Shown here: one piece after another, positions 1 through 64,000 of the stretch | How the letters are laid out: each line of letters opens with the position of its first letter | Position numbering within the stretch: the stretch's first letter is position 1 | Assembly (NCBI RefSeq): GCF_023973825.1 | Contig: NC_090122.1 | Span: 800,130-864,129 of the forward strand | DNA length: 64,000 bases | DNA from: Plasmodium brasilianum | Lineage: Eukaryota > Apicomplexa > Aconoidasida > Haemosporida > Plasmodiidae | Reading direction: 5' to 3' | The notes under the pieces: generated by a model | Told to the model about the DNA's origin: nothing | Database searches by the model: none | The model's input: only the letters and a program-made list of their open reading frames with translations | Translations under genes and position numbers: made by a program

Positions 1-2
1 TT

Positions 3-1601
3 AATAATGTGTTAATGCAAAATTTGAAAATTACGGAGGAGGATGACCAGATAATTTGTGAGAAGATTTTCTTCTCCAAGTACAACCTGCCTTATATGTT
101 AAGTAGCTCCAAAAGAAAAAAAAAAAAAAAATTAGAAGTTTTAGAGTTCAAAGATTAAAGTTCGAAGTTTAAGTTTAATGCTCAAAGCTTAATGTCCGAA
201 GCTTAATGTTCAAAGCTGAATGTTCAAAGCTTAATGTTCAAAGCTTAATGTTCAAAGCTTAATGTTCAAAGCTTAATGTTCAAAGCTTAATGTTCAAAGC
301 TTAATGTTCAAAGCTTAATGTTCAAAGCTCAATGTTCAAAGCTTAATGTCCAAAGCTTAATGTTTAATCGCTTTAATGTGAGTGCTGTGCAAATAATGTA
401 TGCTTCTTTTTTTTTTTTTTTTTTTTTGGCAGAAATACCCGTGAGCGATTTAAGACTAATAGACACATGCAACAACAACCACAATCCTACTTTACTAGTT
501 AGGAAAAATATGATATTACTAAGAACAGGTTTTATAAGCTGTGTTATTCGATATAACGAGTTGTGGTTGTTTGATCCAAATAACCCGTTGATTATTAAAG
601 CAACCACTTTAATAAAAGAGAATTTAAAGGAAAGAAAAAAAAAAAAAAAAAATTTCAAGTGTGCATGTGGGGAGGTTAGTAAAGCTGTTAGTGTACCTGC
701 TGATGAAGTGGTTGGTGGAGAGACAAGTGAACCTGCCAATGAAGCAGCTAGTGATGCTGCTAACAAAGAAGCTGGTGGGAGTAAGAGTGCCACAATGGTG
801 GGGGTGGAATATGATGAAATAGACGAAATGGGTGAGAACAGGAGGGAGGACATAATAAATGAAGAAAAGGATGCACTGCATTACCTGAACGTAAAGAATA
901 ATTTTTATAGATATAAGGGAAACGTCTTTTTCGAATTTTTATGTTTGGATGTATGTATGCAGTTGTCTATAAAGGAATATGAAAATAATTTAGACAAAAT
1001 AAATATGAAAATAAGGGAAAATATATTATTACAAAGAAAAGAGGAGAACAATGAAATAAATATATTAACAAATAAGTTATTACGAGATATGATGAAAATA
1101 AAAAATTTTTTACAAAAATTATCCAACATGTTAAATGCTTTACGTAGTAATATAGAAAAAGTATTAAAGAACGAATTAGATATGAAATATATGTACTTAA
1201 CATATTTAAATAATAATTCTATGCAAAAATTAAAAGATCATAGTGATCTTGAAATATTACTAGAGACACATATACAATTAACAGATGAAATATATGTACA
1301 CTTAGACAATGTCGAACAAAAAATTACTCACTATGAAGAATTATTGCGTTTAAATCTTGATTATAATAGGAATAAATTTATTTTATTAAATGCAAAAATT
1401 TCTTTTTCAACTTTACTCTTTTCTGTTTGTTCAGTCATTACAAGTTTGTTTGGTATGAATCTCAAAAATTTTATTGAAAATAGTGATTATGCATTTTGCT
1501 TTGTATCCATTTTTGTTTCCTTTTGGTCCATCCTTGGCATTTATCTTACAAGAAATATAAATTCTTTGCTCAAATTTTTCGACAAATATAACGTAAAATG
1601 A
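3..1601 (+). CDS. MIT1: CorA/MRS2-type Mg2+ transporter, 3' part (probably MIT1)
   Basis: Membrane transporter of the CorA/Mrs2/Alr1 family, which forms pentameric Mg2+ channels. The gene enters from the left edge. An open partial exon at 3-102 joins an exon at 433-1601 across an intron with donor GTAGCT (103) and a T-run plus CAG acceptor (432). The joined codon is AAA, leading into the PVSDLRLID stretch that matches the conserved RDLR-like region of the family. Near the C-terminus a hydrophobic segment ends in SLFGMN, the GMN signature of the selectivity loop, followed by a second hydrophobic segment and a short basic tail, the usual two-TM layout. A Glu/Ala-rich insert (about 690-790) is low complexity. 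The name MIT1 rests on synteny with P. falciparum as I recall it; the family call is firm. The first ATG of the naive ORF (318) lies inside intron repeats and is not the start. Confidence 0.88.
146..363 (+). repeat. 14-bp minisatellite inside the transporter intron
   Basis: Tandem copies of GTTCAAAGCTTAAT, degenerate at the left (about 146-200) and near-perfect from about 210 to 360. The array lies wholly in the intron 103-432, just upstream of the T-rich acceptor. Confidence 0.9.
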
Positions 1602-3026
1602 TGTGCCACTGCTGATGCTAGCTATGTTTTCGCTTAGTTCGGGTGCAAGATTTTTTTTTTTAATTTTTTTTATATTTTTTTTATATTTTTTTTTAATTTT
1701 TTTTTAATTTTTTTTTAATTTTTTTACGTATTTTACTTATTGTGTGTGCCCTGTTTGTATGGGCCGTTTTTGCGTTATCATAATTTGCTTTACTGCTCAC
1801 TGTTTTACTTCCAACTGTTCTAATTATTTATTTTTTTATTTTTTATTTCCGCGCCTGCGCATTATTGTTTCCAGTAAAATTTCAAAGTACAATGCTTTCT
1901 TGTTATTCTCAATTTTGTCATTAAACAACTTGTTTACAGTTTTTGGTTTTAATTGTTCTTCACCCCTTAGTGGGCTCATTACATATATACAACAACAAAA
2001 CACTACTACTACAGCAGTATAACAGCAAACGATAAGTCGACTACTCTATACCAACGATATGCTACTATCTTATAATAAAATGAAACAAAATTACGTACCT
2101 TAAGAAGTGAGCTATTTTTTTTTTTTTTTTTTTCTAAGGCTATTTTAAGTAAGCCCCTTTTCTCAGGAAAACGAGCAGCAAATTGAGTGGAATGATGTGG
2201 CGGGATGTACATGTTTGCAAATAAATGAACAAAAAGAAAAAGAAAATTAACGAAAAAATTGTATTAACAAAAAGGAAAAGAAAATTAACGAAAAAATTGT
2301 ATTAACAAAAAGGAAAAGAAATTTACGAAAAAATTGTATTAACAAAAAGGAAAAGAGAATTAACGAAAAAATTGTATTAACAAAAAGGAAAAGAAATTTA
2401 CGAAAAAATTGTATTAACAAAAAGGGAAAAAAAATTAACGAAAAAATTGTATTAACAAAAAGGAAAAGAGAATTAACGAAAAAATTGTATTAACAAAAAG
2501 GAAAAGAAATTTACGAAAAAATTGTATTAACAAAAAGGGAAAAAAAATTAACGAAAAAATTGTATTAACAAAAAGGAAAAGAAAATTAACGAAAAAACTG
2601 TATTAACAAAATAGAAAAAATAACCGAAAAAATATTGACAAAAAAATAAAAAACAAACAAACAAACAAACAAATGGACATATGGAAAAGATATACACAAA
2701 CGTGGGTGCACGTACATCTGTGTGCATATACGCGGGTACGTAAGCACATACTCACACAAGCACATGAACAAGTAACCCGCCCCCCTTTTTAAATGTAATA
2801 ACCGTTGGCCTATTGCACTTTATATATATATATATATATATATACATGAACTAAACACAATTTTTGCACATAACAAAAGAAAATACGGGAAATATGGAAA
2901 ATAAGGAACATATTAAAAATGTGGACAATATAGAATATATTCAAAATATTCAAATTATTCAAAATAATGAAAATACAAATTTACGCATCAAAGCTTTCTG
3001 CAGGGTAATGCAATAACAACGGATGA

Positions 3027-3081
<55 letters not shown>

Positions 3082-3203
3082 ATAATAATAAATGCCACCA
3101 CACTACAAGATGGGGGTACATATATATGGGTATATACCCATTTGTACAAATAGGTAGGCACTATCACCCCATGTGGTTATGTGTTTTGGTAGTTAGACGG
3201 TTA
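1602..3203. other. Intergenic region with a 38-bp repeat array
   Basis: Space between the 3' ends of the transporter (+) and the hydrolase (-). It holds T-rich DNA (1650-1730), a 38-bp tandem array, an (AT)n tract near 2820 and a run of about 52 A (3028-3079). I see no coding sequence; the short ORFs here are low-complexity shadows. Confidence 0.7.
2228..2626. repeat. 38-bp tandem array
   Basis: About ten copies of a 38-bp unit containing TTAACGAAAAAATTGTATTAAC followed by an A/G-rich spacer. TTGTATTAAC recurs at 2259, 2297 and 2335, fixing the period. Copies alternate between spacer variants (AGAAAATTAACG, AGAAATTTACG, GAGAATTAACG), which suggests higher-order duplication. Confidence 0.9.
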
Positions 3204-4645
3204 TTAGATGGCTTGTTGGGTTAGGGATCGCGTTTGGTTGTACCTCTTACAAAGCATTAGAAAGTCCCTCAGGTTCCGATAAAAATCAGTAGCATTCCTA
3301 ATTTCAATATCATGATGATCTGAATTTTCAACTCCCCAAAACTTTATTAATGACAATTCATCAATATCATCCGCTCTGCAATTGGACGAAGTTTTCTTCC
3401 TCTTCTTTTGTTTTAGAAAATTTTTTTTTAAGGTATCTAATAAAATGACAGAATGATAATAAGGAATATCTTTATCTCTCTTTCCATGCATAATATAAAC
3501 TGGTAGAAGTGATACTTTTTTAAGCCGCTCTGAATTTTTAAATACATCTAACCATGGTAAGTTTTTTTTTTGAAATGGAAATAATAATTTGATTCCACTT
3601 GCAAGAGGAGAATGCAGAATACATCCACCAACTTTTATATTTTTTAAACTCATCAAATAACTACTACTACATGTACCTATACTATATCCATATAATATAA
3701 TATTTAACGGATTGATTTTCTTTTCTTTTGTTATATAATCATACACCATTTTTATATTCTTATAAATATTTGTTTCACTAGGTGTCTTATTACTATGACC
3801 ATATCCACTATAATCATATGCAACCACATTAACATCTGATTGAAATACTATATTTAAATACGAAGGGAACATATAACCCATATCTGTATTATTTCCATGA
3901 GAAAATAGTATTGTTTGCTTATTTAAATCTAATGGTTTTTTATATATCATTAGAGATGCTACTTCATTCGAACCATCAGTTATTGTTTTGTAATCTACTC
4001 CTATATTGTTTTGCTCTAACAACGCATTCATATCAAAATCACTGAACGGATTTACGTAAATAAACTTGTTATCTTGTACTTCATACCCGATTAACTTCGG
4101 TGGGCAAAACGCCATCTTCCCCACTAGAAACGATCTCAATCCGCTATAAGGTCCACGAGAGAAGCACAAGAATGTATACAAGTGTATATGTGTACAAGTG
4201 TATATGTGTACAAATGTATATGCGTACAAGTGTATATGTGTACAAATGTATATGCGTACAAGTGTATATGTGTACAAATGTATATGCGTACAAGTGTATA
4301 TGCGTACAAGTGTATATGCGTACAAGTGTATATGTGTACAAATGTATATGCGTACAAGTGTATATGTGTACAAGTGTATATACGAACAGGAGTGCATGTA
4401 GATGTGCAAGGAATACATGTCTACATGTATATGCACAATGCTCGGATGAAACAAACTCACCATATACTTAAAAGGCCAAGGATAAAGAAGGCTAATTTTC
4501 TTTCCCTAGTGGTTTTATATTGCTTAACATACTCTTTTTCTGTATCAGCAACTATAGCACACTCACCAAATTCACTACTGCAATCCCTAGTACTCAACGC
4601 AGTCCTCAGTTTATCCTGCATGTTACTATTTGATACGTTGAACAT
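3204..4645 (-). CDS. ABHD17-like alpha/beta-hydrolase, two exons
   Basis: Serine hydrolase with an alpha/beta-hydrolase fold, closest in pattern to the ABHD17/Bem46 group; mammalian ABHD17 enzymes remove palmitate from proteins. I build it as exon 4645-4461 (ATG at 4645) and exon 4143-3204, with donor GTGAGT and acceptor TTATAG. The lengths, 185 plus 940 nt, close in frame to 374 residues. The join produces a hydrophobic stretch running into ICGLRSFLVGKMAF, then CPPK, like the N-terminal region before the FLPP motif of ABHD17. Visible catalytic residues: GYSIG nucleophile elbow (Ser about 216), Asp in GKRDKD (about 285) and His in SDHHD (about 338-339). FSHGNNTD supplies the oxyanion strand. 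A long single-frame ORF continues upstream into the repeat-filled intron and should not be used for the N-terminus. Substrate is not shown by sequence. Confidence 0.85.
4171..4388 (-). repeat. 16-bp minisatellite inside the hydrolase intron
   Basis: About 13 copies of a 16-bp unit (TGTACAAGTGTATATG with G/A and T/C variants) filling most of the intron 4144-4460. They create spurious long ORFs on both strands. Confidence 0.9.
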
Positions 4646-5214
4646 CTTTACAAAAAAAAAAAAAAAAAAAAAAAAGGGGAAAAAATAGGACTATCTCCGA
4701 TATAATATATTATTTAAATCCATACATACATATAATACATATAATATATATATATATATGAATGTACATATCTATATATGTATGAACCCCACAAACAGAA
4801 AAAAAAAAAAAGGCACTGACTGTTTCGCTCTTTACTAATTAATACTATTTGTGTTGTGCTAACATCATGTGCAGCTTGTACACAATTTATAAAAAAAATA
4901 GACGGCGGAATTATACGTATAAACACGTACATACTATATGTAAACAAACGAATATATAAGTGTATATACAAACATACCCCACGTGTAAATTTTATACAAA
5001 TTATAAACTAATATCAAATATTAACAATGTAGTATTATACTAACACATTAATACAATCCATAAAATGAATGTTGAGAAAGTTATTTACTACTAAGTATTT
5101 ACTTAGCAATTACCACTAATCATTTACTATTTTTTTTTTTTTTTTTTTACTTTCTTAAAAATGAACAAAAATTAAACTAAAAAATAATTATGGTACTAAT
5201 CAAATATATACAAA

Positions 5215-5408
5215 TATTTATATAAATGTATATAAATATATATAATTATATATAAATACATATAAATACATATAAATGCGTATAAATACATATAAATGCA
5301 TATAAATACATATAAATGCATATAAATACATATAAATACATATAAATACATATAAATAAATATAAATACATATAAATACATATAAATACATATAAATACA
5401 TATAAATA
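5215..5408. repeat. 12-bp tandem array
   Basis: About 16 copies of TATAAATACATA with single-base variants (TGCATA, TGCGTA). Confidence 0.85.
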
Positions 5409-5883
5409 CTTTTAAATGTACAAATATATATCTTCCATTTAATCTTATATATTATTATACCTGTAAAATGTTTTATTATTTTTTTTTTTTTTTTTGCATA
5501 ATTTTTACATTTTTTATGAAACTTTAATTCAAAAGAAAGGCAGCGCCATCATGTTGTTTACCGTTATTACATATACTTAATATAATACATATTCTTAAAT
5601 AGATATACCTTACATACTTATATTACATATATACTTGTATTACATATATAGGTATACTAACATATATTTATACATGCGAATATATATTGTTTCGATTGAA
5701 GTACATTTTTCTTATTACTGTAGTTACAAAATTTAGATACGAACTATTATTTATATATAATTCAACAAATAAAAAGGTACATATATAATTATATATACAA
5801 ATACATCTATATATAAATATAGCTGTAAAAGTTTAAATATTATTGGAGAGCATGCAACAACGTAAATAAAATATTATGTACAT

Positions 5884-6200
5884 CGTAATAATAATATTAG
5901 CAGTAATAAAATAGTAGTAATAAAATAGTAGTAATAAAAATAGCAGCAATAAAATAGCAGCAATAAAATAGCAGCAATAAAATAGAAGCAATAAAATAGC
6001 AGCAATAAAATAGAAGCAATAAAATAGCAGCAATAAAATAGTAGCAATAAAATAGAAGCAATAAAATAGAAGCAATAAAATAGCAGCAATAAAATAGAAG
6101 CAATAAAATAGCAGTAATAAAATAATAATAATAAAATAGTAATAATAAAATAGTAATAATAAAATAGTAATAATAAAATAGTAATAATAAAATAGTAGAA
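5884..6200. repeat. 14-bp tandem array (AATAAAATAGCAGC type)
   Basis: More than 20 copies. The left and middle part uses AGCAGC or AGAAGC units and the right part uses AGTAATAATAAAAT units, giving two sub-blocks. It produces artefactual Leu/Phe/Tyr ORFs on the minus strand. Confidence 0.85.
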
Positions 6201-7498
6201 GTAATGGTAATAATTAAAAGTAATAAATAATAGTAATATATTATATATACATATATATTTATATTTATTTATATATGTATATATTTTAATAAAATCAAGT
6301 AAAGAACTAATTTTTACAAAATTTAAAAACAAATTTACATCTATGTGAAGAAATATATATCGTTAATATGTAAGGTATAATATATAATAATATAATAGTA
6401 AAATATAACAGTAAAATATAATAGTAAAGAATAGTACTAATTTTCTAATAGTAACGTATAATGGTAAAATAAAATGATGGTAATATATATATGTAATGAT
6501 AATGTATGGATAGTAAATGCGTGAAATAATTTGAGAAAGAAAAACTAGAAAAAAGTACAATAAGCAAGTAGCACATATATATGAAATAAAAATAACATTG
6601 GGGGAAGAAAAATATTACTATTACGTGATAAATGTACATAATTTATAAATACATGTATATATATTTTACATATGTATACATCATATATATGTAACATTTT
6701 TAACGATCGTTTAACTCCTTATGCAATTGTTATAGCTGTAACATTTTAGTAACTACAATTTGTTGTTGATTGTAAGTTGTGAGCCAAGGTTTCCTTAATC
6801 TCTTTCCCCCTAAACCTTGAAAAGAGGGAAAAAAAAAAAAAAAAAATTATATAAAAAATAAAAAACAAATGGTAAATAAATACTAAATGCACACTAAATG
6901 AACACCCAAAATAGACGTAAAAAGGAAATACCAAACCGTAGAACGGTAAACCAAAAAAAAAAAAAAAAAAAAAATTAATCTTTTTGTATAACATCATGTT
7001 ACCATTTGGTTATAAATGAATATAATAATTTTATGTATTGTGCATAAAATATATTCATTCTGAAAGAGGGAAAAAAAAAAAAAAAAATGGATAAACGGAT
7101 AAGTTCAATGATAATTAACTAGTATATTTGTACAATATATTTTTAATATTTTTTTTACGTAATGCATTTACGTGTGCCCAATATATAAAGATACAGTATA
7201 TGAATGTGCAAGTATATATATATATATATATATATATATGAATATAGATATACGTACATATATATAAATATACATACATATGTACATACAAGTATGTAAA
7301 TATTCATATGTATATATAAATATTCATACGTATATATAAATATACATACATATATTTATACGTACTGAATGTATGACGTAATGTCTGTAAAAAATTATGC
7401 TTGCATTTATGAACATGCACATGTACATGCATACGCTTGTGAGTTTTCCAGGCGTTGCACAGCTTACATATATATGTGTGTGTTACCTTGTGCCGTGA

Positions 7499-10367
7499 AT
7501 GAACTGCTTCGGCATCATCCTGTTGTTGTTCCTTTTGCTAATAACTGCAGCCATTAGGAGAAAAGAAAAAAATGGTTCATCGCTATTCAACAAAAAAAGA
7601 AATTGTTTTATGTTATTTTCATTATTTTTCTTTCGGAAAAATAGTAGTGATAATGAAAATATGATTTTTAAAAAAATAAAGTTCATTCATAGTGCGAACA
7701 AAATTCTTTATATAAATGTAAAGCATAGAATTAACTACAAAGTTAAGGGGACAAGCAGCAAATACGCCGTTACGCATAGTAGCCGTGGAAATAGTGTTAG
7801 CGGTAGTAGTAGCAGCAGTAGTAGTAGCAAAAGCAGAAGCAGTAGCAAAAGCAGAAGCAGTAGTAGTAGCAGAAGCAGTAATAGCAGTAGCAGAAGCAGT
7901 AGTAGTAGCAGAAGCAGTAGTAGTAGCAGAAGCAGTAGTAGTAGCAGAAGCAGTAGTAGCAGTAGCAGTAGCAGAAGCAGTAGTAGTAGCAGAATCAGTA
8001 GCAGAATCAGTAGCAGAATCAGTAGCAGAATCAGTAGTAGTAGACGCAGTAGTGGTAGACGCAGCAGTTGTAGTAGCGCCGGTAATTCATTCCGTGAGCA
8101 TTGTTACCATAACACGTACTGCACCTGTGTGAATACAAAAATGATCGAAAGCGAGTACTTGAGTTACCTGAAAAATTATATTGTGGACGAAGAAGAGCTG
8201 ATACGCGTGCAATCGAATGGCAAAGGTGTGCATGGAAATGAAGAGAACAATTATAAGGAGGTAGATGAAATTGAAAAGATGATTAGCAACACGATAAGAA
8301 AAAATGAAAAGGAGCTGTTTGATTTTTTGAATAGTGTCAATGAAAAATATAATTTGAAAAGTACTCTGAGGGTTGTTGGTGGATGGGTAAGAGACAAATA
8401 TTTAAAAATTAGTAATGACGATATTGATATTACAGTGGATAATATGAAAGGGTCGGATTTCTGTAATTATATAAAAGAATATATAAAAGAAAAAGAAAAC
8501 AAAAATTTTAATTTTGGAATAATAAAAATAAATTCAGATCAATCAAAACATTTAGAAACTTCAAGTTTTAATCTTTTTAATTTTCAAGTAGATATTGTAA
8601 ACTTAAGGAGTGAAAAATATTCAGAGGATAGTAGGATCCCAGAGATTGCTATTGGCACACCAGAAGAAGATGCACTAAGGAGGGACTTTACAATTAATTC
8701 TTTATTTTATAATTTAGATAACAAAAGAGTAGAAGATTTTACTAAAAAAGGGATATTTCATTTAAAAAATAAAATTATTTGTACCCCGTTAAATGCGTTA
8801 ACGACATTTCTTGATGACCCATTAAGAGTTATTAGATGTATAAGATTCTGTGGTTATTTTAATTTGTATATAGAAAAAAATATTTTTAATGTTTTAAAAA
8901 ATGAAGACATCAAAAAATCGTTTAATAAAAAAATTTCAAAAAGTAGACTTTCTTTGGAAATATTGAAAATATTTTCTTCAAAATGTAAAAATATTATTCT
9001 CTCTTTAGCCTTATTGAATTATAGTTCTTATTCATCTCAAATTTTTAAGTTACCACCAGAGTATTTTATTAAAAATGAGGAGGCGTTTGAAAAGGTTAAG
9101 AATTGGGACAAGATAAATCGAGGGAGCATCATCCATTCGGCTGGTAGTGGTCGTGATGGCGGAAATGGTATTAACATCATCAGCAATGGTGGTAGTGGTA
9201 ATAGTAGCTTTAACAGTTGCCCAACGGGTATGAATAAAAAAATTAACGTTGGATTAGCTGACGCTGGAACGTATAGGAATGTTTTACAGAATGACCATCT
9301 CATTGGAGAAAAGACGATGTATGATGATATGAGTAATTCGAAGAGGAGCAATAATAATGAAGAACAACTTCTCCTTTTTGGATTGCAAAATAAGGTAAAT
9401 GGTATTTCCAAAAAAATGCGTATTAACAAGTTAGGCAATTTAACAAACAAAACAGCGGATAGACTTGATAATGAAGGAGTGGAAAAAAAAAGGTGCGATG
9501 AAGCCAGGTGGCAATTTCAAGGCTTAAATTATATAAAATTTTTTAAAGACATTGAAAAGAATAATTTGTTAAAAGAGATATTCTTTGAGCTAAATTATAA
9601 AGAAAATTTAAATTATATACACTTATGCTTATTCTTTTTGCCTTTAAAAAATCATTTTTCGTACATAAAAAAAAAAACGAAAACAGAGTATGTAATTGAG
9701 TATATAATTCGTGAATCATTAAAATTCCCTTTAAAATATTCGAAATTTTGTGTACATATTTTTGAAGGATTTATGCATATATATAATTTATATAAAAATA
9801 TGAACGTTCATAATTTTTTGAAAAATTGTAATCATGATAAAAAAAATAATCTACATAGCACAGGTGATATTGTTTTGTTTTTAAAAAATGTTGGGGAAAA
9901 ATGGGATTTGTTACTATTCATTTTTTTTATATTTCATAAATATAATGAAATAAATAAAAATTATATAACTTGTTTATCAGATGATATTTTTCTCTCAGAT
10001 TTTGTTAAAATATTATATCAATATATTTTAACGAACGGCTTACAAAATGCCTATAATATGAAACCCTTTTTAAAATGGCCAGACATTAAGCACAACTTTC
10101 CGCAAATTTCCAACTCTCGAATTGGCGAGGTCTACGAGCAGATAGTAAGCACAGAAATGCGCAGTGAGCGTGTGCAGGGGCGTATTTGCTCTCGGACGTA
10201 CATACATTCGAACATACATTTATGCATGTGTAATGTCCATCATATGAGCTCTCCTATTTTTTATGCTTACCTTTCTTCTCTTTCAGATTCGATTTACGTG
10301 TATCCACGGGGAAAATGAAAAAGACTGCATAGAATTTTTGAAACAATATTTTAAGAAAACATCCTAA
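7499..10367 (+). CDS. tRNA CCA-adding enzyme (tRNA nucleotidyltransferase), two exons
   Basis: Adds or repairs the 3'-CCA end of tRNAs; class II nucleotidyltransferase of the poly(A)-polymerase head family. Exon 7499-10144 and exon 10287-10367 are joined by donor GTAAGC and acceptor TTTCAG. The second exon replaces a spurious tail with 26 in-frame residues ending FKKTS, for a total of 908 residues. The head domain shows VVGGWVRD (about 290), the metal-binding DDIDI (about 307), RRDFTINSL (about 395) and DPLRVIRCIRF (about 440), the normal order. The N-terminus is hydrophobic (FGIILLLFLLLITAA) and followed by basic sequence, consistent with a signal or bipartite organelle targeting sequence. 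A Ser/Arg repeat (7800-8080) and an insert around 9130-9330 make it much longer than bacterial enzymes. Targeting to the apicoplast, dual use by several compartments, or neither is undecided. Confidence 0.93.
7790..8080 (+). repeat. AGC/AGT/AGA codon repeat encoding a Ser-Arg tract
   Basis: Imperfect AGCAGAAGCAGTAGT units (15 bp) within the CCA-enzyme exon encode serine runs punctuated by Arg, ending in RISS copies. The period is a multiple of three, so the reading frame is kept. Confidence 0.9.
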
Positions 10368-10404
10368 GTTGTTATGGAATAACCTAAATATAATTTCATA
10401 TTGC

Positions 10405-10441
<37 letters not shown>

Positions 10442-10500
10442 ATGTATATATATACTTGTGTGCATACCTTTGTAGTAGGATAAGGTTCCACATATTCAAA

Positions 10501-13500
10501 TTAGAATATTTCCGTTTTGGCTTTAATTATTTTTTCCTCTTCTTCTTTCAACTTTTCCACGTCCTGCAAACGTATCAATTGTTTAAGTTGAAAAAATAAA
10601 TTATTTACCTTATAAATATTTTCGTAGTAAAATAAAATAAAAAAAATAAAGGGGATAATGAATGTTCTGTTTACCTTATCATTAACACTTAATGATATAA
10701 CTTTATTACAAATTTTCACAAAATCTTCACGCGTATTTACTTTCCCGTTCGACTGTATTTCGAAACATAGCTTATTAATCTCCTCTTGTGACAAATATAT
10801 ATAATTCCCATTTTCGTCTAATACGCCGTTAATCATATCTTGTTCTTCGAGCTCTTCCAGCTTTTTTTGTATATCCTGCATGTATATGGTGTGTACCACA
10901 TTTACGTTACATGTTCATGTTTATGTGATGTATGCCACATTTACGTGACGTGTTCATATTTTTATGACTCGTGCATAAAATATTTTGCAAAAAGTGGGGT
11001 AATATCTTTTAGTTATTCTTTTTGATGCCTCTTATTTTATTTTTTTTTTTTTTTCCTTTTGTACCTCCGTTGTTGTTTGGAACTTAACTGATAACTCTGT
11101 TATATTTACATACTTTTTTAATTTTATAAAATTCAAAAAACAAGACATAAGAACGTCTGACGAAAGCCAGTCGTCCTCTTGTTTCTTCGATATCATGTGG
11201 GACTGCAAAAAAAAAAAAAAAAAAAGAACATTTGTTGGGGTTACACGTGAGTGAAAATGTGAGTATATATATATATATGTATACTCGTGCATCTATACAT
11301 GCACCCACAAGTTTCTATACACGTAGACGAGTGCATGAACACTTTTGAAGAATCTTTTAAAGACAGATACGCACTTTCCACTTCTTGAGCTTCCTTATTT
11401 CTCTGTTACTCATTTCAGTCGAATACTAAAAAGGAAAAATAAAGTTTATGCTTGTGATATGTGAGCATTTGATATGTGCATATAATTCGGGCATAAAACA
11501 AGGACGAATTTGCAAATGCGCACACGTCTCAGAATATTACACTCAATACGTCCGCGTTAGTTCTGTGCCTTGTATATTCAAACATTTGTTCCTTCATCAT
11601 TATATCTTCATTTTCTCCCTCTTCTGATTCATTTGTTTGATGCCCTGCCCTTCCTTCGTTACTCCTCATTTCTAAATTTCTCATTAATGAATCTTTTATG
11701 TTATCACGCCGGTATCTGGCTTTGTCAAATGGATTTTCACTATCCCCATTGTTTACTTGTACATTTACATAATTTTCAAATTTCTCTTTTAAACTATTTT
11801 TTTTTATATTTTTTTCAAATAGATCTTTAAGCTCCTCTTTTACATTTTGTTGCAGTTTCTTTACTTCGCACTCATTCATACTCGTCTCAAATTTGTATCG
11901 CCCCTTTAGGTTTTTAAACTCATAATTTTTAAATTGTTCCCTTGCATCTTCGTTTGATATTCCAACAGTCATTTGGTTTGACGTTTCGTTTACTGCTTCG
12001 TTTACCACTCTACTTGCCTCTTCACCTATCACTTCACTTGCCTCTTCACCTACCACTCCACTTGTCTCTTCACCTACCACTCCACTTGTCTCTTCACCTA
12101 CCACTCCACTTGTCTCTTCACCTACCACTCCACTTGCCTCTTCACCTACCACTCCACTTGTCTCTTCACCTACCACTCCACTTGTCTCTTCACCTACCAC
12201 TCCACTTGCCTCTTCACCTACCACTCCACTTGTCTCTTCACCTACCACTCCACTTGTCTCGTCACCTACCACTCCATTTGCCTCTTCCCTAACTTCCTTG
12301 TGTGCACTACTCTTTTTTGTACTATCCTCACTATCATGTATGGTATTTCTTAATACATCTGACTTTTCATCTATACTTATAAAGAATTCCCTTAATTTTT
12401 TAATGTGTTTAAGGTTTTTATTACTACCCGAGCTCTTTTTCTTTGAATCATTCCTTGAGTTATCCTTTATGCTGTCGTTAGAGGTATTTGTACTAATTAC
12501 ATATTTTGAATTATTAATATAAGGTATATCATTAGCAGTTACATAGTCATGTGTTCTTAAAGTAAATTCATCCATTTCTTTTTTTTTATCTTCTTTTGCT
12601 TTATCTATTTTATTATATTTATCCTCTTCATTCTGTCCCTCATTATTTTCACTTATAATATAAGTACTACTGCTAGTATTTTCAGTGTATGTCTCAACCT
12701 CTTCACCTTCTCTTTTGTTTACATCAACGATGAGACTGCATCTACGCCCTTGACTATTATTGTCTTCCGCTTCTTCGTAGTCTGGTTTGCTTTTGCTTGA
12801 TTTGTCTACATCGTTCATATCAATATCGTTTTCATATTTAATATACTTGCTAGGAACTTCATACGTGTTGCCATTTTTACTCCTCCTCTTATCTGCATCA
12901 ATAGTATGATCATGTTTATCCAGTTGATTATTCGTTCCTTCCCTTTTCATGTTGTCTTTTGTGCTTTCATTTGGTTCGACTACATCATTTACATCATTTA
13001 CACCATTTATACTATTTATAACATCGATTTCTTTATTTTCAATTATTTTTCTATATGTGTCGTATTTATTGTTATTTTTACTCTTCCTTTCATAAGTATC
13101 AGTAATATGATCACTACTCTTCTGCTTACTGTATGTATCTTTCTCTTTCTCATAGTCTCTTTCGCCTCTTCTCAATGTATCTATTTCATATACGTCCTTA
13201 GTTTTGTTACTTTCAATTTCTTTTCTATTAACGTTGTTTATTTTGTTACCTTTACTCTTCCTCTTATCTGCATCTATAATATGATTGCTACTACTTTGCT
13301 TACTGTATGTATCTACCTCTTTGACGTAGTCTCTCTTGATATGTGTTATGTCTTCTGTTCTTTTATTATTTCTTTTTTGTTCATTTATTTCATAGCACTT
13401 TTTGTTACTACCTGTCCTTATAGCTCTTATTCCATCTTCCGTATGAACATCAACCATCTCAATACTTATCTCATCAGCATAATTTTGTGCACTCTCTTTT

Positions 13501-16500
13501 CTGTTTCTTACTTGGTTTACTCGTTCATTTAGTACTACTATTTTATGACTTTCGTGCATTCTGTTTGGTTCAAGCGCTTGTCTCGTATCAAGAACTTTGC
13601 CTTTTTTTTCCATTTCGTTTGTATCATAATTTGAGTTATTACTTCTCGTTTCTCCCTTATACATACTATCATGAGCGTCATTCTTACTCTTCCTTTTGTT
13701 TGAATCACACACATAGATATGTTTTTCCCCTTTTGAAACTGTATTTTCTTTATTTGCGCTTCCACGTCTTGCACTTTCATCTCTTAGACTTATACGCAGG
13801 GTACTTTCACCCCTTACACTTTCGACTCTTACACTTTCGACTCTTACACTTTCGTCTCTTACACTTTCGTCTCTTACACTTTCACCTCTTACACTTTCAC
13901 CTCTTATACTTTCACCTCTAGTACTTTCACGTCCAGCACTTTCAGATCGAGAACCTTCATCTCCCACGCTTTCACTTCTTGTACCTTCTCCTCTTTGACT
14001 TTCACATGTAAAACCTTTATCTCTTGTAATTTTTCTTCTGGTACTTTCATCTCTTGCATTTACACGTATAGCGCTTTCCTCTCTTTCATTTTCACGTCGA
14101 GCACCTTCACTTCTTGCACTCTCGGGTCTAGAACCTTCACCTCCTATACTTTCAGGTCTAGTACTTTCATCTCTTGATCTTTCATCGCTTGTACTTTCAC
14201 GTCTAACGCTTTCATCTATTGCACTCACACGTTGAGTATCTTCATCTATTGCACTCACCCTTCGACTACCTTCATCTATTGCACTCACACGTTTATTATT
14301 TGCATCTATTGCACTCACACGTTTATTATTTTCATCTATTGCACTCACACGTTTATTATTTTCATCTATTGCACTCACACGTTTATTATTTTCATTTATT
14401 GCACTCACCCTTCGACTACCTTCATCTATTGCACTTACACGCCGAGTATCTTCATCTATTGCACTCACACGTCTAGTATCTTCATCTATTGCACTCACAC
14501 GTCGAGTATCTTCATCTATTGTACTTATACGTCTATTATTTTCATCTATTGCATTTACACGTCTATTATTTTCATCTATTGCACTTACACGTCTAGTATC
14601 TTTATCTATTGCACTCACCCTTCGACTACCTTCATCTATTGCACTTACACGTCTAGTATCTTCATCTATTGCACTCACACGTCGACTACCTTGATTTATT
14701 GCACTCACACGTCGACTACCTTGATTTATTGCACTTACACTTCGAGTATCTTCATCTATTGCACTCACCCGTCTATTATTTTCATCTATTACACTCACAC
14801 GTCTAGTATCTTCATCTGTTGCATTTACACGTCGACTACCTTCATCTATTGTACTTATACGTCTATTATTTTCATCTATTGCATTTACACGTCTATTATT
14901 TTCATCTATTGCACTCACACGTTTATTATTTTCATCTATTGCACTTACACGTCGACTACCTTCATCTATTGCACTCACACGTCGACTACCTTCATCTATT
15001 GCATTTACACGTCGAGTATCTTCATCTATTGCACTTACACGTCTAGTATCTTTATCTACTACACTCACCCTTCGACTACCTTCATCTATTGCACTTACAC
15101 GTCGACTACCTTCATTTATTGCACTTACACGTCGACTACCTTCATCTATTGCACTTACACGTCGACTACCTTCATCTATTGCACTCACCCTTCGACTACC
15201 TTCATCTATTGCACTTACACGCCGAGTATCTTCATCTATTGCACTTACACGTCTAGTATCTTTATCTATTGCACTCACCCTTCGACTACCTTCATCTATT
15301 GCACTTACACGCCGAGTATCTTCATCTATTGCACTCACACGTCGAATACCTTCATTTATTGCACTCACACGTCGACTACCTTCATTTATTGCACTTACAC
15401 TCCGAGTATCTTCATCTATTGCACTCACCCTTCGACTACCTTCATCTATTGCACTCACACGTCTAGTATCTTCATCTATTGCACTCACACGTCGAGTACC
15501 TTCATCTATTGTACTTATACGTCTATTATTTTCATTTATTGCACTCACCCTTCGACTACCTTCATCTATTGCACTTACACGCCGAGTATTTTCATCTATT
15601 GCACTCACCCGTCTATTATTTTCATCTATTACACTCACACGTCTAGTATCTTCATCTGTTGCATTTACACGTCGACTACCTTCATCTATTGTACTTATAC
15701 GTCTATTATTTTCATCTATTGCATTTACACGTCTATTATTTTCATCTATTGCACTCACACGTTGAGTATCTTCATCTATTGCACTCACCCGTCTATTATT
15801 TTCATCTATTACACTCACACGTCTAGTATCTTCATCTATTGCACTCACACGTCGAGTACCTTCATCTATTGTACTTATACGTCTATTATTTTCATCTATT
15901 GCACTCACACGTTTATTATTTTCATCTATTGCACTCACACGTTTATTATTTTCATCTATTGCACTCACACGTTTATTATTTTCATCTATTGCACTCACAC
16001 GTTTATTATTTTCATCTATTGCACTCACACGTTTATTATTTTCATTTATTGCACTCACCCTTCGACTACCTTCATCTATTGCACTTACACGCCGAGTATC
16101 TTCATCTATTGCACTTACACGTCTAGTATCTTCATCTATTGCATTTACACGTCTATTATTTTCATCTATTGCACTCACACGTTGAGTATCTTCATCTATT
16201 GCACTCACCCGTCTATTATTTTCATCTATTACACTCACCCGTCTATTATTTTCATCTATTACACTCACACGTCTAGTATCTTCATCTGTTGCATTTACAC
16301 GTCGACTACCTTCATCTATTGCACTCACACGTCTAGTATCTTCATCTATTGCACTCACACGTTTATTATTTTCATCTATTGCACTCACACGTTTATTATT
16401 TTCATTTATTGCACTCACCCTTCGACTACCTTCATCTATTGCACTCACACGTCGACTACCTTCATCTATTGCATTTACACGTCGAGTATCTTCATCTATT

Positions 16501-18410
16501 GTACTTTCACGTCGAGTATCTTCATCTATTGCACTTACACGTCTAGTATCTTTATCTATTGCACTCACACGTCGACTACCTTCATCTATTGCACTCACAC
16601 GTCGACTACCTTCATCTATTGCACTTACACGTCGACTACCTTCATTTATTGCACTTACACGTCGACTACCTTCATCTATTGCACTCACACGTCGACTACC
16701 TTCATCTATTGCATTTACACGTCGAGTATCTTCATCTACTGTACTTTCACGTCGAGTATCTTCATCTATTGCACTTACACGTCTAGTATCTTTATCTATT
16801 GCACTTACACGTCGAGCACCTTCACCTCCTTCACTTTTACGTCTTGAACTATCACTTCTTGTACTTTCATCTCTTGAACTTTCGTCCCTTGCATTTTTAC
16901 GGCTTGCACTTTCATATCTTGCACTTTCACTTTCTTCACTTTCATCTTTTGCACTTACACGTCTAGCAATTTCATCTCCTGCACTTTCACATAGAGCAAC
17001 TTCATCTCTCGCATTTACGCTTCGGGTCCTTTCATCTCTTGTACTGTCAAGTCGAAAACCTTCGCCTGTTTCACTTACACATCCAGTACTTTGAGATCGA
17101 GAATCTTCCCTTCCAATACTTTCATCTCTTGTACTTTTACGTCTAGCATTTTCGTTTGTTGCACCTTCATCTCTTGCATTTTCACCTCTTACACTTGCAC
17201 ATTGAGTACTTTCATATCTAGCACTTTTACCTGCTGCAACTTCACCCCCTTCGAAAGAGGCACTGACAACTGCTTCTTCCTTACTGTTTCTCATCTCATT
17301 TACATGAACAGATTTGTCAATAGAATTTCTCTTTTGGCTAGTCGTATCCTGAATATGATCACTTGTTTTTTCCTTTCTTTTAAGTGAAAACGAGTTTATA
17401 TTTGTTTTTTCTTCATCATAAAATTTATCAGAATAATAATTTTTAGAGTTTTCATTTTCCCTATCATCTGAGATATTCTTCTCTTTTGATAAAGAATAAG
17501 AATCCTTTTCTTCGTATTTTTTTATATCATTTATTATTTCATCTATATAATCCTTGTGGGCATTATTCAAATTATTAACTGCAATGTTTTTCTCTAATTT
17601 GTCTATTTGCCCTTCATTTTTCTGAACGCTCTTTCTGTAACCATAAAACAGGTTTTGCACTAGGCTCACAATAGAGAAATTAGTGCTTCTACCGTTACCA
17701 CTGCTACCATTTTTGCCGCTGCTTTTACTGCTGCTATCGTTATTGCCGCTTCTACTGCTTCTATCGTTATTGCCGCTTCTACTGCTGCTATCATTATTGC
17801 CGCTTCTACTGCTGCTATCATTATTGCCGCTTCTACTGCTGCTACCGTTATTGCCGCTTATACTGATGCTATCGTTATTGCCGCTTCTACTGCTGATATA
17901 GTTTTTTCCGCTTTTATTGCTACTATCTTTGTTAACATTATGGTCATTCTCCATTGATGCATTTCCATTTTCTGCACAATTTTCTTCTGAACGGTTCACT
18001 GGTGTTACGGTGCCTTCCATTACATCCTTTAGTCGATCATTCATCCAGGAGCAATTAAAATAGCTTGTATTTGTTTTTACTTCCTTATCTTCGAGGCAAG
18101 CAGTATTCATATTATATTTATTATTGCTTGCATTTTCTTCTCGTTCAGTAAAATCTGCAGAGTATATATTGTTTTCTTCATTCCTTTCGCTGTGACAACT
18201 AAGGGTTAAACTATCGTACATATTAACGCTAACCTTAAGAACTATTTCTCTACTATCATCTGATTCGTTTATTATTGTTTTCTTTATTTTGCTATGCTTC
18301 TTCATCTCTGAAATTGTTTTTGTATGTGTTACCATCTCCATCTTCATTTTCTCCATCTTCATTTTCTCCATCTTCATTTTCTCCATCTTCATTTTCTCCA
18401 TCTTCATTTT

Positions 18411-18441
<31 letters not shown>

Positions 18442-19523
18442 TTTTCAAATATTTCCCTCGTTTCGTTATTAAAGTTCGAAACATCACCTAGACTGGTAAG
18501 CTCTTTGCATTTAGGACTGTCCGTTGGACTGCTTGATATCATCTTATCATTAGAGAAGTAATTCGTAGAATTTTTTTTTTTTACCATTTCATTCTTAAGT
18601 ACATATGCTGAACTTTTAATTCCGCTTGTTAACAAATCTTCCTCAGTAGTACATATTTCATTACTAATATTTGCTGACTTTCTTAAAACTTTATCATTAG
18701 GCTTGTTTTCTCCTTTATCGCATTTACAACTGGTAGACTTTGCACTAAGCACATTTATATCGTCCTCAATTTTACTACTCTCTTCTTTGTTTAAAATTTT
18801 ATGTAATTCTCTGTCTATTATTAGTAATTCCCCTTTAATATATTCCAACCCTTCATTTAATTTTAAGTAAGTATATATTTTTTTTTTTTCTTTTTTGCTG
18901 ACTTGGTCAGAATTATTTATTTCACTCCTACTGTAAATCTCATCTTCCGAATCATTAAAACTTTCTAAATATTCCTTGCTATTTAAAGATATTTGTTCAA
19001 TGTTAAAATGCTCTTCTCTTTCATTCTCTTTTCCACTGTTTGGAAAGGAGTTTTCCTTTCCTACTCTTCTTACATTCCTGTGATAATAGAAAGGGGGTAG
19101 AGAAGAAAAGAAAAAAAAAAAAAAAAAAATCAGCCATAAAATATAGTACATAAAAAAGTTATGTAAATTTTAGCTATTCGGAAAGATACATAACTTCTGC
19201 AATGTTAAGAAGCGTGTTATGGGGGTATACATGTGTGCAAACACACAAGAGTGAGTATATATTTGTGTATATTTATATATTTACATATATTTGTGTATAT
19301 TTAAATGTTTATATATACATTTGTATATATTTACATGTTTATGCATTTACGTCCCCTTTGTGCGAACGCAGTAACTTGGACTGCCAGAGCAGGTACTTCA
19401 AGCTTACCTAATGAAGTAGGTGGAAAGGAAGACCAACAAGACGTTTATAAGTACAAACGTAATACTTGCATTAAGAGAAAGCTCTATTTTAAAAAAATCA
19501 AAAAAAGTTGATGACTTATTCAT
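10501..19523 (-). CDS. DDRGK-domain (UFBP1/DDRGK1-like) ER membrane protein, giant repeat-expanded form, six exons
   Basis: DDRGK1/UFBP1 is an ER-anchored partner of the UFM1 ligase UFL1. I assemble exons 19523-19408, 19077-11550, 11425-11375, 11202-11065, 10875-10675 and 10563-10501, all with GT-AG ends and matching phase, giving 2,698 residues; human DDRGK1 is about 314. The first exon encodes one hydrophobic helix (FVLINVLLVFLSTYFI), then RNVRR, like the family's N-terminal anchor. The C-terminal exons carry SSDVLMSCFLNFIKL, then TTEDIQKKLEELEEQ, then INGVLDENGNYIYLS, aligning with the winged-helix DDRGK domain; the DDRGK motif itself reads DENGN. Between anchor and domain lie Ser/Asn repeats, about 86 copies of a 10-residue repeat (residues about 794-1661) and GVVGEETS repeats (about 2304-2402). 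Exon 1 is my inference from splice sites. The boundary GAC|GTATTG is the weakest, but all other donors tried break the frame. Confidence 0.82.
11985..12285 (-). repeat. 24-bp coding repeat (GVVGEETS)
   Basis: About 12 copies of an eight-residue acidic unit, GVVGEETS or GVVGEEAS, in the DDRGK protein just upstream of its C-terminal region. Confidence 0.92.
14210..16815 (-). repeat. 30-bp coding minisatellite, about 86 copies (RRVSAIDEGS type)
   Basis: Perfectly phased 30-bp units encode RRVSAIDExx decapeptides whose last two residues are mostly GS, DT or NN. First residues vary (RR, KR, QR, RS) and VSAI alternates with VNAI, ISTI or ESTI. About 60 units contain RRxS and 12 contain KRVS. Higher-order blocks are repeated, for example near 14821-14900 and 15661-15740. 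Degenerate relatives (ESARDE-like) flank it at 13780-14200 and 16815-17220. Confidence 0.95.
17700..17895 (-). repeat. 27-bp coding repeat (SGNNDSSSR)
   Basis: Nine-residue units rich in Ser, Gly and Asn in the N-terminal third of the DDRGK protein. A short KMKMEKM repeat (18340-18410) lies further upstream. Confidence 0.85.
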
Positions 19524-19714
19524 TTTAAAGAGCAACCTTCAGTTTTTATACATGCGTCTGCAGGCAGACCACATTTTTAAATATAAACATATGTATACGT
19601 ACGTATATGTAGGCACATATATATAGATAAATATACGTACATACATACGTATACATGCATATACATTTGCATATACATTTACATATACATTTACATATAC
19701 ATTTACATATACAA

Positions 19715-19783
<69 letters not shown>

Positions 19784-20759
19784 CATTTACATATACATTT
19801 ACATATACATTTACATATACATTTACATATACATTTACATATACATTTACATATACATTTACTTATACATTTACTTATACATATGCATACATATATATGC
19901 ATAAGTAAGCATGTGTGTAAAATGCCCTGTTCAACCTTTGCATAAGGTGTCTTTCAAAAGCTCAAATGATATTGCAGACATTAAAAATATTTATTAACAT
20001 AATTAAACAAGATTTTTTTTTTTTTTTTCTTTAAATTTGAAAAGGCTTTTCAAATATTCTTTTATGAGAAACATGATGCTCTTTTAAAAAAGGAGCTGGC
20101 CTCTGGAAAATAATAAAATTCGATGGGCCTCGATAATTAGCAAAATAGGAAAAAATAAGAAAAAAAAAGGAAAAACAAAAAAAAAAATATTAAGCGCACT
20201 AACAATAACACTAACACTAACACTGTTGGAGTTGCAGCGATGGCATTAGAATTTGCGCAAGCCTATCATCATATCATATGTAAAAATTGCATACGTATGT
20301 GTATACGTGTATTTTTCTTAACATCCGTAATTTCTTTTCCCTTAAATTTGCAAAGTTTCTCATTAAATATTGAACTTTCATCTACTGTTAATTATATTCC
20401 ATTTGTTTCTTTTCCAGAAATGACTATGTTTAAAAATTATGTCTTTTTTTTTTTTTTTTTTTTTTTTTTCCTTTTCGCGTAAATGTAGATGAGCATACCA
20501 GAATAACACGCACATGTGCATATTTAACAAAAAAAAAAAAAAAAAAATTACATTAAAAAATATGACTTTTTGTGTATATTTGTATACATGTATATTCAAA
20601 ATTATGAATGTCCGTCCATTCACATGCTTGTACACTCATACATAATTTACAAATATTCACACTACTATTTTACCGGAAGGAGCGAACATGTGTATGTATA
20701 CAGGAGTGAACATATGAGCACGGTAGAAAATTGTATACACACACATGTCTAAATATATG

Positions 20760-20802
<43 letters not shown>

Positions 20803-20829
20803 GTATATAAACACACATGTATGCACCAG
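19524..20829. other. Intergenic region with a 12-bp array
   Basis: Lies between the ATG of the DDRGK gene (-) and the stop of the next gene (-). It holds a TACATATACATT array, A/T runs and (AT)n (20767-20800). I see no coding sequence. Confidence 0.55.
19655..19885. repeat. 12-bp TACATATACATT array
   Basis: About 19 tandem copies of a 6+6 unit (ACATAT / ACATTT), giving alternating His-Ile or Cys-Ile shadow ORFs. Confidence 0.88.
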
Positions 20830-23800
20830 TCACATATGAACCCTCTTTGTCGTTCTTTGTTTTAAATACTCAGTAACTTCTATCAACTCGTTGTTTTCAT
20901 TTTTCCAGTAGTTGACTATATATACGGGCAGCCGCTTCCTCCGCGCAGTTTCATTTTGCATATTTACTTTTTTACCTGCCCACCTTTTTGATAAGTTCAT
21001 GCCTTTATGTGCACCAAAACACTTTTTTCCTACTTCCACTTGTGTTGTATTATTTTCTTCCTTTTCTTTATGAAGCCCATGTGCATTTTTCCTTTCCATT
21101 TTAGAACCTTTCTTATGATAATATTCCTGAGCATTTTTATCATCTATTGCTGATTTGTCCAATCTGTTCAACCCTTTTTTCCTTATTTGTTCATATTTTC
21201 TAATCCTCCAATTTCTCCTAATAACATCGTTCATTTTGTTTTCTATAATTTTTGAAATATACTTAGTTCCATAATTTATTTTCGAATTAATTTCCTTGTG
21301 CATGTTTTTTAAATAATCACTTGTCTTTTCTTCTTTTTGCCTTAACATGTCAGGATATATACCAGAATGACTAGTAATTGCACTATGTAAATTTGAAAAA
21401 ATCTTTTCATGATTATCACTTGTTGAGTATTTATTTTCCTCCTCTAATCTATTTAGTACTACACTGGTTATATATTCATTGTTCTTGCTTACTAACTCAT
21501 ATATTTTATTTACAGTTTCGTCCTTTTTTTGTGCATCCCTTCCGTCGTCCATTATTTTTTGTGCGTTTTCATTAATTATACTTACTAACGTTTTAACTAT
21601 TTTGCTCTCACTATCATGCATTGTACTTTTCATACTTGCAATCGTTTTTTCAACTTGCTCACTTATTTCTACTGATACTTTCTCTTTTACATTTGCGCAC
21701 ACCTCCATCAGCTCCTTCGTTACTGCCAAAGTATGATCGTTAAGCTCCCTCTTTACTGCTGAAGCATGACCGTTCATGTTTTTTAAAAGCGATTCATTTA
21801 TGTTTATTAGCTGAACCGTGTTTGCTTCCACCGAGTCATACACTTTTTTTTGAAACGTGGTTAAGTAAGTTTTTACCATTTCACTAATGTTTTTGTTATT
21901 CGTCTTTGCATTCTTTAATAATTTCATTTCTTTTTGAAAATTATTTGATAGAAACATTTGTTCCTTCATTAATGTGTTAAAGAATTCATTTGTTTTGTGA
22001 ACTATGGTATCATATTTTATTTCATTATTTTTTATTATATCTTCACTTATTTTTTGATAAACATTATCGGAATGTATTATTTCTATGTTTTTTTTTTCTT
22101 TTTTTTTTTTTATTATTTCGTCATTTAAGCTAGCTATTACTTCTTCTCGCAACTTGTTCATATTAATTTGTATTTTCTCCTGCACATGTAAGGTAAAATT
22201 ATTTTCAAGGAAATTCATTTTTTCTATTATTATATCTTCAATTCCTTTTTTTTTTTTATTTTCATTATCGATGATATTTCTATTGAAATCATCAAAAGTT
22301 TTTTCAATCTTGTTATTCACAGTAGCAGTGAAGGTATTTTCCAGCATATGCATGCTTTTTTTTAATTCCTCCTTTAAATTTTCCTCTACGGATGTAATGT
22401 TTATCCTATCGATGCATTTTTTAACTTCCATTGAAATACTTTCTTTCACATATTCATGTGTAATTTCTATTATTTTTTTCATTTCCTCATTTACGTTTTT
22501 GTTTGAATGGTCATACATGTTTTGAATCCTTGTTTCGACTGAATTTTCACTCAAACTGATGTCTATATTTTTCTGCATAGTAATAATATTATTTTTTATT
22601 TCTTGGGTTAAATTTTCATTCACACTTTTGAGTAAAATTTGTGTATTTTTCTGTATTTGGTCATGTAAATTTTCATCAATATTTCTGTTAAGTATATGCA
22701 TATTTTTAGTCAGCTCTTTATGTATATTTTCATTTATTTTCTTGTTTAAAAAATCTATATTTTTCACTAATTCTTTGTTAATGTTTTCATTTACTTTGCT
22801 ATTTATATTACTACCAACTATTTCCATTTTTCTTTTTAGTTCATCGTTCACATTTTTAAATAAATTATTCTGAACATTGGTCATATTTTCAATCAACTGA
22901 GTATTTAATTTATCATCCACATTTTCATTCACCTTTATATATATTCTTTCTATATTATTTTCTATTTCTTTGTTTATATTTTCATTCAAGGTGTTATTTA
23001 AGGAATATATATTTTTTGTTATTTCCTCGTTAATGTTCCTATGAACATTTTCTTTTATGTTTTCATATGCCATATCTATGTTCTTCTTTATTTCATTGTT
23101 AATACATTCATTTATTTTTTCATAAGTATAAGAACTATTTAGATTGTTAGCATTCTTTTCCATAATACTGAATAAATTATTTTCAACAAAATGCATTATC
23201 TTTTGCTCTATAGCATCTTGCACTCTCTTGTCTATATTTTTGGACAAATTATTATCTACTGTATTTTTTATAATGCGCGGCACGTCCTTACGAATAAACT
23301 CCTTCATTCTTAAAAAATTATTCTTACTGCTACTGTTCACACTGTTTTGGTAATTACTCTCTTTCTCTTTATGTAAAATTTCCCTCTCCGTTTCTTCCAT
23401 TCCTCTTTTTGTGTGAAGTTTGCTAGGTGAAGATTTTGTATATGAGAATATGCCTTTTTTATTACTTGTTAAGGTGAAATGTGAGTCTCCCTTTATTACA
23501 CTATCATTATGCTTTACGACACCTCTTCCTAAATCTAGCTTGTGCAGGTCTTCTACCTCCATGTGAAGCTCTTTCATATCAGCGTAATCTTGACAAAGTA
23601 CAGTCTTGTTATTTATGATACTGTCATTATAAATCGAACTGTTGTTTAGGTATTGTGTATTTTTATAATAATTTGGGTTCATATTATACGAATTTTTACT
23701 TTTCATATTGTCAAAATTTTGGGTAGATTTTTCTACCATTTCATCATTTACATTATTCAGAAAATCTAATTTTTTTCCTTTTCCTAGATTAGTACTATTG

Positions 23801-24225
23801 AACATAGTTTTATTTTTATTGCTGTTCAGGTAAAATTTTTCTTTTAATTTATCTTGTTCATAACTTTTGTCAGACTCGTTTGTTCTCTTACATGTATTTG
23901 TGCTATTAAAATTAATCGATCTATTCATACACTTCTTCGATAAACCTTCCTCAAAGATATTTGACGTGACGATAGTATTATTAGAGGAATCATATCTTGC
24001 TTTCATATCCTTTTTCTGGTCCACACCTACTGGAGAATCATTTTTACTGTATTTACTCAAATTTTCCCCGGAATTTGTTCTTATCGATTCTGAAAAAATG
24101 TTCCTACTTTTGTTGTTACATAAAAAATTATTTCTCTTTTTTAAAGTTTCAATATCATTATTCACCTGCTTACTTAAAGCTCCACCATGTGTGCAATTTT
24201 CTCTCGTGTCCTTTTCTATCCACAT
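20830..24225 (-). CDS. Repetitive coiled-coil protein, unknown function
   Basis: I do not recognise this family. Single open frame of 1,131 residues from an ATG at 24225. Residues about 1-340 are Asn/Lys/Ser-rich low complexity without a signal peptide. From about residue 355 to 560 there is a degenerate 19-residue repeat in which each unit starts Asn-(Ile/Val/Leu)-(Asn/His) and ends (Val/Ile)-Asn/Asp-Glu, for example NIHKELTKNMHILNRNIDE. Further helical, heptad-like sequence continues to about 900, with periodic Glu, Lys and Asn at surface positions and Ile/Leu/Met at core positions, so a long rod is expected. The C-terminus is basic (RRNWRIRKYEQIRKKG, then KRWAGKK). A cytoskeletal or scaffold role is a guess from shape alone. 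No intron is needed to keep the frame open. Confidence 0.75.
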   Translation of the reverse strand: MWIEKDTRENCTHGGALSKQVNNDIETLKKRNNFLCNNKSRNIFSESIRTNSGENLSKYSKNDSPVGVDQKKDMKARYDSSNNTIVTSNIFEEGLSKKCMNRSINFNSTNTCKRTNESDKSYEQDKLKEKFYLNSNKNKTMFNSTNLGKGKKLDFLNNVNDEMVEKSTQNFDNMKSKNSYNMNPNYYKNTQYLNNSSIYNDSIINNKTVLCQDYADMKELHMEVEDLHKLDLGRGVVKHNDSVIKGDSHFTLTSNKKGIFSYTKSSPSKLHTKRGMEETEREILHKEKESNYQNSVNSSSKNNFLRMKEFIRKDVPRIIKNTVDNNLSKNIDKRVQDAIEQKIMHFVENNLFSIMEKNANNLNSSYTYEKINECINNEIKKNIDMAYENIKENVHRNINEEITKNIYSLNNTLNENINKEIENNIERIYIKVNENVDDKLNTQLIENMTNVQNNLFKNVNDELKRKMEIVGSNINSKVNENINKELVKNIDFLNKKINENIHKELTKNMHILNRNIDENLHDQIQKNTQILLKSVNENLTQEIKNNIITMQKNIDISLSENSVETRIQNMYDHSNKNVNEEMKKIIEITHEYVKESISMEVKKCIDRINITSVEENLKEELKKSMHMLENTFTATVNNKIEKTFDDFNRNIIDNENKKKKGIEDIIIEKMNFLENNFTLHVQEKIQINMNKLREEVIASLNDEIIKKKKEKKNIEIIHSDNVYQKISEDIIKNNEIKYDTIVHKTNEFFNTLMKEQMFLSNNFQKEMKLLKNAKTNNKNISEMVKTYLTTFQKKVYDSVEANTVQLININESLLKNMNGHASAVKRELNDHTLAVTKELMEVCANVKEKVSVEISEQVEKTIASMKSTMHDSESKIVKTLVSIINENAQKIMDDGRDAQKKDETVNKIYELVSKNNEYITSVVLNRLEEENKYSTSDNHEKIFSNLHSAITSHSGIYPDMLRQKEEKTSDYLKNMHKEINSKINYGTKYISKIIENKMNDVIRRNWRIRKYEQIRKKGLNRLDKSAIDDKNAQEYYHKKGSKMERKNAHGLHKEKEENNTTQVEVGKKCFGAHKGMNLSKRWAGKKVNMQNETARRKRLPVYIVNYWKNENNELIEVTEYLKQRTTKRVHM

Positions 24226-24674
24226 ATTATTTAATTTTGTTTATTTTTTGTATGACCAAGTCAGAATTTTTTTTAATGTCGAGCGTTTTTTTTTTTTTTT
24301 TTTTTTAACTACAATGTATATGAATGAAATGTTTTTATTTGGCCAAGTACGAATATTTTTTTTTTAGATCAAGTCGATTTTATATTGCATTTTTTTCCCT
24401 TTGCCCCTGTGTCTCTTCGTCCGTGTGCCCCTTTACGGCTTTACCCTTTTTTGCCTCTTTACTATTTTATAGACTATTTTGATAAATTTATGAGCGTGCT
24501 CAACTTTTCATGCTGTTTAAGTTTAAGCCGCTTCTATCCAACTTGTGTCAATGTATAAGCACGTTTTGAGTGATACATACAAATTTTGTTATTCACTTTA
24601 TTAAGATAATAAAGTTTGTAAAAATAAATAATATTTCTAAAAATATTTATAGAAAAAGAAGGAAACAGGAAAAC

Positions 24675-24756
<82 letters not shown>

Positions 24757-26002
24757 TAAGAATTTTATTTAGCTTTCATTTTTTCTATGTATTTTTTCTT
24801 TTTCTTCCTTTTCTTATTTTAATAAAAATAATTTTGAGAAATAGGAAAATTAAAAAGACGCAAACAAAATTAAAAATGATAGTAAAATATATACTGTGAA
24901 AGAACAAATGAAGTTGTGGAATAAAAAAGGTAAAAAAATTTGCCAACCACAAAAATGTATCAATTTGCCAACCACAAAAATGTATCAATTTGCCAACCAC
25001 AAAAATGTATTAATATGCCAACCACAAATAGGTAAAAACTTATGAACAAATGGGTAAAATATTATGAAAGACAAATATGTAAAAAATTAGTTACAAAAAA
25101 AAAAAAAAAAAATGGAATAATACAAAACAATGATTAAGAGTACGTGCATTAGATCTTCTTTAATTACAAAAATTTCCTTTCTTCGAAAAAGAGTTATAAA
25201 AAAATATATCTCAGGGGAGATGTATACATATACATAAATACGCACATACGTACATATATACGAATATATATACTAACGGGTACACTCAAATGAGGTTCAT
25301 AAAATATAACAAAAAATGTGTAACGTGATAAGAGGCGTAAAAAAATTTCACGAAGAATGAGCAAGGAACAGCTAATATCAGATACAAAAATTTTCTAAAA
25401 AATGTTTTACATAAATAAAATTCTTCAATAAAGAGAAAACGCTATATTTTTACTCAGTACTTACTCCTAACTCCTTTTTGAATAAAACAACAAATATTAA
25501 GAGCAAAAGGGATGAAGGAGTTAATGAATGGATCACTACACTCTATTACTAAAAAAAAAAAAAAAAAAAAAAAAAACTTGTTTGTATTAAAAAATAAATA
25601 TGGAAAACAATTAAGTGTTATATGAAAATACACAAAAAAATATTACATATACAGTTATTTATTTTTTATTATTATTTTTTTTTCTCTCTTTTAAAAATTA
25701 ATTCATAAGAATAAAAGACTTAGTAAACCTATAATAAGAAAAAGATGATACACTTTTCACAAGTGATATAAATATGTATCATTTATATATTTTTTTCATT
25801 AATTAGTTTTTTACTAAATTGTTTAATCATATTTTAACAGCTAAGGATTTTATGTTCCTAATTTCACACAGAAAAAAATTAAAAAAAAAAAAATTGTGTA
25901 TATACATAGTACTTTTATTTATATATACAAGGGAAATTTTTTTTTTTTTTTTTTTAACACTCCTTAGAAATATACATCAATTATTTTGCTTGTTCATTCG
26001 CG

Positions 26003-26041
<39 letters not shown>

Positions 26042-26384
26042 TAATATATGTATTAATATATGTATTACACGAGGGATTGTAATTAAAAATTAAGATGTAG
26101 GAAATCGAATAGGGAATTACAAAGAAATGCAATATGAGTACTCGTATTTCAGTATTTCATATATTGTAACATCTTTCAAAAATTAGCAATTTTTTTTTTT
26201 TTTTTTTTTTATTATTATTGCTATTATTTTTTTAACGCCGAAATTACAAAAGAGAAGGGAAAGGCTAGTATAATTAACATTGCTCAGTAGTTCTTACGCC
26301 AAAAACCCATCGTACATTACAGTAGGAATGTAACAAAATATAAGAGTAATCTAATCGGTTGTCATTTTGGTAGTTACTAAAACT
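24226..26384. other. Intergenic region with a 79-A homopolymer
   Basis: Probable shared promoter space upstream of the coiled-coil gene (-) and of the small genes (+). It contains a 79-base A run (24676-24754), a 25-bp repeat, several shorter A/T runs and (AT)n. I see no gene. Confidence 0.55.
24941..25035. repeat. 25-bp repeat, four copies
   Basis: TGCCAACCACAAAAATGTAT recurs at 24941, 24966, 24991 and 25016 (last copy diverged), period 25 bp. Confidence 0.9.
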
Positions 26385-26793
26385 ATGTTTGCCTATTTTG
26401 CTAACTTGTATGTGTGTGTGCATGTTTAGTGTTTACTAGTTACTATTGTTCTCTACTCACCGTTCACTGTTTAATTTGATTTTTTTTATTATTTCCTTTC
26501 CCCTGTTTCCCCTCAGAATTGTGGAAACCGTACGGACCAATGCAAAATTTTTTTAGTTTAAGAATTTATGCTCAACCGAAGTGTAAGAGTATAAATGGAA
26601 AAAATTTTAATATTTTATTTAGAGATGATGTTTGTTATTGGGAAAGTATATACGCACATGTGTGACCATGCACATATCCACACTAACTGCAAACGTATTT
26701 GCGCTTCTCATTTTATTCGCTTTTTTTTTTTTTTAGGTAAAAATTGAATCAATTCACTTCGCAAGTGTAGCACATTTTCCAGTATCAACGTGA
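26385..26793 (+). CDS. Possible small spliced gene, exon model uncertain
   Basis: No family recognised. A well-formed intron has donor GTATGT at 26408 and a C/T-rich CCCCTCAG acceptor ending at 26516. It joins ATG TTT GCC ... AAC TT (26385) to AATTGTGGAAACC, giving MFAYFANLIVETVRTNAKFF and then a stop after a run of seven T. Dropping one T would continue into SLRIYAQPKCKSING and FRDDVCYWE, which is itself open in the next frame and starts with an in-frame ATG at 26540. A second intron (donor GTATAT at 26646, acceptor TTTTAG ending 26736) leads to VKIESIHFASVAHFPVST and a stop, but the phase of the best donor does not match. Either an indel in the T7 run, a start at 26540, or a noncoding 5' leader could explain it. 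Confidence 0.35.
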
Positions 26794-26819
26794 AATCGCT
26801 TCCAACAAAAAAAAAAAAA

Positions 26820-26952
26820 AAGAAATAGAAGTAGAAGTAGAAATAGAAGTAGAAATAGAAGTAGAAGTAGAAGTAGAAGTAGAAATAGAAGTAGAAGTAG
26901 AAGTAGAAATAGAAGTAGAAGTAGAAATAGAAGTAGAAGTAGAAATAGAAAA
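26820..26952. repeat. GAAGTA/GAAATA 6-bp repeat
   Basis: About 22 copies of GAAGTA and GAAATA in a non-strict alternation, immediately upstream of the DMAC1-like gene and probably in its 5' untranslated region. Confidence 0.85.
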
Positions 26953-27053
26953 AAGAGGTTGAAAAATTAAGAGAAACAAACAAGATAAACAAAAAGGTTC
27001 TGCAAAATAAAGAATAGTGAAACAGATAACCGCAAACAATTGCAAACAACGTG

Positions 27054-27302
27054 ATGAACATAACACCTGAAAAAAACTCAAACACAGAAGATTGCATGTT
27101 TTGTCGAGTTACAGGTACGCTAGTATTTGGAAGTCTATCATTTTATTCATTTCTAAAATTTTTACAAGCCGAAAAAAGAACAGGTGATAAAAAATTTTTT
27201 GGGTTAATTTCTCTTTGTTTTAGTTTCCTAGCAATATATAGAGCAAGTAGTACATCTAAGCCGATCTTAAATAAAACAACTAAAAATGTTAAACAACAAT
27301 AA
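27054..27302 (+). CDS. DMAC1/DUF4536-like small membrane protein
   Basis: Protein of 82 residues, start ATG 27054 (the codon before it is GTG, not used). It contains EDCMFCRVTG, a C-x2-C-R motif, followed by two hydrophobic segments (LVFGSLSFYSFLKFL and FFGLISLCFSFLAIY) and a short basic tail. This is the layout of DUF4536 proteins such as DMAC1/TMEM261, small inner mitochondrial membrane proteins linked in mammals to complex I assembly. Plasmodium lacks canonical complex I, so a different role would be expected if the family call holds. The call is from motif and topology only. Its last 17 bases overlap the next ORF in another frame. Confidence 0.62.
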   Translation: MNITPEKNSNTEDCMFCRVTGTLVFGSLSFYSFLKFLQAEKRTGDKKFFGLISLCFSFLAIYRASSTSKPILNKTTKNVKQQ

Positions 27303-27735
27303 TGAGAACTTACTTAGTTTCAAAAACATAATAAACAATAGTGAAAATAGGAATAGAGATGAAAATATGAACCATTTCTTTGATTCTTATAACAACACAT
27401 CGATGGCATTAGAGGCAAGTAAAAGAAATACCATTCCGTACAACGAGACTCAGAACGTTGGCGATATTAATACGAACATGTATAGCCATAATAACACAAA
27501 CAACAGTATCAGCGGTAACAATGGCAGTAACAGTAACTGCAATCAGGGGAACAAGGTCGGTGTAGAAAATAAAACAGAACAATTGGAAATGTTTGTTGAG
27601 AACATGCTAAATGAGTTAAAAAGCAAAATGCAAAATTTGTCGAACAACTTATTGAGCAAAGTGGACAGCATGGAAAAATCGCTAGATGATCTTGAAAACA
27701 TCATGATTGACTTTTCAAATAAAAGAAATAGTTGA
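27286..27735 (+). CDS. HSBP1-like coiled-coil protein with an Asn-rich N-terminal extension
   Basis: The last 50 or so residues (EQLEMFVENMLNELKSKM, then NLSNNLLSKVDSMEKSLDDLE) follow the heptad pattern and key positions of heat-shock-factor binding protein 1, a 76-residue trimeric coiled coil that in animals binds HSF1 and also acts with the WASH complex. The preceding roughly 95 residues are Asn/Ser-rich and specific to this lineage. If the first ATG is used, the protein is 149 residues and overlaps the preceding ORF by 17 bp; an in-frame ATG at 27370 would avoid the overlap. Plasmodium is not known to me to carry a classical HSF, so the partner is more likely structural than a heat-shock factor. 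Confidence 0.72.
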   Translation: MLNNNNENLLSFKNIINNSENRNRDENMNHFFDSYNNTSMALEASKRNTIPYNETQNVGDINTNMYSHNNTNNSISGNNGSNSNCNQGNKVGVENKTEQLEMFVENMLNELKSKMQNLSNNLLSKVDSMEKSLDDLENIMIDFSNKRNS

Positions 27736-29190
27736 GTAGCTGTATTATAAGTATAAAAATATGTACATGTACAGTTGAGTATATACACGTAGGTGTACAT
27801 CATCCACATGTAAGCAAAGGTTTGTTTGTTTGTTTTTTTTTTAATTTGTAGGTTTGCTAAAAATGCTTTCTCTGTCTGTCACTCATTCTTTCTTTTTTTT
27901 TTTTTTTTTTTTTAAGAAAAAACTGTATGAAAAAAGGATATTATTGCCATAGTTTTGTTAAACTACAACAATGCCACAATACATAACACACAGCACAGCT
28001 TTTTTTTTTTTTTTTTTTTTTTGTCGTTTCACTTTGTAAGGCGCGAAAAAAAAAAATATATATACATATATAATATATTACAGTGTTTATTTACTGTTCT
28101 TAAATTTCATCCTCATCATGTACTATGCATTTTAGCATTTAGCAATTTATTAATATGAACACGAATGTTAAAAAAAAAAAAAAAAGAAAAAAGAAAATGC
28201 GCAAAATGTCCAAAAATTGTGAGTAATAATTCGTAGGGAAGCAATATTTTGTATTACAAAAATGGAGCAAGTCCGTTCAGTTTAGTGGTACAGCCAGTCT
28301 CGAATGCTCATATACTTTATTGAGTCTTTATATTTTATTTTATTGTATGGTATTTGTTTTGCCATATTGTGTACTATTTCGCTTATTATTCTACTTATTT
28401 TTTCGTTCATTATTTAATTTTACTTAAATATTTCACTTATCTGTGTTTATCTTTTTGCTAGCATTTTTGCATTTCTCGTTCATTTCCAGTGTGTAATATT
28501 TCTTTATCTCTTACATTGTTTCTTGCTTTATTTATTTATTTATTTATTTTATTATTATTTTTTTTTTTTTTTTCCCCCTTTTTTTCTTTTTTTTCTTTTT
28601 TCCCTTTTTTTCTTTTTCCCTTTTTTTCCTTTTTAAGTATATTATTTTACGGCATTTTATTTTCCTTCCATTTGCCTTTTTTTTGTTTTTTTATTTTTGA
28701 CAAATTAAAGCATAAAATATTAAGTATATTTAGCAAAAAAAAAAAAAAAAAAAAAAATTAAAAAAAAAAAGCTCTCTTAATTTTATAAACAATAAAACAT
28801 TGAGAATAGTGTGTTTTAAAATATATTGCAATTGCAATGTTTGATAGAAACAAAATTTCATACAATTCGTGAGTATAATCCGTCCATTTGCTCTTTTCTT
28901 AGCTTTTTCCCGTAAGTGTAAAAATAATGTTTTATCATTTTTTTTATTTTTTATTTTATATTTTTTATTTTGTTTTATTATTTTTTTTTCCTTTTTTGTT
29001 TCGAGGACATTACACTTTTATGTGTATTTAATATCCGCTATATGTTATATGCTGTTCGTTTTTAATTGTACAAACAAAGAACAAATGATAACAAATAGGA
29101 AAAAAAAGGAAAGCGGAAAAGGCTATTTGAAAGGATAATAAATAAGACAAAAGAAAGACAGTTTTTGCTCACAACTTATGGAGATTTTTT

Positions 29191-29225
<35 letters not shown>

Positions 29226-29512
29226 ATTGTAATTAATGCGTAATTCGAAAGTCTTTTCTTTTTTTTATTCTTATTTTTTCATATTTTTACTTTTTTTTTT
29301 TTTTTTTTTGATTGATTTTGTTTTTTGTTAAATATTAATATTTTATGCTTTATTTTTTAATCATCATATGTGAATGTGTTTCACCCATTGCACCGTCTTT
29401 TTCTACATCTTTTCACTCCTTATCTCTACTGGCGTTTCAGTCATTTCGTGCTACTGTTATTTGTTTTGTTCCTACCTCATATTCACGCCCCTTTTTTTTT
29501 TTTGTGTTAATT
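27736..29512. other. Intergenic, T-rich
   Basis: Downstream of the HSBP1-like gene and upstream of the palmitoyltransferase. Dense T runs (28555-28640, 29190-29223, 29291-29310) and an A run (28736-28756). The ATG-containing frames here are Phe/Leu shadows of T runs. No RNA gene recognised. Confidence 0.55.
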
Positions 29513-29963
29513 ATGAATAAACGAATATTCGCTTTTAGAGATGATACAAAGTCAAAAGAAGCCGAAGAATTTGTGCGCACGAATGGGTTTACATTACCAC
29601 TACAAATATTTCAATTAATGTCTTTTTTTATTTTTATAATTATAGTTGCATTAATTATTATCATTTCTGCATTTAATACTGATACCATATTTCTCCTTTT
29701 TTATATTTTTTTTGGAGTTCTAATTATTATAATTATTGCTTTATCGTATACTGTAACAACAATAAACCCAGTAGACCCCTTATCATTTAAGTATATTCAT
29801 AATAAAGTTAATGAAGAAGACCTTAAGGATTTATGTGAATGTGATATATGTGGTTTTGTTGAACCACAAAGTAAACATTGTAAGGTTTGTAACAAATGCG
29901 TTTCTGTTTTTGATCATCATTGCATGTGGGTTAACAATTGTATAGGGAAAAAAAACTACAAGT

Positions 29964-29998
<35 letters not shown>

Positions 29999-31427
29999 GG
30001 CGTTTACCTAGCACGCCAGTTTTGGGTACCCTCTTTGGATAGCTACCACATATGTATGCGCGTGAATATACACGTTTATATGCACGTTTATATACACGCA
30101 TGTGCACCTGATTGGGCAACCAAATAAAACTTTATGCTAAACAATTTTAGATATTTCGTAGGTCTCTTGACAGTACTAACAATTTTCAACTGCTTCGTCT
30201 TTCTGTTTTGCATTATTTTTTTTGTTATCTCCCTGAAACATGATCTCATAAAGGAAAGATGGAAACACGTAATGATAGAAAAATAGATGAAATTATTTTT
30301 CTTAAAAGTATTTCTCGACGAGCATTTGTACAGTTTTGCATCTATATTGTTGTTCCGTTATACTGTTGTCTTATTTTATCGCTTATCTATATTGTCTTTT
30401 TGTTGATTTATCGGTTTGCTGTTTTACGTTCTGTTGTTTTATTTTTTTTATTTTATTTTATTTATTTTTTTTTTTTTTTTCCCCCCTCCCTCTTCTCACC
30501 AGTTCTACGGAGGTTACGATGATGCTCTGTTTTACATTCTGCTATGTTCCCTTTTTGTTCTGAATGGAACAGTATTCGTGTTAGTAATTCAACTTTTTGG
30601 ATTACACATTTTTTTGATTTCAAAAAAAATGACTACCTATGAGTACATTGTCAAGCGATCTCATGTAAGAGAGAAAAAAGGAAGGCAAGGACGTGTATAC
30701 ATACATATATAGGCACACACGCACATACATATATGTGTACATATATGCATACATACTAGCATACATGCATGCGTGTGTGCATCAAAATCCCCCTTCCACA
30801 TGAACATGTTTTCATGCACATGCGCACATAAAGCGATTTCATATCAATCCACACGCATACACATTCTCACAAGGTACACGTAAGACGTTCATGTAATTTC
30901 CTTTTCAGTCTGAGGAAGAACAAAAGATAGGAATTAAAACCTTTTTTGAATGGTTGATCATTGACAAAAAGTACGTTCTTTTATTGAATAAAAAAAATAT
31001 ATTTCATTTAGATGAAGTAGCAATATTTTTATTTTTTATATTCACATAAATACTATCCGAAATTAACCATATTAACCCCAATTTTTTTTTTTTTTTTTTA
31101 AAACTCCCCCATGCAGGCGTTTGAAGAAGTCAGACAGCGATAATCAGGTATAAAAAGTACAAATTATGCTTGTTTTGGTTTTTGCTTTTGTTTTTGTTTT
31201 TGTTTTTGTTTTTGCTTTTGCTTTTGCTTTTGTTTTTGCTTTTGTTTTTGCTTTTGCTTTTGTTTTTGCTTTTGCTTTTGCTTTTGTTTTTCTTCTTTTT
31301 TATCTGCACCTCTAGACCATATATATATACCAAACGTAAAATGCGTAAAATGCGTAAAATACGAATTAACTTTTTACAGGATTTAGAAAACCAGGAAATT
31401 GAAAGAGTTAAGTCTATAAAAGATTAA
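29513..31427 (+). CDS. DHHC palmitoyltransferase, six exons
   Basis: Protein S-acyltransferase acting on cytosolic cysteines at a membrane. Exons 29513-29961, 30151-30268, 30503-30664, 30909-30970, 31117-31147 and 31380-31427 all join in phase to 289 residues. Two hydrophobic helices (about 31-53 and 59-80) precede the Cys-rich domain: [16 protein letters not shown], then [18 protein letters not shown] with the DHHC active site at about 134-137. Two more helices (about residues 151-175 and 198-220) follow, and the family's TTxE motif is seen as TTYE. So the four-TM DHHC topology is complete. Total length is near the smallest of the family and there are no ankyrin repeats. Synteny, as I recall it, suggests the P. 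falciparum chromosome 11 DHHC enzyme (I believe DHHC8), so I give no symbol. The start at 29513 is the first ATG after the T-rich leader. Confidence 0.93.
31155..31295 (+). repeat. TTTTTG/CTTTTG hexamer repeat in the last palmitoyltransferase intron
   Basis: About 20 copies of a 6-bp unit, TTTTGT or TTTTGC, between exon 5 (ends 31147) and exon 6 (starts 31380). Confidence 0.88.
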
Positions 31428-31780
31428 TAGAGAAAATTAAACAAATGAAAAGGAGAGGTTCACACGACGACACGTACGTATAAAAGTACATGTACATAAA
31501 CATATATACATGCATACATATGCCTTTGTGTGTGTATGCGCGCAACGCATAATGCACTCCCTGATTTCAAAACCGCACATGGACATATTGAAGGGGGAAA
31601 GGAGGAGGGATACAAAAAAAAAAAAAAAAAAAAAGATGAAGGATACACTCATGCTAATAGAAACATAATAATTGTATATGTGTATATGTACTCATTCTAT
31701 TTCTTTTGATATTTTGCACCACTTCACTTTCCGCGTTGTGCTTCATCACCCCCGCAATTGCTTAACCAATTTTCGAGGAA
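31428..31780. other. Short convergent intergenic region
   Basis: The 3' ends of the palmitoyltransferase (+) and the coiled-coil gene (-) face each other. Contains an A run (31614-31634). Nothing else seen. Confidence 0.6.
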
Positions 31781-34700
31781 TCACTTAAGGCTCTGCAGCT
31801 GCAAATCATCTGCCTGCTTTATAAGATTGATTCCATCTTCTTTATCTCGAATTTTTGATTCAATAAAAGAGAGTCTCTTCGTTAAGTTATCCAATGCCGT
31901 TTCCATTGTATCATTTTTTGTAGTTATAACTTCATTTTGTAATTTTAATTTTTTGTTTTCTTCTATTAACTTTAAATACGCATCATTTGAATTAGAATTA
32001 GCAGCATTACAATTCGCGTTAGAATTAGAAGAGCCATCTAATTCTTTCAAGTTTTTAATTTCATGTTTTAGTTTATCTGTGTATTCCTTATACAATTTCG
32101 TTTGTTCATTTATTTGCGCTTGCAGGGATCTTATAATGTTAACATTTTTTACATTTAGTTCTCTTTCTTTTTCTGTTACCTCCATTAAATTCTTATTAAT
32201 GTTTTCAAGATTAAGCATTTTATCCATTAACTTCTTCTGTTCTTCATTTTTTAAATACGAATTTTCGTTCGACAGTTCCACATTTTTACTTTGCAAATTT
32301 GATATTTCGTTTTTCATCTCGGTAAGGTTGTCACTTAGTCGTACAGTCTTGCCACTCAATTCATCATATTTGCTGTTCAACTCGTCATTCTTACTGCTCA
32401 ACTCGTCATTCTTACTGCTCAGCTCTACATTTTTGCTACTTAACTCCTCGTTCCTTCTGCTAAGTTCACTGTTCATGCTGCTAAGATGCTGAAGCCTTTC
32501 CTCCTTTGCTTCTTTCTCCCTATGAAGATTTTCCACCATTTCGCTGTTTTTACATTTTAAATCGTTGCATTCATTTATTAACTGTTCATAATTATTCTGC
32601 ATCTGCTGTAACTTATCCTCATAACTATTTGTTAATTGCAGTATTCTTTGCTCATTTTCTAGTACTGTGGAACTAACTTGTCTTTCAAGATTTTCTTTTA
32701 TTTTTTTATTGTCTTCTTCTAGATGTTCATAATTTTTTAATAAATTATTCTTTTCATTATCAAATAATTCTTTTTTTTTTTTAAATTCTTCATTTAATTC
32801 TTCTATTTTCTTTTTCATCATTTGTTCTGTTTGACTTTCGATCATCTTTATCATTTCTTCATACTCATTTATTTTCTGTATATTTTCTTCATATTTATTA
32901 GTCAACTCTTTATTATTAGTATTTGCCTTTTCTAACAAATCGTTATATTCCTTTTTCTTCATTTCATATTCTTTACTTATTTGTTCATACTGTTTAATGT
33001 AATTATCAACTTTCAATTCGGATTCCTTTTTAATTCGATTTATCTCATCTTGTAGTAAATCTGCAAATTGTTCTCTAATCTCTTCTGTTTCTTTTTTATT
33101 ATCTCGTATCATTTTTTCTAGCTCCTTTTCTAATTTTGTTTTTTCCTCCTTCATATGGTTCATATTTTCATTAAATGTATATTCATTATTTTTTAAGTTC
33201 TCTTCTAAATCTTTATTCCTATTCATAATATTTTCTTTTTCTTCATTTAATATGGATAAATTTAATTCTAAGTCATTCTTCTGACTACATAATAACTCCT
33301 TTTCTTGTATCATCTTCTCAACTTTATCATTTAACGTTTGTATTTCTTTATTCTTTTCTAATTCGAAGAATTCTTTTACTTCTTTCCTTTGTTTCTGTAA
33401 TATTTCTTCTAGCTCCTCTCTTTGCTTTGTCAATTTATCTTCATACATAGTTACTAATTTTTCCTTTTCATTTAATACATCCTGTACTTTCATCTCATAT
33501 TCCTTGTTTAGATCCTGTCTCAGAATGTTCTCTTTATCGTTATAACTCCTTTCTAGCTCTTTTTTCAAACATTCCATATCTCTATTCTTTTCATCAATAA
33601 ACTGTTTTTCCCTATTGTCCATCCCCTCACTCTTTATACTAATCTCACGCTGTAATCGTTCAATTTCTTTATTTTTTAACAACTCATACTCTTCTTTTAA
33701 GCTTTCCATTTTTTCACATTGCTCTTTCAACATATTATCCTTAATACTTTGAATATTATCATTCATCAACTTTTCATTTTCTTCTTTTAATATCATCAAT
33801 TCTTCCTGTTTCTTTTGTTCTATAGTACTCTTTATCATTTCTAATTCGTTGTTTTTTTCAATAATTAAATTATTTATAAAATCATTTTTATTTTTTTCCA
33901 TTTTCTCTTTATATTTCTCCAACTTAGAATTAAAATTTGCTTCAGCCATTACTTTTACCTTTTGTATTTCTTCTTCCATTCTAGCTGTTTCTGTTTCTAT
34001 ATTCATTTCTATCATTTCGTTTTTTTCCCTTTCCAAATTTTCGATTTCTATTTTTTTTCTTTTTTCAAATTCTTCCTTTAAAATTGCTATCTTTTCCTTT
34101 GTCTCTTCTTCAATTTTCTTTAATTCTTCTTTTAGTAATACTTCTTGTTCTTTTACCTTTTTTAAATTTTTTTTATTATTCATTTGTTCTATTTTTAATT
34201 CTTTTTTATTTTTTAAAATCAAATCTTTATACTGTTTTTCTTTTTTTTTATATAAAATTGTTTTCTTTTTTTCTTTTTCTTCCATTTTTTTGATAATTTC
34301 TAAAAATTGATTTTCTCTACTCTTATATATCTTTATTATTTCCTCGTTCTTCATTTTTATCCTTTTCAAAGTGTTAAATGAGTTGATAAAACCCTCTATC
34401 TCTCTTTTTATCTTTTGATTTTTAATGTTAATTATGTATAGGATGTTGCTCAACTCGTTTGCACCCTCCTCCGCATCATCCCCAGAGTCCACTACTTTAT
34501 CATCCACATCCTTACTACCCATTTCATTTCCTCCAATTTCATTGTCATCTACACCTGCTACTCCACATTGCTCACTTTCCAGCTCCACCATTTTCCTGTG
34601 CAGAATTTCAATAGACGCTTTTTTTTCCATAAGTAGAGAATTTATTTTCCGAGCTTCCATTCTCATCATACTGTCCAAGTTACCACCTTCATCGTGTAAT

Positions 34701-36334
34701 TTATTTTTTAAAATATTTAAAAAATAATCAATTATATATTTTTCCCCTATGGGATTCTTCAAATCATTTGTCTTGCCATGTGCAGGCAGATTTATTGTAT
34801 CTTTTTCCGAAATGTGGAAGCTAGACGGATGGTCATCCTTTGAGGTATTACTATCCTCTTCAATAATATTATCATAATTCTTGTAGCTGGCCTTCTGTAC
34901 ACTGTTCCTACTAACCATTTCCTCCATGCTGTCATAGTGTTCCTCTTCTATCATTATCTTTTTAACTACATCAAAGGGGGCAATAACGGACCTTTTTTCC
35001 TCAGTACCCCCTTCAAAACTGTTCTCATTTGCCCTCATTTTGTTCATCGATTCAAATGTATCGCTAATCTGGTCTCCCATCCGGATATCTATCTCAGGTG
35101 CATCGGGTGCATCGGATGCATTGGATATATCGGGAACATCGAGCGCATTTCCACCATCCGCATGTTTCATACCCCTTTCTAAATAAATCGGATTCACAAC
35201 ACCACACTGTACCGGTGCACTAGCAACAGGTACAATACCCGCTTCACTAAATGACAGCGAGTTACTATTTCTACTGCTGCTCTTTTCGTGCGCACTTTTG
35301 TCAATACCAATAGTTGCATTAAAATTGCTCATGTTTGCATAAACACTGTTCGTGTAATTTTCTTTAATCATATTCCCGGTGCAATTATTGTCATTACCTA
35401 CTGCTGTCAATCTTTTCTTTATTTCGTAAAAATTGCAAGCTTTTTCAAAATGTTTGTTCATCTCTCCTGTATTTATTTCCTCCTCACATTGACTATTTTC
35501 AAAAACATATTTTTTTTCATTAATTTTGTTGGTATTCACTATATGTTGTTCACTAGAAGTATTTCCTTTGTATCCTTTAACCAAACACACCTTTTGCACG
35601 AGTACACTCTCCGTATTTCGCATATCGTCGGGGTGCCTTTCCTCATCGTGGTTAACATGTTCGTAACTTATACCATCGTAACTTATACCATCGTAACTAG
35701 CACCATCATAATTTGCACCATCATAATTTGCACCATCGTAATTTGCACCATCGTAATTTGCACCATCGTGATATACACCACGTCTATTTAGCTGTCCCTG
35801 TTTATTATCACCCACTACACTTTGCTTATTCAACAATGCATTCATGTTACGACCCTTACTTAGAGACAATCCCTCCCCTGTTGTTTCTTTGTCTTGTTTT
35901 TGCTTTCCTTTTGGCTTATCCCTTAACTCTGTTATTATTTGCTCTCGTCTATTCTGTCCATTTGGTGCTCGTTGCACATGTTGTGTATGCTTTTTGTTTT
36001 GTTCGTTTTGTTCGTTTTTATCGTTTTGTTCGTTTTTATCGTTTTGTTCGTTTTGTTCGTTTTGTTCGTTTTGATCATTTTGTTCGTTTTGTTCGTTTTG
36101 ATCGTTTTTATCGTTTTGATCGTTTTTATCGTTTTGATCGTTTTTATCGTTTTTATCGACCCCTCCATCAGTAGGTACCTCATCTAAAACTTTATTTTCT
36201 GATTCATCATTATTAACACGTGGAATGAAAATATTCGAACCAAACGTATCTGTTTTGTTTTCATCAGTTGTGTTACTACTTAACTCATTCTTTGCTGCTT
36301 CCATATATGGAGATACTATTCCTCCTTGAACCAT
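31781..36334 (-). CDS. Long coiled-coil protein with an Asn/Asp/Lys/Gln repeat, unknown function
   Basis: Single frame of 1,517 residues from ATG 36334. Residues about 60-111 are a KNDQND / QNEQNE tandem repeat; residues about 195-225 are YDGANYDGAN copies. Neither looks like a folded domain. From about residue 640 to 1490 almost all residues are Glu, Lys, Asn, Leu, Ile and Met in heptad order (EEKENIMNRNKDLEENLKNN is typical), with a SSKNVELSSKNDEL heptad-plus repeat near the end. This is a golgin-, kinetochore- or centrosome-like rod, and I cannot say which. No transmembrane segment or signal peptide is visible. The short C-terminal tail is not distinctive. Confidence 0.8.
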   Translation of the reverse strand: MVQGGIVSPYMEAAKNELSSNTTDENKTDTFGSNIFIPRVNNDESENKVLDEVPTDGGVDKNDKNDQNDKNDQNDKNDQNEQNEQNDQNEQNEQNEQNDKNEQNDKNEQNEQNKKHTQHVQRAPNGQNRREQIITELRDKPKGKQKQDKETTGEGLSLSKGRNMNALLNKQSVVGDNKQGQLNRRGVYHDGANYDGANYDGANYDGANYDGASYDGISYDGISYEHVNHDEERHPDDMRNTESVLVQKVCLVKGYKGNTSSEQHIVNTNKINEKKYVFENSQCEEEINTGEMNKHFEKACNFYEIKKRLTAVGNDNNCTGNMIKENYTNSVYANMSNFNATIGIDKSAHEKSSSRNSNSLSFSEAGIVPVASAPVQCGVVNPIYLERGMKHADGGNALDVPDISNASDAPDAPEIDIRMGDQISDTFESMNKMRANENSFEGGTEEKRSVIAPFDVVKKIMIEEEHYDSMEEMVSRNSVQKASYKNYDNIIEEDSNTSKDDHPSSFHISEKDTINLPAHGKTNDLKNPIGEKYIIDYFLNILKNKLHDEGGNLDSMMRMEARKINSLLMEKKASIEILHRKMVELESEQCGVAGVDDNEIGGNEMGSKDVDDKVVDSGDDAEEGANELSNILYIINIKNQKIKREIEGFINSFNTLKRIKMKNEEIIKIYKSRENQFLEIIKKMEEKEKKKTILYKKKEKQYKDLILKNKKELKIEQMNNKKNLKKVKEQEVLLKEELKKIEEETKEKIAILKEEFEKRKKIEIENLEREKNEMIEMNIETETARMEEEIQKVKVMAEANFNSKLEKYKEKMEKNKNDFINNLIIEKNNELEMIKSTIEQKKQEELMILKEENEKLMNDNIQSIKDNMLKEQCEKMESLKEEYELLKNKEIERLQREISIKSEGMDNREKQFIDEKNRDMECLKKELERSYNDKENILRQDLNKEYEMKVQDVLNEKEKLVTMYEDKLTKQREELEEILQKQRKEVKEFFELEKNKEIQTLNDKVEKMIQEKELLCSQKNDLELNLSILNEEKENIMNRNKDLEENLKNNEYTFNENMNHMKEEKTKLEKELEKMIRDNKKETEEIREQFADLLQDEINRIKKESELKVDNYIKQYEQISKEYEMKKKEYNDLLEKANTNNKELTNKYEENIQKINEYEEMIKMIESQTEQMMKKKIEELNEEFKKKKELFDNEKNNLLKNYEHLEEDNKKIKENLERQVSSTVLENEQRILQLTNSYEDKLQQMQNNYEQLINECNDLKCKNSEMVENLHREKEAKEERLQHLSSMNSELSRRNEELSSKNVELSSKNDELSSKNDELNSKYDELSGKTVRLSDNLTEMKNEISNLQSKNVELSNENSYLKNEEQKKLMDKMLNLENINKNLMEVTEKERELNVKNVNIIRSLQAQINEQTKLYKEYTDKLKHEIKNLKELDGSSNSNANCNAANSNSNDAYLKLIEENKKLKLQNEVITTKNDTMETALDNLTKRLSFIESKIRDKEDGINLIKQADDLQLQSLK
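36000..36160 (-). repeat. NDK/NDQ/NEQ codon repeat
   Basis: Short units such as TCGTTTTGT and TCGTTTTTA on the plus strand encode a polar Asn-Asp/Glu-Gln/Lys tract near the N-terminus of the long coiled-coil protein. Confidence 0.85.
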
Positions 36335-36663
36335 AGTGCTCTTTCTTTTTATGGTCTTTAACCCTGGTATTTCCGCATATATTGTCAGAGCACTCCTAGT
36401 TTTACTAATATTCGCACATAAAAATGTAAAAAAAAAAAAAATTAAACTACACGAAATAATACGATACGAAATGAACTCAAATTTTAGTGCATGCGTTGCA
36501 ATCGCTCATATTGGACATTCAGATATGTGCACCATGCAGTTAATTCATGTGTTTGCTATTAAAAAATAGGCTTATATTAAACAAACACATATTTGGTAAA
36601 ATAAAAATATATATATAAATATATATATATATATACAAAAACCTTATTATCAGAAATATACAC
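36335..36663. other. Intergenic between two minus-strand genes
   Basis: Holds the probable promoter of the long coiled-coil gene and the 3' end of the Sec16-like gene. One A run and an (AT)n tract (36608-36635). No coding sequence seen. Confidence 0.55.
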
Positions 36664-37081
36664 TTACTTCTGCTGCATCAACGAACGATAACCTTGACAA
36701 GAGTTTTTCAAACTACTCATTTTAGGCGGTGCAGATACCTTTTCTTCACCTTCGACTTTATCTTCTTCTCCTTTAACTACCCATCGGTTTAATTCTTTAT
36801 TAAAATAAAATTTGTTTTCCTCACCTAAGTGAGCAACAGTTGGTTTGGGTTCACTTTCGTCATTCTTTTTGGTCTTTATGAAACTCCAAAAGGAACCTGA
36901 GTTTTTCAAAAATGGAAGAAGAGTCGTACGTATGCGCGCGGGGAAGTACTTACTTATACAGGTATTTGAAGGCACATACGCTTATATACATATATATATA
37001 TATGTGTGTATAAGCAGGTATGTACACATCTGTACATGTACATATATGTATGCATGTTTGTACATTCTTATTATTACTCAT
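36664..37081 (-). CDS. Miniature protein resembling the Sec16 C-terminus
   Basis: The main exon 36896-36664 encodes SFWSFIKTKKNDESEPKP, then AHLGEENKFYFNKELNRWV, then KGEED and APPKM. This order (aromatic W-F stretch, K-x-LGEExxFYxxELxRWV, acidic run, Pro-rich) is the conserved tail found near the C-terminus of fungal and plant Sec16, the ER-exit-site scaffold. The exon needs a one-base upstream contribution. A start ATG-A at 37081-37078 with donor GTAATA gives exactly that, so the model is 78 residues, but a 4-nt first exon is a weak inference. A GTAAGT donor at 36954 cannot be used with any ATG in frame. Whether this is an independent mini-protein or the last exon of a larger gene is open; nothing upstream for 1.6 kb looks like Sec16. 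Confidence 0.5.
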
Positions 37082-37394
37082 TTTTTTCTTTTTCCCCTAT
37101 CCTCAACATATAATTTCTTGGCAAAAAGAAGAACAAACTGACGATTCGATGGAAAATGGTCAGTGGGGCATATGGCGAATCAAAGTGTTATCGGAACAGC
37201 AACATGTCATAATGATGTTTTGTTTGCCTTCCACTTTTTTATTTCTGCTTTATTCGTTCTACTTTTTTTTTTTTTTTTTTTACAAAAAAACTTACTATTT
37301 AAAAATGACCTAAAAAAAACAAAAAATAAAAAATACGCTCGAAGGTTATATACCCCCCTCAGCAGCTTAAAAAAAAAGCAATTTTTTTTTCAAT

Positions 37395-37735
37395 TTCAAC
37401 ATCAAATATTTCACTTCAAAAGTTTCAACTTCAATATGTTCACTTCAAAAGTTTCAACTTCAATATGTTCACTTCAAATATGTTAACTTCAAAAGTTTCA
37501 ACTTCAATATGTTCACTTCAAAAGTTTCAACTTCAATATGTTCACTTCAAATATGTTAACTTCAATATGTTAACTTCAAATATGCTAACTTCAATATGTT
37601 CACTTCAAATATGTTAACTTCAATATGTTAACTTCAATATGTTAACTTCAATATGTTAACTTCAAATATGTTAACTTCAAATGTGTTAACTACAAATATT
37701 TTAATTTCAATTATTTTGATTTCATATATTTTAAC
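37395..37735. repeat. TTCAAATATGTTAAC-type interspersed tandem repeat
   Basis: Variable-length units built from ACTTCAA plus TATGTTC, TATGTTAA or AAGTTTCA, repeated about 20 times. There is no single fixed period. Confidence 0.8.
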
Positions 37736-38564
37736 TTTTAATATTTCATATTTTAAAAAACGTCATTATCACAAATTATATGAAAAAATATTTGTTCCCC
37801 CCTCCCTTCTTTCTAATTTAAAAAATAAATATTTTTAATTCTAGAAGAAAAAAGTCAGGTATACAATCTACCATTCCTTGCATTGTTCTATATTTTTTCT
37901 AAAACAGAGATAACTGAAATGGCAAAAAATACGTGTTACATGTACATGTATACATATATATATATGCATATGTGTTGTATATTCATTATATGTATATACA
38001 TTTAATTAATGGACGATGCGGAAAAAAGATAAAAAACACAGCAAAAAAAAATCAAACAAAATCAAAAACGAACAAAACAAACAAAACAAACAAAACATAG
38101 CAAAAGTATTTTTTTTTTTTTATTTGCATATTCAGTGGTAATTCGTTCATTTGTTCATCCGTTTTAATATGTTATTGTTATTTTATTTTCATTTCCTTTA
38201 TTCGTGTTTCCTTTATTTTTATTTCCTTTTTTTTTGTTTTATATTATTTTTTTGTTTGATGACTTTCCAATATTTTGCATACTTTTTCGTTTCTCGTTTT
38301 CTTCCACACTATGTTAACCTTTCAGCTTATTTTTTTCTTTCAAGTATTTTTTACACACGTTTGCATAATTGTAGATTTTTTTTTTTTTATTTTTGTAATA
38401 AATGTTATACCAATTTTTACGTTTAAAAGTGTAAAAATGATAACTGTATGAACAAGAAATAATTAAGTGAAAAGTTTGAAAATAATCGCATATGTATATT
38501 TGAAAAAGCTGTAGAGTGATAAATTATTTTTACGATTTAAATGAGATGAAAAAAAGAAGAATAA

Positions 38565-38690
38565 AGAGAAATGATGACGAAAAATAAGAAATGATAACGA
38601 AAAATAAGAAATGATAACGAAAAATAAGAAATGATAACGAAAAATAAGAAATGAAAACGAAAATTAAGAAATGAGAACGAAAAAACAAAA
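38565..38690. repeat. 20-bp array (AAATGATAACGAAAAATAAG)
   Basis: Six copies with single-base drift (ATGAAAACGAAAATTAAG, ATGAGAACG), just 3' of the unrecognised minus-strand gene. Confidence 0.88.
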
Positions 38691-38719
38691 ATAAAAAAAT
38701 TGTAAATTTCTTTCCCCTT

Positions 38720-40016
38720 TTAAAAGTAATAATATTTAAAAAAATAAAAAATACTTATAATACTTGTTGGTATAACTGACAGGGAGTACCCATTTTTGTC
38801 TTGCTCATAACAACGTACCCAATACGAAATTTCTTTCTTGCATCTTTTTATAGTCCATATTTCATCGCATAAAATTTTACTAGTAGACATTTTAAAATTT
38901 TCATACCCTGTAACTCTTTTTATTTTTTCCAATACTCGGTCTTCTTTGCATTCATGCATAGCCACAACTTCGACGTTTTGTATCTTTGGTGAAAATAAAA
39001 TAAAATGTACAAAAATGTGAAAAATGTGAAAAGCATAAAAAACTGCTTGATGACTAAACACATACGTACGTACATGGATGCACATAATGCGCATACATGT
39101 AGGTATGCATATATATAAGGTTATATGCAACATTTAGCTAGTTTCAAGTTTATTTTACAGAACAGTCAGGAAATGTTAAAACGTTCAAAAGGGAAAAAAA
39201 TTTAAATGGGCTTTAATAAGTATATCATTTAAAGTATCCCTTCGAATTTTGTATGTATTTTTATTTTCCATAAAATCTCCTTAAACATATATATATATAT
39301 ATATGCATGTATGTATAAATAACATCATAACTAAAATTTAATACAAAATAAATGGGAAGAAAACGCTTCACTACTTTTTTTACGAAATGACATTTTGTAA
39401 TTTGTTTGTACAGTGGGGAAGTATATACAGCTTCTCCTCTGTCCTTTTTCCGTGTTTTATTCAGTTTGTTTAGTTCATTTTGTTCAATTTGTTCATTTTG
39501 TTCACGTCGTTAATTTTGTTCAATTTGTTCATTTTGTTCACGTCGTTAATTTCGTTAATTTTTCTAATTTTGCTAATTTTTCTAATTTTTCTATTATTTA
39601 TTTTTTTTACCTTGTAAATGGCTTGCCGAAAGAGTGCAGATTTAATTTGCCGTATGACTTGTTCAGCTTTTTGCTCGAAATTTATTGTGTGTTCATAATT
39701 TTTTAAAAATTCAGGACGAAAATGCACATTGAGAAACTCGTCTGGGTGTTTCATATTTGTGCCATTTTCCTTCATCCACTTTTTATCTCTGAAACAGGGA
39801 AATTTGAACATACTACTAAGGGCGTGGGGTATCACGAAAGAAGAAAAAATAAGAAGCGGAAGAAGAAGCGGAAGAAGAAGAAGAAAAAGAAGAAAAAGAA
39901 GAAGAAGAAAAAGAAGAAAAAGAAGAAAAAGAAGAAGAAGAATAGAACAAAATTGTACAACTTGTATTCCTTCAGAAAATTTTTACGATCAAATAATTCT
40001 TCAATTCGCAGGTTGA

Positions 40017-40017
<1 letters not shown>
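38720..40017 (-). CDS. Unrecognised multi-exon gene, 5' end unresolved
   Basis: I do not recognise the family. Three exons join in phase: 40017-39959 (VNLRIEELFDRKNFLKEYKL), 39788-39611 (DKKWMKENGTNMKH, then PDEFLNVHFRPEFLKNY) and 38983-38720, ending TSIISIFYFFKYYYF. Spacing of Cys in the last exon (CDEIWTIKRC, then KKEISYWVRC) resembles a CHCH-like coil but with C-x8-C, so I do not call it one. The middle intron holds a GAAGAAAAAG repeat. The acceptor for the 40017 exon is not clear: only a GAAG site follows the T run. A perfect upstream intron (donor GTACTT at 40364, branch-like CTAAC, CCACAG acceptor at 40306) suggests earlier small exons, but I could not phase them in. Confidence 0.5.
39840..39945. 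repeat. GAAGAAAAAG tract in an intron
   Basis: Purine tract of GAAGAAGAAG and AAAAAGAAG copies inside the intron 39789-39958. It makes a Lys/Arg shadow ORF on the plus strand. Confidence 0.8.
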
Positions 40018-40057
<40 letters not shown>

Positions 40058-40521
40058 TAAAATAACTAATGGTAGGGGGAAGAAAAAACTGAGCAAAAAT
40101 ATTTAAAGAAATAAAAAATGAAAATAAAAATAACAAAAAAAAAAAAAAAAAATTTAGATTGTGACAAGTGTAAAAAATGAAAAATAACCAAGTAAAATAT
40201 AAAAAAAAAAAAAAAAAAAGCCAAAAAAAATATTAAAATATATATTATTTTATGCACAATTTATTGTTGCATTATTTTTACAATCGTTGTTTATATGTTC
40301 GCCCACTGTGGAAATATACGTGTTAGTAATTCAAAATTGTGCATATACCCGTGGCATTAAGTACTCATCTTTATTTATTATTCCTGTTTCCTCTGTGGAA
40401 CATGAATTTGCTTATGGCATATGCTCATACATGTACACATATCGCGAACATATCATACACATATCACGTATATGTCCATACGAGTAGGCAGCAAGCGGAG
40501 ATACCATTCCAGGGGCCTGCC
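40018..40521. other. Intergenic or 5' region of the unrecognised gene
   Basis: Holds a roughly 33-base A run (40018-40051), other A runs and the possible early exons and intron described for the unrecognised gene (40306-40364). No other gene seen. Confidence 0.45.
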
Positions 40522-43500
40522 CTACTTTTCATTGTAAAAATTAATATTGACGAAAAATGGATAAAGGGGGAAATGAATTCTTTGGGTTGTTGTCAATGAA
40601 TCCTTATGTTGGCACATTCCTTTCATAATTTTATCCTCTGAAAATACAAGGAGTGATAAAATGTTATTGGGTAAACTATAAGAATAGGTGTTATTTTTGT
40701 ACAATATATAATTATTTGAAAAAATGCAATTTTCGCTATTGCATACAACTTTTACATTATATTCAAAATAATAATAAGAGAAATCCCCTTTCATTTTATT
40801 ATCATAACAAGTGGGTTTACTTAACTTTTTCATTTTCACTTCCAAGAGAAACAAACAATGTTTCCTACTTATGCATTCATATAAAATATTAGAAATAGAC
40901 TTTTTTAAAATTTTTTCAACAAATTCATTTCTTCTTCCAACATAGTCCGAAACCCATAATTTTTTTGTTCTTGTATCATTTTCATCACATATAAAATCTT
41001 TTATTTGATTTGATTTCAATAAAAACACAGTATGTATATTTTTTATATTATCATAATAAACAGCAATTTCAAAAAAAAAATTACTCTGTAAGTTAACAGA
41101 AATAAAATTATTTTCAATATTATTATCTGAATAGGATGACCATTTCCCCTTTAAAAGATACTTATTTTCATTCTCATAATTTATCATATTATTTTTTTTG
41201 AAGTTAAATATATTAAATTCGTATAATATATCTAGGAAAGTTACATCCGAAACAATTTTATTTTCATCTATGACCATTTCAAAAATGTGTTTATTAAACC
41301 AAGAAAATACATTTGAGTCCACCATATTTTTGTTCTTATCAAAATTTATATAATTTATAAAATTAGAAATGTATATCATATTTCCTTCTCGAATATCTTC
41401 AATTACAAAAGATGTATTTTTTTCCGGTGAGCAATCATTGTTGCTTTCTTTTTTAATTGAACTGGAATGGTTTACCATGAACTTGCAGTTTCTTCCATTC
41501 ATAATTGAGTTATTCATATCAACTCGACAGTCATCATTATTTGCATAATTGTTGTTGTTACTGCAGTATTTACCATTTTCTTCATCTACAATATAATCAA
41601 CCTTTTTAGACTCCTTTTTGCTCTTCTCTGAATTGTTATCTCCTTTTTCTTCATCAATGGAAATGTTTATACGCATAATTTTCTTCTTATTGTTCACACA
41701 AGATTCTTTCAATTCCTCGTTTTGCTCCTTTTCAATGTTAAAAATCATTTTGGGGGTATCATCTCTACAGTTTCGTTTTAAAGGCCATTTGTTCGAATAC
41801 AAATTATTCTGCATGTTGTTTTCATTTTTCAGCTGGTGAGAATTATATGAATAAATAGGCTTCTCATGCGGTAGCTGCTCGTTAGGTCCTTTACCTGATC
41901 CCACACCTGACCACTCACCCGATTTCCCTTCAGGATCTTCACCATAATTTAGACACACCATATTTCCATTTTCCCCCTCAACAAAACAATTGTTACGATT
42001 TACAGTGTTCGAATTTTTCATTTTCATTTTATTCTTAACCCACTTACAGTTATTTCCCTTTTCGTAGTTGATCCTGTTATTTTTGTTGTTCAGATGGGTA
42101 TTAGATATGTGTTTATCAATGTACTTATCCGCGTGCCTATCTGCGTGTCGATCTGTGTGTTTAACTGCATATTTATCTGTACATTTACCGCCGAATCTAT
42201 CGGCGCACTTTTCCCCGTATCTTCCTGAGCACTTATCGGCGAACCTATCCGTGCACCTGTTTGTTTGTTCTTTGCTCGAATTGTTGCCAGGATGATTGTA
42301 GTTTATGTTATCCATTCTGTTATATTTACTGTTCATATAATTTTTACTTATAAAATGCAGATTATTCCTACGGTAGTAACTACTTATATCGGAATTATTC
42401 TTGACAAAGTCGTTAAGGTTAGAAGGAGCATAGCAGCTGTATTGCTGCCCGTTGTACGCACTGTTCTGATTAGCTACATGGGGGTCTTGCCCCATGCTTT
42501 CGATATTGCTTCCTGCATTGTTGTTCATGATGATGTTTGCATTGTTCTTGCAATTACCCATATTGTTCGTTATGCTATTCCCGTTTTTACCGCTAAAAGA
42601 GCAGTTGTTATCTTCCACCAAAATTATTTCTGGCACCTGGTAATTGTTCTTACTGCTATTCCTGTTGGTACTCCTACAGTTACTGTTACAACAGCTATTA
42701 TTTTTGTTATCTCGTTTCATGTTGGCTCCTTTCTTTGAAAATTTTTTATTGTATGAATTAATACATAAGTCACCTTCGTTTTCATTCATGTTTTTCTTTT
42801 CCATCTCACAGTTAATTTCTATTTTTTTATTATTAAAATTATTCAATTCCTGTACATTACATATAATATTACTACTACTACTGCTACCACACATTTTTAT
42901 GGGATAACTTTTACCCTCATTTTTTACGATAATCGGAGTATTCGAATCTTGCATATAATTTGCTGAAGCATTATTTTTTAAGTAGTCAAATACAAACCTA
43001 ATAAAGTAACAATTCATTAAATTGAATGAAAAGGAATTAAACATAAAATTTTTATTAAAAATATCTTTATGTAATTTTTCAAAAAAAAGTTCTCTCAGAT
43101 TAGTTAAATTATCAATAGTATTGTATTTAAAATTTGTGCAATTTGAAGTGGCTATTTTATTCATATATAAAAAATCTTTTCCTTTGATATCTCCATTTTT
43201 CTGAATATGTTCAGAAAAAAATTGCCTAAAGTAATAATTTTTATTGAAATTCGAAATTTTGTCATTTTTAAAAAATGAATGAATTAATCTAAGGAAAATG
43301 TGATATAAGCTGTTGTTCTGATTCGCTTCCTTGATACTTGACATATACGCGCTGTAATGCGTCTCCTTCATACTTGGCATATACAAACTGCAATTCGCTT
43401 CTTTCATATTGTGCATGTACGCGTTATAATTCAAGTCCTTGACATTGCTAACAAAGGAGTTGTAATTTTTAATTTTCCTTTGACCTTCTCCATTTTTTCT

Positions 43501-45666
43501 TCTTTTATCATTTTTACAAAATTTATTATCTCCATTATTTTTTCTTTCATCCATTTTTTTCATAGCTTCACTATTATTAGGTCCAAGGGTATAGTTACAT
43601 CTGTTCTTGTCATATTCATCAAAGTACATATTGATACAATTAATTTTCTTTCTAAAAAGATCCTGTTGATTTTTTAAAAAAAAATCACTCTCTTTTTGTA
43701 TTTCTAAAAGTATTAGGTTTACTAGTTTAGATGATGGTCTACTTTTAATATTTGGATTTAAACATAAAAAAGATAATTTTGTTAATTTCTCTACTAAGAA
43801 GTCGGGAAAGTTCACACTATAATCTAATACAGAATAGATAGATTTGTAATCATTCATGTTTATATGATTAACCAAGTAATCAAAAACATTCTCCTCACTA
43901 TCACTTCTTTTCCTGTTACATAATATAGGGCATTTTTCATTCTTGCTATATATACAATTGTAATTCTTACTCACATGAATTGCTGGAGATTTGGAAACAA
44001 GCATTTCTAAAATCAGAGCACCGAAGGAGTATATTTCGGTTTGCTCGTTTATTTCATGCGTGGAAATATAGTAGGGATCCGCATATCCTGGGGTACCTGC
44101 GGTACGGGCATCACAAAAAAGGGCATATTCATGTGCATGGGTATGTGCATGTATGCGCGTTGTGAATTATATAAAAATGGGTGCATGGGTTCACACGCAC
44201 AGTTATGTCTACATATATAAAGATGCACGTATGTATGCTTGCACATATGCACGCGCAAATGCGTTCTCCCTTTTTGTTCTCTTTTGGCCTACCGCCGGTT
44301 AAGTTAAACACGTTGTTATTGTTTATGTAAATAAAGGAAAGTCCAAAATCGCCCAACTTGGCGTTGAACTTTTCGTCTATCAAAATATTGGCCGACTTCA
44401 GATCCCTGTGATAAACTATAGGGCAAGAAGTATGTAAATAGCAAAGAACGTTTATTATTTGAACTAATATATTTATTCTAACACTGAAAGATAGAAAAAG
44501 AGGTATATTATTATCATATAATTCCTTCTGTGGATAAATATTCCTAACAGTGTTCATATTTAATGAACTCATTTGTTTATTTGTAAAAGAGTAATTATTT
44601 GAATATGAGAAATATTTATTCTTAGGTAGATTTGTATTATCATTACATCTGATATTCGAACAATAACGCAAATCAATATTATTTTCTTTATTTTTTATAT
44701 TGTAAAAATAATAATGATTAAATAAGAGCGTCCTTAAATCTCCTAATGGTACATATTCATATATTAGATAAAAATAATGTTTATTCATTGCATATCCTAA
44801 TAATGATAAAATATTTTTATGTCTATATCTACTCATAATTATTATCTCATTTTCAAAACCATTATTTTCATTTTTTTTTAAAACTTTTATTGCAACGTTA
44901 ATACAACTTTTCAATATTCCTTTATATACCATTCCATTTCCTCCCTTTGCTATTTTATTTTCTTCAGAAAAATTATTCGTTGCCTGAACTATGTCACTAT
45001 ATTCATATCTATTTGATAATATCTTTAAAGGTATATATATATTTTCTTCATTTTTCCCTCCTATTTTTGACTCACTTTTTTTATGAACAGGGTCATATTT
45101 TTTTTTTTTTTTTTTTCTTCGTTGTACATATCTTCTTCACATGTTTTGTTCTCTTCATCGTACATGTTCAAAATGTATTTATCATGAGTATCACATGTTT
45201 CTATGTATATCAACTTTCGGTTACTGGTACTGATCGAATTACTCCCTTCGACATTTCTATTATGCTTATTGTTGACAGCATTGTTCTTGTTTTTAATGAT
45301 GCTATTATGATTGACATTGCTAAAATTGCAATTGTTAAATTTGCAGTTACTGTTAATATTACTGTTGTTAATATTATTATTGTTGTTAATATTATTATTG
45401 TTAATATTATTATTGTTGTTAATATTGTCAATATTGTTAATATTGCTAATAATGCTAATATTGTTAATGTTGTTATTGTTATAATTGCTATTACTGCTAC
45501 TATTGTTGTTTATGATGCTCACATTTTCGTCTTTCCTGCTGTGATAACTTTTCGATAAACTGAACCGTAAATATTCTTGTTTTTTTCTTTCGATTTTTTG
45601 CTTAAATATGTCTATAGCACCCTTTTCAATATTCGCTTCTTTCACTGGGTAGTATCTTTTGTTCAT
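40522..45666 (-). CDS. TKL2: Tyrosine-kinase-like (TKL) Ser/Thr protein kinase, probably TKL2; frame broken in a 19-A run
   Basis: Protein kinase of the TKL group. Exon 45666-44293 and exon 44096-40522 (donor GTAGGC, acceptor CCGCAG) split the activation loop at a Gly codon. Kinase features in order: NKIAKGGNGMVYKG Gly loop, VAIKVLKK, HRDLKSANIL, GDFGLS, GTPGYADPYY, TEIYSFGALILEML and KSRPSSKLV. These are IRAK/plant-RLK-like. APE is replaced by DPY and the usual D of DVYSFG is E. An Asn-rich N-terminal region precedes the kinase, and a roughly 1,000-residue Asn/Lys/Ser-rich tail with an HADKYIDKH-type Asp/Lys repeat follows. The frame changes between the N-terminal region and the kinase, in a run of 19 A near 45098-45116; one more A would join them (about 1,650 residues). 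Symbol is from synteny next to EXP1/GCN20 as I recall it. Confidence 0.85.
42115..42265 (-). repeat. Degenerate 12-15-bp coding repeat in the TKL kinase tail
   Basis: Encodes short units built on DRxADK / DKxxxKH with Cys in some copies, inside the C-terminal extension. Confidence 0.7.
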
Positions 45667-46454
45667 CTTAAAGGGAACGAGGTGATGAAAGAAAAAGGAA
45701 CAAAGGAAAAGAGGATATAACCAAACGGTTAAAAAAGGATATGACTAAATAAGGAAATGATGAAAGCACTAAACTGAATTACAAAATAGTGATATGCCGA
45801 AATGATGAAAAAAGGCAATAAACAAACACAAGTAGGAAAAAAAAAAAAAAAAAAAAAAAAAACTATATTATGGATAGAAGACAACTCATTAAAAATGAAA
45901 AGACATGAGGAAAAGAGACAAAAACAAATGGAAAATGCACAACAACAACAAAGTTCAAGTTTATATCAACTTTATATATGAAACAAAACAATGAAAAAAG
46001 AAAAAGATAAAAAGTGATACGTGGAGTGAGGAAGAGGAAAGAGAGAAAAGCGAATAAAATGGAATCGTAGGAATGTACGATAAGACAGCAACTATGCACA
46101 CATGCATTAAACATACAAGCATATACACACACAACGTGCAAGAATAATAAACAAATTAAGATAAAACGGGAGTAGTCATAGTAAAAAGAGTTTAAAATTT
46201 TAAAAAAAACCTTTGCACCTCTTATTATATAAAATTGAAAACAACTCCTGTTTCACTCATCTGTAATATTATTTGTTCTGTAAAAAATATACATCCTATA
46301 TGGCGCTGACTCCTATCAAAATATGTAACTCACCTAACAAGCTTATGTTATTCATCAGCATATATTTGCGTGTTAATTAAAAAATTACTTCTGTATTTTT
46401 TTCGTAAAAACATTTGTTTCATGCTGCATGGCTGAATTCTCCCACATTTAAATG

Positions 46455-46705
46455 CACTCTGTTGTATTCAATTTATTCATTTGTATTCAATTTATTCATT
46501 TGTATTCAATTTATTCATTTGTATTCAATTTATTCATTTGTATTCAATTTATTCAGTTATACTCAATTTATTCAGTTATACTCAATTTATTCAGTTATAC
46601 TCAATTTATTCAGTTATACTCAATTTATTCAGTTATACTCAATTTATTCAGTTATACTCAATTTATTCAGTTATACTCAATTTATTCAGTTATACTCAAT
46701 TTATT
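46455..46705. repeat. 19-bp tandem array, two sub-families
   Basis: About 13 copies of ATTCAATTTATTCATTTGT or ACTCAATTTATTCAGTTAT. The left five use TTTGT and the rest TTAT, with a clean switch near 46550. Confidence 0.92.
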
Positions 46706-47107
46706 CATTTGTTTTTAATTTTATCTAATTTTAATTACCTTCAGTTTCATTTAATTTTATTTAATTGTATTCAATTGCATTATATTGCATTTGAATTTAA
46801 TTTAATTCGGTTTGTTTTTATCGTGTTTTTTTTTTTTTTTTTTATCTTGTTTTTATTCTGTTTTTACTTTATTTTTATTTTTTTTTTCTCTTATGCTTCT
46901 TGTTTGTTGTCTAGCACCCATTTCCTAAAGTAGGTTGTATTTATTTATGCTGTAAGTTACTCCCCTAATTAAACTAATTTTTTTCACTTCATTTTTTTTT
47001 TTTTTTTATTTTAAAAATAAAAGTATTTTCTTTTTATTTCGTATTACCATGTATTATCCTAATTTTTTTTTTTTTTTTTTTTTTTTTCTGTTTTGTACTG
47101 TATCGTT

Positions 47108-47215
47108 CTTTATTTCGTTTTTTATTTCGTTCTTTATTTCGTTCTTAATTTCGTTCTTAATTTCGTTCTTAATTTCGTTCTTAATTTCGTTCTTAATTTC
47201 GTTCTTAATTTCGTT
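47108..47215. repeat. 12-bp array (GTTCTTAATTTC)
   Basis: About nine copies; the first few read TTTTTTATTTCG or TTCTTTATTTCG. Confidence 0.9.
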
Positions 47216-48159
47216 TCGTTTCGTTGTTTGTTTTTTTTTTATTATTTTTATTATTTTTTTTTTTTCAATGATTTATGTATCAAAGACAAAGAAATTAATC
47301 CATGTTTGCTAGGCAGTTCACTTGTCATATGGCATATGTATTTTTCCTTTTTGTGTGAAAAAATAAGTGTAATAAGTGAAAAGAGAAAAAAAGAAAAATG
47401 CGAAAATAAATCCATGTATGCACATTACGCGCGTGTATATATTATAATTAACGTGTCAACAATTATATAACAATAATTTAAAAATTTTATATAAAAAAAA
47501 TAATTATTAATTTTTGTTCATTTTATTTAGAAAATAAGAAAAAAAAATTATTATAAAATAAATTAAACATAATAAAATACACAAAATAAAATACACATAA
47601 AAAATTGAACACAATAAAATGAACACAATATAATGAACACAATAAAATGAACACAAAATGAAGTTTGAATGTCAAAACATTGAGCATACAAGAACATAAA
47701 ATGTTTCACACATTTGAACATATATTGACTTGACACTGCATAAAAAAAAGTACAATGTGCGAACAGCTTAAGCTACTTACACCCCTAATCAGATAGTTAA
47801 TAACCTAACCTACTTACATGTTTATATGTGCAAACGAGAATATGTATATATTTACGTGTATACATATATGCATACACATATTCATATCCATACACATATA
47901 TATATATATATATATATGTACATTTTTTTTTTTTTTTCTTCAATTTGTGAAATGAGAAATCCTTGCATGCATCTTTTTCAAAAACTCGAGTAGTTTTTAT
48001 GCATGTACAATTTGAACAAATTATATGTTACACATTTTTTTATTTCACTATATGGACCTTGTATTTTGAACTATTTTAGACACACTAATTTAGTTTGCTT
48101 CTAAGAGCTTTATTTGACACTTTTGGACATACTCAAATATAGTGCCTTTTATCCAAAAA

Positions 48160-48320
48160 GGAAAAAAATAGTAAAATAAAATAATAAAAAATAAAATTAA
48201 AAAAAAAAATAAAATAATAAAAAATAAAATAAAAAATAAAAAATAAAATAATAAAAAATAAAATAAAATAAAATAATAAAAAATAAAATAAAATAATAAA
48301 AAATAAAATAATAAAATGAA
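48160..48320. repeat. AAAATAAAATAATAAA low-complexity tract
   Basis: Imperfect repeats of AAAATAAAAT and AATAATAAAA, with no fixed period. Confidence 0.75.
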
Positions 48321-48542
48321 AAAGGAACAAAAAAAAAAATTAAAATTTTAAAATGAAACGTAAAATATATAAAGTAAAATAAAATGTAAAAAAAAAAAGT
48401 AAAATATAAAATTTATGAACTAACAAATGACAAATAACAGGTAAAAAAAACAAATATAAAAGGCGATAAAAAAGAAATACTAAATTACCCAAGGTGAAAA
48501 TTCAAGTGTGTGATAAAGAAATATGTATCATGCCACTATGAA

Positions 48543-48589
<47 letters not shown>

Positions 48590-49184
48590 TGCGTATACAT
48601 ACATACATATACATAAAATGTATAAAAAGATCATAATGCCATAATAATGAAGGATGTATTTCTTAAAAAAAAATAAAATTATGCATATTTCAAAAAAATG
48701 AGAAAACATATGTGAAGCTGGCATAATTTATTCTTCTTAAGATTATTTTATTTTTTAAATAATTTTGTTTCTTTTTGTATTCATTATCTTTGACACGTTT
48801 ACCCACTAACGCTTGATCTTCAATGAAAAAAATTAAATAAAGAATTACAAAATTAAATTAAAAAGTTTACACAAACATAATTTTTATAATTTTTTTTTTA
48901 TCATTCCACATTTCTTATAATGATATAAATAATATCCCAACATTAAAAAACTGTGTTGTGTTTTATACTCTTGTTCTATTTTTTCGTTAAATAAACCTTT
49001 GTTCGTTTAGCAATTATTTTGTTCTATTTTAACTTTTTTTTTTTTTAGTCAGCTAAAGTAGTTAATAATATGGCAGTATGGTGGCATGCCAATGTGCCAA
49101 CATGCTAATATGTCAGTATGGTAACATGCCAACGTGTTTATATATTAATAAATAAAAATGTGTGCTCAGGTTAAATACAATGAT

Positions 49185-49225
<41 letters not shown>

Positions 49226-49503
49226 TGCCCACGTACATGTAATATGTTTAACTACGTGAAATTTACCTGACCAGTCAGGATTTTAACTAAACTTTTTTTT
49301 TTCCAAAATTTTTACAATACTACATAATGTCTAGATGTGTAACAGCAAAGAATTCAAAAGTGATTAATTAAAAAGAAAAAGAAACAGAAGAATAAGAGCA
49401 AAAGCGAAAATAAAAATAAAAATAATAAAATATATAAAATAAGCAATAAAAGAGTATCCCTATGTATGAAGGTAAAAATTTTGTGTGTAGTAATTTAATA
49501 AAC

Positions 49504-49537
<34 letters not shown>

Positions 49538-49655
49538 AACAGAAAAAATATGCATGATTTGTCTCACAACTAATTTCGTTCCCAATTTTAATGAGCGTAC
49601 TAACTAAATAAGTAAACAAACATTAAGCAGCAATTTTTAAAGAGCATGTTACGGA

Positions 49656-49697
<42 letters not shown>

Positions 49698-50268
49698 AAA
49701 ATGTGTACGGGACATAATATATTTAATGCGTGCATGTTTATGGCATTACACCAATGCACACACATTTAGCAAAAAATAAAGTAAATAAAATAAAAAAACT
49801 ACATAACATTTCTAATAAGCATTTATTCGAGCACTACTATGTATATAAAAAATGACAACTTTAATTAAATTATTTAAGAGTTTTTATATATCTTCAATTA
49901 ATAACGAAAAATGTGAAACAAAAAAGAAGGTGAAAAGTTAAGCTTCTTATGTGATTAAAAGGTCTAATTCTGTTTATCATAATTAGTGCATTGTTTTTGA
50001 TAAACTATAACAAGGTTCCTTTTTCTGTAAAACTACTGTTATTTGTTTTATGTGTATATAAGTGTCTGTGTGTGTATATGTGTGTTTCTGTGTGTGTATA
50101 TGTGTGTGTCAGAGTGTGTATGTGTATGTACGTGTATGTACGCATATATGTAATAGAACGCTTTCTCCTAAAAAACAAGCCCTTTACAAACTAATCAAGA
50201 TCATCGTATCCTTAAAAGAGAATTTCTGTTTGCCTTAAAACTTATAACTATGTTTAACCCTTTATTCA

Positions 50269-52119
50269 ATGAAGAATAACACAAATATACCAAAAGACAG
50301 CAACACAAAAACATTTAATACATGTTTTGATAACATAGATTTGAATTTTGCTTGTTTAAAAAGTAGAAATTTAAAAAATGGACCAACATTCTCCTTTTTC
50401 TATGAATATGCACATGATAGGTCTGTCCTTTCACTTTCGCTGGATGAAAGTGGTAGGGGAAAAAAAAAAAAAAAAAAAAAAAAACAAGTACTGTGGTAGA
50501 TAAGTAGCTAGATAACGAATCAGTTGACGGAGAAACACGTTTCGGATATTTTTTCATGTTATCGTTTTTCCACTTCTTAATTTCTTTTTTGCGCAGGAAC
50601 TTATATGGCCACAGCGAGCTCAGATCATTCCTTGCGCATTCACAACCTCAAGAACCTATCGACCGTTAAAGAACTATATCACAAAAAGTGCGGACACTAT
50701 GACTGGGTAAGTGAAGTATTTTTTACTAAAAGGAATGAAGTTCTTTCAGGGGGATTAGATGGGAAAATATGTCTGTGGAATACTACACAATGCTGTAAAT
50801 TTCCTAAAATTAATAAAATTATGAACTGTTCAGAATATTTAGAACAAGAGAAAAAAGTTCGAGAAATCAATTTTAAGGCTTCTAATAACACAATTAAGTG
50901 TAAAGAAATGTGGGCGCATCATTCTACAATTAGTGATATGAAATTTGATAAAGAAAAAGAAAAGTGTATAACTAGTAGTTATGATAAAACCTTAAAGCTT
51001 TTTGACATAAAAAAATTTAGTGAACTAGCTACATACAAAGGAAATCATATACATCCAATAACTAAATTTTTATGGTTGCAAAACAAAATAATATCTGCAG
51101 ATAAAAGTGGGACATTGTGTGTGTTTGATGTAGAAACATTTCAGGAAGTACTTAGTGCTAAGAATACACACTGTGGTAATATAGGGGCTTTAAATTATTT
51201 TTATATGTATAAAAGCAAAAATTCTAATTTAATTAATCAAACTAGTACGCACAAAAATAAGACAAGCGGTTCTAATTTCTCGTTAACTAACCCCCCCATG
51301 GACGACAGCAATTTAGAAAAAAGCAGTAGCAACAACAGCAGTAGCATTAAAAACAAATATGACAACGATAATAATAAAAGGAACAATATGAACAATCGGA
51401 ACAACCTTATAACTGCAAATGTGAACATCATAAACTCCGATAATTTGTTTGGGCAAGGCCATAATTATTTAAACTTAAACAATGAAAGAATACCTTTAAT
51501 AATAACAGGGGGGACAAATGATGGTATCTTAAAAATAAGAGATTTTCGAATTTTCCACAAATATATTAGCTACAAAAAGATTCATACAGCTAGCATTAAT
51601 AGTATTATAACTTATAATATAAAAAATAAAACATACATTATTTCTTGCTCCGCTGATGGATGTTGTTATCAATATGAAATTTATAGTATCTGTTCTTCAA
51701 ATTTAAATAATTATTTGAAAAAAATTTGTGTCAATGAACCTATTTTATCAGCAAGATATATTGGTAATCACTTAGTTTTAGTTGGTTCATCTTTTGGAAA
51801 TTTATTTTTATTAAATTTTTCTGACTGTTCAGAAAATAATTTAACACAACAGTATAATTTAACCAGAATTAATGAAATACAAGATAATTTTGATAACTCA
51901 GTTGAAAAAAAAAATTATAATAACATACATGATAAAACGGACAGAGATATTTTGTGGGCCTTTGGCGTTTGTAAAAAGGGAGGAGTTAATTGCATCGAGT
52001 GTACTTTTATATATGACTCAACAGTTAAAAACACTAACGAACTGGAAATCTATAATATTGTTACAGCGGGTGATGATGGTACTCCGTGCTTATTGTATAT
52101 TCCCAACTCATTTGTATGA
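50269..52119 (+). CDS. WD40-repeat protein, two exons
   Basis: Beta-propeller scaffold protein. Exon 50269-50452 and exon 50597-52119 (donor GTAGGG, acceptor GCGCAG) close in phase to 568 residues. The join gives SLDESGTYMATASSDHSLRIH, a classical WD blade start, followed by SGGLDGKICLWN, TSSYDKTLKLFD, SADKSGTLCVFD, TGGTNDGILKIRDF and SCSADGCCYQYE, ending in TAGDDGTPCLLY. I count at least seven blades. An Asn/Ser-rich insert (about residues 295-350) sits between two blades. The order does not match an obvious named WD complex. The start at 50269 follows an upstream ATG in another frame (50250) that stops after nine codons. Partner and role are not shown. Confidence 0.9.
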
Positions 52120-52577
52120 AGTGTCAAGCGAACATATAAAATAAACACACGTAATTATAATACAGATCCGTGTGTAGATGGTATTCCCGATTATGCATAT
52201 GTATAAACGCCATTTTCCCCCTTCCCCATTTTGCGCTTTACTCTCCCATCCTTTGATAAATCACTTGCAGCATCATATGTAATTCTGCAGCAGTAAATGC
52301 AGTTTGTTTTTCCTTTTCTTTCTGTATCTATATCTATTTATGTTCATGTCTACGTTTCCTTCCATGTTTACGTTTCTACGCATAAATCAAATACAATCAT
52401 ACGGACAACAAATCTGCGCCTACAATAAAAAAATATTTTCCATTTTGAAAAAGAAAAGAAATAACAAAAGATAAAATGTACTTGAAAAAAAAGCAAAATA
52501 AACAAATTAGTGAGTGGAGAATGTACGAACGCACGAATGCACAAGCGCAAAATGTGCTAACTGAACCCCCTAAGCAC
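52120..52577. other. Convergent intergenic spacer
   Basis: 3' ends of the WD40 gene (+) and the next minus-strand gene. T/C-rich; no gene seen. Confidence 0.55.
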
Positions 52578-54200
52578 TCACGCTTTGGGAACCTTGTTAA
52601 ATTGATAAAAATATTTTTGCCGCTTCTCAGTTTCCTCCTGTCTAACATGAAATAGATTTGATAATTTAGGTATACTAAATTTATCACCGAGTACATTCTG
52701 CGTATTTAATGGCTTGTAGAAATTATTCAAACATAGAAATAGAGATAAAGAGGAGTTATAATTTTTTATAGATGGCAATAAATGCGTTTTTTTGTATATA
52801 TCATAAACATGATCATTTGTTCTGATAGTATAATTTTTTAATTTTAAAAATAATTTTTCAAAAAAAAAATTTATTTTTTTACTAAAGTAGTTAGAATAAC
52901 TTATGTATGATGAAGTACTTTCCATTTCCCCTCTTTTTCCCTGTCTATTTTTTTCTTCCTTTTTTTTTGCATTATTCATATATTCAATGGAGTCCGTTAA
53001 AGTATGTTCATTCTCTACCATCAAGGAGACAAAGTTTTCTACCTCTTTTTGTACTTGTCCATTTAGTTTTTGATAAATGAAATTATTTTTATCCTTTATC
53101 AAATTATAATCTTTCTCAATAAATGGAAAACACGTAAAAGAATTAATAGGAAATTCATAATTTAGTAAGCTATCCTTACTTAACGTTGCACCGATATATT
53201 TTTTTGTTTCTTCTACATTTTTTAGAAGTATTCTCTTATCATTGTTAGATAAATCAATGTTACAACTTTTCTCACTTATGTATGTAATAAAATAAAAAAA
53301 TAAATTAAAAGATCGAAACAGAAGCATATTAATTAAGTTATTTATATCTATGTTTGAGCTAATTTTGTTATACATTCTATTATTATAATCGTTGTACAGG
53401 TTACCCTTACTGTGGTACATCTTATTAATAATTTGATGCACTGTTTGTTTAAAAGCATTGTATAATAAATCTACAAAAAATATAGAAAAATTACTATGAT
53501 CATTAATTTCTTTATCTATCGATATTAAACTTTCCTCTATATTTTTTTTTAATTCTATTTTTATATTCTCATCATCACTTATAAATCTTCGTAGAGAAAC
53601 AACAGATGGTTTATATTTCTGTAAAAAATAAGAATACCGTATTAATTTATCCTTTCTATTAATAACGTTTTGAATATAAACATAACTGATGTTATATTTT
53701 TTTAAAATAATTCCTATCTCATCATAATCACTATTGCCATTTTGAAAATATCTATTTATTTTTAGCATTATCCTTTTAAAAAAATTTATATTATATAAAT
53801 CATGTTTAATAAAAATTAAATCCCCAGTATTTAAGCTTATATCAATTTCGTAATCTGTTGTATATCCCCATGCTTTCCCATAAAAATAGTTCAGCACCTC
53901 CTCCAATTCCCCATCTTCCACTTCCATTTCCACCTGCTCCTTCTCTTTTACCTTCTTCTTCCCCTCCATCCCTTGAGTATTATGGTTAAAATTATGTTTT
54001 TCCCCTGTATACACAATAAAATTATTTCCTTCTTCTTTTTTCTTTGTAATAATATTATTCCTATTAAAATTTTTCAAAAACAAGCTCTTATTTAACCTTT
54101 CATCCTCTCTTATCTTTTTAACTCTTCTGATTTCGCTAAACAAAATACCCCCCAATGGTAGTCCGCAAATTAAACTTTTAAGTAGCAGTGAACTAGCCAT
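52578..54200 (-). CDS. Conserved protein with a possible permuted-papain-like (NlpC/P60-type) core
   Basis: Protein of 540 residues from ATG 54200; the longer naive ORF begins with TTG at 54218 and is not used. The N-terminus has a hydrophobic stretch (ASSLLLKSLICGLPLGGILF), possibly a signal anchor. Near residue 115 it reads EIDISLNTGDLIFIKH, then YDEIGIILKKYNISYVYIQN and KYKPSVVSLRRF. This is the pattern of permuted NlpC/P60-like proteins (tGDlifF ... HvGivl ... Rrl), but the position usually held by the catalytic His is Glu. A candidate Cys occurs much later (SFTCFPF). So if the fold is right, it may be inactive. The rest is Asn/Lys-rich. I give this as a hypothesis, not a family assignment. 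Confidence 0.6.
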   Translation of the reverse strand: MASSLLLKSLICGLPLGGILFSEIRRVKKIREDERLNKSLFLKNFNRNNIITKKKEEGNNFIVYTGEKHNFNHNTQGMEGKKKVKEKEQVEMEVEDGELEEVLNYFYGKAWGYTTDYEIDISLNTGDLIFIKHDLYNINFFKRIMLKINRYFQNGNSDYDEIGIILKKYNISYVYIQNVINRKDKLIRYSYFLQKYKPSVVSLRRFISDDENIKIELKKNIEESLISIDKEINDHSNFSIFFVDLLYNAFKQTVHQIINKMYHSKGNLYNDYNNRMYNKISSNIDINNLINMLLFRSFNLFFYFITYISEKSCNIDLSNNDKRILLKNVEETKKYIGATLSKDSLLNYEFPINSFTCFPFIEKDYNLIKDKNNFIYQKLNGQVQKEVENFVSLMVENEHTLTDSIEYMNNAKKKEEKNRQGKRGEMESTSSYISYSNYFSKKINFFFEKLFLKLKNYTIRTNDHVYDIYKKTHLLPSIKNYNSSLSLFLCLNNFYKPLNTQNVLGDKFSIPKLSNLFHVRQEETEKRQKYFYQFNKVPKA

Positions 54201-55462
54201 TTTCCGCAGCCAAAGCAATCAAAGCAATTACACATCAATCGCAGCAATCGATATCATTCACTCCTCTAATCATTCCACGCATTTATTTCGTTCAATCAAT
54301 TCCATTTTTCACCCAAAAACAAGAAAAAATTCAATTAGCAAAATTAATTTTTTACCATATTAAAAAAAAAAAAAAAAAAATTTAACGTGAACGTATACAT
54401 GAACATACTTTATGTACATGCGCGTGCACATATATATATATGTTATGTATGTACATATTTAAGTGCCAGAATAACATTTCTGCAAATTGATTTGGATTTA
54501 GTGCAGTTTCTTTCATTTATGTAACTTCTTTCAATTATGCATTTTTTTCAGTTCTAATTTTTTCAAGATTTTTTACCACACACGCACCCCCCCCCCACCG
54601 CCATACATTTCTTAATGGCATTAATATTAATGAAGAAGAATCCGTTCTCTCTTCAAAAAATAATAATATTTCAATACGTACATGGATGAATATTTACAAA
54701 CGTGCATGATGATGCACACCGTACAAGCGCGTACATGACTCACACGCACAAAAGTATAAGGATTCACATGTACAAGCATACATACTAACATAACATACAT
54801 ATTTATATTACCACATGCACGTGTGTGTGCACATACTATTATACTCACAAAAAATACACATGAGTAAATTTTTTGTAACCTCCTGAACCTTTTTAATTTT
54901 GCTTTTCAAAAAAGAATATGACACATATTATATGATAATCCGAAATGTTAATTATTATTCTTTTCGAATAGAAAAAAATAAATACTTTAAATTTTTATTA
55001 TAATCTTTTAATTTATCACATATCTTCATAAAAGTTAATGGGGAAAAAAAAAATACAGTACACACGTTACACCTTTCGTTATAAGCAATGTTAACATGTT
55101 AAATAACAAAATATATTGTAGAAAAGAAAATGATAAGACCCAAAAAAAAAAAAGCGAAAAAAAGGCGAAAACGGGTGAAAAACGGGTAAACAGGTGTAAA
55201 AAAAAAAAAAAAAAGCGAAAAAAAGGCGAAAACGGGTGAAAAAAAAATTCTTTTTAAATATATATTTTAACTTTAATATACATACATATATATATATATA
55301 AAAGGAAAATTGTGTAAATGCATTTTATATATATAAGCAAAAATGATGTATTAACATATGTATATTATATATAAAATATATATATATATATATACTCTTT
55401 CTTATTTAAAATCAAAAATATAAAAATGTTTATGTTTTATAACCCATTAACAAAAAGCTAAT
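54201..55462. other. Intergenic, promoter side of the papain-like gene
   Basis: Contains A/T runs, (AT)n, a C-rich run (54589-54596) unusual for this DNA, and a repeated GCGAAAAAAAGGCGAAAACGGGTGAAAA unit at 55149-55245. No gene seen. Confidence 0.5.
55149..55245. repeat. GCGAAAAAAAGGCGAAAACGGGTG repeat, two copies
   Basis: Copies begin near 55154 and 55216, separated by a second GGGTAAACAGGTG segment and an A run. Two copies only, so the repeat is short. Confidence 0.75.
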
Positions 55463-56519
55463 TTATGCTGCTGAGTCGGTACCACTTTGGTCTTGATCGC
55501 CCTAAAAAAAAATAAGAAATGTTAAAATTATGCAAAATTAAATACAAATAAGTGAAAATGTTACAAATAGGTATTACATATACATATAATATATAGGGAC
55601 GTGTGTGTAACAAACAACTATTATTTTATTATTATTTTTTTTTTTTTTTTTTTGTATATAATATTTCTTTGTTAATCCATACATCATCTGCGGGTGCGGG
55701 TTCTGCGGGTGCGGGTTCTGCTGCCTTGGTTTCTGCTGCACCACTTTTTGATGAGCCTCTAATTTGGAATGGATGTCTACCCCTTTCATTATTATACAAT
55801 ACTAAACCAATACCACCTAAAAGTAAAGCTGATACTAGACCCAAGGTTGATGCAAGGGCTGTAGTTGCAGTCTTGTACGCTGATTTTTTTTTTGACAAGT
55901 TTACAATTTCTTCTTCTTTCTTAACCATATCATTGATTATTTCGTGAACATCAATTAAGGGATCAGGGGTTTCTGCAAAAAATAAAATAATAAAAAAAAT
56001 ATATATAAATAATAAACTACTAAATAACATAATATAAATAAAGTTAATGAAAAAAAAAAAATGTGCAACACACAATGGGTAAGGTACATATTAATGCATG
56101 CTAGCACGTGCCAAGGAAACTATTAACAAAAATGTTTATATACATTAAAGATGGGGCTTTACAATTTGCCAATATATATATTTCAACTTTAATAAGTGTA
56201 ATATGGTACACATATAATATAAATAAATAATATATATATATACATATATGCACACATAAATACATTTTATATACACACATGTATACACTTTATTTAAATA
56301 CATATATATATATATATATATATATATTACAAAAATGCATATAATACATGAACACATGGGCATACAACAACCACATAATAATACATATAATCAAAACTCA
56401 CTTTTGGGAGATTTCTTTTTTGGAGGTGGGGTGGTGGATCCTGCAATCACTAAGCCTCCTAAATATACTTCAATTAGGGCAATGAAAAAAAAGGCAAAAA
56501 CAATTAAAGAGAGTTTCAT
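55463..56519 (-). CDS. EXP1: EXP1 (exported protein 1), three exons
   Basis: Membrane protein of the parasitophorous vacuole, released from dense granules; described in P. falciparum as an essential integral vacuole-membrane protein reported to have glutathione transferase activity. Exons 56519-56402, 55972-55683 and 55501-55463 join in phase to 148 residues; P. falciparum EXP1 is about 162. A signal peptide (LIVFAFFFIALIEVYLGG) is followed by a short Lys/Pro stretch, then DPLIDVHEIINDMVKKEEE, the conserved lumenal segment, then the TM (LGLVSALLLGGIGLVLYN) and the highly conserved ERGRHPFQI. The tail is short: an EPAPAEPAPA repeat, then DDGDQDQSG. The Arg at the position called R70 in P. falciparum aligns with Lys here. 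No other Plasmodium protein I know has this combination. Confidence 0.96.
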
Positions 56520-57713
56520 TTTGAAAAATAATAAATACTGTATATGGGGAGGGGGACGACAACTCGTGTGTTTTGAAATTAAAAAAAAAAAATAATATAA
56601 TTCCAAAAATTAAAAAGTTTTCTGTTCAATGCGTATTATTTTATGCATATAATATACGGTATAAAACTTGTACGTTAATATAAATTTATATGTATTTATG
56701 AAAAAATCATTTCCCTTTTATATTAAAATTGTTAATTATATTAAATATATTTATTACACGTAAATATTATGTAAAACTATTATTATAATATATATATATA
56801 TATATTTTATATATACACACTTAATGGCAGTATAATATTTTACTTTTAAATTCACAATGTTAAATTTCAAATGTTCTCTATACATACATATACATTATAT
56901 ATACATATATATTATGGTTCATTTAAATATATACCTATTTACACAAAAATATAATTTTCTTTAATCTTAAGTATATTTAAAATATGATAACAATTATACA
57001 TATAATAATTACATATATATATATATATATATAAAATAATAATGTATATATAAACGTGGAAATGTAATCTAATGGTTAAAATAACTCCTTACTTTTTATA
57101 TATTATGAATATTTTTCTTTAAACATTAAAACTAAATAGCAAAAATTTTACGTAAAACTATAAATCTAGTAAAAATTATAAATTTACAATAATGTATTAT
57201 TATTTTATGTACATAATTGTGGGTTTCCTTTATATGGCTTTTTTTTTTTTTTCTTTTTTTAAATATTTTAAAAAATTTTGACTATTTTAATTTAACAGTT
57301 TGATTTATCAAAATTTTTTTTTTTTAAATTTAAAATGTAAAAAATAAAAAAATAAAATAAATATTTTTTTATTTAAAATATTCAATTAGTTAAGACCCCC
57401 AATAAAAAAATTATTGATGCATTTTTTTTTTTTTTTTTTTTTTTTCATAAATAACGAAAAATTTTACTTTCTAAAAAAAATTTAGTTTTTCAAAAGAAAT
57501 TTAGATGCATGCAAATAAACACTCAAAAGCTAGTATAAAGTGCCATTCACTCCCACATAATCAAAATTATTTCACCATGCGTTTGCTTGGTATAATAGCA
57601 CCTTTATAATTTAAGATTATTTAACATGTACTATATTATATATATATATACTACTATACATGTTATACATCTTATATATGTGCATTTATACATACACTAT
57701 TACATTGTAATAA

Positions 57714-57750
<37 letters not shown>

Positions 57751-60502
57751 TTTAATACGTAAAACTAATGGCACTTAATTTAACACGTAAAACTAATTGC
57801 ACTTAATTTAACACGCAAAACACATAATTCTTTTTTAACGCGAAAAACATAAACACTTATTTTAAAATGTAAAACACATAAAACTTTTTTTAAAAAGTAA
57901 TACACATATGGCTTTAGTGCGCAATAAAACACATAATACTACATAAGGCTTATTTGAACATATAAAACTTAACGCTCTTTTTAACACATAAAGCTTAACA
58001 CTCTTTTTAACACATAAAACTTAACGCTCTTTTTAACATATAAAACTTAACGCTCTTTTTAACACATAAAACTTAACGCTCTTTTTAACACATAAAACTT
58101 AACGCTCTTTTTAACACATAAAACTTAACGCTCTTTTTAACACATAAAATGCTTATCGCTTAAAACGTTAACACTTTTTTTATTTTTTAACGAAGTGAGA
58201 TGAGGAATCATTTACAAGTAATAACACGTTTTAGTAAGTGTAACACCATCCTTATTTATTATAAAAATTAAATTATATTAGATAAATAAATGGTTCTTTT
58301 ACTTTTATTTAATTAGTTCACTACTTTTCACCGAAAAATAATAAAAAATAATTTGCAATTATTGACTTGCGAAAAATTGTAATAATAAAATGAAATGTTA
58401 ATGATTTTTAAAGTGTACAATGTAAATATATATATAGTTATGTTAGATATTCATAAAGATAATATTTATTACGTATAGCTAATTAAATTGAATAGTTTTA
58501 CTTTTTCCGCTTCTTTCCTTCTTTCCGTACATACTCAAAATAAAAGCAAAAGAGCCCTGTTAAAAACCTAGTTTTTAATATATTATTGTGTTAATACATA
58601 TAATTAAATAAATATATCGCGTGTATTTATCAATATTACTGCATTATTACAAACTCGTAAGAATTAATTTAAACACCCCTGCATTGAAATATATATTAAA
58701 TAACAACACAGTTTAGTGGTAGTTAGTATGCGATGGTGTACAAATATATATATATATATATGTATATAATATATTATGTACATATTTTTATCTTTTTGCG
58801 TATAAATTATAATAAATAAATAAACAACAGTTGTAAAAGGTAGAATGCGGGTGAGAAATAATTAATTATACATATAAAGTATATGTACAAACTATACCAT
58901 ATACTTTATATGTACATATATATATATACAATTCACCGTGGTTCTTTTTAAAAAAAATGAGTAAAATTTTTCTTTTTTATGATTATTGCTTTTAAAGAGG
59001 CATTAGTAGGAGAGGTCAGGTACATAAATAAATACGCATTACTTTGTGGGGAAAAATGATTTTGTAAATTAAAAAAAAAAGAAAAATCCATTTATCTTAT
59101 TTAGGACTTTTTTCCAAAGGGAAAATGTATTTATTCATTTATATATATATTAGGCATATTATATACATATACACACGTGCACATGTATATATGCGTAATA
59201 TATACATATGAATATATAACAAGGGTATATATAACGAAAATCAAAAATTGCCTATACACACGGTACTGATACTAGAGTAACGTTTTTATATAGAGCAACT
59301 TAAAAAAAAATTCTAAACGTGTTAATTTAATGATCCTCTAAAATGAATTTTGTGTATAAAATAGTAACACGACCTTGAATTAGCAATATAAAAGGGACTT
59401 ATTCTGATATAATGAAACTGTGTAATAATTATATTAACAAAAGAAAAAATGGGAAAAAAATAAAATAAAGAACTGTGGTGTGATATTCAAACCTTTTTTT
59501 TATATAAAAATACGTAATTTTATACAAATGGAAAAAAATAAAAATAAAAATTATGTACCATCTCTTTTTCATAGGTTTTTAAAAAATTTCTTTCCATAGT
59601 ATAAACAAAAATATAAATCGAAAAAGTAATTTTGTACATATTTCGAATGTTCAAAAAGGATATACACATATTCAATTATATATATGTATGTATATACATA
59701 TATATATTATGTAAAAAACAAATAAGAAAATATCATGTGTGAACTTTCACAAAAAGATGATCGGGGTGTAAAAAAATAAATGTAAAACAAAAAAAAAATA
59801 ATACACAATTTATGAGGCCTTCCTAATATTTGGGAGGAGTATGTTTCCTCAAAAAAGAAAATTTTAAAAATACATAAATTTATTTTTTTATTTTTTTTCA
59901 TTTTTTAAATTATATATTTTTGGTAATTTTTTTGGATGATGCACACCTTTTTTTCACTTCACCGTCAAATGAACAAAAAAACAACTCCGATTTTCAATAT
60001 TTCACAAAGTACCATTTTTTAATTTGCTTTTTCCATCAGTCATCGCTCATCTGTAATCAGTCAACGTTCCTCTATCGTTATTCCTCTCATATCATTCATC
60101 ATTCTTTTTTCCCTTTCCCATTCTTTTTTCTTCTTTCTTTTTTTTTATTTTTTTTTTTCCCATTTTATAAAAACAGTTTAAAAGAAATTTTTTTTTTTTT
60201 TTTTTTTTTTGTTCTTTAAAAATGATGATCATTTAAAAGCTGACTGATTATAACTAACCAAATAGAAATAATTCGTGGTCTTTATTTTATGCTCCCTTAA
60301 TGAAATATATTGTATATTATATAAAACAGTATAATGCAAATATAATGCAACAAAATATAGTACAATATAATGAAATACAATACAACGCTATATAATACAG
60401 TTTAGTTTATAAAGTACAACGCTATATAACTGCAAAAGTAGGATTATTTTTTTCCTTTTTAAAAAAAAAGAAGAGGCATAACAGTTAGAAAGAGCTACAA
60501 AT
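56520..60502. other. 4-kb divergent promoter region of EXP1 and GCN20
   Basis: Strong AT bias with several (AT)n tracts, A/T runs (57421-57445, 57714-57746) and a 26-bp array. EXP1 is highly expressed in blood stages, so part of this is probably its promoter, but I recognise no defined element. ORF-like frames at 59707-60219 are T/F-rich shadows. Confidence 0.5.
57960..58150. repeat. 26-bp array (CATAAAACTTAACGCTCTTTTTAACA)
   Basis: About seven near-identical copies in the EXP1-GCN20 spacer, with degenerate relatives from 57770 to 57960 (CACGTAAAACTAATGGCACTTAATTTAA) that share the AAAAC ... TTAA framework. The core of the unit is AACGCTC. Confidence 0.92.
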
Positions 60503-62953
60503 ATGAAAGAACTGCTGGATAACTTATTTGGGCTGATAGATCTTGATGAGGAAACGGAAAATTATTTAAGAGAAAGAATAAATGATGAGAAAAACAAAAT
60601 TGTGGAAAATGGTGTAGATTATTTTTATGACTTAATTTGTTCATTTTCGGATGAAAAAATAAAAAAAAATATGATTATAGAAATTTATAACAAACATTTA
60701 AATAGTGTAAATGGAATAATTAATGGAAATAATAATAAAAATGGTGGTAATGAAAAACTTACAAAACTTGTTAATTTAAAAGAATATTGGGAAAAGAATG
60801 ATGCAATAGGTTTTTATGACCCCTTTTTAGGAATTCAAGAAAAACAAATTAATTACAACACAAATATTCCAATAAGTGAAAGCATAAAAATAAATAAAGA
60901 AAGAGAAAAACAGAAACAGAAACAACTAAATTTATTTAGAGAATGGGTAAATAATAAAATTAAAATTCCACCCCCTGTAAGATTACATAATTTGCTACAT
61001 TTGATGGATTCTAATAAAAATAAAACAAAAATTGAAAAAATGGGTGATATCAAAATTGATAACTTTAATTTAAGTATTGGTCAAAGAAACTTGCTAAATG
61101 ATACTACATTAAAAATAAATGTTATGAATAAATATGGGCTTATAGGAAAAAATGGAATTGGTAAAAGTACCTTATTAGCAAAATTAGCTAGACATGAAAT
61201 TGAAGAAATAAAAAAAGATATTAGTATTGCATGTATTGAGCAAGACTTATTTTTTGAAGATGTTACCGTGTTAGAATGTGTTCTAATGGTAGATAAATTA
61301 AGGTATGATTTATTAATAGAGCTTGAACAACTTGAAGCAAAAAAAAACAGTAAAAAAGATGTAAATATGCAAGAAATTGCAAATCGGAAAAATGAAGAAA
61401 AAATAGGGGAAAAAAAGGGAGAAAAAGAAGAAAAGGAAGAAAAAAAGGAAGGGAAAAAAAAAAAAAATTATATAATAAAAAAATCACCAAATAATGAGAA
61501 AGAGAGTACGATGGAAGAAAATATAGATGAAAAGATATTAGCTATTTATGATAAATTAAATAGTATCAACTATTTAGAAGCTGAAAAAGAAGCTAGTAAA
61601 ATTTTATGCGGGTTAGGTTTTGACTCGAATTTGCAAAAAAAGAAAGTAAACTCCCTTAGTGGTGGTATGCGAATGAGATTATGTTTAAGTCGTATCTTAT
61701 TTAGTAACAATGATATAATATTATTGGATGAACCAACGAACCATTTAGATATATATACCATACAATTTTTGATAGATTACATACAAAAATTAAATAAGAC
61801 ATGTATTATTGTTTCTCATGATAGAGATTTTTTAAACGAAGTTTGTACAGATATTATTCATTTTCATCAAAAGCAGTTAACATATTACTCAGGTAATTAT
61901 GACCAGTTTGAAAAAACAAGAATAGAGCATTTATTACAACAACAAAGAGAACATGATTCAATTGAAATGAAGAAAAAACACGTACAAAAGTTTATAGATA
62001 GATTCAGATGTAATTCAAAAAGAGCAGCACTAGTACAAAGTAGAATAAAGCTTTTAAATAAATTACCTGTAATAAATCTAGAGAAAGAAGAAACACCATT
62101 TAGTTTCTCCTTTTTAGAACCATTTTACATTTCCAATGTGTTAATAAGGCTAAAAAATGTTTCCTTTAAAAATGCAATGTTTAAAAATCTACAAATAAAA
62201 AAAAAGTCAAATATTATAATAGCAGATACTGTTGATGAATCATATGTAAACACAAATGACGAATCATCATCCAACATTGATAGTACAAAAGAAGATAAAG
62301 GTTCATCAAAGAATAATGATGATTATAAATTTAAGCATGAATTTTTATTTAAAAATGCTACCTTTGAAGTAGACATGGATTCTAGAATTGCAATATGTGG
62401 TGTTAATGGTAGTGGTAAAACAACATTAATAAAAATTATTTTAAATTTAATAAACGTTTTTGAAGGAGAATTGCATGTTAGCAACAAAGCAAATATTGGA
62501 TATTATTCCCAATATCATGTGGATAGTTTAAATCCAATTTTTAATTCCATTCAACAGTTACAGTATAATTATTCCAACAAAAATATAAAGGAAGAAGAAG
62601 CTATCAAATATTTTAACAAATTTAATATTCCAACAAATATTTTATATGAACCTATTTATGTTTTATCAGGAGGTCAGAAAAGTAAACTGGCATTAGCTAT
62701 TTTAGCATACAAAAATCCAAATATTTTAATTTTAGATGAACCATCGAATCATCTTGATATTGAATCTGTTCAAGCTTTAATTGTGGCCCTTAATTTGTAC
62801 AAAGGAGGGCTTATTATCATTAGTCATGACACCTATTTAATAAAACATGTGGCAGATGAAATATATCACATAAATAATATTACCAAAGAGTTGATCAAAA
62901 TAGACTATGAATTTGATAAATACACGAAATTATTACTAGAAAATAAGATATAG
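60503..62953 (+). CDS. GCN20: ABC-F ATPase, GCN20 homologue
   Basis: Soluble ABC-F protein with two nucleotide-binding domains and no TM; in yeast GCN20 works with GCN1 to activate the eIF2-alpha kinase GCN2. One exon, 816 residues. Domain 1: Walker A GLIGKNGIGKST (about 215), LSGGMRMRL (about 383), Walker B ILLDEPTNHLD (about 408). Domain 2: Walker A CGVNGSGKTT (about 633), LSGGQKSKL (about 720), Walker B LILDEPSNHLD (about 742). A Lys/Glu-rich insert (61340-61490) lies in domain 1 between Walker A and the signature. The N-terminal roughly 190 residues match the GCN20-type helical region in style but are low complexity in part. Synteny immediately next to EXP1, as I recall it, agrees with the GCN20 name. 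Clean ATG at 60503 after a stop-filled leader. Confidence 0.93.
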   Translation: MKELLDNLFGLIDLDEETENYLRERINDEKNKIVENGVDYFYDLICSFSDEKIKKNMIIEIYNKHLNSVNGIINGNNNKNGGNEKLTKLVNLKEYWEKNDAIGFYDPFLGIQEKQINYNTNIPISESIKINKEREKQKQKQLNLFREWVNNKIKIPPPVRLHNLLHLMDSNKNKTKIEKMGDIKIDNFNLSIGQRNLLNDTTLKINVMNKYGLIGKNGIGKSTLLAKLARHEIEEIKKDISIACIEQDLFFEDVTVLECVLMVDKLRYDLLIELEQLEAKKNSKKDVNMQEIANRKNEEKIGEKKGEKEEKEEKKEGKKKKNYIIKKSPNNEKESTMEENIDEKILAIYDKLNSINYLEAEKEASKILCGLGFDSNLQKKKVNSLSGGMRMRLCLSRILFSNNDIILLDEPTNHLDIYTIQFLIDYIQKLNKTCIIVSHDRDFLNEVCTDIIHFHQKQLTYYSGNYDQFEKTRIEHLLQQQREHDSIEMKKKHVQKFIDRFRCNSKRAALVQSRIKLLNKLPVINLEKEETPFSFSFLEPFYISNVLIRLKNVSFKNAMFKNLQIKKKSNIIIADTVDESYVNTNDESSSNIDSTKEDKGSSKNNDDYKFKHEFLFKNATFEVDMDSRIAICGVNGSGKTTLIKIILNLINVFEGELHVSNKANIGYYSQYHVDSLNPIFNSIQQLQYNYSNKNIKEEEAIKYFNKFNIPTNILYEPIYVLSGGQKSKLALAILAYKNPNILILDEPSNHLDIESVQALIVALNLYKGGLIIISHDTYLIKHVADEIYHINNITKELIKIDYEFDKYTKLLLENKI

Positions 62954-63701
62954 TGTGCAACGTATATGCTAAATGTATATTATACGAACCTGTCCCCTTC
63001 ACATAGTAGTAACGTGTGTATATGTATATATATTTACATATGCATACATATACATACGAGCACATGTGTAACATTGATACTAATCCCCGGATTTAACTTT
63101 TTTATTAAAAGAGTATTAAAATTAATAATTTAAGTTAAATCAAGTACTGTTTAGACGAGTTACCGTAATCAAAACTCACAAAATAGCACAGAAAAAATAG
63201 TATGGTGGTTTTTATGCATTTGGGAAGGCTATAAACAAGGAAAACAAATTGGTGTACATATACATATATATAATATATATGTATGTATATATATATGTAT
63301 GTATATATATACTTATGTATATATATACTTATGTGTGTGTGTGTGTGTAGGCATATGTACATATGCAAGTGTTAACGCGCAAATGTATTGAAAATATTAA
63401 AAAAAGGCACAACGAAATGTCAAATAAAGTAAAATATCTTGCATGCGATTTTTTCGTATCATAAATGAAAACATAAGAAAATAAAAATGAAAATAAAAAT
63501 AAATTTTAATATTTACAAAAAAAGATATCCATTATTTTGTGGAGTTAAAACACATCAGAAATTTAACAAATATATATATTTATATATATATATGTATGTT
63601 TGTATGTATTTTCGTATGTATATGTTTATGTATACCATGTGTACACAAAAAAAAGCAGAAATGAATGCTAAAAAACTGTAAATAAATAAATAAATAAAAT
63701 A

Positions 63702-63732
<31 letters not shown>

Positions 63733-64000
63733 GCTGCATAAAAATGTCAAATTAAGGAAATGATATCATAACAAAAAGCTAAAAATAAGAACGCTTTGAA
63801 AATAAACCTTATTTTTTATTCATATTTTTAGCTGTACACATTATATTTTTTTTTTTTTATGTTTATTTTTCTTTGCTTGTACTTTTTATGATATAGAAAC
63901 TAATAAAAAGTATAATATTCTTCAGTTTTTTTATTCAGTTTTTAACATTCTTTTTATCATAATTATTATTATGTGCATAACAGTACTGTCTAACTTCTTC
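62954..64000. other. 3' flank of GCN20 to the window edge
   Basis: AT-rich with (TATG)n and (AT)n tracts (63258-63345, 63700-63730). No gene seen; the edge cuts into unassigned sequence. Confidence 0.5.

Follow-up and report, generated by a model that had tools for sequence, protein, structure and literature searches.

A kinase-motif decapeptide array in a Plasmodium DDRGK-domain protein: an apparent lineage-specific expansion of an older repeat

Gene structure and DDRGK domain identity

In the analysed window, which is a stretch of 64,000 nucleotides of Plasmodium brasilianum contig NC_090122.1, genes for an MRS2-like transporter, an alpha/beta hydrolase, a poly(A)-polymerase-head protein and a DDRGK-domain protein follow one another in this order. 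The model of the DDRGK gene, based on splice consensus, reading frame and homology, comprises six exons on the reverse strand with GT..AG introns, and its open frame encodes 2,698 residues followed by a stop codon (Table 1). This is consistent with the first-pass annotation, which had proposed a protein of about 2,700 residues, much lengthened by repeats. The predicted protein is composed of a hydrophobic N-terminus, approximately 2,400 polar residues, about half of them in tandem arrays, and a strongly conserved C-terminal DDRGK (PCI-like) domain. Judged by hydropathy alone, the segment encoded by exon 1 is the sole strongly hydrophobic stretch of the protein, with a best 19-residue Kyte-Doolittle mean of 2.24 at residues 15-33, compared to the best value of 0.91 past residue 60.

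The window as a whole is rich in repeat arrays. Those detected by TRF with a score of at least 100 occupy 8,911 of the 64,000 bases, in 35 merged arrays, and 3,882 of the 9,023 bases of the DDRGK gene.

Table 1. Exons and coding repeat arrays of the DDRGK gene (positions in the window)
Feature	Position	Strand	Description
Exon 1	19408..19523	-	Start codon and N-terminal hydrophobic segment; placed by GT donor, frame and hydropathy
Exon 2	11550..19077	-	7,528 bases; all four coding repeat arrays inside
Exon 3	11375..11425	-	Aligns with P. falciparum model P0003; skipped in model P0004
Exon 4	11065..11202	-	PCI/winged-helix part of the DDRGK domain begins here
Exon 5	10675..10875	-	DDRGK domain core; LDENGNYIYL vs IDDRGKFIYI in a PDB DDRGK1 chain
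Exon 6	10501..10563	-	C-terminus and stop codon
KMEKM-type array	18335..18435	-	15-bp unit, 6.7 copies
GNNDSSSRS-type array	17721..17927	-	27-bp unit, 7.7 copies
N-side degenerate pentapeptide array	16815..17213	-	15-bp unit; residues 661-793; founder-like RRVSAKDESE at residue 744
Decapeptide array	14205..16814	-	87 in-frame units of 30 bp by codon register; residues 794-1663
C-side degenerate pentapeptide array, xRxES type	13749..14204	-	Residues 1664-1815
GVVGEETS-type array	12003..12291	-	24-bp unit, 12.1 copies

The spliced C-terminus matches the Pfam DDRGK profile PF09756 with 139.4 bits (cut-off 27.8), covering profile positions 13-188 of 188. A phmmer search with the same query matched five PDB sequences, four of which are named DDRGK domain-containing protein 1, one of them fused to UFL1 (8c0d_B, E 4.5e-8; 8b9x_A, 1.1e-7; 8qfc_D, 1.2e-6; 8ohd_C, 1.8e-6). 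The fifth is 1wi9_A, named “Protein C20orf116 homolog”. With DDRGK1 chains as the best PDB matches, the earlier identification of a DDRGK/UFBP1-like protein is right. The literal DDRGK pentapeptide is missing, and the corresponding segment reads VLDENGNYIYL here, VLDEKGNYIYL in P. falciparum and VIDDRGKFIYI in the PDB chain. Membership in PF09756 is decided by the profile, and the pentapeptide only gives the family its name.

DDRGK1 proteins carry an N-terminal membrane anchor and a cytosolic C-terminus. The parasite protein shares with DDRGK1/UFBP1 the C-terminal DDRGK domain and an N-terminal hydrophobic segment, and differs from it in having DENGN in place of DDRGK, in its four repeat arrays, and in a length of 2,698 residues against 303 and 314 in the longer two of the PDB chains that contain only DDRGK1. 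The latter values fit the first-pass remark that a DDRGK1 protein normally has about 300 residues, although this does not extend to a 437-aa P. falciparum model, in which repeats likewise precede the domain.

Composition and origin of the decapeptide array

Units of the decapeptide array follow the consensus RRVSAIDExx; 41 different units occur at the DNA level and 28 at the peptide level. By TRF, the array extends from 14211 to 16813, with a period of 30, 86.8 copies, 86% matches, 0% indels and a score of 3092. Positions 14210..16815, at which it had been placed at first, give the right location, but are a few bases off the codon-register limits (14205-16814). The first four residues are RRVS in 53 of the 87 units, KRVS in 12, RRVN in 10, RRIS in 5, QRVS in 3, and RRES and RSVS in 2 each. 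RRxS is present in 60 units and KRxS in 12, and 15 units are without the motif; the original description of about 86 decapeptides, about 60 of them with RRxS and 12 with KRVS, is borne out. [RK]RxS is the PKA/PKG-type substrate consensus of basophilic kinases, and it stands in a single register in 72 of the 87 units, as had been noticed before; phosphorylation of these sites is a prediction.

AlphaFold2 modelling of 20 array units from the single sequence gave a mean pLDDT of 40.5, with none of the 200 residues reaching 70, which is compatible with disorder without proving it. A short strand is present in most units of this model and was left uninterpreted. In Pfam the array also matched PF22963 Ig_NUP210_3rd at E 9.3e-5; with 23.1 bits this match stays under the cut-off of 27, and it was rejected as one of composition.

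We have also addressed the question of whether the array could be intronic, mis-assembled or inflated. Exact duplications of 173 nt, such as those found here, are a typical source of assembler error, and openness of the array says little by itself because other frames are open too, including an antisense one of 889 aa. Against an artefact of annotation or assembly stand the absence of indels (0%) over 2.6 kb, the diversity of 41 different DNA units, and the fact that all 87 units are open in the frame continuous with the two flanks. Moreover, these flanks are of the same frame and phase, and the array is placed inside a 7.5-kb exon that is open throughout. An artefact is highly improbable, and the array is real and was rightly described.

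Both flanks of the decapeptide array are degenerate pentapeptide repeats in the frame and phase of the array. Residue identity at lags of 5, 10 and 15 is 0.27, 0.30 and 0.29 in the N-side flank (0.03-0.08 at other lags up to 15) and 0.44, 0.50 and 0.43 in the C-side flank (0.04-0.08 at other lags up to 15). Of the 30-base founder matches listed, the six best per flank were in frame in all 12 cases, and their distance from the array units, counted in residues, was divisible by five in 12 of 12 and by ten in 6 of 12. Top matches share 26 of 30 bases with an array unit and encode RRVSAKDESE (residue 744) and RRKSTRDESI (residue 684). For comparison, codon-shuffled flanks gave a mean of 20.7 of 30 bases and a maximum of 26, reached in 1 of 200 shuffles. 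On this pattern, the decapeptide array looks like a younger structure nested in an older degenerate pentapeptide array, with RRVSAKDESE as its putative founder. Because a founder-like unit with the motif is still found in the flank, the 72 motif copies are best read as one event. Cyclised 10-mers of the flanks contain RRxS in 12.9% (4.4% in random draws of equal composition) and Rxx[ST] in 74.2%, and for this reason a founder bearing RRxS is nothing out of the ordinary.

Within the array, identical blocks 76 to 173 nt long reappear at distances of 1 to 67 units. Duplications of 173 nt at a distance of 28 units and of 163 nt at 55 units indicate block copying. No higher-order periodicity was detected in the array, and mean unit identity is flat over lag (0.82-0.86). 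The simplest history would be amplification of one pentapeptide pair by slippage combined with block copying. The Ser-to-Asn variant of the motif is distributed over 10 units and 4 DNA haplotypes, preceded by GTA in every one, as expected of one change followed by amplification. A change that destroys the motif was therefore multiplied, not purged.

In a search of the same genome with an 80-residue array query, 16 of the 20 matches listed were located in the DDRGK gene, including one that falls largely within the N-side flank; the other four were weak matches elsewhere in the genome (28-33% identity). The strongest of the outside matches, considered as a second gene with the array repeat, is a different open frame of 1,985 residues with IRRCGSVDES-like repeats, and it was not counted as a relative.

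A repeat-rich stretch beside a conserved domain is a feature shared with Plasmodium low-complexity and tandem-repeat regions, from which this array differs in its 87 units, most of them with a basophilic-kinase-like motif. Evolutionary paths of such regions are presented as species specific in a paper that also argues for natural selection shaping them (PMC5762703, in the text available). We read the array as the product of an ordinary and apparently lineage-specific growth of an older repeat. As such, it is a known kind of structure in Plasmodium proteins, and its host protein is the interesting part.

Orthologues in other Plasmodium species

With the spliced C-terminus as a query, 1,601 candidates yielded three P. 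falciparum proteins with 59% identity; the matches cover 94% of the query in two models and 85% in the third. Pieces of exon 2, used in two homologue searches (142 and 421 candidates), gave no match at E <= 0.01. The three P. falciparum models are apparently partial, as none of them starts with a hydrophobic segment. Exons 3-6 align with P0003, the model extending furthest upstream, in which an Asn/Met-rich array of the NNMKNIENMNN type precedes the domain. In this alignment 124 of the last 139 residues are identical, compared to 42 of 115 aligned residues in the stretch just before. At the sequence level, and with regard to these apparently partial models, the DDRGK domain is conserved, unlike the repeats seen. 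NCBIfam assigned no family to models P0001 and P0003.

A comparison of this locus with other Plasmodium species had been proposed in the first-pass annotation as a check on the phosphosite polymer. Its outcome does not favour the motif: RRx[ST] is absent from all three apparently partial P. falciparum orthologue models, and [RK][RK]x[ST] is present once each in two of them, in a comparison in which loss of an RRxS repeat in P. falciparum is indistinguishable from gain in the lineage studied here.

The numbers PF3D7_1120300, PF3D7_1120400 and PF3D7_1120600 presumably follow gene order in P. falciparum. The first of them is MIT1, a magnesium channel, the second is the serine hydrolase abH112, and the third is referred to as a DDRGK protein in PMC12919170 (part of the text). 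PF3D7_1120600 has the gene order with MIT1 and abH112 in common with the gene studied here. From sequence similarity and gene order, we identify the latter as a Plasmodium DDRGK-domain protein, the orthologue of PF3D7_1120600. The parasite itself looks like a member of the P. malariae group: its genome gave at least 170 matches to PF12420, a family expanded in P. malariae and P. brasilianum, with 150 of 1,527 candidates scored. The identifier PF11_0207, considered as a possible other name and known from papers on coiled-coil peptides, was not used, as nothing ties it to the DDRGK gene.

In P. berghei gametocytes, PBANKA_0927700 was among the proteins co-purifying with SUN1, and a DDRGK protein was obtained with ALLAN; the same report labels PBANKA_0927700 a UFM1 E3 ligase (PMC12092005, text in part). 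Its domain name suggests that PBANKA_0927700 is the orthologue of the gene described here. Need for the DDRGK protein in gametocyte formation is stated in the accessible part of a preprint, which cites another paper for it (PMC12919170).

Of the array proteins, PF3D7_1120600 was the one whose antibodies best predicted transmission-reducing activity in a Ugandan cohort, with an AUC of 0.92 (PMC12919170, text in part), which would fit the idea that the decapeptide array is kept because its repeats, released at lysis, draw an antibody response of low value. This explanation seems quite unlikely: one would not look for an ER or nuclear-envelope protein at the surface, the repeats seen in P. falciparum differ, the available text of PMC12919170 names no epitope, and an association with antibodies does not demonstrate selection.

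Significance of the kinase-like motif and of the DDRGK domain

The first-pass annotation saw in the array a polymer of potential phosphosites. In an explicit form of this reading, many of the 72 [RK]RxS sites, facing the cytosol at the ER or nuclear envelope, would be targets of PKA, PKG or CDPK-type kinases, and their phosphorylation would turn a near-neutral polyampholyte into a strongly acidic extended brush, like the neurofilament-H tail. The single register of the motif fits this proposal, and so does the computed net charge of the 870-residue array, which is -13 and would become -157 with all 72 sites phosphorylated (-2 each). A topology like that of DDRGK1, with an N-terminal anchor and a cytosolic C-terminus, would expose the array to cytosolic kinases. 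The neurofilament-H tail, with 42 KSP repeats (PMC9826399, text in part), is a precedent for tens of phosphorylatable motifs in tandem. The likeness is one of analogy, homology with the array is not claimed, and in the neurofilament tail phosphorylation is established and performed by proline-directed kinases. Among titles found in the open-licence literature, none had this array or a phosphorylated RRxS array in Plasmodium as its subject.

Two further features point in the same direction, both of them confounded. The ratio pN/pS is 0.81 among distinct array units and 0.55 for codons 1-8, so some constraint on the peptide is possible; as a sign of selection these values are confounded because synonymous variation among units is confined to codons 1-3 and 9. 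Outside the array, RRxS occurs 6 times against a shuffled mean of 1.0 (SD 1.0), and [RK][RK]x[ST] 19 times against 9.9 (SD 3.0), and here the confounding arises because the flanks, which contribute 5 of the RRx[ST], have a common origin with the array. Common pentapeptide ancestry explains this excess at least in part, and selection for the motif would give the same. Codons 1, 2 and 4, which specify the motif, show 4 kinds of amino-acid change and codons 3 and 5-8 show 10, so that the motif codons are no clearly better conserved than the rest; these counts are too few for a claim of extra conservation. The founder-like motif unit in the flank, the amplified Ser-to-Asn change and the lack of RRx[ST] in the P. 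falciparum models also speak against the motif as the purpose of the array. We consider functional phosphorylation of the array unlikely; a neurofilament-like brush would be physically reasonable but is unsupported, and a polymer of kinase sites is unsupported as the function of the array.

We find it likely that the gene encodes a DDRGK orthologue with an N-terminal anchor, whose array grew in this lineage out of a single unit of an older pentapeptide array and forms a tether under little constraint, and whose C-terminal domain works without UFM1. According to this explanation, slippage and unequal exchange would have spread the unit, and the RRxS motifs are present because the founder unit had one; some of the sites are perhaps phosphorylated, without consequence. 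Anchored by its N-terminus in the membrane of the ER or in the outer nuclear membrane, the protein would reach into the cytosol through its repeats, a long tether whose sequence would be little constrained, and the DDRGK domain would do its conserved work as part of an ER/nuclear-envelope adaptor at the end of this partly repetitive tether.

Loss or absence of UFM1 in Plasmodium has been reported (PMC10183829, PMC7600729, both in part). A further apparent difference from DDRGK1/UFBP1 concerns this system: profiles for UFM1, UFC1, UFL1 (three models), UFSP (Peptidase_C78) and C53 (CDK5RAP3) gave no match at E <= 0.001 in the parasite's own genome, searched exon by exon, with six of the seven profiles also silent in 14 controls, a result that by itself is no proof of absence. 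The set consisted of PF03671, PF08694, PF09743, PF23659, PF25041, PF07910 and PF05600. DDRGK and the small ubiquitin-like ATG8 were both found in this genome.

A more far-reaching scenario can be outlined, which we consider a long shot. A DDRGK1 protein cut loose from UFMylation would be strongly constrained in its C-terminus as an ER/nuclear-envelope adaptor, associated with SUN1 and ALLAN as in P. berghei, and in the P. malariae lineage its tether would have become a brush switched by kinases, carrying some 72 basophilic sites and changing its charge by up to about 144 units in the cell cycle or in gametogenesis.

Long tandem repeats of Plasmodium invite functional stories built on the motif of their unit. 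In this gene the flanks seem to keep the ancestor, in which the motif is visible before the expansion that copied it along, and the case is a warning that copies of one founder are not independent evidence. The more durable point is the conserved DDRGK domain in a group of parasites reported to be without UFM1. With 124 of 139 C-terminal residues identical in P. falciparum, a UFM1-independent role of DDRGK is directly testable in a laboratory malaria model.

Tandem arrays in the DDRGK gene and the window

Besides its decapeptide array, the DDRGK-domain protein contains three more tandem arrays, of the GVVGEETS, GNNDSSSRS and KMEKM types. Minisatellite-type arrays are abundant across the 64,000-nt window, and none of the minisatellites tabulated here lies under a listed open frame of at least 250 aa. 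The neighbour of the DDRGK gene, encoding a poly(A)-polymerase-head protein, has a Ser-rich repeat of its own, located ahead of the domain.

Repeats and open frames in the window
Feature	Position	Strand
Minisatellite, 38 bp unit	2228-2633	
Minisatellite, 14 bp unit	5905-6198	
Poly(A)-polymerase-head protein	7499-10318	+
Ser-rich repeat of this protein	7799-8077	
GVVGEETS-type array, DDRGK protein	12003-12291	
Open frame antisense to decapeptide array	14178-16847	+
GNNDSSSRS-type array, DDRGK protein	17721-17927	
KMEKM-type array, DDRGK protein	18335-18435	
Minisatellite, 19 bp unit	46468-46707	
Minisatellite, 26 bp unit	57953-58149	

Sequences beyond the window

A separate open frame of 1,985 residues, with multiple repeat types (DEDVADEEV, IRRCGSVDES and KERYKEQY), was observed at positions 2803-8760 of L012, a stretch of the same genome (C7:1247000-1256500) weakly matched by the array query and not counted as a relative. 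Among the genome-wide signals of selection tabulated in PMC3952670 is a chromosome 11 interval whose last gene is the P. falciparum orthologue, PF3D7_1120600; this interval spans 256 kb, and therefore no claim is made on PF3D7_1120600 itself.

Frames opposite the decapeptide array

Antisense to the decapeptide array, 889 codons are open, and two further open runs, of 346 and 302 codons, overlap or adjoin the array in one other plus-strand frame. This openness of the plus strand is taken as a by-product of the stop-free 30-bp unit.
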